Made by a program: the position numbers and the translations under genes. Below, piece by piece: positions 1-64,000 of a stretch of DNA of 64,000 nt. The DNA is from Flavimarina sp. Hel_I_48 (GTDB lineage: Bacteria > Bacteroidota > Bacteroidia > Flavobacteriales > Flavobacteriaceae): the NCBI RefSeq assembly GCF_000733945.1, contig NZ_JPOL01000002.1, positions 1,179,001-1,243,000 on the forward strand. Direction: 5' to 3'. Below the pieces are notes generated by a model. The model made no database searches and was not told the origin of the DNA. It saw only the letters and a program-made list of their open reading frames with translations. Position 1 is the first letter of the stretch; the number at the start of each line of letters is the position of its first letter.

Positions 1-813
1 ATTCGCGGTATTGAAGAAGAGCTTTCCCCCCGAGGTTATCATGTCATTATCTGTCAAACACATGAGAAATTTGAAAATGAAGTCAGAAATATCGATGCTT
101 TATTGAACACCCAAATAGACGGTATTTTTATTTCTATTTCCAAAACCACTAAAGATAATGGGCATATACAGAAAGTGCTTAACTCAAAAACACCGCTTAT
201 ATTTTTTGATCGCAAACAGGATTCCCCGGTATTCAGTTCTGTTACCATAGATGATTTTCAGGGAGCCTACCTAGCAACTGAGCACCTTATCAACCAAGGT
301 TGCAGAAAAATAGTTCACTTTAAGGGAGATTCAAACCTTGAAATCTACACCAAGCGCTATGAAGGATATGAAGCCGCTTTAAAAAAATACAACCTCCCAA
401 TTAAAAAGAAATTTGTCATACCCGTAGATAGTACTGTAGAAGCTGGTCAGTACGCGGTCTCCCAACTTTGGAAACTAAAGGAAAAACCAGATGCCATTTT
501 TTCCGCTGGAGACTATTCAGCTTTGGGTGCCATACAAGAACTTAAAAAATTAGGTGTTAAAATCCCCAGCGAAGTCTGTGTTATTGGATTTAGCAATGAA
601 CCTTTTACCCAACATATGGAACTAGGAATCTCATCGGTAGATCAAACTCCTCTAGAAATGGGTAAAATCGCAGCAAAGGTTTTTTTAGAACAACTACTGG
701 AAGACAAAAAATTGACTATCCAGAAAAAGGTAATATTAGCTCCAGAACTCTATATTCGGGATTCCTCTAATAAAAGTCAGGCTGAAAACAGTAAAAGAAA
801 AGTTAGAATTTAA
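1..813 (+). CDS. LacI/GalR-family transcriptional regulator, 5'-truncated by the window edge
   Basis: The frame is open from base 1 and stops at TAA 811-813, leaving 270 residues. They form the periplasmic-binding-protein-like effector domain of LacI/GalR repressors, with the characteristic stretches DGIFISIS, PLIFFDR, GCRKIVHFKG, DAIFSAGD and a C-terminal VCVIGFSNEP. The N-terminal helix-turn-helix (about 60-80 residues) lies before the window, so an internal TTG at 103 is not the real start. The gene is convergent with the uronate operon, and its stop lies 14 nt from the stop of the last operon gene. By position it is the likely regulator of that operon, probably acting at the palindrome 12842-12857; this link is inference. 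The family assignment is firm, the ligand is not known. Confidence 0.9.
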   Translation: MRGIEEELSPRGYHVIICQTHEKFENEVRNIDALLNTQIDGIFISISKTTKDNGHIQKVLNSKTPLIFFDRKQDSPVFSSVTIDDFQGAYLATEHLINQGCRKIVHFKGDSNLEIYTKRYEGYEAALKKYNLPIKKKFVIPVDSTVEAGQYAVSQLWKLKEKPDAIFSAGDYSALGAIQELKKLGVKIPSEVCVIGFSNEPFTQHMELGISSVDQTPLEMGKIAAKVFLEQLLEDKKLTIQKKVILAPELYIRDSSNKSQAENSKRKVRI

Positions 814-827
814 AAATTGTAAAAAGT

Positions 828-2000
828 CTATAAATCGATGGGAACTTCCTCTCCTTTACAGGATGCTGAAAGATAGGCTGAATAAATAGTTACAATCACA
901 TCTGCAGCAAGAAGACTATTACTCTCTGCTGATATCCTTGAAATATGACACTTATAAAATGCATCCAGTTCGTGTTGATAACCATTAAACCAACTTTCAT
1001 CCGGAGATATATTGAACCATCCCTGTTTAGTACCTAATTTTTCAGAAACATAAATATCTGTAAAATTAGTATCTACTGGATTATAAGTCTGCATAGCATT
1101 GTTAGGGGTAAGATTGCAAATGGTTCTATGATTATTTGCATGAACTTCCAGGTAATTCTTTACTCCGCCATGCACCAGCTCACTTGCAACAATGTCTGCG
1201 ATAGTACCATCTTCAAAAACCAGGTGCAATGATGCATAATCTTCTACATCTGTATAAGAATCTTTTAAATGTCCCTGATTCTTAAAACCAGGAAGGCGGG
1301 TAATTGAATGCGTTTTGCATGAAACCGTTTTAGGACGTATGGGCTTCCCATTTAAAACTTTACCTTCAACACCTTTTAAATAAATAGCAGCCGAAAGCGG
1401 GTGGCATCCCTTCCCCATTAAAGAACCTCCACCAGAAAATTTCCACTTTCCGTAATCTAAAGAATGAGAACCCGAATGACCTTGCTGCGCCTGAATCCAA
1501 AGTATCTGAGCGTTTGTTTTTTCAACAACCTCCCTTTCTTTCTGTATAGCGGGGGCGTAAATCCAGTTTTCGGCATACATAATCATGCCTTTGCTGCTGT
1601 TTTCTGCTTCCAACATTCGCTTTACACTGGCAACAGCGTAATCTAGACCTGTTTTTCTCGAAAAAGTGTCTCCGTTAAAATTTTTACCCGAGCCAAAATA
1701 TCCAGTTAAAGGCTTTTCTATAATGACATCTTTATCTTTTTTCAAAACCTGTATGGTAATTTCTTCATGTGAGACCGGAGAAGTACAAACATGGAGAACA
1801 TCACAGCTATCAATGAGTTCTTCTAAGGAATAAAAAGAAGTTAAACCATTTTTTAATGCAAAATTTTCTGCGTTTTGAGGGTTTCTCGAATAAACGCCTA
1901 CTACATGAATTAAAGCGACGCTTACCTGTTGAAGTGCCTCCAAATGAAACTGGGCAGCAAAACCTGATCCTATAATTCCTGCACGAACAGTCTTTTTCAT
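828..2000 (-). CDS. Gfo/Idh/MocA-family oxidoreductase, last gene of the uronate operon
   Basis: This is a 390-residue cytoplasmic NAD(P)-dependent oxidoreductase. The N-terminal Rossmann fold has the dinucleotide motif GIIGSGFAAQFH near residue 9 and the family signature EKPLTG near residue 95. The C-terminal half is the alpha/beta substrate domain. A longer frame begins at 2066, but ATG 1998-2000 is preferred: it follows a purine-rich AAAGGTG and starts with the typical MKKTVRAGIIG, whereas the longer start overlaps uxaA. The gene begins 13 nt after the uxaA stop, so the two are co-transcribed. Family members oxidise or reduce sugars, sugar acids and inositols. The operon already has all known steps to KDG, so this enzyme probably feeds an additional uronate or uronic-acid derivative into the pathway. 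The substrate is not predictable. Confidence 0.85.
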   Translation of the reverse strand: MKKTVRAGIIGSGFAAQFHLEALQQVSVALIHVVGVYSRNPQNAENFALKNGLTSFYSLEELIDSCDVLHVCTSPVSHEEITIQVLKKDKDVIIEKPLTGYFGSGKNFNGDTFSRKTGLDYAVASVKRMLEAENSSKGMIMYAENWIYAPAIQKEREVVEKTNAQILWIQAQQGHSGSHSLDYGKWKFSGGGSLMGKGCHPLSAAIYLKGVEGKVLNGKPIRPKTVSCKTHSITRLPGFKNQGHLKDSYTDVEDYASLHLVFEDGTIADIVASELVHGGVKNYLEVHANNHRTICNLTPNNAMQTYNPVDTNFTDIYVSEKLGTKQGWFNISPDESWFNGYQHELDAFYKCHISRISAESNSLLAADVIVTIYSAYLSASCKGEEVPIDL

Positions 2001-2013
2001 CACCTTTTGTCTT

Positions 2014-3630
2014 TTATAGGGAAACGCCCCTTTTCCAGGGTATAAAATCTTCTTGCCCCAGAGCATCTGCTTTCGCTATGATCTCACCGCTTGCGACTTT
2101 GATAACATATTCTAAGATTTCCTCGCCCATTTCAGCAATACTTTTTTCCCCATTAACAACACCACCACTGTCAATATCTATAATATCAGGCATTCTCCGG
2201 GCTAGTATCGTATTTGTTGCAACCTTTATTATAGGTGTAATGGGATTTCCGGTAGGAGTTCCAAGACCGGTTGTAAAAACAACCACATTTGCGCCAGCCC
2301 CCACCATTGCTGTGGTACTTTCTACGTCATTCCCGGGAGTGCATAAAAGGTTCAGGCCTGGTTTTGTAACATATTCCCCATAGTCAAGTACGTCAACAAT
2401 AGGGGATGTACCTCCTTTTTTTGCAGCGCCAGCTGATTTTATGGCATCCGTAATCAATCCATCCTTAATGTTTCCGGGAGATGGGTTCATATCAAAACCT
2501 GATCCTGAAGCCTGGGCTGCACTTTCGTAGGCTGACATAAGTTGGATAAATTTTTCTGAAATTTCACTATCAACACAGCGGTTCACAAGTTCTTGTTCCA
2601 CACCGCAAAGCTCTGGAAATTCTGATAATATGGGAGAACCACCCAACGCCGCCAGAAGATCTGAGGCGTAACCAAGGGCAGGGTTTGCAGAAATACCAGA
2701 AAACCCGTCAGATCCACCACACTCCAGTCCTAATTTCAGTTTAGATAGCGGCGCGGGCCTTCGCTTGATCGTATCGGCTTTTTTTATTTGCGCAAAAGTT
2801 TCCCTTATAATCTTATTTAACATCTCGTCAATGGTGCCTTCTTGCTGCTGCTCATAGATAAGCACAGGCTTTTTGATATCCTTGTTCAGATTGTTTAGCG
2901 CGTTTGTCAGAATATCAACTTGCAGGTTCTGGCAACCCAGACTCAATACAGTCGCCCCCGCAACATTAGGGTTGTTTATATAACCTGCCAAGAGGCGCGA
3001 CAAGGCTACTGAATCGTGCCGTGTACCACCGCAACCGCCCTGGTGGGTAAGAAAACGCACTTTAATGTTCTTAAAAACCTGATCTTCTTGTGCTACATCC
3101 TCCAGAAGTGTTTCTTCTGGTTTATTGTTTATAAGATTGCGCAACAACTGGCGCTGTTTACTACCCTGTTGTACTGAAAGTTCTTTTTCAAAAATATCTT
3201 TGAGCAGTTCAACATTTCTATTCTCACAGAAAACCAGTGGAAAAAACAACCAGACATTTGCTGTTCCTACCTGACCGTCCTCCCTGTGATATCCTGCAAA
3301 AGTCTTTTTCTGCCATTTTGAGATATCCGGTTTTTCCCAAGAAAATTCTTTAGTTTTTCCTGTTGTCGTAGCTGCCTGATGCTTTACATTTTCTACGGTA
3401 AGCACGCCACCCCTATCTACATCAACTACTACTTTGCCTACGAGAACACCATACATATAAATGGGCGCACCGGCTTTTAGATTCACTAAGGTAATCTTGT
3501 GCTTTGCACGAACATCGTTAATGATTATAACTTCAGCGCCCTCAAAACTGATGCGATCTCCTTGCCAGAGATCTACTAGTGCAATAGCTACATTGTCTTC
3601 AGGATGTACTTTTATTAATTTGGTACTCAT
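2014..3630 (-). CDS. uxaA: altronate dehydratase
   Basis: UxaA dehydrates D-altronate to 2-keto-3-deoxy-D-gluconate (KDG) in the cytoplasm. The 538-residue protein has the two-part family architecture: an N-terminal SAF domain (about residues 1-90, starting MSTKLIKVHPEDNVAIAL) and a long D-galactarate dehydratase/altronate hydrolase domain. Conserved cysteine motifs are visible at HQGGCGGTR (196-204) and ECGGSDGFSG (303-312), likely metal ligands. It is full length. The gene starts 11 nt after the uxaB stop, the enzyme of the preceding step. Galactarate dehydratase is a paralogous alternative, but the uxaB and uxaC context supports altronate. Confidence 0.95.
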   Translation of the reverse strand: MSTKLIKVHPEDNVAIALVDLWQGDRISFEGAEVIIINDVRAKHKITLVNLKAGAPIYMYGVLVGKVVVDVDRGGVLTVENVKHQAATTTGKTKEFSWEKPDISKWQKKTFAGYHREDGQVGTANVWLFFPLVFCENRNVELLKDIFEKELSVQQGSKQRQLLRNLINNKPEETLLEDVAQEDQVFKNIKVRFLTHQGGCGGTRHDSVALSRLLAGYINNPNVAGATVLSLGCQNLQVDILTNALNNLNKDIKKPVLIYEQQQEGTIDEMLNKIIRETFAQIKKADTIKRRPAPLSKLKLGLECGGSDGFSGISANPALGYASDLLAALGGSPILSEFPELCGVEQELVNRCVDSEISEKFIQLMSAYESAAQASGSGFDMNPSPGNIKDGLITDAIKSAGAAKKGGTSPIVDVLDYGEYVTKPGLNLLCTPGNDVESTTAMVGAGANVVVFTTGLGTPTGNPITPIIKVATNTILARRMPDIIDIDSGGVVNGEKSIAEMGEEILEYVIKVASGEIIAKADALGQEDFIPWKRGVSL

Positions 3631-3641
3631 ATCTTTTTTAA

Positions 3642-5093
3642 TTATTCCGTAGGAAATTCAGCAGTGAATTTTTTAAATCCATTTTCAATCCCTTCCGTTT
3701 CTATTAATTGCAATGCCAGAGCAATTTTTAATGCTAATTGATCAATTTTAGTAAGGTCCTGACCCCAAAAGCCCATGTTTTGCAAAGCTTGCTGTGCCAC
3801 CTCTTGAAGCTGTTCTGCTTGCCAAATTTCGTTCATTTTTTTGATAATATTTTCCTCATCGTTCAAGGGTAAGTCTGTGCCTTTCCATTCTCCTTTATAA
3901 AACCGAATCAAACAAGCCAGACCAAAAGTAAGGTGCACGGGCAACCTATTAAATTTCTGCTGATACTCCACTAAACTGGGCAACACCCTTACTTTAAATT
4001 TTGAAATTGAATTTAAGGCGATGCTTGACAGTTTATGTTTAATAAATGGATTGATAAAACGATCAAATACAGCATCTGCAAATTCATCCAGTTCTTTTTT
4101 TGGAAGATCCAGCGATCCATTAATCTCATCGTAAACTGCCTTTTTTATAAATGTACCGGTAAAATCATTATCAATGGTTCCTTTAACGGTTTCATTCCCA
4201 TAGAGTAAGGAAAAAGGCACCATTGTGGTATGCGCCCCATTTAAAATCCTAACCTTACGCGTTCTGAAAGGTTGAAGATCTGTAACGATCTGAATGTTTT
4301 CTTCCAGCTTATGAAAAGGGATTTTCTCCATTAACTTCTTGTCCCCTTCAATGGCCCAAAGCAGAAATTTTTCAGCGGAAACGATCAATTTATCTTCAAA
4401 TTCCAGCTTTTGCTGATAAGCATCTATTGAATCCTGCGGGAACCCGGGCACGATACGGTCTACGAGTGTATTGTGAAAACTGTTGCTTTCCTGGAGCCAC
4501 TTTTTAAAATCTTCCCCAAGTGACCATAAATCCGTATATTTAAGGATTATTTCCTTTAATTCCCCTGCATTATTGTTGATCAATTCACAGGGAATAATAG
4601 TGAGCCCTTTATCTTCACCGCCTTTAAAATGCGTAAATCGCTTATACAAAAGTGCAGTTACCTTAGCCGGAAAACTTTTATGGGGATGCTTATTTGATGC
4701 ATCATTTTCATCAAAGGCAATACCAGCTTCGGTAGTATTTGAGATTAAGAACTCTAAAGTATCTATTTTTGCCAAATCCAAATAAGCATCATAATCACTA
4801 TGTGGAACTACACATTTCTGAATACAGGAAATCAATTGGTTTTGATCTACAATATGCCCTTTTTCAACACCCCGAGTAAATAAGTTATATAAGCCATCTT
4901 GCTTTTCAAGTTGGTCTAAATTACCCTTGCGTGGTTTTACAACCACCACACCCGCGTTCAAATTGGCCTTCTTGTTAAGCTCTTCAATAATATAATCGGC
5001 AAACCCACGTAAAAAATTCCCCTCACCATATTGTATGATCTTGAGCGGTAATTGATCTGTAAGTCCTGTGTTTATTCTATTTAGTAATTTCAT
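3642..5093 (-). CDS. uxaB: tagaturonate reductase (altronate oxidoreductase)
   Basis: UxaB reduces D-tagaturonate to D-altronate with NADH. The 483-residue protein belongs to the mannitol-dehydrogenase family. The N-terminal part contains the family's IQYGEGNFLRGFADY stretch near residue 20, and the C-terminal helical domain has NGAHTTMVPFSLLYG near residue 280. Length matches E. coli UxaB. Fructuronate reductase (UxaB/UxuB paralogues) is the main alternative, since the same family covers both; an adjacent uxaA and the absence of uxuA favour tagaturonate. The gene lies 26 nt after the TRAP permease gene and 11 nt before uxaA in the same operon. Confidence 0.93.
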   Translation of the reverse strand: MKLLNRINTGLTDQLPLKIIQYGEGNFLRGFADYIIEELNKKANLNAGVVVVKPRKGNLDQLEKQDGLYNLFTRGVEKGHIVDQNQLISCIQKCVVPHSDYDAYLDLAKIDTLEFLISNTTEAGIAFDENDASNKHPHKSFPAKVTALLYKRFTHFKGGEDKGLTIIPCELINNNAGELKEIILKYTDLWSLGEDFKKWLQESNSFHNTLVDRIVPGFPQDSIDAYQQKLEFEDKLIVSAEKFLLWAIEGDKKLMEKIPFHKLEENIQIVTDLQPFRTRKVRILNGAHTTMVPFSLLYGNETVKGTIDNDFTGTFIKKAVYDEINGSLDLPKKELDEFADAVFDRFINPFIKHKLSSIALNSISKFKVRVLPSLVEYQQKFNRLPVHLTFGLACLIRFYKGEWKGTDLPLNDEENIIKKMNEIWQAEQLQEVAQQALQNMGFWGQDLTKIDQLALKIALALQLIETEGIENGFKKFTAEFPTE

Positions 5094-5119
5094 TTAGGGA
5101 AGTAGTAATTTTTATAAAG

Positions 5120-6409
5120 TTATTCAAACAAGCTGGGCAGCCAGAGGCTTATTGCCGGGATAAAAGTCACCAGTAATAGTACAATGGCCATTACAACATA
5201 AAGTGGAAGCAAAGGCTTCATTATTTTTTGAATACTGGTTTTTGCCACACTCACCCCTATAAACAGCACAGCACCCACTGGTGGCGTACAAAGTCCCACG
5301 CATAAGTTCATTACCATCATAATCCCAAACTGCACCGGCTCTATCCCCAGATTCACCACAACCGGTAAAAAAATAGGAGTAAATATGAGCACTGCAGGGG
5401 TCATATCCATGAATGTACCCACAAAGAGCAATAAAAGGTTTATGATAAGGAGAATAACAAATTTATTATCGCTCAGCCCCAGAAGCGCCTCACTGATCGT
5501 CTGTGGCAAACTTTCATAAGACATAACCCATGACATGCTCATGGATGTTGCGATGAGCAACATAACTATTGCTGTTGTCCCTACGGAATTTAAAAAAACG
5601 CTGTACAGTTTTGGCATGTCAAGTTCTCTATAAATAAAGGAGAGGATCAATGTATAAAGTACCGCAATACCTGAAGCTTCGGTAGCGGTAAAAATACCGG
5701 AAACAATACCGCCTATTACAACTACTAACAACAATAAACTGGGAAGGGCATCCAGAAATGTTTTAGCGATTTTCTTAAGTCCGCTGCGTTCTCCCGGCGG
5801 ATATTTTTTCTTTTTGATCCAGAATGCAGCGGTAAGCATAAGGGCTAATCCCATCAAAATCCCTGGAATATATCCTGCCAAAAACAAGGAGGCGATTGAA
5901 ACACCCCCGCTCGCCAGGGAATACACGATAAGTACGTTAGACGGTGGTATGATCAAACCGGTAGTTGATGAGGTTATATTGATTGCCGCACCAAATTCTT
6001 TTGAATAATTATCCTTTTCCATATAAGGGCCCAGTATACCTCCTATTGCAGAAGTCGCAGCTACCGCAGAACCTGAAATGGCACCAAAGAGCATTGCTGC
6101 AATTACATTGACATAAATAAGGCCACCGGGCAATGCTCCCATGAGGGATTTTGCCAAAGCGATAAGCCGGTGGGCAATCCCACCCTGATTCATAATCTGG
6201 CCTGCCAAGATAAATAAGGGTATGGCCAACAAGGAAAAACTGTCAAGGCCGGTAGCCATTCGCTGCGCGATAGTGGTAAAAGAGGCCAGGGAATCTATAG
6301 AAACCATGATAGTACTTAAACATGCAATACCAATAGACCAGGCGACGGGTACCCCAATGGCCAGCAATACAAAAAAAACGATCACCAATATTAAAACCTC
6401 TACAATCAT
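5120..6409 (-). CDS. dctM: TRAP transporter large permease (DctM/UxuM-type)
   Basis: This is the 429-residue large membrane subunit of a tripartite ATP-independent periplasmic transporter, the ion-coupled permease with about 12 transmembrane segments. The sequence is hydrophobic throughout and shows family features such as PLFILAGQIMNQGGIAHRL, GSAVAATSAIGG and LCVGLCTPPVGAVLF. Its ATG overlaps the end of the small-subunit gene by 4 nt, a sign of translational coupling. Context with uxaA, uxaB, uxaC and kdg genes says the cargo is a hexuronate or an unsaturated uronate rather than a C4-dicarboxylate. Confidence 0.93.
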   Translation of the reverse strand: MIVEVLILVIVFFVLLAIGVPVAWSIGIACLSTIMVSIDSLASFTTIAQRMATGLDSFSLLAIPLFILAGQIMNQGGIAHRLIALAKSLMGALPGGLIYVNVIAAMLFGAISGSAVAATSAIGGILGPYMEKDNYSKEFGAAINITSSTTGLIIPPSNVLIVYSLASGGVSIASLFLAGYIPGILMGLALMLTAAFWIKKKKYPPGERSGLKKIAKTFLDALPSLLLLVVVIGGIVSGIFTATEASGIAVLYTLILSFIYRELDMPKLYSVFLNSVGTTAIVMLLIATSMSMSWVMSYESLPQTISEALLGLSDNKFVILLIINLLLLFVGTFMDMTPAVLIFTPIFLPVVVNLGIEPVQFGIMMVMNLCVGLCTPPVGAVLFIGVSVAKTSIQKIMKPLLPLYVVMAIVLLLVTFIPAISLWLPSLFE

Positions 6410-6873
6410 ATCAGGTATTTTTTAGGATTGCGTAATTCAATGAGCTTGTAGGTCACTATCAACAAACCGCTTAAGGGCACTACCGCATATACAAAACCCA
6501 GTGGTATATTGAGTGATGCAGAATATTGTCCCAATAAATAATTTACATATACCAGGTTTCCACCGCCTATGATAAGTACGACGATGCTAAAAAGGATAAT
6601 GAGGATATTTATTACGATACGTAGGCGCATCTTATTTTGATCTCTAAGATAACCCTGCAGGATATCTATAGAAAGGTGAGCCTGTTGACCCACGGCATAA
6701 GCCGCTCCCAGAATGCCTATCCATATAAGAAGATATCTCGCCACTTCTTCTGTAAATGAACTTGGGGCATTAAGGGCATATCTGGAAAATACCTGCCAGA
6801 GTACCGAGCATACCATGAGCGCCATGAGAAAAACGAGAAATCCTCCCAGAATTTTGTCTAGTTTTAATTTCAT
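6406..6873 (-). CDS. dctQ: TRAP transporter small permease (DctQ-type)
   Basis: The 155-residue protein has four predicted transmembrane helices, the usual form of the small TRAP subunit that partners the large permease. Family hallmarks are the N-terminal FLVFLMALMVCSVLWQVFSRYAL and a central EEVARYLLIWIGILGAAYA stretch. It follows the binding-protein gene by 5 nt and overlaps the large permease gene by 4 nt. Separate Q and M genes, rather than a QM fusion, are present here. Confidence 0.92.
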   Translation of the reverse strand: MKLKLDKILGGFLVFLMALMVCSVLWQVFSRYALNAPSSFTEEVARYLLIWIGILGAAYAVGQQAHLSIDILQGYLRDQNKMRLRIVINILIILFSIVVLIIGGGNLVYVNYLLGQYSASLNIPLGFVYAVVPLSGLLIVTYKLIELRNPKKYLI

Positions 6874-6878
6874 ATTAT

Positions 6879-7871
6879 TTAGTTAACCGCTTGAATCTGT
6901 TCTATTAATTTTTTCATTTCGGGAACCTGCTTATATTCTTCATATAAAGGCTGCACACGTTCCCTGAAAATTTCTTTATTTGGGATGATAACCTGTACTC
7001 CGGCTTCCTTTATTTTTTCCAGCGCTTCCATTTCAGCTTCATGCCAAATTTCTTTTTCGTAAACACGAGACTCTACCGCAGCTTCCTTTACCCACTTTTG
7101 TTCGTTCTCACTTAGTTTATCCCATAGTAAAGAACTGATCAATAATTCATCTGGGACTGCCGTGTGCTCGTCCATCGTATAGTATTTACAGACTTCATAA
7201 TGACGTGATAAATAGAAGCTTGGAAGGTTATTTTCTGCACCATCCACTATTCCCTGTTGCAGTGCCGTATACAATTCCCCCCAGGCGATAGGTGTGGGCG
7301 AACCACCAAATACCTTCACCATATTGATAGCGGTCTGGCTTTCCATCACTCGCATTTTCTCACCGTCCAGGTCATCTGGGGTATTAATAGGGGTTTTACT
7401 GTAAAAACTGCGACTTCCAGCATCATAAAAGGTTAGTCCTTTCAGCCTTTTGGGAAGGCTTGCATTGAGCAATTCTTCACCAACCTCACCTTCTAAAACG
7501 TTGTAGCGATGCTGACTATCGCGGAATAAAAAAGGCAAACCCATAACTTTTAATTCCGGGACAAAATTCTCCAGTACCCCGGTAGATACTTTAGTCATTC
7601 CCAGGCTGCCTATCTGTAATAACTCCAGGCATTCCCGCTCTGAACCTAATTGTTGATTGGGATAAATATCAAGCACTAAGGTACCGTTTGATTTTTCTTC
7701 TAGACGTTCAGCCATAAAGACCATGGCTTTGTGAACGGGATGGGTCATATCAAGACCGTGACCCAGTTTAATTGTACGAACATCATTATCTGCCTGACAG
7801 CTACTAAAAATCATCGAAAACGACCCAAAAATGGCTAAAATCAGTAAAAATTTACTCGTTTTTAGCCTCAT
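6879..7871 (-). CDS. dctP: TRAP transporter solute-binding protein (DctP-type), lipoprotein
   Basis: The 330-residue extracytoplasmic receptor delivers substrate to the QM permease. An N-terminal hydrophobic segment ends in a lipobox (MIFSSC, Cys at about residue 24), so the receptor is membrane anchored, as is usual in Bacteroidota, unlike the soluble proteobacterial forms. The conserved TRAP fold motifs are present: KLGHGLDMTHPVHKA, EKMRVMESQTAINMVKVFGGSPTPIAW and the YTALQQGIVDGAENN stretch. The conserved Arg of the carboxylate-binding site is likely the R in KMRVMES. Its ATG overlaps the eda stop by 4 nt. The presumed ligand is a uronate. Confidence 0.93.
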   Translation of the reverse strand: MRLKTSKFLLILAIFGSFSMIFSSCQADNDVRTIKLGHGLDMTHPVHKAMVFMAERLEEKSNGTLVLDIYPNQQLGSERECLELLQIGSLGMTKVSTGVLENFVPELKVMGLPFLFRDSQHRYNVLEGEVGEELLNASLPKRLKGLTFYDAGSRSFYSKTPINTPDDLDGEKMRVMESQTAINMVKVFGGSPTPIAWGELYTALQQGIVDGAENNLPSFYLSRHYEVCKYYTMDEHTAVPDELLISSLLWDKLSENEQKWVKEAAVESRVYEKEIWHEAEMEALEKIKEAGVQVIIPNKEIFRERVQPLYEEYKQVPEMKKLIEQIQAVN

Positions 7872-8539
7872 GACCTCAATTCTTTTACCACTGCGAGCGC
7901 TTCTTTCAGGTTTTGGGTTATTGCTTCATAATCATAAGCGCCATTTTCTTTTTTTATAAAAAGTTTAGAGCCTATACCTACACAATGTACCTCTGCTTCA
8001 AACCAGGTTTGAAGATTTTCCCTTGTGGGTGATACACCGCCGGTAGGCATAATGCTGCTCCACGGTTGCGGGCCTTTGACCGCTTTTACAAAAGGTGGGC
8101 CGCCCACCTGCATACCGGGAAATATCTTGACCACTTCTGCTCCCAGCTCTTCAGCATAATTAATTTCTGATACGGTACCACAACCCGGCATCCAACCCAC
8201 TTTACGGCGGTTACAGGTTTTAGCCATTTCTGCATTGATCAAAGGAGAAACGATAAAATTTGCACCTAGCTGAAGATATAACGATGTCGTCCCAGGATCT
8301 ATGACAGAGCCTATACCTAAAATCATCCCCTCGAGGTTTTGGGATACATATTTATTGAGTTCACCAAAAACTTCATGTGCAAAATCACCGCGATTGGTAA
8401 ATTCAAAAACCCTGGCGCCAGCTTCATAGCAAGCTTTAACTATTTGCTTGCAGACTTGGATATCCTTGTGATAAAAAACAGGAACGATTCCTGTTTCTTT
8501 CATCATTTGTACAGCTTCAATGCGCGTGTATTTTGCCAT
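7868..8539 (-). CDS. eda: 2-keto-3-deoxy-6-phosphogluconate aldolase
   Basis: Eda cleaves KDPG to pyruvate and glyceraldehyde-3-phosphate, the last step of the uronate route. The 223-residue class I aldolase has the Schiff-base lysine in EVVKIFP (K138) and the catalytic glutamate in VFEFTNRG (E46). The glycine-rich phosphate site is in IMPTGGVSP. It is slightly longer than E. coli Eda. The gene ends by a 4-nt overlap with the TRAP receptor gene and starts 117 nt after kdgK. It could also process KHG (4-hydroxy-2-oxoglutarate), as many Eda enzymes do. Confidence 0.94.
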   Translation of the reverse strand: MAKYTRIEAVQMMKETGIVPVFYHKDIQVCKQIVKACYEAGARVFEFTNRGDFAHEVFGELNKYVSQNLEGMILGIGSVIDPGTTSLYLQLGANFIVSPLINAEMAKTCNRRKVGWMPGCGTVSEINYAEELGAEVVKIFPGMQVGGPPFVKAVKGPQPWSSIMPTGGVSPTRENLQTWFEAEVHCVGIGSKLFIKKENGAYDYEAITQNLKEALAVVKELRS

Positions 8540-8656
8540 TTATTTGTATTTTTTGGTTTCTTATTTTGCTATTGACACTATGGAATAAATATACATTCCC
8601 TATGGCTATTCTTAAAAAATAAAAGGTTTTTATAAATTTAGATCATAGATCCTAAA

Positions 8657-9679
8657 CTACCTTTTAATTCGCCCACCTGTATTGCCCTGCATAATTTCCA
8701 GAACCTCATCTACACTTACTAAATTAGCATCACCTAAAACGGTATGCTTTAATGCACATGCCGCATTGGCAAATTCAAGTGCGTTCTTATCATCATAGCG
8801 TTTTAAGCCATAGATCAAACCTGCTGCATATGCATCACCGGTACCTATACGATCTATTACATCTGTAATTTCCAGTTCACTGGTTTCAAGATAAGTTGTT
8901 CCCGTCCATACACGGCCATACACCCGTTGCCAAGATGCGCTGAGTCCTGTGCGCACCTTATCAAACACTTTTTTGATTGAAGGGCATTCTTCCATTAATT
9001 TTTTACTGGCCTCCACAAATCCTTCTTTAGAAAAATCAAATTCGGTTTTCAAAATCTCATTAATCTCATTTACCCCACCTATGAATATTGTTGAAAGCCC
9101 CACAAGTTCCAGTAAAATTTCGTGTCCATCCTTTCCATACTTCCAGAGATTACTGCGGTATGCGGGATCAGAAGTAACGGTAACACCCAATTTCTGTGCT
9201 ACTTTAAGTCCATTTTTTAAAGAGATATAGGCATTCTCTGAAATTGCAGGAGTGATCCCCGTCCAGTGAAAGAAATCTGCTCCTTTTAAAATATTTTCCC
9301 AATCTACCTGGTTTGGTTCAATATGAGCAAAAGCACCATGCAAACGGTTATAGGCAATTTTACTTGCCCTTAGGCCAGCGCCCACTTCCAGAAAATAAAG
9401 CCCCATAGGGTGGTCTACTTTATTAATCGCAGAAACATCAATATTCAATTTTCGCATCGCTGCCAGCGCGGCATCACCTACTAAATCATTTGACACGTTA
9501 GTGATATGTTGCGTTTTTTCACCAAAGGCGGCAAGTGATGCCGCTACATTCATCTCTGTACCCCCAAAATAAAATTCCAAACTATTGGCCTGGGTCATTT
9601 TCAAGCTTCCGTGGGGTGATAAGCGCAGGATTACCTCTCCAAAAGTGACAATTTTCATAGGTTTTTCATCTTTTTCCAT
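8657..9679 (-). CDS. kdgK: 2-keto-3-deoxygluconate kinase (PfkB family)
   Basis: KdgK phosphorylates KDG to KDPG with ATP. The 340-residue PfkB-family ribokinase fold has an N-terminal GEVILRLSPHG, the substrate-side GGTEMNVAASLA (39-50) and the anion-hole/catalytic-base motif DRIGTGDA (276-283, Asp282). The frame's first ATG forms a TAATG overlap with the uxaC stop, indicating coupled translation. An internal ATG at 9656-9658 (MKIVTFG) would remove seven residues and is the alternative start. Context between uxaC and eda supports KDG as substrate rather than another sugar. Confidence 0.92.
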   Translation of the reverse strand: MEKDEKPMKIVTFGEVILRLSPHGSLKMTQANSLEFYFGGTEMNVAASLAAFGEKTQHITNVSNDLVGDAALAAMRKLNIDVSAINKVDHPMGLYFLEVGAGLRASKIAYNRLHGAFAHIEPNQVDWENILKGADFFHWTGITPAISENAYISLKNGLKVAQKLGVTVTSDPAYRSNLWKYGKDGHEILLELVGLSTIFIGGVNEINEILKTEFDFSKEGFVEASKKLMEECPSIKKVFDKVRTGLSASWQRVYGRVWTGTTYLETSELEITDVIDRIGTGDAYAAGLIYGLKRYDDKNALEFANAACALKHTVLGDANLVSVDEVLEIMQGNTGGRIKR

Positions 9680-11082
9680 TAGAAATTGAAGTATTGCTTA
9701 GCATTTGAATAGCAAATATTGCTAATGGTCTGACCTACCAGTTCCATATCACCTGGCAACTCTCCGCTAGCCATATCCCTACCAAATAAATTACAAAGAA
9801 CCCTACGGAAATATTCATGCCTTGGGAAAGAAAGAAAACTTCTGGAATCTGTGAGCATACCTACAAAACAGCTTATGATCCCCATACTTGAAAGCGTATT
9901 AAGTTGGTTTTCCATACCATTTTTCTGATCTAAAAACCACCATCCAGAACCCCACTGTACTTTACCTTTTATGCTACCATCATTAAAATTACCTATCATG
10001 GTCGCGAAGATGGCATTATCTGCCGGGTTTAAGTTGTATAATATGGTTTTGGGGAGTTTATCTTTTACGTCTAATGCGTTTAAGAATGCAGATAATGATT
10101 CTGCCTGCGGGTAATCTGCGATAGAATCCCAGCCTGTATCTGGGCCTATTTTAGCAAGCATTCTCTTGTTATTGTTACGCAAAGCACCGAGATGAAACTG
10201 CTGCACCCACTCTCTTTTATGGTAGTTTTCTCCTAAAAATAACAATATAGCCGTTTTGAATTGGTCAATCTCTTTTATGGAAAGGGGATTATTGTTCCTC
10301 CTTTTTTCAAAAATTGCATTTATATCAGCATCATTGAATTCTTCAAAAGAAATAGAATTTAGACCATGATCACACAATTTACAGCCATTGTCATCAAAGT
10401 AATCGATACGTTTTACCAAAGCGTCCTTGAGCCGTTGAAAAGAATCGATACTTAGTCCTGCTGCATCTCCCAACGCATTCAGGTAATCCAAATAGTTTTC
10501 AGCTTCAATCAAAATCGCTTTATCTGGTCTAAACGCCGTACTTACTTTTACACCAAAATCCATTGAACTCATTTGCTTGTGATATTTGAGCGCATCAGTA
10601 GGATCTTCCGTTGTGCAGAGTGTCTTGACGTTCATTTTGGTCAATAAGCCCCGGCATGAATTTTCTGGTTGCTGTAGCTGTGCGTTCACATTCTCATAGA
10701 TACCAGGTGCGGACTTCTCCGTCAACAACTCATCAATACCAAAATAACGTTTGAGCTCCAGGTGGGTCCAGTGGAATAGCGGGTTGCGCAACGTATGGGG
10801 TACCGTTTTTGCCCAGGCCTCAAATTTTTCTTTGTCACTTGCGTCTCCAGTTATAAACTTTTCATTTACACCCATTGTGCGCATGGCGCGCCATTTGTAA
10901 TGATCTCCCGCAATCCAAACCTGTGAAATATTATCAAAAACGCGGTCTTCCGCTATTTCCTTAGGGGGTAAATGATTGTGATAGTCAATTATAGGCTGTT
11001 CTTTTGCATAGGTATGATACAATTCTTCCGCGAAATTATTCTGCAGTAAAAAGTTATCAGTTATAAAACTCGTCTTACTCAT
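9679..11082 (-). CDS. uxaC: glucuronate/galacturonate isomerase
   Basis: UxaC isomerises D-galacturonate to D-tagaturonate and D-glucuronate to D-fructuronate. The 467-residue protein is a metal-dependent amidohydrolase-superfamily TIM barrel. The metal-binding HxH is visible in DYHNHLPP (H35, H37), and the typical TDSRSFLSFPRHEYFRR stretch lies near the C-terminus. The length is standard for the family. It is the first enzyme for saturated uronates in this operon, and its stop overlaps the kdgK start by one base. Confidence 0.96.
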   Translation of the reverse strand: MSKTSFITDNFLLQNNFAEELYHTYAKEQPIIDYHNHLPPKEIAEDRVFDNISQVWIAGDHYKWRAMRTMGVNEKFITGDASDKEKFEAWAKTVPHTLRNPLFHWTHLELKRYFGIDELLTEKSAPGIYENVNAQLQQPENSCRGLLTKMNVKTLCTTEDPTDALKYHKQMSSMDFGVKVSTAFRPDKAILIEAENYLDYLNALGDAAGLSIDSFQRLKDALVKRIDYFDDNGCKLCDHGLNSISFEEFNDADINAIFEKRRNNNPLSIKEIDQFKTAILLFLGENYHKREWVQQFHLGALRNNNKRMLAKIGPDTGWDSIADYPQAESLSAFLNALDVKDKLPKTILYNLNPADNAIFATMIGNFNDGSIKGKVQWGSGWWFLDQKNGMENQLNTLSSMGIISCFVGMLTDSRSFLSFPRHEYFRRVLCNLFGRDMASGELPGDMELVGQTISNICYSNAKQYFNF

Positions 11083-11197
11083 TCTGTATTTTTTTCGTTT
11101 AAGGTTGCTGATCTTCTCCTTAGAGGTACATATAACATTTCATGAAAAATACCGATAATTACTATCAGTGCAAAGTGCATTATAATATTTACATATA

Positions 11198-11965
11198 TTA
11201 TCTGCCCATCCAGCCACCGTCCACAGTCATAACCGTACCGCTCATATAGTCACTTGCCGCGGAAGCTAAAAAGACAATAGGCCCTTTAAAATCATTCGGC
11301 TCACCCCATCTACCAGCTGGGATGCGTTCTAAAATAGCCTCGCTGCGCTCCGGATTATCCTGTAACGCCTGCGTATTATCTGTTGCAATATAACCGGGAG
11401 CAATGGCATTAACCTGAACTCCCTTAGCGGCCCATTCATTAGAAAGCGCCATTGTCAACTGGCCTATGGCACCTTTTGATGCGGCATAACCAGGTACGGT
11501 GACACCTCCTTGGAAAGTAAGTAAAGATGCGGTAAAAATCACCTTACCACTGCCACGTTTAAGCATCTCTTTACCAAATTCCCTACTTAGGATGAACTGC
11601 GCATTTTGATTGACCTCAATAACTTTGTCCCAATATTCATCAGAATGTTCTGCCGCAGGTTGGCGTAAGATAGTGCCTGCATTATTAACCAGGATATCAA
11701 TCCTTGGGTTTTCTTCCTTCACCTTTTTTATAAAGGCATAAAGCCCTTTACGGTCTGAGAAATCACAAGAATACCCTTTAAATTTCCCCCCTGCCTTTTG
11801 AACACTTTTTTCTATATCGGACCCCTCTGATTCTAAGGTAGCCGAAACGCCTATAATATTAGCACCAGCCTCTGCCAGCGCCTCTGCCATTGCAAAGCCT
11901 ATACCTCGCTTACAACCAGAAACCAATGCTGTTTTTCCTTGTAAACTAAATAAATTACCTGACAT
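11198..11965 (-). CDS. kduD: 2-dehydro-3-deoxy-D-gluconate 5-dehydrogenase (SDR family)
   Basis: KduD reduces 2,5-diketo-3-deoxygluconate (DKII) to KDG with NAD(P)H. The 255-residue classical short-chain dehydrogenase has the cofactor motif GCKRGIG (17-23), NNAG (94-97) and the catalytic Ser147-Tyr160-Lys164 (YAASK). The C-terminus MTVDGGWMGR is typical of KduD. The start is 6 nt after kduI, the preceding enzyme. The alternative name 2-deoxy-D-gluconate 3-dehydrogenase applies to the same family, but the pairing with kduI decides. Confidence 0.94.
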   Translation of the reverse strand: MSGNLFSLQGKTALVSGCKRGIGFAMAEALAEAGANIIGVSATLESEGSDIEKSVQKAGGKFKGYSCDFSDRKGLYAFIKKVKEENPRIDILVNNAGTILRQPAAEHSDEYWDKVIEVNQNAQFILSREFGKEMLKRGSGKVIFTASLLTFQGGVTVPGYAASKGAIGQLTMALSNEWAAKGVQVNAIAPGYIATDNTQALQDNPERSEAILERIPAGRWGEPNDFKGPIVFLASAASDYMSGTVMTVDGGWMGR

Positions 11966-11971
11966 AATACT

Positions 11972-12808
11972 TTATTTAAGTTCGTGAGGTTGTACGCCAT
12001 CCATATCTCCATAATCAAGATTTTCACCCGCCATACCCCAAATAAAGGTGTAATTAGAAGTCCCGGCACCTGAGTGTATTGACCATTCCGGTGAGATTAC
12101 CGCCTGATGATTTTGCATAAAAATATGTCGCGTTTCATCGGGCTGTCCCATAAAATGGCTAATAGTTTGCCCATCTTCAAGATCAAAGTAGAAGTATACT
12201 TCCATACGGCGGCTGTGTGTGTGCGGGGGCATTGTGTTCCATACATTGCCATCTTTTAATTCAGTCATGCCCATTTGCAATTGACATGTATCAATAACGC
12301 TGTTGACCAGTAATTTATTAATGGTACGTTTGTTTGAAAACTTACTATCACCAAGCTCAACAACCTCAGCCTCATTCTTGGTTACTTTTTTCGTATCATA
12401 CTCTTTATGGGCCGGGGCAGAGTTTATATAAAAATATGGTTGCTCCCCATCTGTCGCTTCAAAGAACACTTCTCTTTTGCCCCTGCCTACATACAATGCC
12501 TCTTTGCGACCCAATTCATACGTTTCTCCATCTACGGTAACCTTGCCTCTACCTCCTACATTGATAATGCCCAATTCACGACGCTGAAGAAAGTAGTCTG
12601 CTTTAAAAGCATCAATAGGCTCCAACTTCAATTTTTTATCTACCGGAAAAGCACCACCAGCAATGTACCTATCATACATTGTATAAGTAAAGTTGATTTC
12701 GTCTTTTTTAAATAGTTCCGGTATCAAGAAATGATCACGCAATTCCTGTGTATTATAACTCTTGACATCGTTAGGATGGTGTGCATATCTAAATTCTGAA
12801 TGTGTCAT
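11972..12808 (-). CDS. kduI: 5-keto-4-deoxyuronate isomerase (DKI isomerase)
   Basis: KduI isomerises 5-keto-4-deoxyuronate, the spontaneous product of unsaturated uronates released by polysaccharide lyases, to DKII. The 278-residue cupin has the complete zinc site His196, His198 (PPHTHSRR), Glu203 (MEVYFYF) and His245 (SIHSG), at the numbering known for E. coli KduI. It is the promoter-proximal gene of the uronate operon, with the operator 12842-12857 just upstream. Its presence implies that the organism makes lyases elsewhere, as none are in this window. Confidence 0.96.
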
Positions 12809-12841
12809 ATTAAATTAAAATTTACGGTTTTGATCGATTGA

Positions 12842-12857
12842 GTGTAATCGATTACAC
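12842..12857. promoter_or_regulatory. LacI/GalR-type operator in front of kduI
   Basis: GTGTAATCGATTACAC is a perfect 16-bp palindrome with the central CG step typical of LacI/GalR operators. It abuts the predicted kduI -7 element and covers the expected start point, the position expected for a repressor. A weaker core, TGATCGATTG, lies 14 bp away (centre to centre) at 12831-12840 on the gene side. The likely binding protein is the regulator at 1-813 (inference). Confidence 0.7.
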
Positions 12858-12887
12858 GAATATAGTGGAATTTGTCTAAAAAGCCAA
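12857..12887 (-). promoter_or_regulatory. predicted promoter of the uronate operon
   Basis: Read on the minus strand, TTG at 12887-12885, a 20-nt spacer and TATATTCG at 12864-12857 match the Bacteroidota pattern TTTG-N19-TAnnTTTG in all but a few positions. The first base of the operator overlaps the last base of the -7 element. The -33 box lies inside the terminator stem 12878-12912. Confidence 0.5.
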
Positions 12888-12912
12888 TATTTAGGTATGA
12901 AATTGGCTTTTT
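12878..12912 (-). terminator. inverted repeat, probable terminator of the usp gene
   Basis: AAAAAGCCAAT and ATTGGCTTTTT form a perfect 11-bp stem around a 13-nt loop, with T-rich ends on both strands. It lies about 150 bp after the universal stress protein gene and before the kduI promoter, so it would insulate the uronate operon from read-through. Confidence 0.55.
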
Positions 12913-13065
12913 GAAGAAATAAAAAATAGAAATTAATATGCTGTTTTATAACATCATTGTTCAATAGTCTTATATAGCAAGAACTATTGAAGCACTACCC
13001 GCCCATCTAATGAATGGCTTTGATTTAAATAAATGTAAAAGCACTGAGATAACAGAAAAGAAGTG

Positions 13066-13536
13066 TTATTGATCGTTGTTTTCTTTTTTCACTGGAACTA
13101 TCAGTAGTGGAATTTTTGTATGTTTCACAATGTTTACCGCAGTATTTCCCATTAACATATTTTCTAAAAAACCACGACCATGCGTTCCCAGCACCAGTAG
13201 ATCAGCCCCCCATGCTTCCGCATATTCAAGTATCGCTTCAGAAACTTCGCCTTCAATCACGCTACTTTCCACATTTGGATCCCCCAGATCTGAAACCACT
13301 GTATCAAGATATTTTTGAGATGTTTCCCTTAGATCCTCTAAAACATTCACATTCGTGATCGTATTAAAACCATCATAGCCCATCATAGAATCGTGAGCAT
13401 CCATATAATAAACCGCATCAGATACTACATGTATAATAGACACTTTAGCTCCAAGAGCCAGAGAATACTCGTAACCTGTTTTTAAAACCTGTTCTGAAGT
13501 GGGACTGTAATCTAACGCAATACATATTTTTCTCAT
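13066..13536 (-). CDS. universal stress protein, UspA family
   Basis: This 156-residue single-domain Usp opens with the typical MRKICIALDYSPTSEQVL and ends with KIPLLIVPVKK. The ATP-binding loop GTHGRGFLENMLMGN follows the G-x2-G-x9-G pattern, with Asn in place of the usual Ser/Thr after the last glycine, so nucleotide binding is likely but not certain. It is a monocistronic gene between the uronate and the keto-sugar loci. No specific role can be inferred from the neighbours. Confidence 0.88.
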   Translation of the reverse strand: MRKICIALDYSPTSEQVLKTGYEYSLALGAKVSIIHVVSDAVYYMDAHDSMMGYDGFNTITNVNVLEDLRETSQKYLDTVVSDLGDPNVESSVIEGEVSEAILEYAEAWGADLLVLGTHGRGFLENMLMGNTAVNIVKHTKIPLLIVPVKKENNDQ

Positions 13537-13679
13537 AATTGAATTATTAGGATTTGGAAATGCATTAATAATATCATTCCTATTAATACAGTTTTTAAAA
13601 ATTTGAACTTAATAGCGATAATTAAAACCATTGCTAAAATCAATACATTGAAGTTTCTAAATTACTAAAGGAAACCCAT

Positions 13680-13717
13680 AAAAAAATCGGAATTAGATAA
13701 AAATCATCCAATCCCGA
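13680..13717 (-). terminator. intrinsic terminator after the ThuA/cytochrome fusion gene
   Basis: On the minus strand TCGGGATT and AATTCCGA form an 8-bp stem (one G-U pair) with a 15-nt loop, followed by seven T. It lies 30 nt after the stop of the large gene at 13747. Confidence 0.65.
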
Positions 13718-13746
13718 CTATAGTTTATAGTTAATACTCTTTTGTA

Positions 13747-16700
13747 TTAATTGCCTTTAAAGTTAATGGCTAATACGGCATAAGAAGGTGATTTTACAGC
13801 TTCCGTTGTAGGAAGATAAGTGAAATACAATTTATGAAACTCTTCTCCATCAATTTTTTCTAAAGGAATATCAATACTACCGTTGGTCTGAGCTGTTCCT
13901 GGTTTTTTCATCGTTCCCATTCCTATAACTTTTCCATTCTCTGAATCCAAATGCACCTCGTAACGCAAAGAGGAGTTCATTTCCTCTCGCCAGGAGACGT
14001 TCAATGAAACATTGCGCACACCGGTTAAATCTATATCGGGCAATGCAAACCACCCCTGCTTTTGTGGTGCAATAAGCATTTTATTCCCGTTATATTCTAT
14101 TTGTGAAAAACCATCCTTCTCCATATCTTCATTGATCTTTAACATGCTACCAGGCAGAACCTTCTGCGCGGTACCAGTCAAAGGTCTACTTGAGGATGAG
14201 CCCTTATCTGTATAGCTGGCAACTAAGACCATTGTTTTACCTGCATCAGCATCCTTGGGAGTTATTGTTCCTGTACGCGGTAAAGACTTTTTCTTTACTG
14301 TATTATCTGACAATGAAACTATATAAGAAACAATCTGTTTAGTTTCAGCATCTGTAAGGGTAGGATGTGCAGGCATCATAACTTCGCCCCAGGCACCGGC
14401 GCCACCAGCCATAATCTTTTTGGTCAAATAGCTAAATACATTTTCATCGTTCTTGTATCTTTCTGCAACCTGATTGTAAGAAGGTCCTATAGATTTCTCA
14501 CCAACCTTATGACAGCTACGGCAATCTAATGTTTCTGTAAGCGTTTTGCCCATGATTGAGGCATCTCCTTCTTGGTGGCCGCGCGCTATGGAAGCACCAT
14601 CCATTCCCTCCATGTAATCTACAGATACAAATATATTTTCTTCATTTATCGCTGTACCGTCTTCTACATCCTCGACCAATATTTCATAGTCTAATGGTAC
14701 GCCTGGCATAAAGAAAGCCTTGTTGCCCCTATTGATTTTAATAGATACTTCAGGACGTGTATTGCCAGCAACCACTGAAACCGTTTCGCTGATGGCATTA
14801 GCTTTTTTATCATCCCTAACCTCTACGGAAACAGTATAGCTACCAGCATCTTTGAAAGTATATTCAATCTGAGGTTCTGTTGTTTCCTTTGTTTCATTTT
14901 CACCTAAATGCCAAACATACGTAAGAGCATCTTTCTCCCTATCCCTTGCTGTCACACTGGCTTTGATTTGAAGGGGAAGACCACCTGAGGTCTTATCAAC
15001 TTTAAGATCACTTACCAATGGAGGTCTGTTACCCCCGTTATATTCTATGCGCGCAAGACCAGAATCATCATTTTTTGAAAACCATCCGCTACCATATTCG
15101 AGAAGATAAATCCTTCCATCTGGCGCTACTTCCATATCTATTAGAGAATTCAGTTTTACATTCGCCGCAAATGGCTCCATCTTATTAAAATCGCCATTAG
15201 GGAAAAAGCTTGCCGCCATCATCCAACCCCGCATCCAATCGTAAATGATAACCTTACCATCAAAATAGGACGGAAGTGCGTTTTCCTTTGGAAACATATC
15301 AGAATAATACACAGGTCCTGCCATGGCATTTCTTCCTCCCTGTCCTACCTGTGGAAATTCGCCTGTCGCATCATAGGGATAAAATACATAAGCAGGCTGA
15401 GCAGGTGGTAATTCCGTTAACCCTGTATTGTTCTTGGAATTGTTCATGGGATGCTCTGGATCATAAAGTTCACCGCTTTCACCAGTAGCATAATCATATT
15501 CGCGATAAGGCTTGTTATCTGCAATCACCAGTGGCCATCCAAAATTACCGGCTTTTTGCGCCTGGTTCATCTCATCATAACCTTTGGGACCACGTGTAGC
15601 CAAACTATCTTCATTAGCATCTGGTCCTACTTCCCCCCAGTATAAATTGCTATTCTTCTGATCTACAGAAATACGGTATGGATTACGGTGTCCCATTGTG
15701 TAAATTTCGGGCCTTGTTTTCTCAGTACCTTTCTTGAAGAGGTTACCCTCTGGAATATCGTAACTGCCATCTTCATTAATTTTTAACCTAAGGATTTTAC
15801 CGCGCAAATCATTTGTATTTGCAGAAGACCTTCTGGCATCAAATTGCTTGTGATCTGGTGTATCATTCAGTGGCGCAAAACCATTGTTAACGTAATCTGC
15901 TTCTTTTTCATTAAAAGGAGTGGAGTTATCACCTGTTGATAGATACAATAGCCCATCTGGTCCAAAAGCTATAGAGCCTCCGGTATGGCAACAAATTTCA
16001 CGCTGCGTATCAATTTCAATAATTATCTGTTCTGTTTCTTTCTTGAGTTCATCATTTTCAAATTTAAAACGGGAAAGCCTATTGATCCATTGATCACCAG
16101 TAGGCGCATAATACATGTATATCCAGTGGTTTTTTTCAAAATCAGGGTCTTTTTGAAGCCCCATGATCCCCTCTTCAGCATTTACACCTGGAGTATTTAG
16201 CGTTTTATGGTAAACATCAAGAAAACCTACCTGGCTGATCTTTTTTGTCTCATCTTTATACAACATCAACTCTCCCCTACGCTGCGCTACAAGCACATCA
16301 TAATTAGGAAGTATAGTCATTTCAGTTGGTTCAAAGAATTCACCTTGCGAAAGTTGATTCTTAGTAAATCGATCTGCATCTGGCGGGATTTGAGTTACAG
16401 CCTTATCATAATTAAGCTTTTCATTATCGCCCATTGCATATTTTATACCACCCATAAGGTGCTTGAGGTAATTGGGATCTACAAAACTCTCATCAGTATG
16501 ACCTAGTTCTGTATAAAAGGACCTTCCACCGTCATATTCATGATACCAGCTCATGGGATGATAAGCACCATTTGTACCTCCATCATAGGATTTCTCATCA
16601 ATTTCCAACAAAACATTAATATCTGGATTGATTTTTTTAAAATTATAGAGTTCATCTGTTCTTTGCCAGATAGAATCCTTGAGAAATTCCGTTGCGGGGA

Positions 16701-17154
16701 AATCAGTGTTTTTTACTTTGAAATCAGCCTTTTGTATTGCAGGATGACTCGTGAAATATGCCCCCACTAGTTTACCATACCAGTTCCAGTCATATTCTGT
16801 ATCTGTAGCTGCATGAACACCTACAAAACCACCACCAGCTTGAATATAACGTTCAAAACCAGCTTCTTCGCTGGCATCCAGTACATTTCCAGTAGTGCTT
16901 AAGAAAATGATCGCAGCATACTTATTAAGGCTATCTGATGAAAAAACAGCTGCATTTTCTGTTGCATCTACCTTAAAATTATTTTCTGCACCTAATTTCT
17001 GAATGGCTGCAATACCTTTAGGGATCGAAGCGTGACGAAAACCTGCAGTTTTAGAGAATACTAATACCTGGGGATCGCCCTCCCTTTTATCACTTCCGCA
17101 CCCGAAAAAAACGAGCAGGGAAATAAGGGTAATAAGTAAAAAACTTCTTTTCAT
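13747..17154 (-). CDS. multidomain lipoprotein: ThuA-like, sorbosone-dehydrogenase-like, PKD, cytochrome c
   Basis: This is an 1135-residue exported protein with a lipobox (VFFGC, Cys19). In order it shows: a ThuA-like (trehalose-utilisation, class I glutamine-amidotransferase-like) domain at about 25-240 with GGGFVGVHAATD; a six-bladed glucose/sorbosone-dehydrogenase-like propeller at about 255-690; a PKD domain at about 700-800; a cytochrome c domain with the haem motif CRSCH near 880 and a downstream MMPAHPTL that can supply the Met ligand; and a C-terminal beta-rich domain resembling carbohydrate-binding modules. The architecture recurs in Bacteroidota and Planctomycetes. I infer periplasmic oxidation of a sugar with electrons passing to the haem. 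The true substrate and cofactor are unknown. Confidence 0.85.
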   Translation of the reverse strand: MKRSFLLITLISLLVFFGCGSDKREGDPQVLVFSKTAGFRHASIPKGIAAIQKLGAENNFKVDATENAAVFSSDSLNKYAAIIFLSTTGNVLDASEEAGFERYIQAGGGFVGVHAATDTEYDWNWYGKLVGAYFTSHPAIQKADFKVKNTDFPATEFLKDSIWQRTDELYNFKKINPDINVLLEIDEKSYDGGTNGAYHPMSWYHEYDGGRSFYTELGHTDESFVDPNYLKHLMGGIKYAMGDNEKLNYDKAVTQIPPDADRFTKNQLSQGEFFEPTEMTILPNYDVLVAQRRGELMLYKDETKKISQVGFLDVYHKTLNTPGVNAEEGIMGLQKDPDFEKNHWIYMYYAPTGDQWINRLSRFKFENDELKKETEQIIIEIDTQREICCHTGGSIAFGPDGLLYLSTGDNSTPFNEKEADYVNNGFAPLNDTPDHKQFDARRSSANTNDLRGKILRLKINEDGSYDIPEGNLFKKGTEKTRPEIYTMGHRNPYRISVDQKNSNLYWGEVGPDANEDSLATRGPKGYDEMNQAQKAGNFGWPLVIADNKPYREYDYATGESGELYDPEHPMNNSKNNTGLTELPPAQPAYVFYPYDATGEFPQVGQGGRNAMAGPVYYSDMFPKENALPSYFDGKVIIYDWMRGWMMAASFFPNGDFNKMEPFAANVKLNSLIDMEVAPDGRIYLLEYGSGWFSKNDDSGLARIEYNGGNRPPLVSDLKVDKTSGGLPLQIKASVTARDREKDALTYVWHLGENETKETTEPQIEYTFKDAGSYTVSVEVRDDKKANAISETVSVVAGNTRPEVSIKINRGNKAFFMPGVPLDYEILVEDVEDGTAINEENIFVSVDYMEGMDGASIARGHQEGDASIMGKTLTETLDCRSCHKVGEKSIGPSYNQVAERYKNDENVFSYLTKKIMAGGAGAWGEVMMPAHPTLTDAETKQIVSYIVSLSDNTVKKKSLPRTGTITPKDADAGKTMVLVASYTDKGSSSSRPLTGTAQKVLPGSMLKINEDMEKDGFSQIEYNGNKMLIAPQKQGWFALPDIDLTGVRNVSLNVSWREEMNSSLRYEVHLDSENGKVIGMGTMKKPGTAQTNGSIDIPLEKIDGEEFHKLYFTYLPTTEAVKSPSYAVLAINFKGN

Positions 17155-17339
17155 ATGATGTTACTAAAAATTAACTATTTCGTTATAAGTGTCGAAAATA
17201 CGATTTATTTAAAAATCGATTCCTCTTTTAACCAGTATATTTATTTAATATGGACTTTTATTAACAAATATCAACAAATGAGTCAGACTGAATAACAATT
17301 TCTTAATTATACTTATTTATGAGAACGAAACGGTCTAAC

Positions 17340-17368
17340 AAAAACTACACTAAATTCAGTTGTAGTTT
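17340..17368 (-). terminator. probable weak terminator between the two cytochrome-fusion genes
   Basis: On the minus strand AAACTACA and TGTAGTTT form an 8-bp stem with an 11-nt loop followed by five T, starting about 15 nt after the stop at 17383. AT-rich and short, so termination may be partial. Confidence 0.4.
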
Positions 17369-17382
17369 AAAGATTCGAGCAA

Positions 17383-19629
17383 TTATTGCTGTAAGGTCTT
17401 TATATAATTCATTAATTCCTGTTCTGTAAATTCCCTTCCGCCATTTGGCTGCAGCTTCCGAAGCTTTTCAATTTCAACGGGCGCTACATATTTTGAATTT
17501 TTCGTAAATGCATTGGTCACATAAGAGATCACGTCAGATATATCTCCATTGGATAAAGATTCATTCCCTGCCATTCCAGGCATAACCTGATTTAATTCGT
17601 AACGCTTTCCATTGATATGTACCGGTCCCTGTAGACCATGGAGAATAATGAGCCCCACCCGTTCTGGCGGACCTGTAAGATATTCAGAATTTAAAAAGGG
17701 GGGCGCAATTCCCTCTATCCCCGTACCATCAATACCGTGACAAGCTGCACAGATCTGCCGAAAAAGTTTTGCCCCATTGGTACGGTTATCCATTTTACGC
17801 TCATTATTAACGTAAATAGGGTTTAAATTGTTCTCTTTTTGGCGTTTTAAGTTTTCGTTTAAATGGCTCGCTAACTGACTGTTCGCGAAACCGGGATACT
17901 TCTGCAGATAAGGCATCAACACTTTAACAGATTCGCCACTACCACTTACAAAAGCTTCTGTAAATCGTTTATTATCTTTATATCTGACAGACAAATCATA
18001 TATGAGCGCTGCAAAAGTTTCAGGAGCTTCCTTTGCCCACGTTCCTAATGTGGTGGCAAGGTAGAAATCTGTTGCCGTATCTTGTTTTTCCATTAGTTCC
18101 TTGAACAAAGGCAGGACCAGTGGTAGGTTTTCTGAAGAAACAAATGCTTCCATCAGGACGACAGCATGCGAAGTTACCTCAGCGTTACTATTTTGTGCAA
18201 CTTCTGTTAATACGTTTAAAGATAAAGCATCTAATCCTTCTAAGGTGTACAATGCATGTGCCTGAGCAATAGGGTTAGTGGTATTTACCGCGAGTTTTTT
18301 CAAGTCTGCCAAAACCTCTTTATCGTTTTTCAGAATCAAATACTGCTGCGCATGATCGCGAATCCAGCCGTTTTTATCGCTTAGCAGCCGAACCATATCC
18401 CCTGGAGAAGCTTGAGCAACATCAGGAATTTCCTCAATTTTAGCGTCTTTGTTCTGAATTTTTAAAATTCTCCCGAATCCAACTAAAGTATCCAATTGCT
18501 CCCTTTTTGACTTGTTTTTTAGATATGGACTCAAAAATGCATAATGCTGAATCACACCACGATGCATATCTGCTACATACATAGCGCCATCAGGACCATT
18601 AGCCAGGGTTACCGGCCGAAAACCTTCATCTATAGATGCTAAAAATTCCTTTCCCTGCCAGGCCTGTTCTGCGCTGATGCTATCCCCATGAAAGGAAAGG
18701 ATATTACGTTTAATCAGATTTGCTTCTGGAATACACACAAATGCATTCTGGTCATAACCCGATGGAAAACTTCCTCCCCGGTAAATCACAGGACCACAAG
18801 CAGCAGTTACATTTATGAGGAGACTGTCTTTGTCAAGAACACCATCTGCATAACCCCTGTTGACCGCCGTAGGATGCAGAGGATATACTCGCTGATCTTC
18901 CGTCAGGAGTCGGTTTGTACCATATTGAGGGATATAAAACCGGTTGCGTATAAGGCGGTTTGGCACTACATAATCCCCTAAAAGTTGTTGTGAATTGTGA
19001 TTAAAATACAACCTACCGAAGTTATCATGAGAAATACCCCACTGCCCCCTGTTAACAGCAGGCTCTTTTAACCACTTACCGTTTTTGCGCTGATACCTAA
19101 AATTAGTTTTCGCACTATAGATCCAGTTGTCAATATTAAGTTCCAGGCCATTGGGCTGATATTCTGGATTGCCTTCTGGTGCATACAAAGAGTCAACCAG
19201 GGTACTTTTACCCGGAGAATCCCCATCTATTTCCACAAACCATAAATTTGGCGGTTCAACATATAACAACCCACCATATAGTAATTTGAGCGCACGCGGC
19301 ATCACGAGACTATCCAGGAAAATATGCGCCTGATCTGTGGCACCGTCACCGTCCAGATCTTCCAGTATTTTTATACTTCCTGTTGGTTCCTCCTGACCCT
19401 GACCCTGAAGGTTTTCCATAAAGCCAGGCATTTCCGCAACCCATATTCTTCCTTTGGTATCAAAATCTATAGCCACCGGTGCGTCCAGAAATGGCTCCGA
19501 AGCGATTACTTCAAGATCAAAACCTTTTTCAATTTTATAACCTTCAAGGGAGATTTGAGGTGTTTTTAGTGGAGATTCGCAAGCCGCTGCTAAAATACAA
19601 ATAAGCAGAAAACCGATTATTATTCTCAT
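17383..19629 (-). CDS. lipoprotein with dehydrogenase-like propeller, HEAT-like region and cytochrome c
   Basis: The 748-residue protein has a signal with lipobox (LAAAC, Cys17). Its N-terminal part (about 30-400) is the membrane-bound-dehydrogenase-type propeller, with FDLEVIASEPFLDAPVAIDFD, GRIWVAEMPG and NGPDGAMYVADMHRG. An alpha-helical HEAT-like stretch follows (about 410-600). A class I cytochrome c domain carries CAACHGIDG near residue 626 and the distal ligand candidate in QVMPGMAGNE. It belongs with the Verrucomicrobia/Planctomycetes-type c-type cytochromes common in sugar loci. It is a likely electron-accepting partner of the oxidoreductase encoded upstream at 19755. Its substrate is not known. 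Confidence 0.82.
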   Translation of the reverse strand: MRIIIGFLLICILAAACESPLKTPQISLEGYKIEKGFDLEVIASEPFLDAPVAIDFDTKGRIWVAEMPGFMENLQGQGQEEPTGSIKILEDLDGDGATDQAHIFLDSLVMPRALKLLYGGLLYVEPPNLWFVEIDGDSPGKSTLVDSLYAPEGNPEYQPNGLELNIDNWIYSAKTNFRYQRKNGKWLKEPAVNRGQWGISHDNFGRLYFNHNSQQLLGDYVVPNRLIRNRFYIPQYGTNRLLTEDQRVYPLHPTAVNRGYADGVLDKDSLLINVTAACGPVIYRGGSFPSGYDQNAFVCIPEANLIKRNILSFHGDSISAEQAWQGKEFLASIDEGFRPVTLANGPDGAMYVADMHRGVIQHYAFLSPYLKNKSKREQLDTLVGFGRILKIQNKDAKIEEIPDVAQASPGDMVRLLSDKNGWIRDHAQQYLILKNDKEVLADLKKLAVNTTNPIAQAHALYTLEGLDALSLNVLTEVAQNSNAEVTSHAVVLMEAFVSSENLPLVLPLFKELMEKQDTATDFYLATTLGTWAKEAPETFAALIYDLSVRYKDNKRFTEAFVSGSGESVKVLMPYLQKYPGFANSQLASHLNENLKRQKENNLNPIYVNNERKMDNRTNGAKLFRQICAACHGIDGTGIEGIAPPFLNSEYLTGPPERVGLIILHGLQGPVHINGKRYELNQVMPGMAGNESLSNGDISDVISYVTNAFTKNSKYVAPVEIEKLRKLQPNGGREFTEQELMNYIKTLQQ

Positions 19630-19754
19630 TTATTGGTGTTTTCGAGTATAAAACGGCTTAAAACTATCCATTTTTGATCAAAAGAGCGGCCTTTTCTTTC
19701 TGGAACGCCTGTGCAATATTTTACATCCTTTTTAAACTTCAAATCATTTATACA

Positions 19755-21095
19755 TTAAAGCTTAGGTTCCCACCCATTTTCGTACTTACGCCCCCAAAAT
19801 TTCATAGCGTCACGATCATAGACTTTGCCCGTTTTCTGATCAATATCAAAACCTTTTCCAGAACGGTAGGCCATATTGGTATAGTGCACCATAGCCATAC
19901 TCACCGCGGCATCATCAATTGGCGCCTGTAACTCTTCTGTACCCCTTATGGTGTTGAAAAAATTGACTACGTGGGCCGTAGAAGTATCGCCACCACCGCC
20001 CAGTGCGGTACCTGCTTCGTTACTTTCTGCCTTAACTTCTTTGACAACTTTACCGCTTAGGTCTGTAAGTTCATAACGACCACGATCAACAAATACCGAG
20101 CCTTCGCTACCATAAATTATTGTTCCCCTTCCCGCTCCATAGGTATTATACCCATTCCTGCTTTTACCATCCCACTCAATGATCTTATTATCGTCAAAAT
20201 TAAAAGTGGCTTCCATACTATCGTACATTTCCCATCCATCATTTTCAAACTGCCTCTTGCCAGCTTCTACCTGCGCATGATTGGGATAATCCACTTGTAA
20301 AGCCCAGCGTGCCACATCAAGTTCATGAGTGGCATTATTTCCCGCCTCGGCGGTGCCATAATCCCAACCATACCAGTGCCAGTTGTAGTCCCACGTATTG
20401 TCAGTATATTCTCGACGAGGTGCAGGACCCTGAAAAAGTTCCCAATCCAGTCCCTGAGGTGGCGCAGCTTTCTTCTGTACGGGAACTTCGCCCCTGGAAT
20501 TTACATAAAAGGCGACTGCTTTGTAGGGCTTGCCAATAGCACCGTCATGAATGGCTTTTATTATTTCAATGGTATGATTTGACGATCGCTGCTGATTGCC
20601 CATCTGTACCACCTTATCATATTTTTTTGCAGCCGCAACCAGCATTTCATTTTCATTCATATCATGGCTGCAAGGTTTTTCGACATATACATTTTTACCG
20701 GCTTTAAGAGCCATAATGGAACCCGGGGTGTGCCAGTGGTCTGGAGTTGCATTAAGCAAAACATCGAGGTCTTTATCTTCAAGCACTTTGCGAATGTCGT
20801 TTGCCAGTTTGGGGGAATAGTCTATATGCTGACTAAAATTTTTAAGAGCACTTGTACGCTGGCTTTCCATCACATCACAGAGGTACAAAAGCTGCACGTT
20901 ACTTTCTTTTCTTGCAATAGGATCAACGTAGGCTCCATAGCGTCTTCCCAAACCGGCAATGGCTACATTTAAGCGCTCATTAGAGCCTATAATACGCCGG
21001 TAACTACTTGCCGGCATCCCCATTGCAGAATTAGCTATTACAATACCCGCACCGCCTAATGTTGCTTTTCTTATAAATCCTCTTCGTGTAGTCAT
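19755..21095 (-). CDS. Tat-exported Gfo/Idh/MocA-family oxidoreductase
   Basis: This 446-residue protein starts with a twin-arginine signal (TTRRGFIRKATLGGAG, then a hydrophobic stretch), so it is folded with its cofactor in the cytoplasm and exported. The Rossmann motif LNVAIAGLGRRYGAY follows near residue 42 and the family EKPCSH motif lies near residue 137, with a C-terminal GFO_IDH_MocA domain. Export with tightly bound NAD(H) is known for several family members such as the glycoside hydrolase 109 type and glucose-fructose oxidoreductase. Its start lies 4 nt after the DUF1080 gene, so the pair is coupled. I infer 3-oxidation of a glycoside feeding the DUF1080 hydrolase. Confidence 0.87.
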   Translation of the reverse strand: MTTRRGFIRKATLGGAGIVIANSAMGMPASSYRRIIGSNERLNVAIAGLGRRYGAYVDPIARKESNVQLLYLCDVMESQRTSALKNFSQHIDYSPKLANDIRKVLEDKDLDVLLNATPDHWHTPGSIMALKAGKNVYVEKPCSHDMNENEMLVAAAKKYDKVVQMGNQQRSSNHTIEIIKAIHDGAIGKPYKAVAFYVNSRGEVPVQKKAAPPQGLDWELFQGPAPRREYTDNTWDYNWHWYGWDYGTAEAGNNATHELDVARWALQVDYPNHAQVEAGKRQFENDGWEMYDSMEATFNFDDNKIIEWDGKSRNGYNTYGAGRGTIIYGSEGSVFVDRGRYELTDLSGKVVKEVKAESNEAGTALGGGGDTSTAHVVNFFNTIRGTEELQAPIDDAAVSMAMVHYTNMAYRSGKGFDIDQKTGKVYDRDAMKFWGRKYENGWEPKL

Positions 21096-21099
21096 GTCT

Positions 21100-22482
21100 T
21101 TAGTTTAAGGGTTTAATTTTTATGTTTTTAAAAGAAACGCGATCTCCGTGATCCTGAAGCAGGATGGGACCTTCTTCCCATTCGCCAAAATTTGGCCATT
21201 TTTCATACTTACTTTCTGCAACCAGTTTACGATACTCCGGACTTTTCCGTTCATATTCCAGTACTTTAACTCCATTTAGCCAATGCTCTAGGTGGTTGTT
21301 TTTGGAAACGATTCTGGCGGTATTCCATTCTCCCACAGGATTTATGGGTTTATCGGCATCAGCTTTAATAAGGTCGTAAAGCGATGCTACCGTTCGACTT
21401 CCTTCATGATTACCCAATTTTGCGTCAGGATGATTCTCATCATCCAGAATCTGATATTCCAGACCTATGGCAGAACCTGCTCCTTTGTTAAGGTCTGGAT
21501 CAACATAATACTTGATTCCACTATTGCCGCCTTTGGTTAATTTGAAGTCGGTTTTCAGTTCAAAATCCCCATAATTTTCTGTTGTTACAATATCACCACC
21601 GGCAGCAGATTCTTCCCCGCCTGTAGATTTTACCGTTAGCACACCATCTTCAATGACCCAACCTTTATCGGGAAATTCATCAAGCTTAGCGCCGCGCCAG
21701 CCTTCTGTAGTTTTTCCGTCCCAGAGCAATTTCCAGCCCTCTTCTTTTTCTGCTTCTGTAAGTTGGTTTTTGGTATTAAATACCGGTGCGTCACTCTTTT
21801 TATTATACTGGTCGAGGCTGTCCGTTATAATCCGTACATTTTTCCAGATAATCTGTTTACCCGGTTGCTCATCGCCCCCAATGGCATGCACCTGAAGGGC
21901 AATAAAACCTTCTTTGGTTTTATCATCCACAAGATTAGCGGCTGCAACACCATTTACCCAGGTCTGTAACGTATCGCCAATGGCCTCTACCCGATAATGA
22001 TTCCAATCATCTTTTCTATAGGCACTTTGCGCAGCGGGGTTATTCGTTAATGGATATAACCACCCCCGGCGGGCTTCATCATAAATACCGCCACTCCAGG
22101 CGCGGTCTGAAGGATCTATCTCGATCTGATACCCATGTACGCGGCTATTTTGATAATTGGGCTTGCTTTCACTGCGTATCTGAATGCCGGAATTCATACT
22201 GGGATCTGCTTTAAAATCCAGCTCCATTATAAAATCCTCGTATTTTTTATCTGTGGTAAGGAAGGAATTCGGCGTTCCGGCAACAGTGGTACCTACAATA
22301 GTTTCATCATTCACCTCGTATGTTGCCTTACCGTTTTTTTGAGTCCAGCCAGAAAGATCCTTGCCATTAAAGAGCGCCTCCCCTACTTCTTTATCATCAG
22401 ACTTCTGGGCACAGCTGGCCAAACTGATAAAAAGGGAAAATAGCATACATTTATGTACGCCGTTTTTAAATCGTGTTTTCAT
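21100..22482 (-). CDS. two-domain DUF1080 (3-keto-glycoside hydrolase family) lipoprotein
   Basis: The 460-residue lipoprotein (lipobox SLASC) has two tandem concanavalin-like DUF1080 domains, at about 35-220 (start [14 protein letters not shown]) and 240-460 (start [15 protein letters not shown]). The Pfam family is named 3-keto-disaccharide hydrolase, and its members cleave 3-oxidised glycosides. Each half keeps motifs such as [16 protein letters not shown] and [15 protein letters not shown]. An internal Met13 is an alternative start but would shorten the signal. It is encoded directly before the Tat-exported oxidoreductase (4-nt spacing). The function is inferred from family and context. 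Confidence 0.85.
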
Positions 22483-22740
22483 ATTTTAGAGAATTGGGTT
22501 ATCGCATTATATTTCAGTAAATTATAGTCTAATAGCGTATTGTAATATTATAATTTTAAGTCTTGAGATGGAGATCCCGTCAGGGTACTTAGCAATATAA
22601 CATCCGTTTTATTAAAAATTTAATTATTGTGGCAAAAAAAGTTCACAAGCACATTTTATTGGGTTTTAATTAATTGCTTTCTCAGTCAACAGTGATAATT
22701 ATTAAAAACCAAGAAGTCGCTCTCTATAATCATCTGTACC

Positions 22741-24345
22741 TTAATAACCGGGATTTTGAGCAAATTCGGTCGAGGTTCTGTCTATTTGAGTCAATGGGAT
22801 TGGCCTTAATTTATGGAATTCCTGTACATTAGATGCTGCCTGGGGATTATGCTCCCGAACGCGCTGTACAAAGGTATCGGTGCGCACCAGATCAAACCAT
22901 CGTTTTCCTTCCTGAGCTAATTCTTTGGCACGTTCCTCAAGAATGACACTAAGGTCTACCTGAGTAATGACTGGAAGTTCTGAAACATCATCCACACCGT
23001 AAGCTCGCATTCGTACCTCATTTAAATATTGCAGTGCTTTATCCTGTTCTGGCGCAGCTTTTAAGGCATTAGCCTCTGCCGCGATTAAATAAATTTCCGC
23101 CAGGCGATATGTTACAAAATCCTTGTCACCAGACTCCTGATTAACTGAAATCCTCTCGGGTTGTAGCCATTTTATAGTTGATGGATAGATCTTTTCGGTA
23201 TATTCATCCCGATTAAAGATATTGACCGCATAGGGTTTACTGCTTTTTTCTTCCGGGGTCATGGGCACTCGGGGTAGATAAACTGCCGTATCACCAACCT
23301 TAACACCTTCTGGCGCCGAATCTGGATTGTTAGCATACCAGACGGTCTTAAAAGTCCCATCAAAGCGTGTATCCTGCATATCGTAAAGGTTTAAAAGATA
23401 ATCTGTGGGACGAAACCGCTTCCAGGGCCTTCCATTTTCGATATCTCGCTGCATTCCGGGAAGTACATCATACTGCATCAGGAAAAACATATGAGCAGCA
23501 TTGCCACCATTGTCGTATTGAAGGTCGTCTGCAAATTGTATAGACCAGATAACTTCGTTGTTTTGCTCATTTTCTGTATCCCACAAAGCTGCAAATGGGC
23601 GAACCAGTTCAAAAGGACCATTATCAATGATATCTTCTGCGTAAGTTGCAGCTTCCGTATAGTTTTTCCGAAATAGATGCACATCGGCCAAAACGGCTTT
23701 TGCTGCCCAGGAAGTAGCTTTTCCGTACTCGTCCTGCACAGGTGGCAAATGCTCTTCGGCAAATTGCAGATCTTCTATTATTTTAGGGTACAATTCATCC
23801 AGCGGCATTCTATACGCTTCTGTCTGTGGCCCCTGCGTTTCCTGATCTGTATAATGTACCGGACCCCAAACCCTTGAAAGCCAGAAATACATATAAGCCC
23901 TTAAAAATCGAGCCTGCGCAACCACATTTTCCAACTTTTCAGGATTATTGTTCAGTACTTCCGGAGCTCTGTTCAGTACCGTATTGGCAGAATTGATCCC
24001 CAGGTAAAAAGCATCCCAGGATTCAGTTACCACAGTAGAACTGGCGTTAAGATCTGAATTATAGGTGTTGAAGTATTTAAAACCTCCGTCTGATCCATTG
24101 GTATATGTATCTGTACCAAAAGCTATTAAATTCCATCCAGTCTCAATATTGCCATTAGCTCCTATAAATGTACCCAGCGATGCGTAGGTACCATTAAGGG
24201 CAAAATCTATTCCTTCTTCATCTATAAATACACCATCGCCGGTGAGGTCACCGGTTAGTTCTTCTTCCAGAAATTCGCTACAGGAAAAAGAAGAGGTTAA
24301 CAGGCTTACTATAAATAGGATCTTTATTGACTTTATTAATTTCAT
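22741..24345 (-). CDS. SusD/RagB-family glycan-binding lipoprotein
   Basis: The 534-residue outer-membrane surface lipoprotein has a lipobox (TSSFSC) and the SusD order: an N-terminal TPR-containing region (NPEKLENVVAQARFLRAYMYFWLSRVWG near 135-165), the RLAEIYLIAAEANAL motif near 418 and the C-terminal ERAKELAQEGKRWFDL, then LRPIPLTQIDRTS...QNPGY. It caps the SusC transporter encoded 12 nt upstream and sets which oligosaccharide or glycoside is captured. The substrate is not predictable. Confidence 0.95.
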   Translation of the reverse strand: MKLIKSIKILFIVSLLTSSFSCSEFLEEELTGDLTGDGVFIDEEGIDFALNGTYASLGTFIGANGNIETGWNLIAFGTDTYTNGSDGGFKYFNTYNSDLNASSTVVTESWDAFYLGINSANTVLNRAPEVLNNNPEKLENVVAQARFLRAYMYFWLSRVWGPVHYTDQETQGPQTEAYRMPLDELYPKIIEDLQFAEEHLPPVQDEYGKATSWAAKAVLADVHLFRKNYTEAATYAEDIIDNGPFELVRPFAALWDTENEQNNEVIWSIQFADDLQYDNGGNAAHMFFLMQYDVLPGMQRDIENGRPWKRFRPTDYLLNLYDMQDTRFDGTFKTVWYANNPDSAPEGVKVGDTAVYLPRVPMTPEEKSSKPYAVNIFNRDEYTEKIYPSTIKWLQPERISVNQESGDKDFVTYRLAEIYLIAAEANALKAAPEQDKALQYLNEVRMRAYGVDDVSELPVITQVDLSVILEERAKELAQEGKRWFDLVRTDTFVQRVREHNPQAASNVQEFHKLRPIPLTQIDRTSTEFAQNPGY

Positions 24346-24357
24346 AATTCTAAATTT

Positions 24358-27300
24358 TTAAAATGTTACATCAAGACCCAGCATCAATGTTCTGGGCGCA
24401 GAAATAAAGTCATCACCCACACCCAGTTCGGGATCAAAGCCTTCAATATCTGTAGCGGTAAATAAAAATGCATTTTGCGCACTCGCGTACAAACGTAGTT
24501 TTTGAATTCCTAAAACATCGGTAACTTCTTTCTCCAGATTGTACCCCAGGGTAATATTTCGAATTCTTACAAAAGAACCATCTCTGTAATTTAAAGTAGC
24601 ATTATCTAAAGGCCGCTCCCTATTTTCGTTCGGCCTGGGAAATGCGTTAGTGGGGTTCTCCGGCGTCCAGTAATCAAGGTCTAAATCATTAAAGCGACCA
24701 AATAATGTGGTTATATCAATAGGCTCTGCATTTACAAGAAAATCCTGATGGGTGTAGGCAGAAACTGTAAAATCAAAACCTTTATAGGTCATTCTGCTGG
24801 TTAACCCCCCAATCCATTTGGGGTCCTGCTGCCCCAGTATTCTTCGGTCAGAATCATTGAGCACCCTATCATTATTTATATCTGCCAATTTGATATCGCC
24901 GGGTCTTCTGCCATAACTATTTGCAACTTCAGCTTCATCGATCTGCCAGATGCCAGAAAACACACGGTCGTAATAAACGCTTAGGGGCTGACCAATAAAC
25001 CAGCCATTACCTACATCATCATTTTCACTATCCAGCAATTTGACAATTTCGTTCCTATTTCTCGAGAAATTGAAATCTGTGCTCCAGGTGAAATTTTCAG
25101 ATTTTATATTTAACGTTGACAGCACCACTTCAAAACCTTCATTTTCGGTAATCCCTACATTTTGCAGAATCGAATTAAACCCGGAAGTGGACGGAAGAAC
25201 CCGATTTAACAATAAATCTTCTGTACGCCCGCGGTAATAATCTACTGAACCACTGATTCTATTATCTAAAACAGCAAAATCAATCCCTGCGTTAAAGGTT
25301 TTGGTAGTTTCCCATTTAAGATCTGGATTGGCAATATCTTGGGGCCTGAAACCAAATGCAGGGTTATTCCCAAAGCTATTTTCTACGCGTGCAATACCAC
25401 CAAAAGTGGAGTAAGGCGCTATAGGATTACGCCCCACTTCACCGTACCCGGCCCGTACTTTTAAATCACCAAAGAGGTGTTGCTTTTTCATAAAACCTTC
25501 TTCTATAACCCTCCAGGCTACCGAAGCCGAAGGGAAAAAACCATATTTATGATCCTGTGAGAGTTTAGACGACCCGTCGTATCTTCCGGTTAAGGTGAGG
25601 AGGTATCGGTCTTTAAAACCGTAATTAAATCGCGCCATATAGGAAACCCAGGATTCTGTCTCCAGACTGCTGTCTCTGGCATCAATTTGAGAGGCATCAC
25701 CTAGGTTATTAAAGGTCTGACTGTCTGCCGCCGGCCCCAGCACACTCAGCTGCAAAAAATCCCGCTTTGTTTTTTGAAAACTATAGAGCAAGGTCGCATC
25801 CAGAGTGTGAATATCCTTAAAAGCGGTAGAATAATTCACGATATTTTCAATAGTATAAGCGGTTATGATGCGTTGCTCTTTACTGGCCTGAGAGAGGCCG
25901 CCGGTTTGACTGTCAGACTGAGAAGCCCTAAAGTCGTTATCTGTGATCGCTTCAAACTGCGGCTGAACATTCAAGGTGTATTTTAAATCATCGCTAAAAC
26001 GATAGCTCCCAAAAAAATTGGCGAAGTAATTGTAGTTGATGGTTTCATTTATGTAATTTCCGGGAGCTTCATTGCTTAAAGGGTTCCAAACAAGCCCATC
26101 AGCCAGCGGATCTAAAGTTGGCGTGCCGTCTGCATTAAAGGGCCTCACCAGCGGCGGCTGCCTGATCAGATCGAGAAGAGGGTTGTAATTATTGGCTTTG
26201 CCATAATTGGCTTGCTGGGAGAGACCGATTTTAATTTTGTCTGTCGCATTAATATCCAGATTCACCCGCGAACTGATCCGTTCATAATCTGCCAGATTAA
26301 AAACACCTTCCTGACTAAAATAATTGAGGGACACATTATACCTGATGCGTTCTGAACCTCCGGAAATACCAAAACTGTGGTTGAGCTGATTACCCACACG
26401 TGTTCCCAAATCCAGAAAATCGGTATTAACCCCATCTCTGTAAGCAGCTAACTGAAGCGGGGTGAGCACATCTTCAACCGCAGGAATGGACAGGCTGCCC
26501 GGCAGTAACCCTTGCTCTTCTTCCGCACCGGCCCGTGTTGCTTCCTGGCGAAGCCTTACATATTCATCTGCATTTAAAAGATCAAAATTATTTACAACTT
26601 TTGAATTTCCGTAATACGTCTCATACGTTATAGTGGCTTTACCCAGTTTACCCCGTTTGGTGGTAACCAGGATCACACCATTAGCTCCCCTGGCGCCATA
26701 AATTGCTGCCGAAGAGGCGTCTTTTAGCACTTCAATAGATGCGATATCACTAGAGTTGATGTCATTGAGATCCCCTTCTATGGGAATACCATCAACAACC
26801 AGCAAGGGCTCATTAGAAAAATTTAATGAACTTCTGCCCCGCACCAATACGCTGGGGGATGACCCCGGCGAACTACTAACACCCACATCAAGACCGGCGA
26901 CTTTTCCCGAAAGTGCGTTTATAGGATTGCTCTCTTTTGTTATATTTATATCTTCGTCTGAAATTGAACTAATAGCACCGGTTACATCCCGTTTGCGCTG
27001 AGTACCATAACCCACTACCACAACTTCACTCAGTGCGGCAGCATCTTCTTCGAGGGTAATTTCAATAGTAGAACGGCCGCCTACACTTACCTCCTGCTGG
27101 GCAAAACCCACATAAGAAACAAGCAATACCGCATCTTCACCACTTACATTGAGGGAGAAATTTCCATCAAAATCAGACTGTACGCCATTACTGGTCCCCT
27201 TTTCTAAAATATTGGCGCCTGGCAAAGGCATACCTTCACTATCTAAAATTTTCCCTTCAACCGGAAAACCCTGGAAACCGAAATAATTTATGCCTGTTGT

Positions 27301-27393
27301 CGATCTTCCTTTTTCCCAACTAAAGATTAAGAATAAAGCGATAAGAATCTTAACCGAATTTAAGGAACATGTTGTAAAGTAGTTTTTAATCAT
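24358..27393 (-). CDS. SusC/RagA-family TonB-dependent transporter
   Basis: This outer-membrane transporter has 1011 residues from the preferred ATG at 27391-27393 (MIKNYFTT). The frame extends 14 codons further to 27435, but that extension runs through the operator dyad and adds no plausible signal. Domain order: signal segment, carboxypeptidase-regulatory-like domain (VEGKILDSEGMPLPGANI), TonB-box region (LSEVVVVGYG), plug (VRGRSSLN...PLLVVDGIP, then AAIYGARGANGVILVTTKRG) and a 22-strand barrel ending in aromatic Phe. It pairs with the SusD gene 12 nt downstream. Family certain, substrate unknown. Confidence 0.95.
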   Translation of the reverse strand: MIKNYFTTCSLNSVKILIALFLIFSWEKGRSTTGINYFGFQGFPVEGKILDSEGMPLPGANILEKGTSNGVQSDFDGNFSLNVSGEDAVLLVSYVGFAQQEVSVGGRSTIEITLEEDAAALSEVVVVGYGTQRKRDVTGAISSISDEDINITKESNPINALSGKVAGLDVGVSSSPGSSPSVLVRGRSSLNFSNEPLLVVDGIPIEGDLNDINSSDIASIEVLKDASSAAIYGARGANGVILVTTKRGKLGKATITYETYYGNSKVVNNFDLLNADEYVRLRQEATRAGAEEEQGLLPGSLSIPAVEDVLTPLQLAAYRDGVNTDFLDLGTRVGNQLNHSFGISGGSERIRYNVSLNYFSQEGVFNLADYERISSRVNLDINATDKIKIGLSQQANYGKANNYNPLLDLIRQPPLVRPFNADGTPTLDPLADGLVWNPLSNEAPGNYINETINYNYFANFFGSYRFSDDLKYTLNVQPQFEAITDNDFRASQSDSQTGGLSQASKEQRIITAYTIENIVNYSTAFKDIHTLDATLLYSFQKTKRDFLQLSVLGPAADSQTFNNLGDASQIDARDSSLETESWVSYMARFNYGFKDRYLLTLTGRYDGSSKLSQDHKYGFFPSASVAWRVIEEGFMKKQHLFGDLKVRAGYGEVGRNPIAPYSTFGGIARVENSFGNNPAFGFRPQDIANPDLKWETTKTFNAGIDFAVLDNRISGSVDYYRGRTEDLLLNRVLPSTSGFNSILQNVGITENEGFEVVLSTLNIKSENFTWSTDFNFSRNRNEIVKLLDSENDDVGNGWFIGQPLSVYYDRVFSGIWQIDEAEVANSYGRRPGDIKLADINNDRVLNDSDRRILGQQDPKWIGGLTSRMTYKGFDFTVSAYTHQDFLVNAEPIDITTLFGRFNDLDLDYWTPENPTNAFPRPNENRERPLDNATLNYRDGSFVRIRNITLGYNLEKEVTDVLGIQKLRLYASAQNAFLFTATDIEGFDPELGVGDDFISAPRTLMLGLDVTF

Positions 27394-27414
27394 ATTGTCA
27401 GGTTTTAAACAAAA

Positions 27415-27440
27415 CAACAATGTGCACGTACACATTATTG
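27415..27440. promoter_or_regulatory. LacI-type operator immediately upstream of susC
   Basis: The core AATGTGCACGTACACATT (27419-27436) pairs in 8 of 9 positions about a central CG. Including the flanking CAA and TTG, 11 of 13 positions are symmetric over 26 bp. It is centred about 34 bp before the preferred susC ATG, inside the 5' untranslated region. The neighbouring LacI gene is the obvious candidate binder. Confidence 0.65.
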
Positions 27441-27558
27441 AAATAAATTTATTAAGAAATAACTATTTTTTATCACTACAACGATTTATTAATTTTAATT
27501 AGGGATGCTAAGTTATGATATTTTAATACTTATTAAAATATTTTATGTTAAAATTACC

Positions 27559-27570
27559 TACGTGCACATT
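27559..27570. promoter_or_regulatory. second half-operator upstream of susC
   Basis: TACGTGCACATT is identical over 12 bp to one half of the dyad at 27419-27436, in inverted orientation and centred about 134 bp away. The other half-site is degenerate. It lies just after the lacI stop. It may be an auxiliary operator allowing looping. Confidence 0.45.
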
Positions 27571-27582
27571 TTTTGAAAAAAT

Positions 27583-28635
27583 CTAATTGTAATTCATTAA
27601 AGTATCATCATAATAATCCAGGTTTTCCTGGGCCACAATATCTAGGGGAAGATATCTTTCCTTCTGAATCATCTGCTTTAGAACTAATGCTTTATAAAAA
27701 TCATCTAAAGCTATATACCCCTGTTTTTCAGGTTGTTGGCAAATAAGGCTATTAATAATACCTTTTTTAAGGTACATTCTGTTTTTCTCAATTAGATCAT
27801 AACCTACCAGCCTTATATCTAATTTCAGGTCTTTAAGTACTTCAGCCACATAATGCACTTTAGAGCTGGGAACAAATATACCGTCTGTGCCCTGCAGCTT
27901 ACAGGCTTCTACTAATATTTCTTTCCAGTCCTTATTACGCTGATGAATGTCAAATTCACGCAAACTGATTTTATTTAAAACATCACTACCAAGAAAGTAA
28001 TCTTTAAATCCCTCAATTCTTTTTTGAAGGGTTTTATTATGATTTTCATTATTTTTTAAAGATATGATAGAAATTGCACCACTTCCCATTATTTCGAGTT
28101 TGAGTAATTTTGCTGCAAGTTTTCCGCTCTGGTAAGCATCCTGCCCTATAAATGAAAGCGCCCCGCTGTTTGCAATGTTAGAGTCTATAAGTGTAAACGG
28201 GATTTTTAAATCTTTTAATTTCAGGGTGAATTTAACCGCTTCAAAATTGATCACCGGCGCCAGTATGACCCCATCTGGCCTCAACTCCAACACCTTGCTG
28301 GCCTGATCAATAAATGATTCCGGGGAATTCTGGTCAAATTCAAAAATTTTTACCTGCATGCCAAATTGCTGCAGATCCTCTGTTCCTTTTCTTATACCCT
28401 GCTGGGGTATTTCCCAATACTCCCCCGGTTCAAAAGCGGGAACAAGCGCAGCAATAGTAAATGATTTATTCAGTACAAGTCCGCGTGCATAAATATTGGG
28501 GCGGTAATTAACCCGTTCCAGAATTTCTAGAACTCTCTTTTTAGTGTTGGGTGCAACCTTTCCGCGATTATGAATAACCCGGTCTACCGTACCTAAGGAT
28601 ACATTAGCGAGTTTTGCTATTTCTTTTGTCGTCAT
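27583..28635 (-). CDS. LacI/GalR-family regulator of the SusCD keto-sugar locus
   Basis: The 350-residue repressor is complete. Its N-terminal helix-turn-helix and hinge helix (TTKEIAKLANVSLGTVDRVIHNRGKV...NYRPNIYARGL, residues 1-54) are followed by a periplasmic-binding-like sensor domain with TIAALVPAFEPGEYW and GVILAPVINFEA. The LGTVDRVIH recognition helix resembles LacI regulators with ribose- or inositol-type ligand domains. It lies directly upstream of susC in the same direction, with two matching operator sequences in the 190-bp spacer. It is therefore the likely regulator of the locus, and the inducer is probably an imported product of it (inference). Confidence 0.9.
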   Translation of the reverse strand: MTTKEIAKLANVSLGTVDRVIHNRGKVAPNTKKRVLEILERVNYRPNIYARGLVLNKSFTIAALVPAFEPGEYWEIPQQGIRKGTEDLQQFGMQVKIFEFDQNSPESFIDQASKVLELRPDGVILAPVINFEAVKFTLKLKDLKIPFTLIDSNIANSGALSFIGQDAYQSGKLAAKLLKLEIMGSGAISIISLKNNENHNKTLQKRIEGFKDYFLGSDVLNKISLREFDIHQRNKDWKEILVEACKLQGTDGIFVPSSKVHYVAEVLKDLKLDIRLVGYDLIEKNRMYLKKGIINSLICQQPEKQGYIALDDFYKALVLKQMIQKERYLPLDIVAQENLDYYDDTLMNYN

Positions 28636-28903
28636 GGGGCAAATTTTTCTTTACAAAATCGAAAATACAAAAAACCTTCGGTAAAAGCCCCAATTGGCAT
28701 AAAGCGCAGAACAATCTCCTTTAAGATTTTGTAACAATCCTGTATCTATTTTTGTTAGTATATTGCGCATTGATTTAATAGTGAAAAGTCAGATTTCCGT
28801 TTTTAAAATTCTCCAAATAACCTCTCCAATGAACGGAAAATTTATTTATAAAAAATAGCATAAGTTATTAGGTCTTTTAACAACGTAAACTAAGTATGGT
28901 ACT

Positions 28904-29818
28904 TTACTCCCTGACCAGGGGTAATGTACTACATCGCAATAAGCCTTCTTGTTTTGATATCTCTGCATAAGAAACCTCTTCCACTTTAATACCCTGAGTG
29001 CGCAGCCATGTATTTAACCGAGTAAATCTTTTTTCTGAAATAACCACTTCCGGAGATATAGAAAATACATTTGAGTTCATATGATACATTTCTTCCGCAG
29101 TAATTTCAAAAATATTTTCAGGCCCGAAAAAATTTACCAGCCACTCGTATTCTTCAACCTCAAGAAAACCATTTTTATGCAGGATAGCTTTATCATTACC
29201 AATGGGTTGAAAACAACAATCCAAATGGAGAGCGTTCGCATACGCGTCAGTATTCGACTTTCTAAGATTAAAAGAAACGACTTTCTTTTCAGGAAAGGCT
29301 TCTTCTAAACATTTGACAGCTTTCATGTTAGTCCGTGCGATCACATAATCTGGATAATCGGTTTCCCTATATGTTCCCACAAATAGATAATCACCGTATG
29401 GCATTACATCGCCACCCTCAATATGCGCATCTTCCGGAAACCGGATAACCTTATCAATCGCCATCTGATCTAGTACATGCTGTATCGCATCTATCTCCCG
29501 CTCACGATCTGGTAAAATATTTGCCTTTATGAAATAATCATCTATCACAAAACCTATGTCCCGGGCAAAAATCTGGTTATAAGCATGAAGCAACTTAGGT
29601 CTAAAAACCTGTATGGCATACTTGTCAAAAACTGCAGCTACAGCATCCATTTCCTGAATCATATCTTCTTCCATTGGGTATGTTCCCGCAGCTATATGCA
29701 ATCGCGATTTGGGATCGTATGCCTCTTCAAGCGGAGGAGTCCCTCCCATTTCTAATGCGGTTCCCAGCACTACAGAACGCAGTCTGGAAGTTTCATCTTT
29801 TACATTTAATTTTATCAT
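28904..29818 (-). CDS. amidinotransferase/DDAH-superfamily hydrolase
   Basis: The 304-residue protein is of the guanidino-group-modifying pentein fold. Active-site landmarks are ARDIGF (85-90), HIEGGDV (132-138), the catalytic His in ALHLDCCF (H198) and the nucleophile Cys296 in LLRCSTLP. These match dimethylarginine dimethylaminohydrolases, arginine deiminases and amidinotransferases. The short single-domain size argues against classical arginine deiminase (about 400 residues). The product could be citrulline or another ureido compound. It stands alone downstream of gltA, with 268 bp between them, and no arginine-pathway neighbours define its substrate. Confidence 0.8.
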   Translation of the reverse strand: MIKLNVKDETSRLRSVVLGTALEMGGTPPLEEAYDPKSRLHIAAGTYPMEEDMIQEMDAVAAVFDKYAIQVFRPKLLHAYNQIFARDIGFVIDDYFIKANILPDREREIDAIQHVLDQMAIDKVIRFPEDAHIEGGDVMPYGDYLFVGTYRETDYPDYVIARTNMKAVKCLEEAFPEKKVVSFNLRKSNTDAYANALHLDCCFQPIGNDKAILHKNGFLEVEEYEWLVNFFGPENIFEITAEEMYHMNSNVFSISPEVVISEKRFTRLNTWLRTQGIKVEEVSYAEISKQEGLLRCSTLPLVRE

Positions 29819-30029
29819 ATACGATTACTTGCTTTTTATCTAACTATTTGATTCTTGTGGGATTTTTATAAATTTTCAAATTAGATAACCTAACATCTCT
29901 AATTGAAGAGCCAAAGCTCATTGCATTCCGCTTTAGTCAAAGACTGATAGCGTAAAAGCCAAACCAATAAGAATCCCTTTAAATTTAAATATTTCCCCAT
30001 TACAACATAGAAAAATTTATCCTCGTCAG

Positions 30030-30066
30030 AAAAAAAACGGGCCTTCAAATAATTTGAAGGCCCGTT
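30030..30066 (-). terminator. strong intrinsic terminator after gltA
   Basis: Two 14-nt arms at 30036-30049 and 30053-30066 (CGGGCCTTC core) pair perfectly around a 3-nt loop, with a run of at least seven T following on the minus strand. It ends the gltA transcript 21 nt after the stop. Confidence 0.9.
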
Positions 30067-30086
30067 AACAATAAATTCAAATTGGT

Positions 30087-31373
30087 TTACCTCTCCTTGA
30101 TTTCTTTAAATTCACGATGTGTCTCCCCTATATATACCTGACGAGGTCTGCCTATAGGCTCTTTGCGCTGACGCATCTCGCGCCATTGTGCGATCCAACC
30201 AGGCACACGGCCCATTGCAAACATTACGGTAAACATTTCAACGGGTATACCTAATGCACGATAAATTATACCTGAGTAGAAATCAACGTTAGGATATAAC
30301 TTCCGGTCAACGAAATAACTATCTTCCAGAGCTTCTTTCTCTAAGCCTTTTGCAATATCCAGCACCTCATCCTCAACACCCATCAATTCAAGCACATCAT
30401 CTGCTGCTTTCTTGATAATCTTAGCGCGAGGGTCAAAATTCTTATAAACACGGTGACCAAAGCCCATTAAACGGAAAGGATCTTCTTTATCCTTCGCTTT
30501 GGCCATATATTTTTTAGTATCACCACCATCAGTCTTGATAGCCTCAAGCATGTCAATTACGGCTTGATTGGCACCACCATGCAAAGGCCCCCAAAGTGCA
30601 GAGATACCTGCGGAAATGGAAGCAAAAAGTCCGGCTTGTGAAGAACCCACCATTCGTACGGTAGATGTTGAACAGTTTTGCTCGTGGTCTGCATGTAAAA
30701 TAAGCAATTTATCAAGTGCTTCTATTACCTGTGGATCTACATTGTAATCTTTATTGGGACGGGAGAACATCATTTTATGAAGATTTTCCACATATCCCAG
30801 ATTGTTACTTCCATAGTCCAATGGTTGACTCATCTTGGTACGCATAGTCCATGCTACCAGAACTGGGAATTTACCCAGAAGCTTAATTATAGCATTATAC
30901 ATATCTTCTTCAGAATCCACATTTACAGCAGTAGGATTAAATGCGGTCAATGCCGAAGTGAGTGAAGAAAGAACGCCCATGGGATGTGCCGATTTTGGAA
31001 AACCTCCAAGAATCTTTTTTACGTCTTCATCTACATGGCTCTCATCTTTAATATCACTGTGGAACTTATCCAACTCATCTACTGTAGGTAGTTCTCCAAA
31101 GATTAGCAAATAAACAACTTCCAGAAAACTTGCTTTATCCGCTAAATCTTCAATAGCATAACCACGGTATCTTAAAATACCTTCTTCCCCATCCAGAAAT
31201 GTTATAGCACTTTCACAGCTCGCTGTGTTTTTAAATCCAGGATCTAAAGTCGTGACCCCTTTGGTAACACCACGCAAAGAGCCTATATCGATTGCAATTT
31301 CTTTTTCAGTTCCAGTTATTAATGGAAACTCATAATCAGCTCCATCTATCTTAAGTTTAGCATCCTCTGCCAT
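30087..31373 (-). CDS. gltA: citrate synthase
   Basis: GltA condenses acetyl-CoA and oxaloacetate to citrate, the entry to the TCA cycle. The 428-residue protein is a type II (hexameric, Gram-negative-type) citrate synthase. Catalytic regions are visible: HADHEQNCSTSTVR (first His), GPLHGGANQAV (second His) and GFGHRVYKNFDPRA, with the aspartate in the ED-containing stretch further on. N-terminal LKIDGADYEFPLITGTE is typical of the type II extension. It may be preceded by the structured RNA 31480-31668 as a leader. It is transcribed away from it and ends at the terminator 30030-30066. Confidence 0.97.
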   Translation of the reverse strand: MAEDAKLKIDGADYEFPLITGTEKEIAIDIGSLRGVTKGVTTLDPGFKNTASCESAITFLDGEEGILRYRGYAIEDLADKASFLEVVYLLIFGELPTVDELDKFHSDIKDESHVDEDVKKILGGFPKSAHPMGVLSSLTSALTAFNPTAVNVDSEEDMYNAIIKLLGKFPVLVAWTMRTKMSQPLDYGSNNLGYVENLHKMMFSRPNKDYNVDPQVIEALDKLLILHADHEQNCSTSTVRMVGSSQAGLFASISAGISALWGPLHGGANQAVIDMLEAIKTDGGDTKKYMAKAKDKEDPFRLMGFGHRVYKNFDPRAKIIKKAADDVLELMGVEDEVLDIAKGLEKEALEDSYFVDRKLYPNVDFYSGIIYRALGIPVEMFTVMFAMGRVPGWIAQWREMRQRKEPIGRPRQVYIGETHREFKEIKER

Positions 31374-31479
31374 CAGTTATTGTTTTATACTGTTTAAAAT
31401 CGTTATTGTTAAAAATACAAAAAAGCCTGCAATTTATTGACCTGACTAGGTAAAGCACAGGTTAAATAAACCTTAAAAG

Positions 31480-31668
31480 AAAAAAAGGGGCAGCGACTTA
31501 AAGTCACATGCCCCTTACCCAACTTCAAACCTAGTCTTGAATATCTTGGGGATTTTAAGAAGAACGGATTTTACTCTCTTTCGATTTCAAATCCATTCTT
31601 TCACCCAACTTAAAATTTTCAAAATTTTCGATAAAGCTGGGTGCTTTAATATCCTTGACTAGATTACA
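31480..31668 (-). ncRNA. candidate structured RNA of about 190 nt with its own terminator
   Basis: This lies in the 574-bp eno-gltA spacer. Minus strand, 5' to 3': P1 left arm (31665-31648), P2 hairpin (31643-31634 with 31611-31602, 10 bp), P3 hairpin (31600-31589 with 31571-31560, 12 bp), P1 right arm (31545-31528), then a terminator. P1 is 9 bp, an AA/AA internal loop, then 7 bp. The terminator stem (31516-31485) has 14 bp with one bulge, followed by at least six T. A promoter-like TAGTTTAG (31680-31673) fits a start near 31668. The P2 3' strand AAGUUGGGU is repeated next to the terminator (31525-31517), so two folds are possible. It is either a free small RNA or a gltA leader/attenuator. 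I cannot assign it to a known family. Confidence 0.6.
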
Positions 31669-31672
31669 GATG

Positions 31673-31700
31673 CTAAACTAAAAAAAATCTTACAAAACAA
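31673..31700 (-). promoter_or_regulatory. predicted promoter of the structured RNA
   Basis: The -7-like TAGTTTAG (31680-31673) matches TAnnTTTG at five of six fixed positions, with a TTG about 17 nt upstream, slightly short of the usual 19. An 11-bp inverted repeat (AATCTTACAAA, 31686-31696 with 31721-31731) overlaps the upstream box and may be a regulator site. Confidence 0.4.
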
Positions 31701-31905
31701 AAAATAATTTTTTATTTTTATTTGTAAGATTAATACTACCTTCGTTTAAGTATTTGATTTTAAATTTATTAAATCTAAGATTTTAATAAAAATGAACCTA
31801 GATTTTTTAAATAAGTTTCGAAATAAGAGATTTTATATAGATTACACACGTCAAAATGCAATAAAAACCCTACCAAATATAAATTTTACAATCATTAGAA
31901 CATAG

Positions 31906-31930
31906 AAAAACACCCGTACAGGGTGTTTTT
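31906..31930 (-). terminator. terminator after eno, bidirectional form
   Basis: AAAAACACCC and GGGTGTTTTT form a 10-bp stem with a 5-nt loop. The T-run is present on both strands. It lies 18 nt past the eno stop on the minus strand. Confidence 0.8.
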
Positions 31931-31947
31931 TAGCGTTAAAATGCTAT

Positions 31948-33249
<1,302 letters not shown>

Positions 33250-33399
33250 TTAGATTAATTTTATAATATTAACAATATAAGGATTATGGTCGAGTTTTGC
33301 CCATATAGTAGGCGCTTTAAACAATATTTAATACAGGCTTAAACTTGAATTTATATTATACTTTGAATACCAAAAACCAAGGTTTAAGACTGTATACGA

Positions 33400-34521
33400 T
33401 TAAGCCCCAATTTTTCCTTCAGGTCTCATTCTTTTAATAAATTCATCAAAAAGATAGGTAGCGTCATTAGGCCCGGGACCTGCTTCTGGATGATATTGAA
33501 CTGAGAAACAATTTTTATCTTTCATTTCCAGACCCATTACGGTCTTATCATTGAGATGAAAATGTGTCACGGAAATATCTTTATTAGTTATCGCCTGATC
33601 ATAGTCTACTGAAAAACCATGGTTTTGTGAAGTTATTTCACCTTTGCCGGTAACTTTATTGATTACGGGATGGTTGATTCCCCTGTGGCCATGGTGCATT
33701 TTGAATGTACCTATGCCATTAGCCAAAGCAATGATCTGATGACCGAGACATATTCCAAATAGCGGCAGGTTTTCATTGATTATTTCTTTGGCCACTTCAA
33801 TTACCCCATGCAAAGGTTCCGGATCTCCGGGACCATTGGAGAGAAAAAAGCCATCAGGCTCAAATTCCTTCATTACCTCTAATGAAGTATCGTAGGGAAA
33901 TACCTTGACATACATATCCCGCTTGGCCATATTTCTTAGGATGTTCTTCTTAATCCCCAGGTCTAGTGCCGCAACCTTAATGGGTGCATTTTCATCTCCA
34001 AAGGTATAGGCTTCTTTAGTAGAGACTTTACTTGCAAGTTCAAGTCCGTTCATATTTGGAACGGCTTCCAGCTGCTTCTGTAAATCAGGGATATTATCAA
34101 CATCTGTTGAGATAATCGCATTCATTGCACCCTGATCACGTATATAGGCCACGAGTGCACGCGTATCAACATCTGAAATTGCGAAGAGGTTGTTGTTTTT
34201 AAGGAAAGCTTCCAGGGATTCATCCACACGCGTTCGTGAGTATGTGTAGCTGAAATTTTTACAGATAAGCCCTGATATTTTAACGGTATCAGATTCTGTT
34301 TCCCCATTATTTCCACCATAATTACCTATATGGGCATTAGTGGTAACCATAAGCTGACCGTAGTACGACGGGTCTGTAAATATTTCCTGATAACCGGTCA
34401 TTCCCGTGTTAAAACATACTTCTCCTATTGCTGTACCTTCCTGATCACCCACGGCTTTTCCATAAAATATGGTGCCGTCAGCCAATAAAATAAGTGCTTT
34501 TCTTTTGGTTTGATATTTCAT
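33400..34521 (-). CDS. carA: carbamoyl-phosphate synthase small subunit
   Basis: CarA is the glutaminase subunit that supplies ammonia to CarB for carbamoyl phosphate, used in pyrimidine and arginine synthesis. The 373-residue protein has the N-terminal small-chain domain (KALILLADGTIFYGKAVGD; GEVCFNTGMTGYQEI) and a C-terminal class I glutamine amidotransferase domain with the nucleophile elbow GICLGHQ near residue 255 and the catalytic His in QYHPEAGPGP. carB is not in the window. It sits 150 nt after rplQ, separated by a terminator, a gene order common in flavobacteria. Confidence 0.97.
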   Translation of the reverse strand: MKYQTKRKALILLADGTIFYGKAVGDQEGTAIGEVCFNTGMTGYQEIFTDPSYYGQLMVTTNAHIGNYGGNNGETESDTVKISGLICKNFSYTYSRTRVDESLEAFLKNNNLFAISDVDTRALVAYIRDQGAMNAIISTDVDNIPDLQKQLEAVPNMNGLELASKVSTKEAYTFGDENAPIKVAALDLGIKKNILRNMAKRDMYVKVFPYDTSLEVMKEFEPDGFFLSNGPGDPEPLHGVIEVAKEIINENLPLFGICLGHQIIALANGIGTFKMHHGHRGINHPVINKVTGKGEITSQNHGFSVDYDQAITNKDISVTHFHLNDKTVMGLEMKDKNCFSVQYHPEAGPGPNDATYLFDEFIKRMRPEGKIGA

Positions 34522-34615
34522 AATAAGCTTTTTCTTTTCCGTTGGAGTTATAAAAAACTGTTTAATTGGGTAAAAAAACCTCTTTTAACAGCTAAAATTT
34601 GACAAAAATAATCAT

Positions 34616-34650
34616 AAAAAAAGGGATAAACCCAGTGGGTTATCCCTTTT
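34616..34650 (-). terminator. terminator of the ribosomal super-operon
   Basis: AAAAGGGATAAACCC (34619-34633) and GGGTTATCCCTTTT (34637-34650) pair with a single bulged base and a 3-nt loop, followed by T-rich sequence on the minus strand. It lies 22 nt after rplQ. Confidence 0.88.
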
Positions 34651-34671
34651 CTAAATTATTAGAATTGAATT

Positions 34672-35244
34672 TTATTCTTTTGAATCATTCTCTTCTTTTC
34701 CTTCAGATTTATCTTCCTTTTTTTCTTCCGCTTTAGCTCCCTCTTTAGGTGCTTCAGCTTTAGTTTTTGTATCTTCAGAAGTTACTGTTTTCGTATCCTG
34801 TGCATTTTCTTCTTCACTAGTTCCGGTTTTCTTACCAGCTCTACGTGTAGACTTCTTTTTGGCACTCTTCGCAGTATTGTAAACTTCATTATAGTCTACT
34901 AGCTCGATCATAGCCATATCTGCATTATCACCTAGACGGCTGCCTAATTTGATGATACGCGTATAACCACCGGGACGATCCCCTACTTTAACAGCAACAT
35001 CTCTAAAAAGCTCGGTTACCGCTTCTTTTTGACGCAATTTACTCATAACAAGACGACGGTTATGTGTTGTATCTTCCTTAGATTTTGTGATCACAGGTTC
35101 AACGAAAACACGCAGCGCTTTAGCCTTCGCTATGGTGGTATTGATTCGTTTATGCTCAATTAGGGAACAAGCCATATTGGCAAGCATAGACTTTCTATGT
35201 GCAGTCTTTCTTCCTAAATGATTAAATTTCTTACGATGTCTCAT
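34672..35244 (-). CDS. rplQ: 50S ribosomal protein L17 with long C-terminal tail
   Basis: L17 binds 23S rRNA domain III near the exit tunnel. Residues 1 to about 125 are the conserved core ([21 protein letters not shown] through [13 protein letters not shown]). The remaining 65 residues are a low-complexity tail rich in Lys, Glu, Thr and Ala ([17 protein letters not shown] and [15 protein letters not shown]), giving 190 residues against about 120-130 for the E. coli protein. Such tails are usual in Bacteroidota. The gene is the last of the super-operon and is preceded by a hairpin at 35262-35300. Confidence 0.96.
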
Positions 35245-35261
35245 GAAATTTTATTTTAGCG

Positions 35262-35300
35262 GTCATCTTGCTCAACCCGTTCTGAGGAGCAAAATATGAC
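35262..35300 (-). promoter_or_regulatory. hairpin between rpoA and rplQ
   Basis: On the minus strand GTCAT/ATGAC (5 bp) and TTGCTC/GAGCAA (6 bp) stack with a small 3x1 internal loop and a loop of about 13 nt. There is no T-run, so it is not a terminator. It covers most of the 63-nt spacer and may modulate rplQ translation or mRNA processing. Confidence 0.4.
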
Positions 35301-35307
35301 AGCGTTA

Positions 35308-36300
35308 CTAGTCTTTATCTAATTTATATTTTGTTAGGTCCATTCCGAAGTTAAGGCCCTTAACATTTACAAGCTCTTCAAGCTCAGTCAATGATTTTTT
35401 ACCGAAATTTCTAAATTTCATCAAATCATTCTTATTATAGGAAACAAGGTCACCCAACGTTTCGACTTCAGCAGCTTTAAGACAATTCAATGCACGTACG
35501 GAAAGATCCATATCTACAAGTTTTGTTTTCAAAAGCTGGCGCATATGTAAGGATTCCTCATCATAGGTCTCCGTCTGTGCGATCTCATCAGCCTCAAGGG
35601 TAATGCGCTCGTCAGAAAAGAGCATGAAATGGTGAATCAGGGTTTTTGCAGCTTCGGTCAATGCATCTTTGGGATGAATAGAACCATCAGTCATGATTTC
35701 AAAAACCAGCTTTTCATAATCTGTCTTTTGCTCAACACGATAATTTTCTATACTGTACTTCACATTTTTAATGGGAGTATAGATAGAATCTGTGAAAATG
35801 GTACCAATAGGTGCATTCTGCTTTTTATTATCTTCGGCAGGAACATAACCACGGCCCTTTTCAATAGTGATCTCCATATTGAAGTTCACACTTTTTTCCA
35901 TATTGGCAAGAACAAGATCAGGATTTAAAACCTGAAAGCCTGAAATAAATTTCTGAAAATCGCCAGCAACTAATTGTTCCTTGTCAGTTAATGAAACGGT
36001 AACGGTTTCATTATCAATTTCATCAATTTGTCTCTTGAATCGTACTTGTTTAAGGTTGAGGATAATTTCGGTAACATCTTCAACAACTCCTGCAATGGTT
36101 GAAAACTCGTGGTCTACCCCTTCAATACGTATAGAAGTGATAGCAAAACCTTCAAGGGAAGAAAGAAGCACCCTACGTAGCGCATTGCCCACGGTCAATC
36201 CGTAGCCAGGCTCCAAAGGTCTGAATTCAAACTTACCTTCAAAGTCAGTAGAATCAATCATTATGACTTTATCGGGCTTCTGGAAATTAAGTAATGCCAT
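35308..36300 (-). CDS. rpoA: RNA polymerase alpha subunit
   Basis: RpoA dimerises to nucleate RNA polymerase and contacts upstream promoter DNA and activators. The 330-residue protein has the N-terminal assembly domain ([28 protein letters not shown]) and, after a linker near residue 235, the C-terminal domain with helix-hairpin-helix [36 protein letters not shown]. It lies 26 nt after rpsD, as in alpha operons generally. Confidence 0.98.
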
Positions 36301-36326
36301 ATTTAGTTTTCTAAGAGTTGTTATTA

Positions 36327-36932
36327 TTATTTAGAGTACAATTCAACGATGAATTGCTCATTGATGTTCTCAGGAATTTGAATCCTTGTAGGAACAGCAA
36401 CAAAAGTGCCTTCCCTGCTATCGTTATTCCACGTGATCCACTCATAAACGTGATTAGCATTCGCTAAAGCGTTCTGAATAGCATCAAGAGATTTCGATTT
36501 TTGGCGCACGGCGATTTTATCACCAGGCTGCACATTATAGGAAGGAATATTAACAAGCTCTCCATTAACAGTGATATGTCTGTGACCTACCAGTTGACGT
36601 GCAGATCGTCTAGAAGGGGCAATGCCCATTCTGAAAACCACGTTATCTAAACGAGATTCACATAGTTGTAAAAGAACTTCACCGGTGATCCCAGTGGATC
36701 GTGTAGCCTTTTCAAACATATTACGGAATTGACGCTCTAATACACCATAGGTATATTTTGCTTTTTGTTTTTCCTGCAACTGGATAGCGTACTCTGACTT
36801 TTTGCCACGACGTCTAGTATTTCCATGTTGTCCTGGAGGATAATTTCTTTTTTCAAAAGATTTATCATCTCCAAATATCGCCTCACCAAATTTACGGGCG
36901 ATTTTTGTCTTGGGACCGGTATATCTTGCCAT
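36327..36932 (-). CDS. rpsD: 30S ribosomal protein S4
   Basis: S4 is a primary 16S rRNA binder that starts 5'-domain assembly. The 201-residue form has the S4 RNA-binding motif ([34 protein letters not shown] near 90-123). The zinc-finger cysteines found in the N-terminus of some homologues are absent ([20 protein letters not shown]). In many bacteria S4 represses its own operon through an mRNA leader. Here a structured 165-nt spacer precedes the gene. Confidence 0.97.
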
Positions 36933-36988
36933 TCTTAGTTGTTATTAGTGGGGTGGTTAAGGAATTAAGGTCTAGTCCTTCGCAAAAC

Positions 36989-37091
36989 CAATAGCTCCCC
37001 TATTGATATATAATTAAAATTTACGTTAATAGCCCGGCCCTAGAATATAGGACCGGGTATAATTTGTAGGATTATACCAGCGAAAAATCGC
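36989..37091 (-). promoter_or_regulatory. structured leader in the rpsK-rpsD spacer
   Basis: The 165-nt spacer is far longer than most others in this operon and folds on the minus strand into four hairpins. These are GCGA/TCGC (37080-37091), GGTATAAT/ATTATACC (8 bp, 37056-37078), CCCGG/CCGGG with an inner 4-bp extension (37033-37057, sharing two bases with the previous one) and CAATAG/CTATTG (6 bp, 36989-37005). None has a T-run. By position it could be an S4-binding autoregulatory site (inference). Confidence 0.5.
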
Positions 37092-37097
37092 AAAGTA

Positions 37098-37529
37098 TTA
37101 TACGCGACGTCTTTTAGGTGCGCGACATCCATTGTGAGGTAAAGGAGTAACGTCTATGATTTCTGAAACCTCAATACCACTATTGTGGATAGAACGTATA
37201 GCAGACTCACGACCATTTCCAGGTCCTTTTACATAAACCTTTACTTTGCGAAGACCAGCATCATGTGCAACTTTACTTGCATCTTCTGAAGCTAATTGTG
37301 CTGCATAAGGTGTATTTTTCTTAGAACCTCTAAAACCCATTTTTCCAGCTGAAGACCATGAGATTACATCACCCTTCTTGTTCGTTAAAGAAACTAATAT
37401 ATTGTTGAAAGAAGCTGAAATGTGTGCTTCTCCCACAGATTCAACAACAACTTTACGTTTTTTGGTACCCTTATTACTTTTAGAGCCTTTCGCTCCTTTA
37501 GCAGCACCTTTTGTATTTTGCTTTGCCAT
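37098..37529 (-). CDS. rpsK: 30S ribosomal protein S11
   Basis: S11 is in the platform of the small subunit and helps form the Shine-Dalgarno helix site. The 143-residue protein has a Lys/Gly/Ala-rich N-terminal extension of about 20 residues ([20 protein letters not shown]) before the core ([22 protein letters not shown]). It ends in the conserved [17 protein letters not shown]. It starts 10 nt after rpsM. The extension is typical of flavobacterial S11. Confidence 0.97.
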
Positions 37530-37539
37530 TGGTTACTTA

Positions 37540-37914
37540 TTATTTGGTTACTTTCTTCTTATTAGCAACCGTTTTACGCTTACCTTTTCTCGTTCTAGAG
37601 TTGTTTTTAGTTCGCTGACCACGTAAGGGTAGTCCAGATCTATGACGAATACCTCTATAGCAACCTATATCCATCAAACGCTTGATGCTGGTGGATACTT
37701 CGCTTCTTAACTCTCCTTCAATTTTATAAGATCCTACAGCCTCACGAATACGACCTATCTGGTCATCATCCCACTCAGAAACTTTAGTATCTTCGCTCAC
37801 TTCTGCCTGAGCTAATATTTTTTGTGCTCTGCTTTTACCTATTCCAAAAATATAGGTCAATGCAATTACACCTCTTTTTTGTTTTGGGATATCTATCCCT
37901 GCAATTCTAGCCAT
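37540..37914 (-). CDS. rpsM: 30S ribosomal protein S13
   Basis: S13 forms the head-to-50S bridge and contacts tRNA in the P site. The 124-residue protein has the typical [25 protein letters not shown] start and the C-terminal basic tail with [21 protein letters not shown]. The start lies 3 nt after the rpmJ stop. Confidence 0.97.
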
Positions 37915-37917
37915 AAT

Positions 37918-38034
37918 TTAACCTTGTCTTTGTTTGAACTTAGGGTTCTTTTTATTAATCACATACAGTCTGCCCTTTCTTCTAACAATCTTGCAGTCTG
38001 CACTTCTTTTCTTTACTGATGCTTTTACTTTCAT
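37918..38034 (-). CDS. rpmJ: 50S ribosomal protein L36
   Basis: This 38-residue gene is found by reading the 124-nt gap between infA and rps[20 protein letters not shown] followed by [22 protein letters not shown] at 38032-38034, TAA at 37918-37920. It is the zinc-less (C-minus) form: of the usual CxxC...C...H set only one Cys (residue 14) remains, with Ser, Asn and Phe at the other sites. It lies 4 nt after infA and 3 nt before rpsM. Confidence 0.95.
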
Positions 38035-38038
38035 CTTT

Positions 38039-38254
38039 TTAGTATCTGTAGGTTATGCGAGCCTTACTTAAATCATACGGGCTCATTTCCAATTTCACTT
38101 TATCACCAGGCAATAATTTTATGTAATGCATACGCATTTTGCCTGAAATATGCGCTGTAACGATATGTCCATTTTCAAGTTCTACCCTAAACATAGCATT
38201 TGATAATGCTTCTATAATAGAACCGTCTTGTTCAATTGCTTGCTGTTTTGCCAT
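38039..38254 (-). CDS. infA: translation initiation factor IF-1
   Basis: IF-1 occupies the A site during initiation. The 71-residue S1-like OB fold has the usual core: [21 protein letters not shown], then [29 protein letters not shown], ending ITYRY. Its ATG overlaps the secY stop as TAATG, implying coupled translation. Confidence 0.97.
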
Positions 38255-39591
38255 TATGCTACTGCTTTTCTATTTTTACCTGTTTTCATAAGTCCATCAT
38301 AATGTTTGTTCAATAAATATGAATTGACTTGTTGCATTGTGTCTATCGCCACACCCACCATAATAAGTAGCGATGTACCTCCATAAAACAATGCCCAACC
38401 CTGTTGCATACCAAGAACACTTACGGCCACAGCTGGAAAAATAGCAATCAAAGCTAAAAATATTGATCCAGGCAATGTGATTTGAGACATAATACGATCT
38501 AAATATTCACCTGTTTCTGTACCCGGTCTAATGCCCGCAATAAATCCACCACTTCTTTTTAGATCATCAGCCATCTTATTCGTAGGAACTGTTATCGCCG
38601 TATAGAAATAAGTAAAGACTATGATTAATAAAGCGAATACCAAATTATACCAAAATCCAAAAATATTATTGAATTCACCAGCAATGCTTTTTGCAGTTGA
38701 AGATTCTGATAAACCAATGACCGCAGCAGGAATAAACATGATAGCCTGAGCAAATATTATAGGCATTACCCCAGAGGCATTTAACTTTAAGGGAATATAT
38801 TGACGGTTACCAAAAACATTCCTTTCATAACTACCGCTGGCTGTTCTTCTAGCATACTGTACTGGTATTTGACGTACAGCCATTACTAACATTACACACA
38901 ATAATATAATTACAAACCATATCACCAATTCAATTAAGATCATGATAAGACCTCCGTTGGATTCTGTTACGCGAGAAACCCATTCTTGAATGAACGATAA
39001 TGGTAAACGAGCGATAATACCTACCATAATTAGTAGGGATATACCGTTACCAATTCCTTTATCCGTAATCTTTTCACCTAGCCACATTGCAAAAATACAG
39101 CCCGTTGTCAAAATGATCACAGAAGATATTATAAAGGTCAAATGACTTTCCATTACAAAAGCTTCGGCAGGTAATATACTATATAGACTAGTAATATAAC
39201 CAGGACCCTGGACCAATGTAATAGCAATAGTGAGCCATCTTGTAATTTGATTGATCTTGCGTCTTCCACTTTCCCCTTCTTTTTGAAGTTTCTGGAGATA
39301 AGGAACTGCTATACCCATAAGCTGGACAACGATGGAAGCAGAAATGTAAGGCATTATACCTAATGCAAAAACTGAAGCATTAGAAAGCGCCCCACCTGTG
39401 AATGCATTTAGCAGACCCAAAAGTCCACCGTCAAGCTTTTCTGACAAACTACCTAATTGAGAAGCGTCTATACCAGGAAGAACGATCTGAGCGCCAAAAC
39501 GGTAAACGAGTAATAACCCTAATGTAAGTAGGATTCTATTTTTTAACTCGTCGATCTTCCAGATATTCTTTATTGTGTCTATAGCACCCAT
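38254..39591 (-). CDS. secY: protein translocase subunit SecY
   Basis: SecY is the channel of the general secretion translocase. The 445-residue protein has ten predicted transmembrane helices. Visible features include [19 protein letters not shown] at helix 1, [27 protein letters not shown] after it (plug region), and [35 protein letters not shown] sequence before helix 9. It sits 12 nt after rplO in the spc segment. Confidence 0.98.
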
Positions 39592-39603
39592 GCTCGCTTA
39601 GTT

Positions 39604-40056
39604 TTATAGTGTTACCGCTTCACCACCGGCCGCTTCAATAGCTTCTTTAGCAGAAGCTGTGAATTTATGTGCAGTTACTTTAAGTTTTGCCTTAAGCTCT
39701 CCACGTCCAAGGATCTTAACGAGATCATTTTTAGTGGTCAGCCTATTTTCAATAAGAGATTCCAATGTGATCTCATCACCAAAACGGCCTGCATCAACAT
39801 ATTCCTGAATAGTATCAATATTGATTCCGGCATATTCCTTACGGTTGATATTTGTAAAACCGAATTTAGGGACACGACGCTGCAATGGCATCTGACCCCC
39901 TTCAAATCCTACTTTCTTAGAATAACCAGAACGTGACTTCGCACCTTTGTGCCCACGGCCTGCGGTACCACCATTTCCTGTAGCTTCACCGCGACCTCGC
40001 CTACTATCGTTCTTTCTTACCGAGCCTGCTGCCGGTTTTAGATTGTTTAAACCCAT
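39604..40056 (-). CDS. rplO: 50S ribosomal protein L15
   Basis: L15 is a late assembly protein near the peptidyl-transferase region. The 150-residue protein has the Gly/Arg-rich extension ([26 protein letters not shown]) and the [18 protein letters not shown] core. It starts 12 nt after rpmD and precedes secY by 12 nt. Confidence 0.97.
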
Positions 40057-40068
40057 TTTATATATTAT

Positions 40069-40248
40069 TTAAGCTTCTTCTACAGAAACCAAATGATTCA
40101 CTTTACTTACCATTCCTAATATGCTGGAACTGTCGTCGTGTTCGACAACTTGGTTCATTTTCTTAAGACCTAAGGACTCAAGAATTCTTTTTTGGTTTTT
40201 AGAACGTTTGATCGCACTTTTAACCTTTGTGATTTTAATTCTTGCCAT
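40069..40248 (-). CDS. rpmD: 50S ribosomal protein L30
   Basis: This 59-residue gene is read from the 204-nt gap between rpsE and rplO. ATG is at 40246-40248 and TAA at 40069-40071. The protein begins MARIKITKVKSAIKRSKNQK, continues RILESLGLKKMNQVVEHDDS and ends ILGMVSKVNHLVSVEEA, the single L30 fold. It starts 12 nt after rpsE, its usual position in the spc operon. Confidence 0.96.
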   Translation of the reverse strand: MARIKITKVKSAIKRSKNQKRILESLGLKKMNQVVEHDDSSSILGMVSKVNHLVSVEEA

Positions 40249-40260
40249 GGTTGTATATTA

Positions 40261-40785
40261 TTATCCGTTGAAGACTTTATCAATGGAAATTCCACGCTGT
40301 TTTGCAATGGTTTCCGCATTACGTAATTGCAATAGGGCGTCAAAGGTAGCCTTTACAACGTTATGAGGGTTAGAAGAACCTTGATTTTTTGATAATACAT
40401 CATGAACTCCTACCGCCTCTAATACAGAACGGATCGCACCACCGGCAATAACACCGGTACCAGCAGCTGCAGGCATTAACAATACCCTTGCACCACCATA
40501 CTTTCCTTTCTGCTCGTGTGGTATACTACCTTTTTGAAGTGGAATACGTACTAGGTTCTTTTTAGCATCGTCCACCGCCTTGGCGATAGCACTTGCAACG
40601 TCCTTAGATTTCCCAAGTCCCTGTCCTACAACGCCTTGCTCATCACCTACAACAACAATAGCAGAAAAACCGAAAGCTCTACCACCTTTTGTTACTTTAG
40701 TAACACGCTGCACACCAACTAGACGATCTTTTAGATCCAATCCACCTGGCTTAACTAGTTCTACATTTTTATAATCTTGATACAT
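40261..40785 (-). CDS. rpsE: 30S ribosomal protein S5
   Basis: S5 shapes the mRNA entry tunnel and decoding fidelity. The 174-residue protein has the N-terminal double-stranded RNA-binding domain ([28 protein letters not shown]) and the C-terminal domain ([40 protein letters not shown] stretch). No resistance-type changes can be judged by eye. Confidence 0.97.
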
Positions 40786-40791
40786 AACTTT

Positions 40792-41151
40792 CTAGAATTT
40801 TAGTCCGCCTTCTCGGGCTCCTTCTGCTAATTGTTTTACTCTACCGTGATATAGATAACCTCCTCTATCAAAAGAGACAAGTTCAATACCAGCTTGAACC
40901 GCCTTTTCTGCGACAGACTTACCTACAAGTTTAGCCACATCAGCTTTGTTTTCCGCCTTCGCGGAAGCTATTGATTCGTCTCTGGATGATGCTGCACTGA
41001 TTGTTTTACCAGTTACATCATCTATAATCTGAGCGTAGATCTCCTTATTGCTTCTATATACAGAAAGTCTTGGACGTTGTGCGGTACCAGACAAAGTCTT
41101 GCGTATCCTTCCACGAATTTTCTTTCTGCGTGCTTCTTTTGAAAATGCCAT
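40792..41151 (-). CDS. rplR: 50S ribosomal protein L18
   Basis: L18 binds 5S rRNA and links it to the central protuberance. The 119-residue form is typical in length, with [23 protein letters not shown] near the N-terminus and the conserved end [26 protein letters not shown]. It lies 12 nt after rplF and 6 nt before rpsE. Confidence 0.97.
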
Positions 41152-41163
41152 ACTATTCTATAA

Positions 41164-41706
41164 TTATGCAGATTTACCTGCTTTTCTTCTAATTTGTTCA
41201 CCAACAAAACGTATACCTTTTCCTTTGTAAGGCTCTGGCTTGCGGAAAGCTCTAATTTTTGCGGCTACTTGACCTACAAGCTGCTTATCAGAGGAAGTAA
41301 GTATAATTTGAGGGTTTTTACCTTTTTCGGCAACCGCCTCAACCTTCACTTCTGAAGCAATTTCCATAACTATATTATGTGAAAAGCCTAAAGCCAATTC
41401 TAATTTTTGACCTTGATTGCTGGCACGATAACCTACACCAACTAATTCAAGTTTCTTTGTATAACCGTTGGAAACTCCATCTATCATATTTGCAACTAAA
41501 GCTCGGTATAAACCGTGCTTTGCTCTATCTTCCTTACGATCTGTGGGCCTATCAAACTTAATTTTACCATCTTCAATATCAATAGTTATTGAAGAAAATT
41601 GTTGTTTAAGTTCGCCCAGTTTTCCTTTCACAGTTACTATATCATCGCTAACATCTACTGTGACACCTTCAGGTATTGTAATGGGATTTTTACCTATTCT
41701 TGACAT
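41164..41706 (-). CDS. rplF: 50S ribosomal protein L6
   Basis: L6 sits near the factor-binding site of the 50S subunit. The 180-residue protein has two tandem L6 folds and starts SRIGKNPITIPEGVTVDV. It ends with the signature KPEPYKGKGIRFVGEQIRRKAGK. It starts 18 nt after rpsH. Confidence 0.97.
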   Translation of the reverse strand: MSRIGKNPITIPEGVTVDVSDDIVTVKGKLGELKQQFSSITIDIEDGKIKFDRPTDRKEDRAKHGLYRALVANMIDGVSNGYTKKLELVGVGYRASNQGQKLELALGFSHNIVMEIASEVKVEAVAEKGKNPQIILTSSDKQLVGQVAAKIRAFRKPEPYKGKGIRFVGEQIRRKAGKSA

Positions 41707-41724
41707 GGTTTTACTTTTTATATG

Positions 41725-42123
41725 TTAGTAAACGTAGCAAAGTACTTCACCACCTACATTTTCGTTCTGAGCCTGCTTTCCGGTCATTACACCTTTAGAA
41801 GTTGAAACAATTGAAATTCCAAGTCCATTAAGGATTCTTGGCACCTCATTAGCCCCTACATACTTACGTAAACCAGGAGTACTGATACGTTGAATCTTTT
41901 TAATAACAGATTCTTTAGTATCCTTATCATATTTTAGGGCTATTTTAATAGTTCCCTGTGCCGTTTCATCTTCAAACTTGTAGCTGAGGATATAACCCTG
42001 ATCAAAAAGAATCTTAGTAATTTCTTTTTTAAGGTTAGAGGCTGGTATTTCTACCACCCTGTGATTTGCAGCAGCTGCATTTCTAACTCGCGTTAAAAAG
42101 TCTGCTATAGTATCTGTATACAT
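41725..42123 (-). CDS. rpsH: 30S ribosomal protein S8
   Basis: S8 binds the central domain of 16S rRNA and in E. coli also represses the spc operon at rplE. The 132-residue protein shows DTIADFLTRVRNAAAANHR, and the C-terminal signature GLGISIVSTSKGVMTGKQA with VGGEVLCYVY. A 70-nt spacer separates it from rpsN, containing the repeated motif GGTTTT on the plus strand (42128-42150). Confidence 0.97.
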   Translation of the reverse strand: MYTDTIADFLTRVRNAAAANHRVVEIPASNLKKEITKILFDQGYILSYKFEDETAQGTIKIALKYDKDTKESVIKKIQRISTPGLRKYVGANEVPRILNGLGISIVSTSKGVMTGKQAQNENVGGEVLCYVY

Positions 42124-42193
42124 ATATAATTGGTTTTGGTTTTGGTTTTCGAAATATCAATAGATAATCAAACCTTAAACCAGTTAATTGTTG

Positions 42194-42463
42194 TTACCAG
42201 CTAGCTTTCTTAACGCCTGGGATCAATCCCTGGTTAGCCAATTCACGGAACATAACACGAGAAACTCCAAAAGTTCTCATATATCCCCGAGGTCTACCTG
42301 TTAATTTGCATCTGTTGTGTTGACGAACGGGAGAAGAGTTTTTAGGAAGTTTTTGCAAACCTTCATAATCTCCAGCTTCTTTAAGAGCTTTTCGTTTATC
42401 AGCGTATTTGGCCACCATTCTCTCGCGCTTTCGCTCGCGGGCCTTCATTGATTCTTTAGCCAT
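42194..42463 (-). CDS. rpsN: 30S ribosomal protein S14, zinc-independent type
   Basis: S14 is in the head of the small subunit. The 89-residue long form lacks the paired CxxC motifs of the short zinc form and keeps one Cys in [32 protein letters not shown]. It lies 3 nt after rplE. Confidence 0.97.
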
Positions 42464-42466
42464 ATC

Positions 42467-43018
42467 TTAGTTCTTTTTAAAAGGCAAACCTAATTCGGTA
42501 AGCAAAGATTTTGCTTCTTTATCAGTTTCTGCCGAAGTTTCAAAGGTAATATTCATGCCCTCAATTTTACGTACTTTGTCGATATTGATTTCAGGAAATA
42601 TAATCTGCTCGGTTATACCAAGGCTATAGTTCCCACGACCATCAAAACCTGTCGCTTTAATACCGTTAAAGTCACGTACCCGGGGCAATGCTGATGTAAT
42701 GAGTCTATCTAAAAACTCATACATACGCTCACCACGCAAGGTAACCATTGCACCGATGGGCATTCCCTTTCTTAGTTTAAATGCAGCAACATCCTTTTTT
42801 GAAACCGTTGCCACAGCACGTTGACCAGCTATAGTAGAAAGTTCTTCCACAGAATAGTCAATTAGTTTCTTATCAGCAACTGCAGCACCTACCCCTCTAG
42901 AGATAACTATCTTAAGTAGTTTAGGAACCTGCATCTTGTTCTCGTAACCAAACTCTTCTGTAAGAGATGGAAGTACGCGTTCCTTATATTCTTGCTTTAA
43001 TCTTGAAGTGTATTCCAT
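42467..43018 (-). CDS. rplE: 50S ribosomal protein L5
   Basis: L5 binds 5S rRNA and contacts the P-site tRNA. The 183-residue protein carries the family pattern [36 protein letters not shown] and ends with [22 protein letters not shown]. It is 2 nt after rplX, tightly coupled. Confidence 0.97.
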
Positions 43019-43020
43019 AA

Positions 43021-43332
43021 TTATAGAACTTCATTGTTTTTTTTACCAAAACGCACTTTTTTTCCTTCTTCCATACGATAACCTACCCTGGTAGTGTCAC
43101 CATTTTTATCAACAAGTGATAAATTTGAAATATGCAAAGCCGCTTCTTTTTCTACAATACCACCTTGAGGGTTTGAAGCACTCGGCTTCTCATGTTTTGA
43201 AATCATGTTTACCCCTTCTACTATGGCTTTGTTTTTTACTTTGATAACTGTTTTAACTTTACCCTCCTGACCTTTATGGTCACCAGCGTTTACCCTAACA
43301 GTATCCCCTACTTTTATATTAAGCTTAGTCAT
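43021..43332 (-). CDS. rplX: 50S ribosomal protein L24
   Basis: L24 is an assembly initiator with a KOW domain at its start ([24 protein letters not shown]). At 103 residues it has the normal length. [27 protein letters not shown] follows. It is placed between rplN (11 nt) and rplE (2 nt). Confidence 0.97.
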
Positions 43333-43343
43333 TTTAATTTATA

Positions 43344-43712
43344 TTACAGCACCTCAGGCGCTAATGATACAATCTTCATAAACTGCTTATCACGAAGTTC
43401 TCTGGCAACCGGTCCAAAAACACGGGTTCCCCTCATCTCACCTTGTGGACCTAATAGAACACAAGCGTTGTCGTCAAATCGAATATAAGAACCATCAGGG
43501 CGTCTTACTTCTTTCTTGGTTCGAACAACAACAGCTGTAGAAACAGAACCTTTTTTAACCTGGCCATTAGGTGTTGCATCTTTAACAGAAACAACAATTT
43601 TATCACCTACGGAAGCATATCTACGCTTAGTTCCACCTAGGACACGGATAGTCAAAACTTCCTTTGCCCCAGTATTATCCGCTACTCTTAATCTTGATTC
43701 TTGTTGTACCAT
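43344..43712 (-). CDS. rplN: 50S ribosomal protein L14
   Basis: L14 lies at the subunit interface. The 122-residue protein is highly conserved, with [26 protein letters not shown] at the start and [35 protein letters not shown] at the end. It is 2 nt after rpsQ. Confidence 0.98.
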
Positions 43713-43714
43713 TT

Positions 43715-43972
43715 TTACTTAGCTCTTTCAATAATTTCTACAAGCCTCCAACATTTTGATTTACTCAAAGGACGAGTTTCCATAATCCTAACAGTATCCC
43801 CTTCGTTGCAGTCGTTTTGTTCATCATGAGCCACGTACTTTTTCGTTTTTAAAACGAACTTACCATACATGGGGTGTTTTACTTTTTTCACCTCGGCCAC
43901 AACGATAGACTTTTGCATCTTGTTGCTGGTTACGACTCCTATACGTTCTTTTCTTAAATTTCTTTTTTCCAT
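43715..43972 (-). CDS. rpsQ: 30S ribosomal protein S17
   Basis: S17 is a primary assembly protein with an OB fold. The preferred start is ATG 43970-43972 ([14 protein letters not shown], 85 residues), the length seen in the family. An upstream in-frame ATG at 43982-43984 would add MLLK and form TAATG with the rpmC stop, so coupled use of that start cannot be excluded. It contains the typical [19 protein letters not shown] and [18 protein letters not shown]. Confidence 0.95.
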
Positions 43973-43983
43973 CTTAAGCAGCA

Positions 43984-44175
43984 TTATTGTAATTCGCGTT
44001 TTGTAAGCTCCGTGGCTATTCTTGCCACTGTCTTTCTTTGACCTCTAAGCTGAATAGGATTTTCTAAGGGAGAAATCGCGTGGGCCATCTTGAGATCTGT
44101 ATAAGATCTTTGCGCTTTTATAAGTTCCTCCTGCAATTCTGCTACAGATTTTTCTTTTACTTCAGATTGTTTCAT
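43984..44175 (-). CDS. rpmC: 50S ribosomal protein L29
   Basis: L29 is a small coiled-coil-like helical protein near the tunnel exit and the trigger factor/SRP docking site. The 63-residue sequence [21 protein letters not shown] and [23 protein letters not shown] is typical. It lies 12 nt after rplP. Confidence 0.96.
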
Positions 44176-44187
44176 TTTCTTTAGAAT

Positions 44188-44610
44188 TTAGTCTGCTTGA
44201 TAATCTCTAGCGACAATATATTTTGTCCTTACCGGAAGTTTTTGAGCAGCTAGTCTAAGTGCTTCTTTAGCCAAAGGCTCATCAACACCACCTATTTCAA
44301 AAAGCATTCTGCCCGGTTTAACGACCGCAGCCCAATACTCTACCGCTCCTTTTCCTTTACCCATACGAACCTCTAATGGTTTTTTGGTAATCGGTTTATC
44401 TGGAAAGATCCTGATCCATAAAGAACCCTCTCTTTTCATATATCTAGTAGCCGCAATACGGGCAGCTTCTATTTGTCTGGCAGTAATAAAGGCAGAATCC
44501 ATTGATTTTATACCAAAGGCTCCATTCGCAAGAAGGTATCCCCTTCCAGCATTGCCCTTCATACGCCCCTTTTGCTGCTTACGAAATTTTGTTTTTTTAG
44601 GCTGTAACAT
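44188..44610 (-). CDS. rplP: 50S ribosomal protein L16
   Basis: L16 organises the A-site region of the 50S subunit. The 140-residue protein begins [21 protein letters not shown] and has the [27 protein letters not shown] signature. It lies 19 nt after rpsC. Confidence 0.97.
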
Positions 44611-44629
44611 TTTTTCTTTACTTTAAAAA

Positions 44630-45343
44630 TTACTTTCTACGACGTGGTTTTGCACCGCCTCTACTGCCTTTTCCACCTTGATTCTTAGCCATACCGACTA
44701 ATGGTGAAAGTTCTCTTTTACCGTAGACCTCTCCTTTCATTATCCATACTTTGATACCCAACCTACCATAAGTAGTATGAGCTTCAACCAAAGCATAATC
44801 TATATCTGCCCTGAATGTTGAAAGAGGAATACGACCTTCTTTATAAGATTCGTTACGCGCCATTTCAGCACCGTTCAACCTACCAGATATCTGTATTTTA
44901 ATACCCTCTGCGTTCATACGCATAGCGGCCTGGATAGCCATCTTAATAGCCCTACGGTAAGAAATACGGTTCTCTACTTGTCGAGCCACAGAAGAACCTA
45001 CAAGAAATGCATCAAGTTCAGGTCTTTTTATCTCAAAAATATTAATCTGTACTTCCTTATCAGTAATTTGCTTAAGTTCCTCTTTAAGTTTATCTACTTC
45101 CTGACCGCCTTTTCCAATAATGATACCTGGACGGGCAGTTGTTATAGTTACAGTAACAAGCTTAAGTGTACGTTCTATAATAATTCTAGAAACACTGGCT
45201 TTTGATAAACGAGCATGTATATACTTTCTTATTTTATCATCTTCGGCAAGCTTATCGCCATAATCATTACCACCATACCAGTTGGATTCCCATCCTCTGA
45301 TTATACCTAAGCGATTCCCGATTGGATTTGTTTTTTGTCCCAT
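44630..45343 (-). CDS. rpsC: 30S ribosomal protein S3
   Basis: S3 lines the mRNA entry pore with helicase-like activity. The 237-residue protein has the N-terminal KH domain ([22 protein letters not shown] near 70-92) and the C-terminal S3 domain ([37 protein letters not shown]). The C-terminus is basic ([15 protein letters not shown]). It is 3 nt after rplV. Confidence 0.97.
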
Positions 45344-45346
45344 TTA

Positions 45347-45757
45347 CTAAGCGCTTTGTGTGTTATCTTTTGCGGCAAGCACAACTGTTACATGATTGCT
45401 ACGTTTTCTAATTCTATGTGCACGACCTTGTGGCGCCGGGCGTAGTCTTTTTAACATACTACCTCCATCAACCTTGATCTCCTGAACAAATAAGTCAGCA
45501 TCTTCAATACTTGCATCCTCATTCTTTTCTTGCCAGTTTGCTATAGCAGACAATAATAGTTTCTCCAGTTTACGTGAAGACTCCTTACTACTGAACTTGC
45601 ATACCTGAAGTGCCTTCTCCACTTTCTGACCTCGAATTAAATCCGCCATAAGACGCATTTTTCTTGGCGAAGTGGGGCAGTTGTTCAGTTTGGCAAAAGC
45701 CACATTTTTTCTGGCTTCTTTAAGCTGTTCTGCTCTTTCTCTTTTACGAACTCCCAT
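45347..45757 (-). CDS. rplV: 50S ribosomal protein L22
   Basis: L22 extends into the exit tunnel through a beta-hairpin loop. The 136-residue form keeps the core [28 protein letters not shown] and the hairpin signature [29 protein letters not shown]. An N-terminal extension of about 15 residues ([17 protein letters not shown]) exceeds the E. coli protein. It is 8 nt after rpsS. Confidence 0.97.
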
Positions 45758-45765
45758 AACTTCAG

Positions 45766-46044
45766 TTATTTTTTACCTTTATTTTTTGCACCCATGTGAC
45801 CTCTAAAGGAACGTGTGGGTGAAAATTCTCCTAACTTATGACCTACCATATTTTCAGTAACATAAACAGGGACAAATTGTCTACCGTTATGAACTGCAAT
45901 AGTCTGACCAACGAAATCTGGAGTAATCATTGATGCCCGTGACCAGGTCTTGATTACCGTTTTCTTATTGGCCTCAACATTTGAAGCAACTTTTTGCTCC
46001 AATTTATAATGAACGAAAGGTCCTTTTTTTAATGAACGTGCCAT
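45766..46044 (-). CDS. rpsS: 30S ribosomal protein S19
   Basis: S19 pairs with S13 in the head. The 92-residue protein has the expected [19 protein letters not shown] start and the [32 protein letters not shown] signature. It is 3 nt after rplB. Confidence 0.98.
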
Positions 46045-46047
46045 ATC

Positions 46048-46881
<834 letters not shown>

Positions 46882-46889
46882 AATTTGTC

Positions 46890-47180
46890 TTAAATGTTAC
46901 TGTAAAAATCTATTGTATCACCTTCCGCCACCTGTACAATTGCTTTTTTATAAGCTTTTGTTTTACCAGTGATCATACCAGATTTAGTGAATCTGGATTT
47001 ACGATCTGCGCGAACGTTCATTGTTCTAACTGCTAGTACTGAAACTCCATAAGCAGCTTCAACAGCACCTTTTATCTCAACTTTATTTGAACCGGAATTC
47101 ACTTCGAAAGTATATCGGTTATTTACCTCACTTTCCATAGTGGCTTTTTCGGTAATTATAGGTTTAATTAAAATACTCAT
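46890..47180 (-). CDS. rplW: 50S ribosomal protein L23
   Basis: L23 is the tunnel-exit docking site of trigger factor and SRP. The 96-residue protein has [24 protein letters not shown] and the [23 protein letters not shown] pattern. It lies 5 nt after rplD. Confidence 0.97.
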
Positions 47181-47185
47181 AGTGC

Positions 47186-47815
47186 TTATTTGCTTAGGTT
47201 TTCCTCAATTCCTTCTAGCGAGCTCTCTAAAAGTATTACATTATTAGCATGTAATATTTTGTAAGTGTTTAACTCTGAAGAGCTTACGACCTGAGCGGCC
47301 TTAAAATTGCGTGAGGACAAATATACATTTTTATTCGTGTCTCCCAACACAATCAGGGATTTTTTATCACCAATACCCAAAGCGCTCAGCACTTTAAGGA
47401 ATTCTTTTGTCTTTGGTACATCAAAATCAAAATCCTCAACAACCATAATAGCATTCTCTTGCGCTTTCATAGTTAAGGCAGATCGACGAGCCAGTTTCTT
47501 AAGGTTTTTATTCAATTTAAATGAATAATCCCTTGGTCTAGGACCAAAAACACGTCCACCACCTTTAAAAATAGGCGATTTGATACTACCTGCTCTCGCG
47601 GTACCGGTACCTTTTTGTTTTTTGATCTTGCGGGTACTTCCCGTAATTTCAGCACGCTCTTTAGCTTTGTGCGTTCCTTGACGCCTGTTGGCTAAATGTT
47701 GTTTAACATCCAAGTAAACTGCATGCTCGCTAGGTTCTATTGCGAAGATCGTGTCAGAAAGCTCTGCTTCCCTACCTACTTCTTTTCCTTTAATATCTAC
47801 TACTGCTACTTTCAT
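47186..47815 (-). CDS. rplD: 50S ribosomal protein L4
   Basis: L4 reaches into the exit tunnel and in gamma-proteobacteria represses the S10 operon at its leader. The 209-residue protein has the extended-loop signature KIKKQKGTGTARAGSIKSPIFKGGGRVFGPRPRDYS. The ATG overlaps the rplC stop as TAATG. Whether it acts on the structured rpsJ-rplC spacer upstream is unknown. Confidence 0.97.
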   Translation of the reverse strand: MKVAVVDIKGKEVGREAELSDTIFAIEPSEHAVYLDVKQHLANRRQGTHKAKERAEITGSTRKIKKQKGTGTARAGSIKSPIFKGGGRVFGPRPRDYSFKLNKNLKKLARRSALTMKAQENAIMVVEDFDFDVPKTKEFLKVLSALGIGDKKSLIVLGDTNKNVYLSSRNFKAAQVVSSSELNTYKILHANNVILLESSLEGIEENLSK

Positions 47816-48426
47816 TACCTTTCAATAATTACATAAGAGTTCTTGTGCCCAGGTACTGCTCCTTTTACAACGAGTAGATTTTTCTCTGCAACAACTTTAA
47901 GAACTTTTAAATTTTGAACTTTAACTCTCTCACCTCCCATTCTACCAGCCATGCGCATTCCTTTGAATACACGTGAGGGATACGAGGCCGCACCTATTGA
48001 ACCAGGAGCTCGTAAACGGTTGTGCTGACCGTGAGTGGACTGACCAACTCCGCCAAAACCGTGTCGTTTAACCACACCCTGAAAACCTTTACCTTTAGAA
48101 GTACCTGCCACGTCGACAAATTGACCTTCTTTAAAGATTTCCACAGTGACAGCATCACCTAATTTGTAATCCCCGTCATATTCCTGGAACTCGACAACTT
48201 TACGCTTTGCAACTGTTCCTGCTTTTTTAGAGTGACCTCCAGCAGATTTGTTAGCAGTCTTTGCGTCATCGAAACCCAGTTGAAGGGCTTCATACCCGTC
48301 AACCTCTTTGGTTCTGACTTGGGTAACAATGCAGGGACCTGCTTCAATAACGGTACATGGTAAATTTTTACCATTCTCGTCGAAGATGCTGGTCATACCT
48401 ACTTTTCTTCCAATTAACCCAGACAT
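47815..48426 (-). CDS. rplC: 50S ribosomal protein L3
   Basis: L3 is an early assembly protein near the peptidyl-transferase centre. The 203-residue protein starts [20 protein letters not shown] and contains [19 protein letters not shown] followed by [16 protein letters not shown]. It follows rpsJ after a 171-nt spacer with an intrinsic-terminator-like hairpin. Confidence 0.98.
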
Positions 48427-48481
48427 AATTATTATTATTTGTTATTACTCATATTTCCCCGATGTTTTACGGGATTCTTTT

Positions 48482-48514
48482 AAAAAAAAACAGGGTCAAA
48501 TACCTTCAACCCTG
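48482..48514 (-). terminator. internal terminator or attenuator between rpsJ and rplC
   Basis: On the minus strand CAGGGT and ACCCTG pair as a 6-bp stem with a 12-nt loop and are followed by nine T. A second imperfect hairpin precedes it in the same spacer, just after the rpsJ stop. Since at least 27 essential genes follow, the site must be leaky, regulated or bypassed by a promoter in the 55 nt before rplC. Confidence 0.6.
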
Positions 48515-48597
48515 AATGCATTTTTACCGTTTTTCCCTCGCACGCAGCTTAGGACATTTTTGCAAGCTTAAACCCATATCGAATGGATTCATGCAAA

Positions 48598-48903
48598 CTA
48601 TACTTTAATCTCCACTTCAACACCACTGGGCAATTCAAGCTTCATCAACGCATCAATCGTTTTTGAAGAAGAACTATAAATGTCGAGAAGACGCTTATAG
48701 GAACTTAACTCAAACTGCTCCCTCGCTTTTTTATTAACGTGAGGTGAGCGAAGAACGGTAAATATTTTTTTGTGTGTAGGTAAAGGTATTGGCCCTGTTA
48801 CAACAGCTCCGGTACTCTTTACCGTTTTTACGATTTTCTCAGCAGACTTATCTACTAGATTGTAATCGTAAGACTTTAATTTGATTCTTATTTTCTGACT
48901 CAT
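48598..48903 (-). CDS. rpsJ: 30S ribosomal protein S10
   Basis: S10 is in the head of the small subunit and doubles as the NusE antitermination factor. The 101-residue protein begins [24 protein letters not shown] and has the [34 protein letters not shown] signature. It follows fusA by 10 nt, with no tuf gene between as in E. coli. Confidence 0.98.
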
Positions 48904-48913
48904 TTCTAGTAAA

Positions 48914-51049
48914 TTATTCGTTAGCTAAACCTTTTGCGGCAGCGATTACATCTGTTGAAATATTAGAAGGTGTTTCAGCATAATGCGAAAACTCCATTGT
49001 AGAAGTAGCGCGACCAGATGATAATGTTCTTAAAGTAGTTACGTAACCAAACATTTCCGATAATGGTACAGTAGCCTTCACAACCTTAGCACCGGCACGG
49101 TCACCCATACTGGTCATTTGACCACGGCGACGGTTCAAGTCACCTACGATATCCCCCATATTCTCTTCAGGAGTGATAACCTCTAATTTCATTATAGGCT
49201 CAAGAACCACGGCTCCAGCTGCCTTAGCAGCAGATTTAAAACCTAGCTTAGCTGCAAGTTCAAAAGAAAGGGCATCAGAATCCACAGGGTGGAATGATCC
49301 ATCTTTCAAAGTTACTTTCATACTATCCATCTCAAAACCAGCAAGTGGACCATTTACCATCGCTTGCTTGAAACCTTTTTCTACAGCAGGTATAAATTCC
49401 TTGGGAACGTTACCACCTTTAACAGCATTTACAAATTCAAGTCCTTCAAAAGTTTCATCTTCAACAGGCTCTATAGTAAATACGATATCCGCAAATTTAC
49501 CACGACCACCAGATTGCTTCTTATAAACCTCTCTGTGATCTGCTGATCTTGTAATAGCTTCCTTGTACTCTACTTGTGGCTGACCTTGGTTAACTTCAAC
49601 TTTAAACTCACGTCTAAGTCGATCACATATAATATCCAAGTGCAACTCGCCCATACCAGAAATAATGGTCTGACCAGAAGCTTCATCTGTACGTACCTGG
49701 AAAGTAGGATCCTCTTCAGCAAGTTTTGATAAAGCCATACCTAATTTATCAACATCAGCCTTCGTTTTAGGCTCAACAGCGATACCAATTACCGGATCAG
49801 GAAAGTCCATGCTCTCAAGAATAATTGGATGTTTCTCTGCAGAAAGCGTGTCACCTGTTTTGATATCTTTAAAACCAACAGCAGCACCAATATCTCCAGC
49901 TTCAATATAATCAATAGCATTCTGCTTATTAGAGTGCATCTGGTAAATACGAGAGATACGCTCTTTGTTACCAGAACGGTTATTCAACACATATGAACCA
50001 GCATCCAAACGACCTGAATATGCCCTGAAAAATGCTAGACGACCCACAAAAGGATCCGTTGCAATTTTGAAAGCAAGAGCTGCAAAAGGTTCGCTAACAT
50101 CTGGCTTACGTTTTTCTTCTTTTTCAGTATCAGGGTTCACACCTACAATACCCTCTTTATCCACCGGAGATGGAAGGTAACGACAAACAGCGTCAAGCAA
50201 GAACTGAACTCCTTTATTTTTAAAAGCAGAACCACATATCATAGGAATTATGGACATATCCATTACAGCAGCACGCAATGCAGCATGCACTTCATCCTCT
50301 GTGATAGAATCCTCATCCTCCATGAATTTTTCTAAAAGACTCTCATCATAAGCAGCAACTTCTTCAATAAGCATACCGCGATACATGCGAACTTCTTCCT
50401 TCATTTCTTCAGGAATTTCAACTACGTCAAAAGTAGAACCCTGCGTCTCGTCATGCCATATAACACCACGATTCTTAACTAGATCTACAATCCCCCTGAA
50501 GTTATCTTCATCACCAATAGGAAGAACAATAGGCACTGCATTAGAACCTAACATTTCCTTAACCTGCTTACAAACTTCTAGGAAGTTAGAACCCTGACGG
50601 TCCATTTTATTTACAAAGCCCATACGAGGCACTTTGTAATTGTCAGCAAGTCTCCAGTTTGTTTCAGATTGTGGCTCAACACCATCAACTGCACTAAATA
50701 AGAAAACCAAACCATCAAGTACACGTAAAGAACGATTTACCTCTACGGTAAAATCAACGTGACCCGGAGTGTCTATAATATTAAAGTGATAATCTTTAGA
50801 ATCTGGTAAAGGCTGTGCATTTTCCATGGGAAATTTCCATGAACAAGTCGTTGCAGCAGAAGTAATGGTGATACCACGCTCCTGTTCCTGCTCCATCCAG
50901 TCCATAGTTGCAGCGCCATCGTGCACCTCACCGATTTTGTGACTAACCCCAGTATAGAACAAAATACGTTCTGTTGTAGTGGTCTTGCCCGCATCAATGT
51001 GTGCAGCGATACCTATATTTCTTGTATATTTTAAATCTCTTTGTGCCAT
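48914..51049 (-). CDS. fusA: translation elongation factor G
   Basis: EF-G is the GTPase that translocates mRNA and tRNA. The 711-residue protein has the G1 loop [15 protein letters not shown] near residue 18, switch [10 protein letters not shown], and NKMDR, followed by domains II-V with [18 protein letters not shown]. It starts 8 nt after rpsG in the str segment. Resistance-type changes to fusidic acid cannot be judged here. Confidence 0.98.
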
Positions 51050-51057
51050 TTTATTTT

Positions 51058-51534
51058 CTAGAATCTAAAGTGAGAGAATGCTTTGTTCGCTTCGGCCATT
51101 TTATGCGTATCGAGACGTTTTTTAACAGCGGCTCCTTCTTCTTTAGCAGCAGCCAAAACTTCAGCAGCCAATTTAACGGCCATTGACTTTTCGTTCCGCT
51201 TACGGGAATAACTTATCAACCACTTCATTGCAGTAGAGATCTTACGATCTGGCCTGATCTGCATAGGGATTTGAAAAGTTGCTCCACCTACTCTACGGCT
51301 ACGTACTTCAACATGAGGCATAACATTGGAAAGAGCATCTTTCCAAACCTCAAGAGAAGTTTTCTCTTCATTATTTTTTTTCTCCTCAACGATATCCATT
51401 GCATCGTAAAAGATTTTGAAGGCTACCGATTTCTTACCATCCCACATCATCATGTTCACAAAACGCGTAACAAGTTGATCGTTAAATCGAGGATCTGGCA
51501 ACAATGGCCTTTTTTTCGCCTGTCTTTTTCTCAT
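51058..51534 (-). CDS. rpsG: 30S ribosomal protein S7
   Basis: S7 nucleates 3'-domain assembly and in E. coli regulates the str operon. The 158-residue protein starts [35 protein letters not shown] and has the beta-arm signature [15 protein letters not shown] 56-nt spacer separates it from rpsL. Confidence 0.98.
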
Positions 51535-51590
51535 TGCTTCATTGTAATAATAAGTTCGTTTTAAAAAACGACTGACTTATCAGTTAATTT

Positions 51591-51965
51591 TTACTTTTTA
51601 GGGCGTTTTGCTCCGTATTTAGACCTACGTTGTAAACGGCCTTGAACACCAGCGGTATCCAATGCGCCACGTACAATGTGATATCTCACACCTGGCAAAT
51701 CCTTCACCCTTCCACCTCTAACCAATACTATCGAGTGCTCTTGTAGATTGTGACCTTCTCCACCTATGTATGCATTCACCTCTTTACCATTTGTCAACCT
51801 TACACGCGCTACTTTACGCATCGCAGAGTTCGGTTTTTTAGGTGTGGTGGTATACACACGGGTACAAACCCCGCGGCGTTGTGGGCACGAATCCAAAGCA
51901 GCCGATTTACTCTTCTTGGCTATTTTGGTTCTTCCTTTTCGTACTAATTGTGAAATTGTTGGCAT
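51591..51965 (-). CDS. rpsL: 30S ribosomal protein S12
   Basis: S12 controls decoding accuracy and is the streptomycin determinant. The 124-residue protein has the wild-type [19 protein letters not shown] (about 39-57) and [17 protein letters not shown] loops, with the lysines whose substitution gives resistance still present. It is the first gene of the super-operon, about 50 nt after the predicted transcription start. Confidence 0.98.
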
Positions 51966-52019
51966 AATTTCCTTTACCTAATTATAGTTATTCTAATAAC
52001 CCTATTTTCTAAGGGCTTG

Positions 52020-52050
52020 CAAATGTATAATAATATTTGTGTTTATCAAA
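52020..52050 (-). promoter_or_regulatory. consensus promoter of the ribosomal super-operon
   Basis: On the minus strand TTTG (52050-52047), a 19-nt spacer and TACATTTG (52027-52020) match the Bacteroidota consensus TTTG-N19-TAnnTTTG exactly. It is placed about 55 bp upstream of the rpsL start. Confidence 0.85.
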
Positions 52051-52106
52051 CCCATAATCAATTAATTTTCAAATGAAATCATGTTATAAATACAGTTCTG
52101 TAATTT

Positions 52107-52114
52107 TATCTTTG
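52107..52114 (+). promoter_or_regulatory. -7 element of the Omp85-family gene
   Basis: TATCTTTG is a perfect TAnnTTTG. No clean TTG box lies 19-20 nt upstream. It is divergent from the rpsL promoter 57 bp away and about 33 bp before the TTG start codon. Confidence 0.5.
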
Positions 52115-52146
52115 TTAATGCGTTAAAAGAAAGCTACAGACATCCT

Positions 52147-53835
52147 TTGATAAAAATCCAATATTTTATATACACTTTGTTACTATTGCTAACGGCTACT
52201 TACGCTGGTCTAGCACAAAATGTAAATTTGAAATTAGAAATCACTACTAAGGACAGCCTTACCACTATTTACGATAACAAGGAATATCAAAATTTTGAAA
52301 ACCTAAATAACACTGTTCAAAAAACACGCGACAGCCTTCAAAAAATCGGGTTTTTTGACGCGAATATTTCTCGCTTAAAGAAAGAAAACGACTCTTTATA
52401 TATAGCGTACATAAATGCTGGTGCTAAAACATCAATCCTCAGAATCAAATTAAGGGACAGTATAGTACGTACTTATGCTGAAAAATCAAACCTATTTGCG
52501 AGAGAAAATCAGGATTTATTCATAAATGTATCAGATTTTGAGTCCATTATGGCTGATTTTACAGCTAAGGAGTCAAAAAATGGCTACCCACTTTCTTCGT
52601 TTCAATTAAAAAATACAATATCTAATGGGGATACGTTGATTGCAGACCTTGTCCTTAAAAGAGAAAATTTGAGGAGGATAGATAAAATAGTAATTGAAGG
52701 ATATGACAAATTCCCCCTAGCCTATCTCAAACATTATGCTGGTTTCCGACCTAACAATCCTTTTGACCGTATTTTGATCAATAGAAAATTTGAAAATCTT
52801 ACGAATCTTCCATTTATTAATGCTCTAAAAGACCCTGAAGTACTTTTTGAAAAGGATAGTACAAGCCTATTTTTATACGTTGAAAAAATTGCTGCAAATC
52901 GTTTTGATGGTTTTCTCGGTTTCGGTAATAGTGAAGATTCAGGAAAACTTCGTCTCGATGGATATCTTGATCTACACCTTCTTAACAATTTAAATTACGG
53001 CGAACTTCTAGAACTGAATTATAAGAGTGATGGAAATGATCAACAAACGCTACGCGTAGCCCTGGAAATACCTTATTTATTCAAATCCCCTTTGGGAATT
53101 CAGGCTGAGCTCAACCTTTTTCGCAGGGATACTTCTTTTTCAACATCACAGCAGCAGTTGGATCTTTTTTACCAACTCAAAGGTAATTCCAGAATAAGCA
53201 GTGGAATCAACCTTGAAAATTCGACTTCATTAAAAGAAATCCTTAGTTTACCAAATGATAGTATTGCAGACTATAAAAAAACACAATTTAATATAGGCTT
53301 TAATCAAAATAAACGATCAAAAGAAAAACTCTTCCCAAGCAAAAGCGCTTTCTTTCTAAAAACATCGCTTGGCAAAAGAACATCTTTAGGTGCAACTGAA
53401 AATCAAATTGTAGTAGAAGGCGGTGCTCTTTATACGTTTGTTTTAAATCCTAAACAACGTTTTGTGATAAGCAATAACACAAAGAACATTATTTCGGATC
53501 AATACATCAGCAATGAACTTTTCCGTTTTGGGGGAATCAATAGCATAAGGGGATTCAAAGAGAATACTATAAATGCGAATTTATATTCCGTTTTTAGAAC
53601 CGAATACAGTTTTCTGGCATCCCCAAGCCTATATGTTCATACTATAACAGATGCTGCTTATTTTGAAAATGAACTATTAAACGAACAAAGTTTTCTGTAC
53701 AGTTTTGGAATCGGAGCAGGCATAGCGACCTCTGCAGGTTTACTCCACATAAATCTAGCCAACGGGTTAAGAGAAGGACAAAATTTCCAATTTTCTAATT
53801 CCATTTTACACATCAGGTTAACTACCAACTTCTGA
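52147..53835 (+). CDS. Omp85/BamA-family outer-membrane protein
   Basis: The 562-residue exported protein has a signal peptide ending ATYAGLAQ, a POTRA-like N-terminal part (about 25-190; repeated KIGFFDANI and NLRRIDKIVIEGYDKFP elements) and a beta-barrel domain ending in Phe. The barrel contains LFRFGGINSIRGF, the conserved (V/I)RGF element of Omp85 proteins. The length (shorter than BamA) suggests a TamA- or TpsB-like member rather than the essential BamA. It initiates at TTG 52147: there is an upstream in-frame stop and no in-frame ATG in between. It is divergent from the ribosomal operon. Its cargo is unknown. Confidence 0.85.
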   Translation: MIKIQYFIYTLLLLLTATYAGLAQNVNLKLEITTKDSLTTIYDNKEYQNFENLNNTVQKTRDSLQKIGFFDANISRLKKENDSLYIAYINAGAKTSILRIKLRDSIVRTYAEKSNLFARENQDLFINVSDFESIMADFTAKESKNGYPLSSFQLKNTISNGDTLIADLVLKRENLRRIDKIVIEGYDKFPLAYLKHYAGFRPNNPFDRILINRKFENLTNLPFINALKDPEVLFEKDSTSLFLYVEKIAANRFDGFLGFGNSEDSGKLRLDGYLDLHLLNNLNYGELLELNYKSDGNDQQTLRVALEIPYLFKSPLGIQAELNLFRRDTSFSTSQQQLDLFYQLKGNSRISSGINLENSTSLKEILSLPNDSIADYKKTQFNIGFNQNKRSKEKLFPSKSAFFLKTSLGKRTSLGATENQIVVEGGALYTFVLNPKQRFVISNNTKNIISDQYISNELFRFGGINSIRGFKENTINANLYSVFRTEYSFLASPSLYVHTITDAAYFENELLNEQSFLYSFGIGAGIATSAGLLHINLANGLREGQNFQFSNSILHIRLTTNF

Positions 53836-53970
53836 AAACGATTTCGTACTTTTTAACGAATAACTTACGTTAACATTAACAAAACTATAACAAAACATTA
53901 GGTTAATTCCTACCTAAGTTCACTTCTTAAGTTTCAAATTTGGCAAGGCTAATTTAAATAATAATTAAAC

Positions 53971-56900
53971 ATGAAAACAAAATTAAATGGATTACTAACG
54001 CTTTTATTCGCGTTAGTAGTGCAAATTTCATTTGCACAAACTAAATCAGTGTCCGGTACGGTCACCGATGGAGGCGGTGTACCACTTCCTGGGGTGAATA
54101 TTTTAGTACAGGGTACTGCCACTGGAACACAGTCGGATTTTGACGGGAATTATACAATTGAAGCCGCCACTGGCTCAAAACTTACATTCTCGTATGTAGG
54201 ATTTTCCGATCAACTGGTAACTGTGGGAAGTGCTAATACATACGACATACAAATGGAGGCAGGTGAGTCTCTTGATGAAGTCGTTGTAACTGCTCTCGGT
54301 ATATCCAGAGAAAAGAAAACTTTAGGTTATGCAACTGAGGAAGTTTCTGGAGATCAGGTAAGCACAGTAACTCAAGGTGGTAACGTTGCCAACTCACTTT
54401 CCGGTAAAGTTTCCGGTCTACAAATTAGACGTAACAGCAACATAGGTGGTTCTACTAACGTGCTTTTGCGTGGTACTAATTCCCTGACTGGGAATAACCA
54501 GGCACTTTTTGTTGTTGATGGTGTAATTATTGACAATTCAAATACCAATACCTCTTCACAGCAAACCGCTGGTTCAGGTTTTGACTATGGTAATGCTGCC
54601 TCAGATATAAATCCTGAAAGCATTGCAACAGTGAACGTACTTAAGGGTGCAGCTGCAACCGCCCTCTACGGTAACCGTGCCTCTAACGGTGCGATAATTA
54701 TCACCACCAAAAAAGGAAAAAGAGGTGAAGGTCTGGGAGTTACCGTTAACTCTGGAATACAAATAGGAAAAGTAAATAAAGAAACTTTCCCTACGTACCA
54801 AAACCAATATGGTGGAGGTTATGGAGCGTTTTATAGTGATTTAAACCCATATTTCTTCGAACAGGATGTAAATGGGGATGGCACTAATGATTTAGTAACC
54901 CCACTTACCGAGGATGCTTCTTACGGTGGAGCTTTTGACCCTTCTCTACTTGTTTATCAATGGGATGCGTTTTTTGACCCTACCAGCCCTAATTTCAACA
55001 CTGCAACACCATGGGCTTTTGCTGGTAAAAACGGACCTATATCTTTCTTCGAAGATGCGGTTACAATTACTAATAGTGTTGCAGTATCTGGTGGTACAGA
55101 TGTATCATCATTCCGTTTGAACTACTCTAAGTTTGACGCAGAAGGTATCTTACCGAACAGTGAGCAAGATAAAAACACCATTAACTTTAGTGGTAGTTAT
55201 GATTTTACTGAGGACTTTACAGTTTCCACAAACATCAACTTCATCAATCAGAAGACATTGGGTCGTAATGGCACGGGATATTCAGACAATATCATTTCCA
55301 ATTTCAGGCAATGGGCACAGACCAACGTGAATTTTCAAGATCAGCGTAGGGCTTACGAACGCACAGGAATGAACTACACCTGGAACCCTTCATCTTCTAC
55401 AAATCCAACCCCTATTTTCTGGGATAATCCTTATTATGTGCGTTATGAGAACTTTCAGAATGATGAGCGTAATAGGGTTTATGGTAACGTAGTACTTAAC
55501 TATGATATGACAGATTGGTTTAGTGTAACTGGTCGTATTACAATGGACTCTTACGATGAAATGCAGGAGGAAAGAACCTCTACTGGAAGTAACCCTGTAG
55601 CGGATTACTCGCGTTTCAACAGAACTTTTAGGGAGTACAATTACGACCTGATTCTTAATTTTGATAAAGATATCACCGAAGACATAACTTTTAATGGTCT
55701 TTTAGGTACTAACATACGTCGTAGTAATGAGAATTCTATACGTGCTTCAACCAATGGTGGCTTTGCAGTACCAGGAGTATTCTCTTTGGCAAATTCCCAA
55801 AACCCTATAATTGCTCCAACAGAACAAGAAATAGAACTAGGTGTAGACGGTGTTTACGCTCAAGCAAGTTTTGGCTTTTTCAACAAACTCTATCTAGAAG
55901 GAACAATAAGAAGGGATGCTACATCTACACTTCCATCAAGTAACAATACTTTTTATTACCCATCAGTTACCGGAAGTTATATTTTCTCTAATGACATCAA
56001 TGCAGACTGGTTGAGCTTTGCTAAATTACGTCTTAACTATGCAGAGGTAGGTACAGGTGCAGATTTTGCGGCCCTTAGGGATATATTTATTAAACCTACC
56101 CCATTTGGTTCTGCCAATTTATTTTCAGTATCAGATAGAAGAAGGAATCCAGACCTAAAAGAAGAGCGACTTACAAGTTATGAAGGTGGTCTGGAATTGG
56201 ATTTCTTAAACAGAAGACTTGGTTTGGATATTTCTTATTACAGGACCTTAACCAATGATCAGACTATCCCATTAGCGGTTAGTGGTTCAACAGGTTATCT
56301 TGAAAAAGTTATAAATTCAGGTGAGTTGGAAAATAAAGGTTTAGAAGTTGCGTTAAACGCCAGCCCTATCCAAACTGAATCTGGATTTAACTGGGACTTG
56401 CGAGTGAATTTTGCACGTAACCGAAACAAACTCCGTAGCCTTTCTGAACAAACGAATAATATTGTTTTGGGAAGTTTTCAAGGAGGTGTGACTTTGAACG
56501 CAACAGTAGGTCAGCCATATGGTGTAATAAAGGGTACAGATTATGTTTATAATGACAATGGAGAACGTGTAATCAATGCTAACGGCCTTTTCCAACGAAC
56601 TGGACCAGACGCCGTTATTGGGGATGTAAACCCAGATTGGACTGGCGGTATCTATAACTCCTTTAGCTACAAAAACTTAAGCTTGAGCTTCTTGATTGAC
56701 ATACAAAAAGGTGGTAGTGTTTTCTCACTTGACCAGTATTATGGTCAGGCAACCGGTCTATACCCCAATACTGCTTTTACAAATGACTTAGGAAATCCTG
56801 TGCGAAATACATTAGAAAATGATGGAGGAGTAGTATTTAATGGTGTGTATGAAAATGGACAACCTAACACTACACGTGTAGACGTTAGTTCCTTTGGAGT

Positions 56901-57186
56901 TTTTGGATATCAACGTTTTCCTAATTCAGAATTTGTTTATGATGCTGGTTACGTTAAGCTTCGTGAAGTGGCGCTTAGCTACACCCTTCCTGAAAGTTTC
57001 TTAAAAAATGTCTTCTTTCAAAAAGCCACATTTACACTTACAGGTTCTAACTTGTGGATTATTGATAAAAGCACTCCCTACTCAGACCCAGAAGCAGGTT
57101 TAAGTTCTGGTAACCTTCAGGGATATCAGAGTGGTGTTATGCCAACTACTAGAGATTACGGGTTTAACATTAATCTTCAATTTTAA
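53971..57186 (+). CDS. SusC/RagA-family TonB-dependent transporter
   Basis: The 1071-residue transporter has a signal ending ISFAQ, a carboxypeptidase-regulatory-like domain (VSGTVTDGGGVPLPGVNILVQG), a TonB-box region (SLDEVVVTALGISREKKTLGYA), the plug (LLRGTNSLTGNNQALFVVDGV, then AATALYGNRASNGAIIITTKKG) and a barrel ending in Phe. It precedes its SusD partner by 12 nt. The LGISREKKTLGYA form is typical of the flavobacterial subgroup that often pairs with SusD-like_2 proteins and imports peptides or small molecules rather than glycans. The substrate is not known. Confidence 0.95.
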   Translation: MKTKLNGLLTLLFALVVQISFAQTKSVSGTVTDGGGVPLPGVNILVQGTATGTQSDFDGNYTIEAATGSKLTFSYVGFSDQLVTVGSANTYDIQMEAGESLDEVVVTALGISREKKTLGYATEEVSGDQVSTVTQGGNVANSLSGKVSGLQIRRNSNIGGSTNVLLRGTNSLTGNNQALFVVDGVIIDNSNTNTSSQQTAGSGFDYGNAASDINPESIATVNVLKGAAATALYGNRASNGAIIITTKKGKRGEGLGVTVNSGIQIGKVNKETFPTYQNQYGGGYGAFYSDLNPYFFEQDVNGDGTNDLVTPLTEDASYGGAFDPSLLVYQWDAFFDPTSPNFNTATPWAFAGKNGPISFFEDAVTITNSVAVSGGTDVSSFRLNYSKFDAEGILPNSEQDKNTINFSGSYDFTEDFTVSTNINFINQKTLGRNGTGYSDNIISNFRQWAQTNVNFQDQRRAYERTGMNYTWNPSSSTNPTPIFWDNPYYVRYENFQNDERNRVYGNVVLNYDMTDWFSVTGRITMDSYDEMQEERTSTGSNPVADYSRFNRTFREYNYDLILNFDKDITEDITFNGLLGTNIRRSNENSIRASTNGGFAVPGVFSLANSQNPIIAPTEQEIELGVDGVYAQASFGFFNKLYLEGTIRRDATSTLPSSNNTFYYPSVTGSYIFSNDINADWLSFAKLRLNYAEVGTGADFAALRDIFIKPTPFGSANLFSVSDRRRNPDLKEERLTSYEGGLELDFLNRRLGLDISYYRTLTNDQTIPLAVSGSTGYLEKVINSGELENKGLEVALNASPIQTESGFNWDLRVNFARNRNKLRSLSEQTNNIVLGSFQGGVTLNATVGQPYGVIKGTDYVYNDNGERVINANGLFQRTGPDAVIGDVNPDWTGGIYNSFSYKNLSLSFLIDIQKGGSVFSLDQYYGQATGLYPNTAFTNDLGNPVRNTLENDGGVVFNGVYENGQPNTTRVDVSSFGVFGYQRFPNSEFVYDAGYVKLREVALSYTLPESFLKNVFFQKATFTLTGSNLWIIDKSTPYSDPEAGLSSGNLQGYQSGVMPTTRDYGFNINLQF

Positions 57187-57198
57187 TACAATAGTATC

Positions 57199-58653
57199 AT
57201 GATAATAAAGAGAATATTACTTATAGCTTTGGGACTTGTGCTTGCGCAATGTTCCAATGATATCGAGAACTTAAATGAAAATGAGAAATCATTTACTGAC
57301 GTTCCCGGTGAACCATTAATGACGAATGGTCAGCGTGATCTTGTAGATCAGTTAGTCAATACCAGCGTAAACTTTAATGTATTCCGTCTCTTTGCTCAGC
57401 AATGGAGTGAAGCTACCTATGTAGATGAAGCGCGCTATAATATTACTACACGTTCTATACCTCGCAGACATTGGAATGTTATGTATGTGGATGTCATTAA
57501 GGATATGAATGAGGCAGCACTACGTATTAGTGCACAAGAAGTACTAAATGTAAGCCCAGCTCAGTTTGAAGAGGATTCTGCAATAAAGGCGAATAAACTT
57601 GCAATTATTGAAATTCAAACCGTTTTAGCCTATCAAATTCTAGTTGATACCTTTGGGGATATTCCTTATTCTGAAGCTCTTGATATAGATATTATCAACC
57701 CTTCTTACGATGATGATATGGCTATTTACATGGATTTAATTAGTCGTATCAATTCAGCACTTGATAATTTAAATACAACTTATGACAGTTTTGGAGCACA
57801 AGATTTGATTTACAATGGTGATACGGCAAGTTGGTTGACTCTTGGTAATTCCATTAAAATGAGAATGGCCATGCGCATTGCAGATGTGAATCCAGACTTA
57901 GCTCAAACTTTGGTTTCTGATGTAGAAGACAATATTATTGTATCCAATGATCAAAATGCCATCCTTCAATATCAAGCTACCACTCCAAATACAAATCCTA
58001 TTTGGGTTGACTTGGTGCAAAGCAATCGTAAAGATTTTGTTCCAGCAGATACATTCGTAAATGCTTTAAATGGTCTTGATGATCCCAGAAGTGATGTATT
58101 TTTCTCAGACCCTGTAGAGGGGGAATATTTAGGTGGGCCTTATGGGAGCACAGTACAATATGCCAATTTTTCACACATTGGTGCTCCTTTTTACGAGCCA
58201 GACCTTCCAGGTGATATATTTGATGCTGCAGAAGGTAACTTTTTGCTAGCCGAAGCCGCAGCACGTGGTTTTATATCTGGAGACGCTGCAGATTTCTATG
58301 AGACCGCAATTACAGCCAGTATGGAGTATTGGGGTGTAAGTGCAGATGACATTGCTGCTTATCTGGCTCAAAATGACGTAGCTTATGATAGTGCTGATGG
58401 TGAATTTAGACAAAAAATAGGTGTTCAAAAATGGATCGCGCTATACAATCGTGGTTTTGAAGCTTGGACGGAATACCGCAGATTAGGGTATCCTATTTTA
58501 GAAGCTCCTGAAGGATCTGAGTTTAATGCTGTTCCTAAGCGTTTTACTTATCCAGTTGTTGAACGTACGCTCAATGAGCCGGGTTACACCGCTGCAGCAT
58601 CTGCAATAGGAGGAGATGAATTAGATACGGCTATATTCTGGGATGTTGAATAA
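57199..58653 (+). CDS. SusD/RagB-family lipoprotein (SusD-like_2 type)
   Basis: The 484-residue lipoprotein has a lipobox (LVLAQC, Cys18) and the SusD-like_2 pattern: FAQQWSEATYVDEARYN near 65-81, an internal YNGDTASWLTLGNSIKMRMAMRIADVNP, and EGNFLLAEAAARGF near 347. It ends KRFTYPVVERTLN...WDVE. It partners the SusC encoded 12 nt upstream and is followed 22 nt later by a terminator. Nothing nearby names its ligand. Confidence 0.92.
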   Translation: MIIKRILLIALGLVLAQCSNDIENLNENEKSFTDVPGEPLMTNGQRDLVDQLVNTSVNFNVFRLFAQQWSEATYVDEARYNITTRSIPRRHWNVMYVDVIKDMNEAALRISAQEVLNVSPAQFEEDSAIKANKLAIIEIQTVLAYQILVDTFGDIPYSEALDIDIINPSYDDDMAIYMDLISRINSALDNLNTTYDSFGAQDLIYNGDTASWLTLGNSIKMRMAMRIADVNPDLAQTLVSDVEDNIIVSNDQNAILQYQATTPNTNPIWVDLVQSNRKDFVPADTFVNALNGLDDPRSDVFFSDPVEGEYLGGPYGSTVQYANFSHIGAPFYEPDLPGDIFDAAEGNFLLAEAAARGFISGDAADFYETAITASMEYWGVSADDIAAYLAQNDVAYDSADGEFRQKIGVQKWIALYNRGFEAWTEYRRLGYPILEAPEGSEFNAVPKRFTYPVVERTLNEPGYTAAASAIGGDELDTAIFWDVE

Positions 58654-58674
58654 CATTTGAGTATTATATATTTT

Positions 58675-58703
58675 AAAAGCCACCCCAAAAAGGTGGCTTT
58701 TTT
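58675..58703 (+). terminator. intrinsic terminator after the SusCD pair
   Basis: AAAAGCCACC and GGTGGCTTTT form a 10-bp stem with a 7-nt loop and are followed by a T-run. Confidence 0.9.
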
Positions 58704-58799
58704 ATTTATAATTATGTTTACCAATAAATTAGTTCAATATTCAAACACCATTGCGTGCGATATAAGAAGTTTTCGGTAAGATATTACCCTAAAACAAAA

Positions 58800-59225
58800 G
58801 TATATTGATCGTCTTGATTATGATAACGATACGCGTATTATCTCATTATATAATGCAAATTAAATGCTACTCTTTACAAAATGGCAAAATCAATTTGCAA
58901 AAGTGCTAGGCATATGCTTAGCAGAGATGTACCTCATCAGCGCAGAAAGTAATTTTAGACTTAATGGTGATGTGGGTGCGGCATCATTAGATGATATTAA
59001 TGTGCTTAGGGAGCGTGCAGGGGTTGAAAATGCTGGATCTATATATCTGGCTGCAATTCTGCTAGAGCGCAAAGGACATGGGTTTTGAAGGACGTGCGCT
59101 GCATTATATAAGAAGATTAAAGAAGAACATTGACAATCTGGCTTATAATGTTAAGCCGTTAATTCCTATCCTATAACCAGAAATAGATGTAAATCCAATT
59201 AGAATAAAAACCCCGGGAATACTAA
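58800..59225 (+). pseudogene. decayed C-terminal remnant of a second susD gene
   Basis: The stretch 58864-59088 reads in one frame as TKWQNQFAKVLGICLAEMYLISAESNFRLNGD, then ASLDDINVLRERAGVE, the RLAEMYLIAAEANxR module of SusD proteins. After it the frame breaks. The fragment KGHGFEGRALHYIRRL-like and a degenerate LIPI...PEIDVNP..I..PGI C-terminus can be read across two frames. Before it, a YDNDTRIISLYNAN piece is cut by a stop. No start or lipobox survives. It lies between a SusCD pair and an intact SusC gene, so it may be the relic of a tandem copy. Confidence 0.75.
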
Positions 59226-59284
59226 TTTAAAAACGCCAATAAATGTCTAAAAACGGCCATTTTATATCTAAAATAGGCCATTTT
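59226..59284. repeat. short tandem repeat, period 21 bp
   Basis: Two copies of TCTAAAA(A/T)(C/A)GGCCATTTT at 59246-59263 and 59267-59284 are 16/18 identical, and a degenerate third copy precedes them. They lie between the susD remnant and the amidohydrolase terminator. The rest of the 58.7-59.4 kb spacer shows no other gene. Confidence 0.5.
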
Positions 59285-59366
59285 TTATATTTAAAATAAT
59301 TGGTTTATATCATTTATCACTTAAATGGAATCAGGGGATAACACATTTAACTTTAAAGTATAGCAT

Positions 59367-59397
59367 AAAAAAACCAATTGTATTTTCATACAATCGG
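59367..59397 (-). terminator. terminator after the amidohydrolase gene
   Basis: CCAATTGTAT and ATACAATCGG pair in 9 of 10 positions around a TTTC loop, with seven T following on the minus strand. It lies 35 nt past the stop. Confidence 0.8.
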
Positions 59398-59431
59398 CTT
59401 TTTATATTTTAGTTTATCTAAAAATTCCCTT

Positions 59432-60859
59432 CTACTCTACCCCATCCCTATAATCTAATGCAGGTTCACGGTCTCCCAATAGCGGTACATATTCAAAATC
59501 ATTACCACGGGCTTCTTCAAATTCTTTTTTTGCAGCAGCGACAATAGCAGGGTCACTCAATAAATCCATACCGGTCAAGGCTATGGTTTTTGCAGCTACC
59601 ATCATCCCCTTTTCCCCTATGCTCATTCCGCCAGCGGCAACAGCTTGCCAACTGTGCGCCGATGTACCAGGCACCCAGGTTGCCGCTGACATACCCACGG
59701 TGGGTATTGTGAAGCTCACATCGCCCACATCTGTAGAACCACCTGGTTCTGCATTGGGGTCAAAAGGTTCAATACCCTCAACATAAGAAACATCTAAAGG
59801 CTTGTCTAACGATTTTGAGATTTCTTCCGCAAAGACCTTTTCTTCCGAAGTGTAGGTATAACCTCCTACCTCATTAAGGTTATCATACATAAGTTTTTGA
59901 AGCGTCAAATTTGGCAGTAATTCATGTGTGCCACCTATCATTTCATAGTCCATTGTAGTTCCTGTTCCCATTGCAGCCCCTTCAGCAGCTTTTACCATAC
60001 GATCAAAAATATCAATTACGATATCGCGCTGAGGACTTCTCGCGTAATAATAGACTTCGGCAAAATCTGGAACCACATTGGGAGCTTTGCCGCCATCTGT
60101 AATCACATAGTGAATTCTGGATTCCATGGGCACGTGTTCCCGCATCATGTTTACCATATAATTCATTGCCTCAACGGCATCAAGTGCAGATCGTCCTTTT
60201 TCGGGAGCTGCTGCAGCGTGGGCTGAAACTCCATAAAACCGAAATTTAGCAGATTTATTGGCAAGTGCTGCACCGGGATTTGCTGCATTTTTGTTTCCTG
60301 GATGCCAGTTTAAAGCCACGTCTACTCCATCAAACATACCTTCACGGGTTAGATACACCTTACCGGAGCCGCCTTCTTCCGCTGGACAACCGTAAAATTT
60401 GACCGTACCTGATTTACCGGTTGAAACAAGGTAATTTTTCATTGCGATAGCCGCTGCCATAGATGCCGTTCCAAAAAGATGATGCCCGCACGCATGACCC
60501 GCGACATCACCCATTGACTCTTTATGGGAAACGGCCTTTTGTGAAAGCCCGGGAAGGGCATCATATTCGCCCAGGACTGCGATAACCGGAGAACCAGAGC
60601 CATAAGAGGCAACAAAAGCAGTGGGCATTCCGGCAACACCTTTACTCACCGTAAACCCTTCATCTTCTAATGTTTTTTGAAGCAAGACGGTGCTTTTTTC
60701 TTCCTTATAACCCATTTCGGCCAATGACCAAATCTTATGGGCAATTTCTCCGTATTCCGTGGCTTTCGCATCGATTTGTTTGAGAATTTTTGCTTTGTTA
60801 TCCTGAGCAGATATTGAAACTACTGAACAACATAACAGACTAAGTAAAAGATTTTTCAT
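59432..60859 (-). CDS. exported M20-family amidohydrolase (AbgB-like)
   Basis: The 475-residue protein has a signal peptide ending SISAQ and is therefore exported, unlike the cytoplasmic AbgB of E. coli. Metal-site motifs are HACGHH (122-127) and PAEEGG (159-164), with GEYDALPG at 97-104 and a further His in NWHPG. The C-terminal GGSTDVGDVSF matches the p-aminobenzoyl-glutamate hydrolase/IAA-amino-acid hydrolase branch. It probably releases an amino acid or acyl group from an N-acylated compound. A SusC gene starts 296 bp away in the opposite direction; a shared substrate is possible but unproven. Confidence 0.88.
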   Translation of the reverse strand: MKNLLLSLLCCSVVSISAQDNKAKILKQIDAKATEYGEIAHKIWSLAEMGYKEEKSTVLLQKTLEDEGFTVSKGVAGMPTAFVASYGSGSPVIAVLGEYDALPGLSQKAVSHKESMGDVAGHACGHHLFGTASMAAAIAMKNYLVSTGKSGTVKFYGCPAEEGGSGKVYLTREGMFDGVDVALNWHPGNKNAANPGAALANKSAKFRFYGVSAHAAAAPEKGRSALDAVEAMNYMVNMMREHVPMESRIHYVITDGGKAPNVVPDFAEVYYYARSPQRDIVIDIFDRMVKAAEGAAMGTGTTMDYEMIGGTHELLPNLTLQKLMYDNLNEVGGYTYTSEEKVFAEEISKSLDKPLDVSYVEGIEPFDPNAEPGGSTDVGDVSFTIPTVGMSAATWVPGTSAHSWQAVAAGGMSIGEKGMMVAAKTIALTGMDLLSDPAIVAAAKKEFEEARGNDFEYVPLLGDREPALDYRDGVE

Positions 60860-61155
60860 ATGTATTCTATTGTTTTAAGTTAGATGTTATGGCAATATGC
60901 TCATTTTTATTGGAATATGTAATAAAATAGGAATGAGGTATAACAGAAACACCGCAAACGTTTTAGATTCTACGATATCGTTATAATAATCGATAAATAA
61001 TAATGATAATTAAAATTTATTCACAAATCATTCATTTTAACGCAACAGATTTAAATAAAAGTTAATAAAACGTGAAATTATTACGATAAATTCAGTGCTT
61101 GATTGACAAATTTTATCCATTTTTGATACTGGCTAAATCAACTAAACATTAAACT

Positions 61156-64000
61156 ATGAAATCAAACTACAAAAAACTGCTGATGCTGTTTTTCGCGTTG
61201 GCAATGCAAACCACGTTGTTTGCACAAACAAAAACAATTACGGGTACGGTCACTGACGAGGACGGTATGCCCCTACCCGGAGTAAATATTATGATTCAAA
61301 ATTCCTCATCGGGTGCACAAACTGACTTTGACGGTAATTACAGTATATCTGCCACATCAGGCGATATTCTCGTTTACAGTTACGTTGGATTTTCATCGCA
61401 AGAAGAAATTGTGGGACCTAACGAAGTTATTGATATTACCATGAAAGCAGGCGAGGCTCTTGAAGAAGTAGTAGTAACTGCCCAGGGTATTACAAGAGAG
61501 AAAAAGGCACTTGGTTATGCCGTTGCCGAAGTAGATAGTGAGCAGCTAGAATCACGGGCGGAGGGAGATATAGGCCGCGTTCTGAACGGTAAAGCCTCAG
61601 GTGTTAATATTACCGCCCAGAGTGGACTTTCAGGTTCTGGGACAAACATTAATATTAGGGGACTTAGTTCATTTAGCGGAAGTAATCAGCCTCTATTTAT
61701 AGTAGATGGGGTTCCTTTTAGTAGTGATACCAATGCGCAGGGCGATTTTGTGGAAGGTAATTCTGGTGGTAGCCGTTTTTTTGATCTTGACCCTAATAGT
61801 ATCGCAAGTGTGAATGTCTTGAAAGGACTTGCAGCCGCTACTTTATACGGTACTGCGGGAAGAAACGGGGTAATACTAATTACCACAAAAAACGGAAGCT
61901 CAAAAGGTGGTCGTAAGAAAAATGAAATTACGGTAAATACATCAGTCTTTTTTAATAAGGTAGGTTCCCTTCCGGATTATACCATGAAATATGGTAACGG
62001 ATTTGACCAGGCATTTGGCTGGTTTTTCAGTAACTGGGGGCCTAGTTTTTCTGAAGGAGGAGTCGCAGGTTGGGGCAATGACGCTGCGATTGATGACAAT
62101 GCAACCCTTCCTCACCCCTATTCTACGGCAAGTCTTGGAACAGGAATTCCTCAGGCTTTCCCAGAATTTCAGGGAGCTCGTTATGACTGGAAGCCTTACA
62201 ACAGTGTGGAGAACTTCTTCCGTACAGGTACGGTGAGCAACACTACCGTAAACGCTGCAGGTTCTTCTGATGATGGTACCGTTACTTACAATATTAGTGG
62301 TGGTCATCTTGAAGATCAAGGATTTACTCCTGAAAATGGCGTGATACGTAATACCCTGGGTATTGGAGGTCGTGCTAAACTGACGAATAACTTTACCGTT
62401 TCTGGAACAATGAACTTTTCAAGGACAGATTTCAAGTCCCCTCCAGTTTCTGCTGGTGATGGAAATACAGTTTTTGCCGGTGGTGGTTCTTCAGTATTCT
62501 CAAACGTGTTTTTCACACCTCGTAGTGTTGATTTGAATGGGTTACCTTTTCAAAATCCACTAGACGGTTCAAGTGTGTACTATAGACAATCAAACAATAT
62601 TCAAAATCCCAACTGGACCGTTTTCAACGCCAGGTCAGAACAGGTTACAAACCGTGTGTTTGGTAATACTGCTGTTACCTATGACTTTACTGAAAATTTA
62701 AACCTGACCTATAGATTAGGTATTGATGTGTATAGCGAGAATAATGTTAACTATCAAAATAAAGGTGGTGTTACTGATAATACGAGAGTTAGAAGTGGTT
62801 TTTATGACACTTACAATAACACCAATACGATCTGGGATCACAATTTGACATTAAGTGGCAGCTATGACTTAGCAGAAAATCTTGGCCTATCCTTTAACTT
62901 AGGTGCCACAACCAGAAGAACTGTATTTGATCAAAATGGGGTTTCCAGTTCAGGACAGGCTGTTTTTGGAGTCTTAAGACATATCAACTTTCAATTACAG
63001 GACGAGATACAATCTTTCAATGAGCAAAATATAGCTGGTATTTATGGTCAGGCAGAAATTGACTACGATTCTTATCTCTATTTAACGCTTGCTGCTAGAA
63101 ATGACTGGGTGTCAAATTTATCTTCTGAAAATAGATCTATAGGCTATCCAAGTGCGAGCTTTTCATTCTTGCCTACAGCAGCTTTTGAGGGGATGCGCGG
63201 AAGCAAAGTTCTCAATTTTCTAAAACTAAGAGCGGGTTACGGTACCTCCGCAAATTTTCCTGCGCTATATCCGGTGGCCACACGAACCTTATTGGAAACA
63301 CAGGCATTTTTAGATGATGGTGGTGGATTTGTAACTACAAACACTACCGATGACAACCGTGGAAACCCTGATCTCAAGCCAGAAACCCTAACAGAACTTG
63401 AATTTGGTATAGAATCCCGCTGGTGGAATAATAAAGTTACATTGAACGCTTCATACTTCAATAGGGTCACAAAAGATTTGATCGTAAATCGCGACCTTGA
63501 TGCATCCACTGCATTTACGAGTACCAGTACTAACATTGGGGAAATCAATGTGAAAGGTCTGGAAATCGATATGGGTGTTGATGTTTTTGAAAACAGGGAA
63601 GGCTTTAGCTGGAATCTCAATGCTAACTTTACAACCATTGACCCAGTTGTGAAAGACCTAGGTGCAGATACAGATATTATAGTCTATTCCGGTTTTACAA
63701 ACCTGGGAAATGCTGCGATACCTGGCAAACCACTGGGTACTATTGTAGGATCCCGAATACTCCGCAATGACAATGGTGATTTAATTACTAACAGCCAGGG
63801 CGATTATGTAGTTGAAACCGGTCAATTTGATATTGGTAATCCCAATCCTGATTATACGCTCAACGTGGGAAGCACAATGAGCTATAAAAATTTAAGCTTT
63901 AGTTTCCTGATGACACATGTTTCAGGCGGAGATATATATAGCCAGACCATTGCCACACTTCTGGGAAGAGGACTTACTTCTGATACTGATGACCGTTTAA
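61156..64000 (+). CDS. SusC/RagA-family TonB-dependent transporter, 3'-truncated by the window edge
   Basis: The frame is open from ATG 61156 to the last base, 948 codons, so the C-terminal part of the barrel lies outside. It has a signal ending TLFAQ, the carboxypeptidase-regulatory-like domain (ITGTVTDEDGMPLPGVNIMIQ), a TonB-box region (ALEEVVVTAQGITREKKALGYA), the plug (NIRGLSSFSGSNQPLFIVDGVPF, then AATLYGTAGRNGVILITTKNG) and most barrel strands. It is a paralogue of the gene at 53971. Its SusD partner would be beyond the window. Confidence 0.93.
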   Translation, partial: MKSNYKKLLMLFFALAMQTTLFAQTKTITGTVTDEDGMPLPGVNIMIQNSSSGAQTDFDGNYSISATSGDILVYSYVGFSSQEEIVGPNEVIDITMKAGEALEEVVVTAQGITREKKALGYAVAEVDSEQLESRAEGDIGRVLNGKASGVNITAQSGLSGSGTNINIRGLSSFSGSNQPLFIVDGVPFSSDTNAQGDFVEGNSGGSRFFDLDPNSIASVNVLKGLAAATLYGTAGRNGVILITTKNGSSKGGRKKNEITVNTSVFFNKVGSLPDYTMKYGNGFDQAFGWFFSNWGPSFSEGGVAGWGNDAAIDDNATLPHPYSTASLGTGIPQAFPEFQGARYDWKPYNSVENFFRTGTVSNTTVNAAGSSDDGTVTYNISGGHLEDQGFTPENGVIRNTLGIGGRAKLTNNFTVSGTMNFSRTDFKSPPVSAGDGNTVFAGGGSSVFSNVFFTPRSVDLNGLPFQNPLDGSSVYYRQSNNIQNPNWTVFNARSEQVTNRVFGNTAVTYDFTENLNLTYRLGIDVYSENNVNYQNKGGVTDNTRVRSGFYDTYNNTNTIWDHNLTLSGSYDLAENLGLSFNLGATTRRTVFDQNGVSSSGQAVFGVLRHINFQLQDEIQSFNEQNIAGIYGQAEIDYDSYLYLTLAARNDWVSNLSSENRSIGYPSASFSFLPTAAFEGMRGSKVLNFLKLRAGYGTSANFPALYPVATRTLLETQAFLDDGGGFVTTNTTDDNRGNPDLKPETLTELEFGIESRWWNNKVTLNASYFNRVTKDLIVNRDLDASTAFTSTSTNIGEINVKGLEIDMGVDVFENREGFSWNLNANFTTIDPVVKDLGADTDIIVYSGFTNLGNAAIPGKPLGTIVGSRILRNDNGDLITNSQGDYVVETGQFDIGNPNPDYTLNVGSTMSYKNLSFSFLMTHVSGGDIYSQTIATLLGRGLTSDTDDRL

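Follow-up and report, generated by a model that had tools for sequence, protein, structure and literature searches.

The spacer between the eno and gltA genes of Flavimarina sp. Hel_I_48 carries an RNA that is real as a conserved sequence and whose constant element is a seed-hairpin module, rather than the long helix P1. Its genomic place, its seeds, and its hairpins are conserved, and a candidate target carries a complementary sequence. We regard it as probable that this spacer encodes a stand-alone sRNA of ~190-210 nt that pairs with mRNAs from other loci and so controls them in trans. We read it as a two-seed antisense sRNA because a near-invariant sequence lies beside covarying hairpins, because the locus is an apparently independent unit, and because a near-perfect complement of the seed occurs in the hairpin loop of another mRNA.

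The window, that is, the whole stretch of 64,000 nucleotides that was analyzed, holds the candidate sRNA gene (~190 nt) at 31478..31671 on the minus strand, with the 5' end placed by a promoter-like box and the 3' end by the terminator U-run. The upstream gene, which we take to be eno (enolase; 31948..33237, minus strand), and the downstream gene, presumably gltA (citrate synthase; 30087..31373, minus strand), were delimited by their ORFs and synteny, and their names follow an earlier note on this DNA. That note gave the intervening spacer as 574 bp, which we confirm. A terminator scan places a terminator of eno at 31906..31930 (minus strand), upstream of the sRNA, and the window's ORF list holds no ORF of at least 60 aa across the RNA. 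The earlier note had further proposed that the minus strand of this spacer encodes a structured RNA, and the folding statistics bear it out: the minimum free energy is -76.4 kcal/mol against -51.0 +/- 4.4 in 200 dinucleotide shuffles (z -5.81), none of which is as good (0/200). Across three genera, 28 genomes have the RNA between eno and gltA, with fold z-scores of -2.4 to -8.6. Weaker z-scores (+0.1 to -5.1) are obtained across the 28 RNAs when only the 5' domain with module 1 is folded. Our model R1 matches the window at 31473-31669 with 144 bits, a match that is not independent because the window's sequence is one of the 11 from which R1 was built.

The distribution of the RNA follows a single gene neighborhood. 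In the window's genus, 12 of the 13 genomes have a gltA match, and in 10 of these 12 the RNA lies between eno and gltA; the remaining two (G149 and G156) have gltA without the RNA, in spacers of 249 and 283 bp. A second genus, g206, which is probably Dokdonia, has matches in 17 of its 18 genomes, all 17 beside eno and gltA, and the one genome of the third genus (g190) also carries the RNA. When 397 genomes of the family were searched with R1 under stricter filters, 16 matched at E <= 0.1. The convincing matches are those in the window's own genome (G000), G144, G150, G217 of g206 (1.4e-8), and G201 of g190 (9.6e-6), and the weak ones are in 11 genomes (E 0.011-0.098), together with a second match in G150. 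None of the weak matches has gltA beside it, and at one (L199) the start of eno is ~1.3 kb away. The weak loci L189-L192 were examined by eye; at L190 (G267:C1:2217556-2217717; R1 E 0.0185), from another genus, UUUUGAAGUUGG stands before a terminator-type hairpin. The phage collection returned no match to the RNA.

The main feature of the RNA, which the earlier note overlooked, is a duplicated motif (31611-31601 and 31526-31515). The sequence AAGUUGGGU(G/A)A is present twice, in copies 74-100 nt apart, each immediately 5' of a hairpin that usually has a terminal U-run; a module is, accordingly, a U-rich stretch, then (G/U)AAGUUGGGU(G/A)A, then the hairpin, usually then the U-run. In the window, seed 1 (AAGUUGGGUGA) occupies 31601..31611 and seed 2 (GAAGUUGGGUAA) 31515..31526, both on the minus strand. 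Two modules are found in 26 RNAs, while that of G407 has the first only and that of G201 the second only; there are therefore 54 modules, of which 52 have the exact AAGUUGGGU (27/27 copies of module 1 and 25/27 of module 2), with one change each in module 2 of G416 and G420. The purine following GU is identical in both seeds of 25/26 RNAs, the exception being the window's own RNA. The hairpins vary by compensatory pairs while the seeds stay fixed.

Several further elements were observed in and around these modules. Upstream of seed 1, GUUAGUGAAU(A/G)AA is present in 15/17 RNAs of g206 (e.g., L222) and in 0/11 others, and is a possible third conserved element in the 5' domain of that genus. Immediately before seed 2 stands TAnnTTTG (31533-31526, minus strand), presumably the -7 promoter consensus of Bacteroidetes, whose final G is the one preceding the seed. 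The same arrangement is seen in 10/27 module-2 copies, including that of the window, and is not conserved in the remaining ones; a start there, if used, would yield a very short RNA with the seed at its 5' end. Elsewhere in the window's own genome, at ~1500 of locus L138 (G000:C3:271873-271890, plus strand), UUUAAAGUUGGUUAAAAG immediately precedes a strong hairpin that has a U-run, and another AAAGUUGG lies shortly upstream; the site comes after an ORF that is presumably leucine-rich-repeat-like. This is a possible paralogous module.

As described in the earlier note, the window's RNA folds into a split P1 (9 + 7 bp), a 10-bp P2, and a 12-bp P3, then a terminator-type hairpin, and the positions of these helices are upheld. 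The outer part of P1 pairs AAUCUAGUC (31665-31657) with GACUAGGUU (31536-31528), and the inner part GGAUAUU (31654-31648) with GAUAUUC (31545-31539), across AA/AA. Here the 3' strand (31528..31536, minus strand; partner 31657-31665) pairs in such a way that 4/300 shuffles are as good. Among the own-genus RNAs, P1 beats shuffles (<=13/300 as good) in 6/10 and is weaker in 4, species-swapped pairings often equal the RNAs' own, and in the RNAs of g206 examined by eye a local hairpin replaces it. These observations rule out P1 as a universal core: the split helix is present as the note had it, but its conservation extends only to part of one genus. For P2, the 5' arm CACCCAGCUU (31634..31643, minus strand; p 0.002 here) is a putative target mimic pairing with seed 1. 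Such pairing is found at p <= 0.05 in 18/27 RNAs, with the arm varying both in its letters (CCCAAC, CCUAAC, CCUGGC, CCCAGC, and others) and in its distance upstream of seed 1 (~50 nt in g206, 29-38 nt in seven own-genus RNAs); in G144, G150, and G152, seed 1 pairs best with a different stretch ~60 nt upstream. Since no P2 pair changes on both sides in alignment A1, this helix is unproven by covariation.

The two hairpins that follow the seeds are the better conserved part of the fold. Folding hairpin by hairpin in each RNA, as distinct from an alignment-based test, P3 (31560..31600, minus strand; 12 bp, directly after seed 1) forms in 27/27 with varying pair types, and P4 (31480..31516, minus strand), of the intrinsic-terminator type with U7, in 26/27, being degenerate in G420. 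P3 is followed by a U-run in the relatives and by UUCUU in the window's RNA. The earlier note had argued that such long, well-matched arms point to selection and had suggested looking for covarying pairs in the eno-gltA spacers of relatives; compensatory changes are indeed found there, with two-sided changes in 9/14 pairs of P4 on alignment A1 and 9/11 on alignment A4, and with P3 and P4 pairing via different letters. On A1 (11 sequences), 93.9% of cells pair, versus 87.2 in shuffles and 38-60 in slid controls, and two-sided changes occur in 12 pairs, versus 6.1 in shuffles, both values being reached by 0/500 shuffles. Four of the five pairing measures are reached by 0/500 shuffles and the fifth by 2/500, and all are above the slid controls, although the aligned sequences behind these strongest statistics are related, and kinship can beat such shuffles without structure. 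RNAalifold found no pair on alignment A3, which we attribute to a misalignment of P3 by MAFFT, out of register between the two genera, and the module model R2, being sequence only, was left unused. A peptide gene was also considered and rejected, given the lack of an ORF of at least 60 aa, seed-to-seed distances falling in all three residues modulo 3, and the covarying stems.

The locus has both a terminator-type hairpin and a conserved short seed, as expected of an independent gene for a trans-acting antisense sRNA. The terminator that the earlier note had claimed is supported: P4 folds here, with its U7, and the hairpin also folds in nearly all relatives. This reading rests on the folds because a simple terminator scan reported the terminator of eno and missed P4. 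The promoter that the note considered plausible fared less well. TTG-N17-TAGTTTAG (31673..31700, minus strand) is suggestive, being matched or beaten by 16/100 shuffles; a sigma-70 scan gave 3 sites versus 4.2 in shuffles; and in most of the 28 genomes the sRNA promoter consensus does not clearly exceed shuffles.

That the RNA is instead a cis-acting leader or attenuator of gltA, as the note had entertained, would fit its place before gltA in every one of the 28 carriers and hairpins that mostly end in U-runs. However, a gltA promoter-like region (TTTATTTAACC ... TATTTTTAAC; 31408..31470, minus strand; aligned by eye) lies beyond the sRNA terminator on the 3' side. In 11/12 own-genus loci, including the two species that have gltA without the RNA, and in 13/18 further carrier loci, gltA is preceded by the box TA-N0-3-TTTAGC, the window's own box being a variant off this pattern. 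Moreover, the last seed pairs with 0/28 gltA leaders better than shuffles (p <= 0.05; last seed only, mononucleotide shuffles), and the upstream unit has its own terminator. Because of the position of the box, the gltA loci without the RNA, and the failure of the last seed to pair, we consider an attenuator very unlikely. Even less credible is that the sequence lacks any function as an RNA and serves as tandem terminators or 3' insulation between the two genes: both hairpins are terminator-shaped, but terminators do not need a near-invariant 9-nt sequence upstream, and eno already has a terminator. Further, a genome contig scan gave 80 gltA loci, 50 with eno directly upstream (spacer <300 bp in 36/50), and among the spacers of these 50 the sense strand shows AAGTTGGGT in only one, that of L032, a carrier of the RNA. 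The 6S-like role raised in the note has the slightest chance of all. A long closed fold in one lineage would be in keeping with it, and 6S-Flavo (RF01685) is likewise a flavobacterial structured RNA, but 6S-Flavo is a separate gene elsewhere in the same genome (G000:C2:151176-151284; 91 bits versus a cut-off of 85), and it is on this account that we reject the role. The Rfam covariance models, including that of the flavobacterial 6S, which the note had proposed to run, place no family over the cut-off in the spacer: at the Rfam 15 gathering score none is found there, in 17 further loci of the RNA, or in the candidate target locus L018, and below the cut-off there are five weak matches (E 0.42-3.7). 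Of the note's interpretation, an unassigned, selected structured RNA with its own terminator-type hairpin survives, while the 6S-like role is not supported and the gltA attenuator is unlikely. The sole over-cut-off Rfam match in the window is an S4-Flavobacteria ribosomal protein leader at 36956-36988 (minus strand; 35.3 versus a gathering score of 35.2).

The preferred reading, a trans-acting antisense sRNA, draws on a candidate target. The RNA of G144 is exactly complementary over 17 nt (~0.0007 such matches expected by chance per genome) to a stretch of the spacer between two genes of 212 and 104 aa that, from their sequences, we take to be peroxiredoxin-like (prx) and thioredoxin-like (trx). 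In the trx leaders of G144, G150, G151, G152, and G154, CACCCAACUUCA lies unpaired in the loop of a predicted AAUUUCUU/AAGAAAUU hairpin, ~50-35 nt before the AUG, and the leader-seed duplex has 13-18 contiguous pairs at -29 to -35 kcal/mol, with 0/300 shuffles as good in each of the five. The site is thus present in 5/13 own-genus genomes and absent in the other 8, including the window's own (96/300 shuffles as good); seven of these eight leaders do not stand out (equalled by 36 to 290 of 300 shuffles), and in G155 the match is a different one and weaker (-20.8, likewise 0/300). The five carriers are 97-98% identical to G144 over trx, and, as they are close relatives, their sites may represent one evolutionary event. 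The surrounding locus (L018 190-2168; G144:C20) has on one strand the peroxiredoxin-like and thioredoxin-like genes, an 82-aa ORF, and a presumably thiol-peroxidase-like gene, and from its sequence looks like a peroxide-defence cluster.

An 11-mer search of the window's own genome brought up no clear target: it gave 17 sites including the two seeds, and the 15 non-self sites barely exceed the 10 of a reversed-pattern control. The best duplex there (-30.1 kcal/mol; L214) is antisense ~40 nt into an ORF that is presumably glycosyltransferase-like. A 12-mer search of the 13 genomes gave 37 matches, 18 of them within the RNA, 4 in trx leaders, and 15 elsewhere. The 11 of these 15 that were examined are mostly in coding sequence; one match (L164, in G158) lies just upstream of an ATG (-22 kcal/mol), and another of the 15 (L215; G000:C2:3580599) offers no clear target. 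No Hfq was found in the 13 genomes of the window's genus with a model that detected it in 5/14 controls.

In other phyla, CsrB/RsmZ-type RNAs titrate or guide proteins, and the eno-gltA RNA could conceivably do the same, with the repeated AAGUUGGGURA as the site of an RNA-binding protein. We hold this for an outside possibility, though it is the main rival of the antisense reading. A short near-invariant motif in two copies beside hairpins has the look of such a site, and no clear antisense target was found in the own genome. Hfq was not found, yet RbpB binds sRNAs in Bacteroides (PMC11697453). Against this reading, a 17-nt complement in the trx leader that 0/300 shuffles equal is not expected of a protein site, and the single-module versions in G407 and G201 would make for a sponge of low valency.

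Under the antisense reading, the RNA would act as two tandem modules, each with a U-rich stretch, the near-invariant seed UURAAGUUGGGURA, and a hairpin usually with a U-tail. Seed 1 would be partly hidden by the variable 5' arm of P2, which mimics the target, and seed 2 would lie between P1 (or the local hairpin) and the terminator. Targets are expected to carry UYACCCAACUU(C/U)A, the best candidate being the leader hairpin loop between the peroxiredoxin-like and thioredoxin-like genes of the five related species, where pairing would probably lower thioredoxin output or uncouple thioredoxin from the upstream gene. The transcription of the RNA, its pairing in the cell, the sign of its effect, and its independence of Hfq are inferred. 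More tentatively, and in our estimation rather doubtfully, the RNA may be a dual-length regulator, whose short one-seed form would arise where transcription stops at P3 and whose long two-seed form would arise by read-through. As each seed has its own terminator-type hairpin, termination efficiency would set the valency, and the eno-gltA neighborhood would be linked to thiol/peroxide defence (prx-trx) without Hfq.

Repetition of the same short seed within one RNA is known from the LhrC, csRNA, and RsaE-type sRNAs of Firmicutes, in which the seeds are C-rich. The eno-gltA RNA shares the repeated seed but has G/U-rich seeds, and we claim no homology. Closer in phylogeny are the sRNAs of Bacteroides, from the same phylum. 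According to PMC11697453, which also names LhrC and the Cia-dependent sRNAs, FopS has a single-stranded seed stretch and then a terminator hairpin, and GibS has two distinct seeds, R1 and R2; FopS comprises 14 paralogous genes with R1 and without R2 and is deposited in Rfam. The seed-plus-terminator plan is similar, and GibS is two-seeded, but the eno-gltA RNA is one gene with two near-identical seeds and no Rfam family at the cut-off. In Flavobacterium, Rfp18 is described as a stand-alone structured sRNA, widely conserved in that genus, with a predicted site in the intergenic region of two co-transcribed genes, fpp2-fpp1; its deletion lowered one mRNA of this pair and not the other (PMC9723704). 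Compared by description, both would be stand-alone flavobacterial structured sRNAs with a predicted site between two genes. None of the 9 gltA loci with Flavobacterium in their titles has AGTTGGGT on the sense strand.

We rate the eno-gltA RNA as a new sRNA family, of an antisense kind that is already known and with an unusual tandem design; the open-access literature searched yielded no description of it. To our knowledge, few flavobacterial sRNAs have a candidate target. For this RNA, the genomic location is fixed, the seed is defined, and a candidate target leader can be given with its coordinates; it is therefore a direct test case for antisense target finding where no Hfq was found, with the natural single-module variants of G407 and G201 providing a ready-made comparison of one seed with two.
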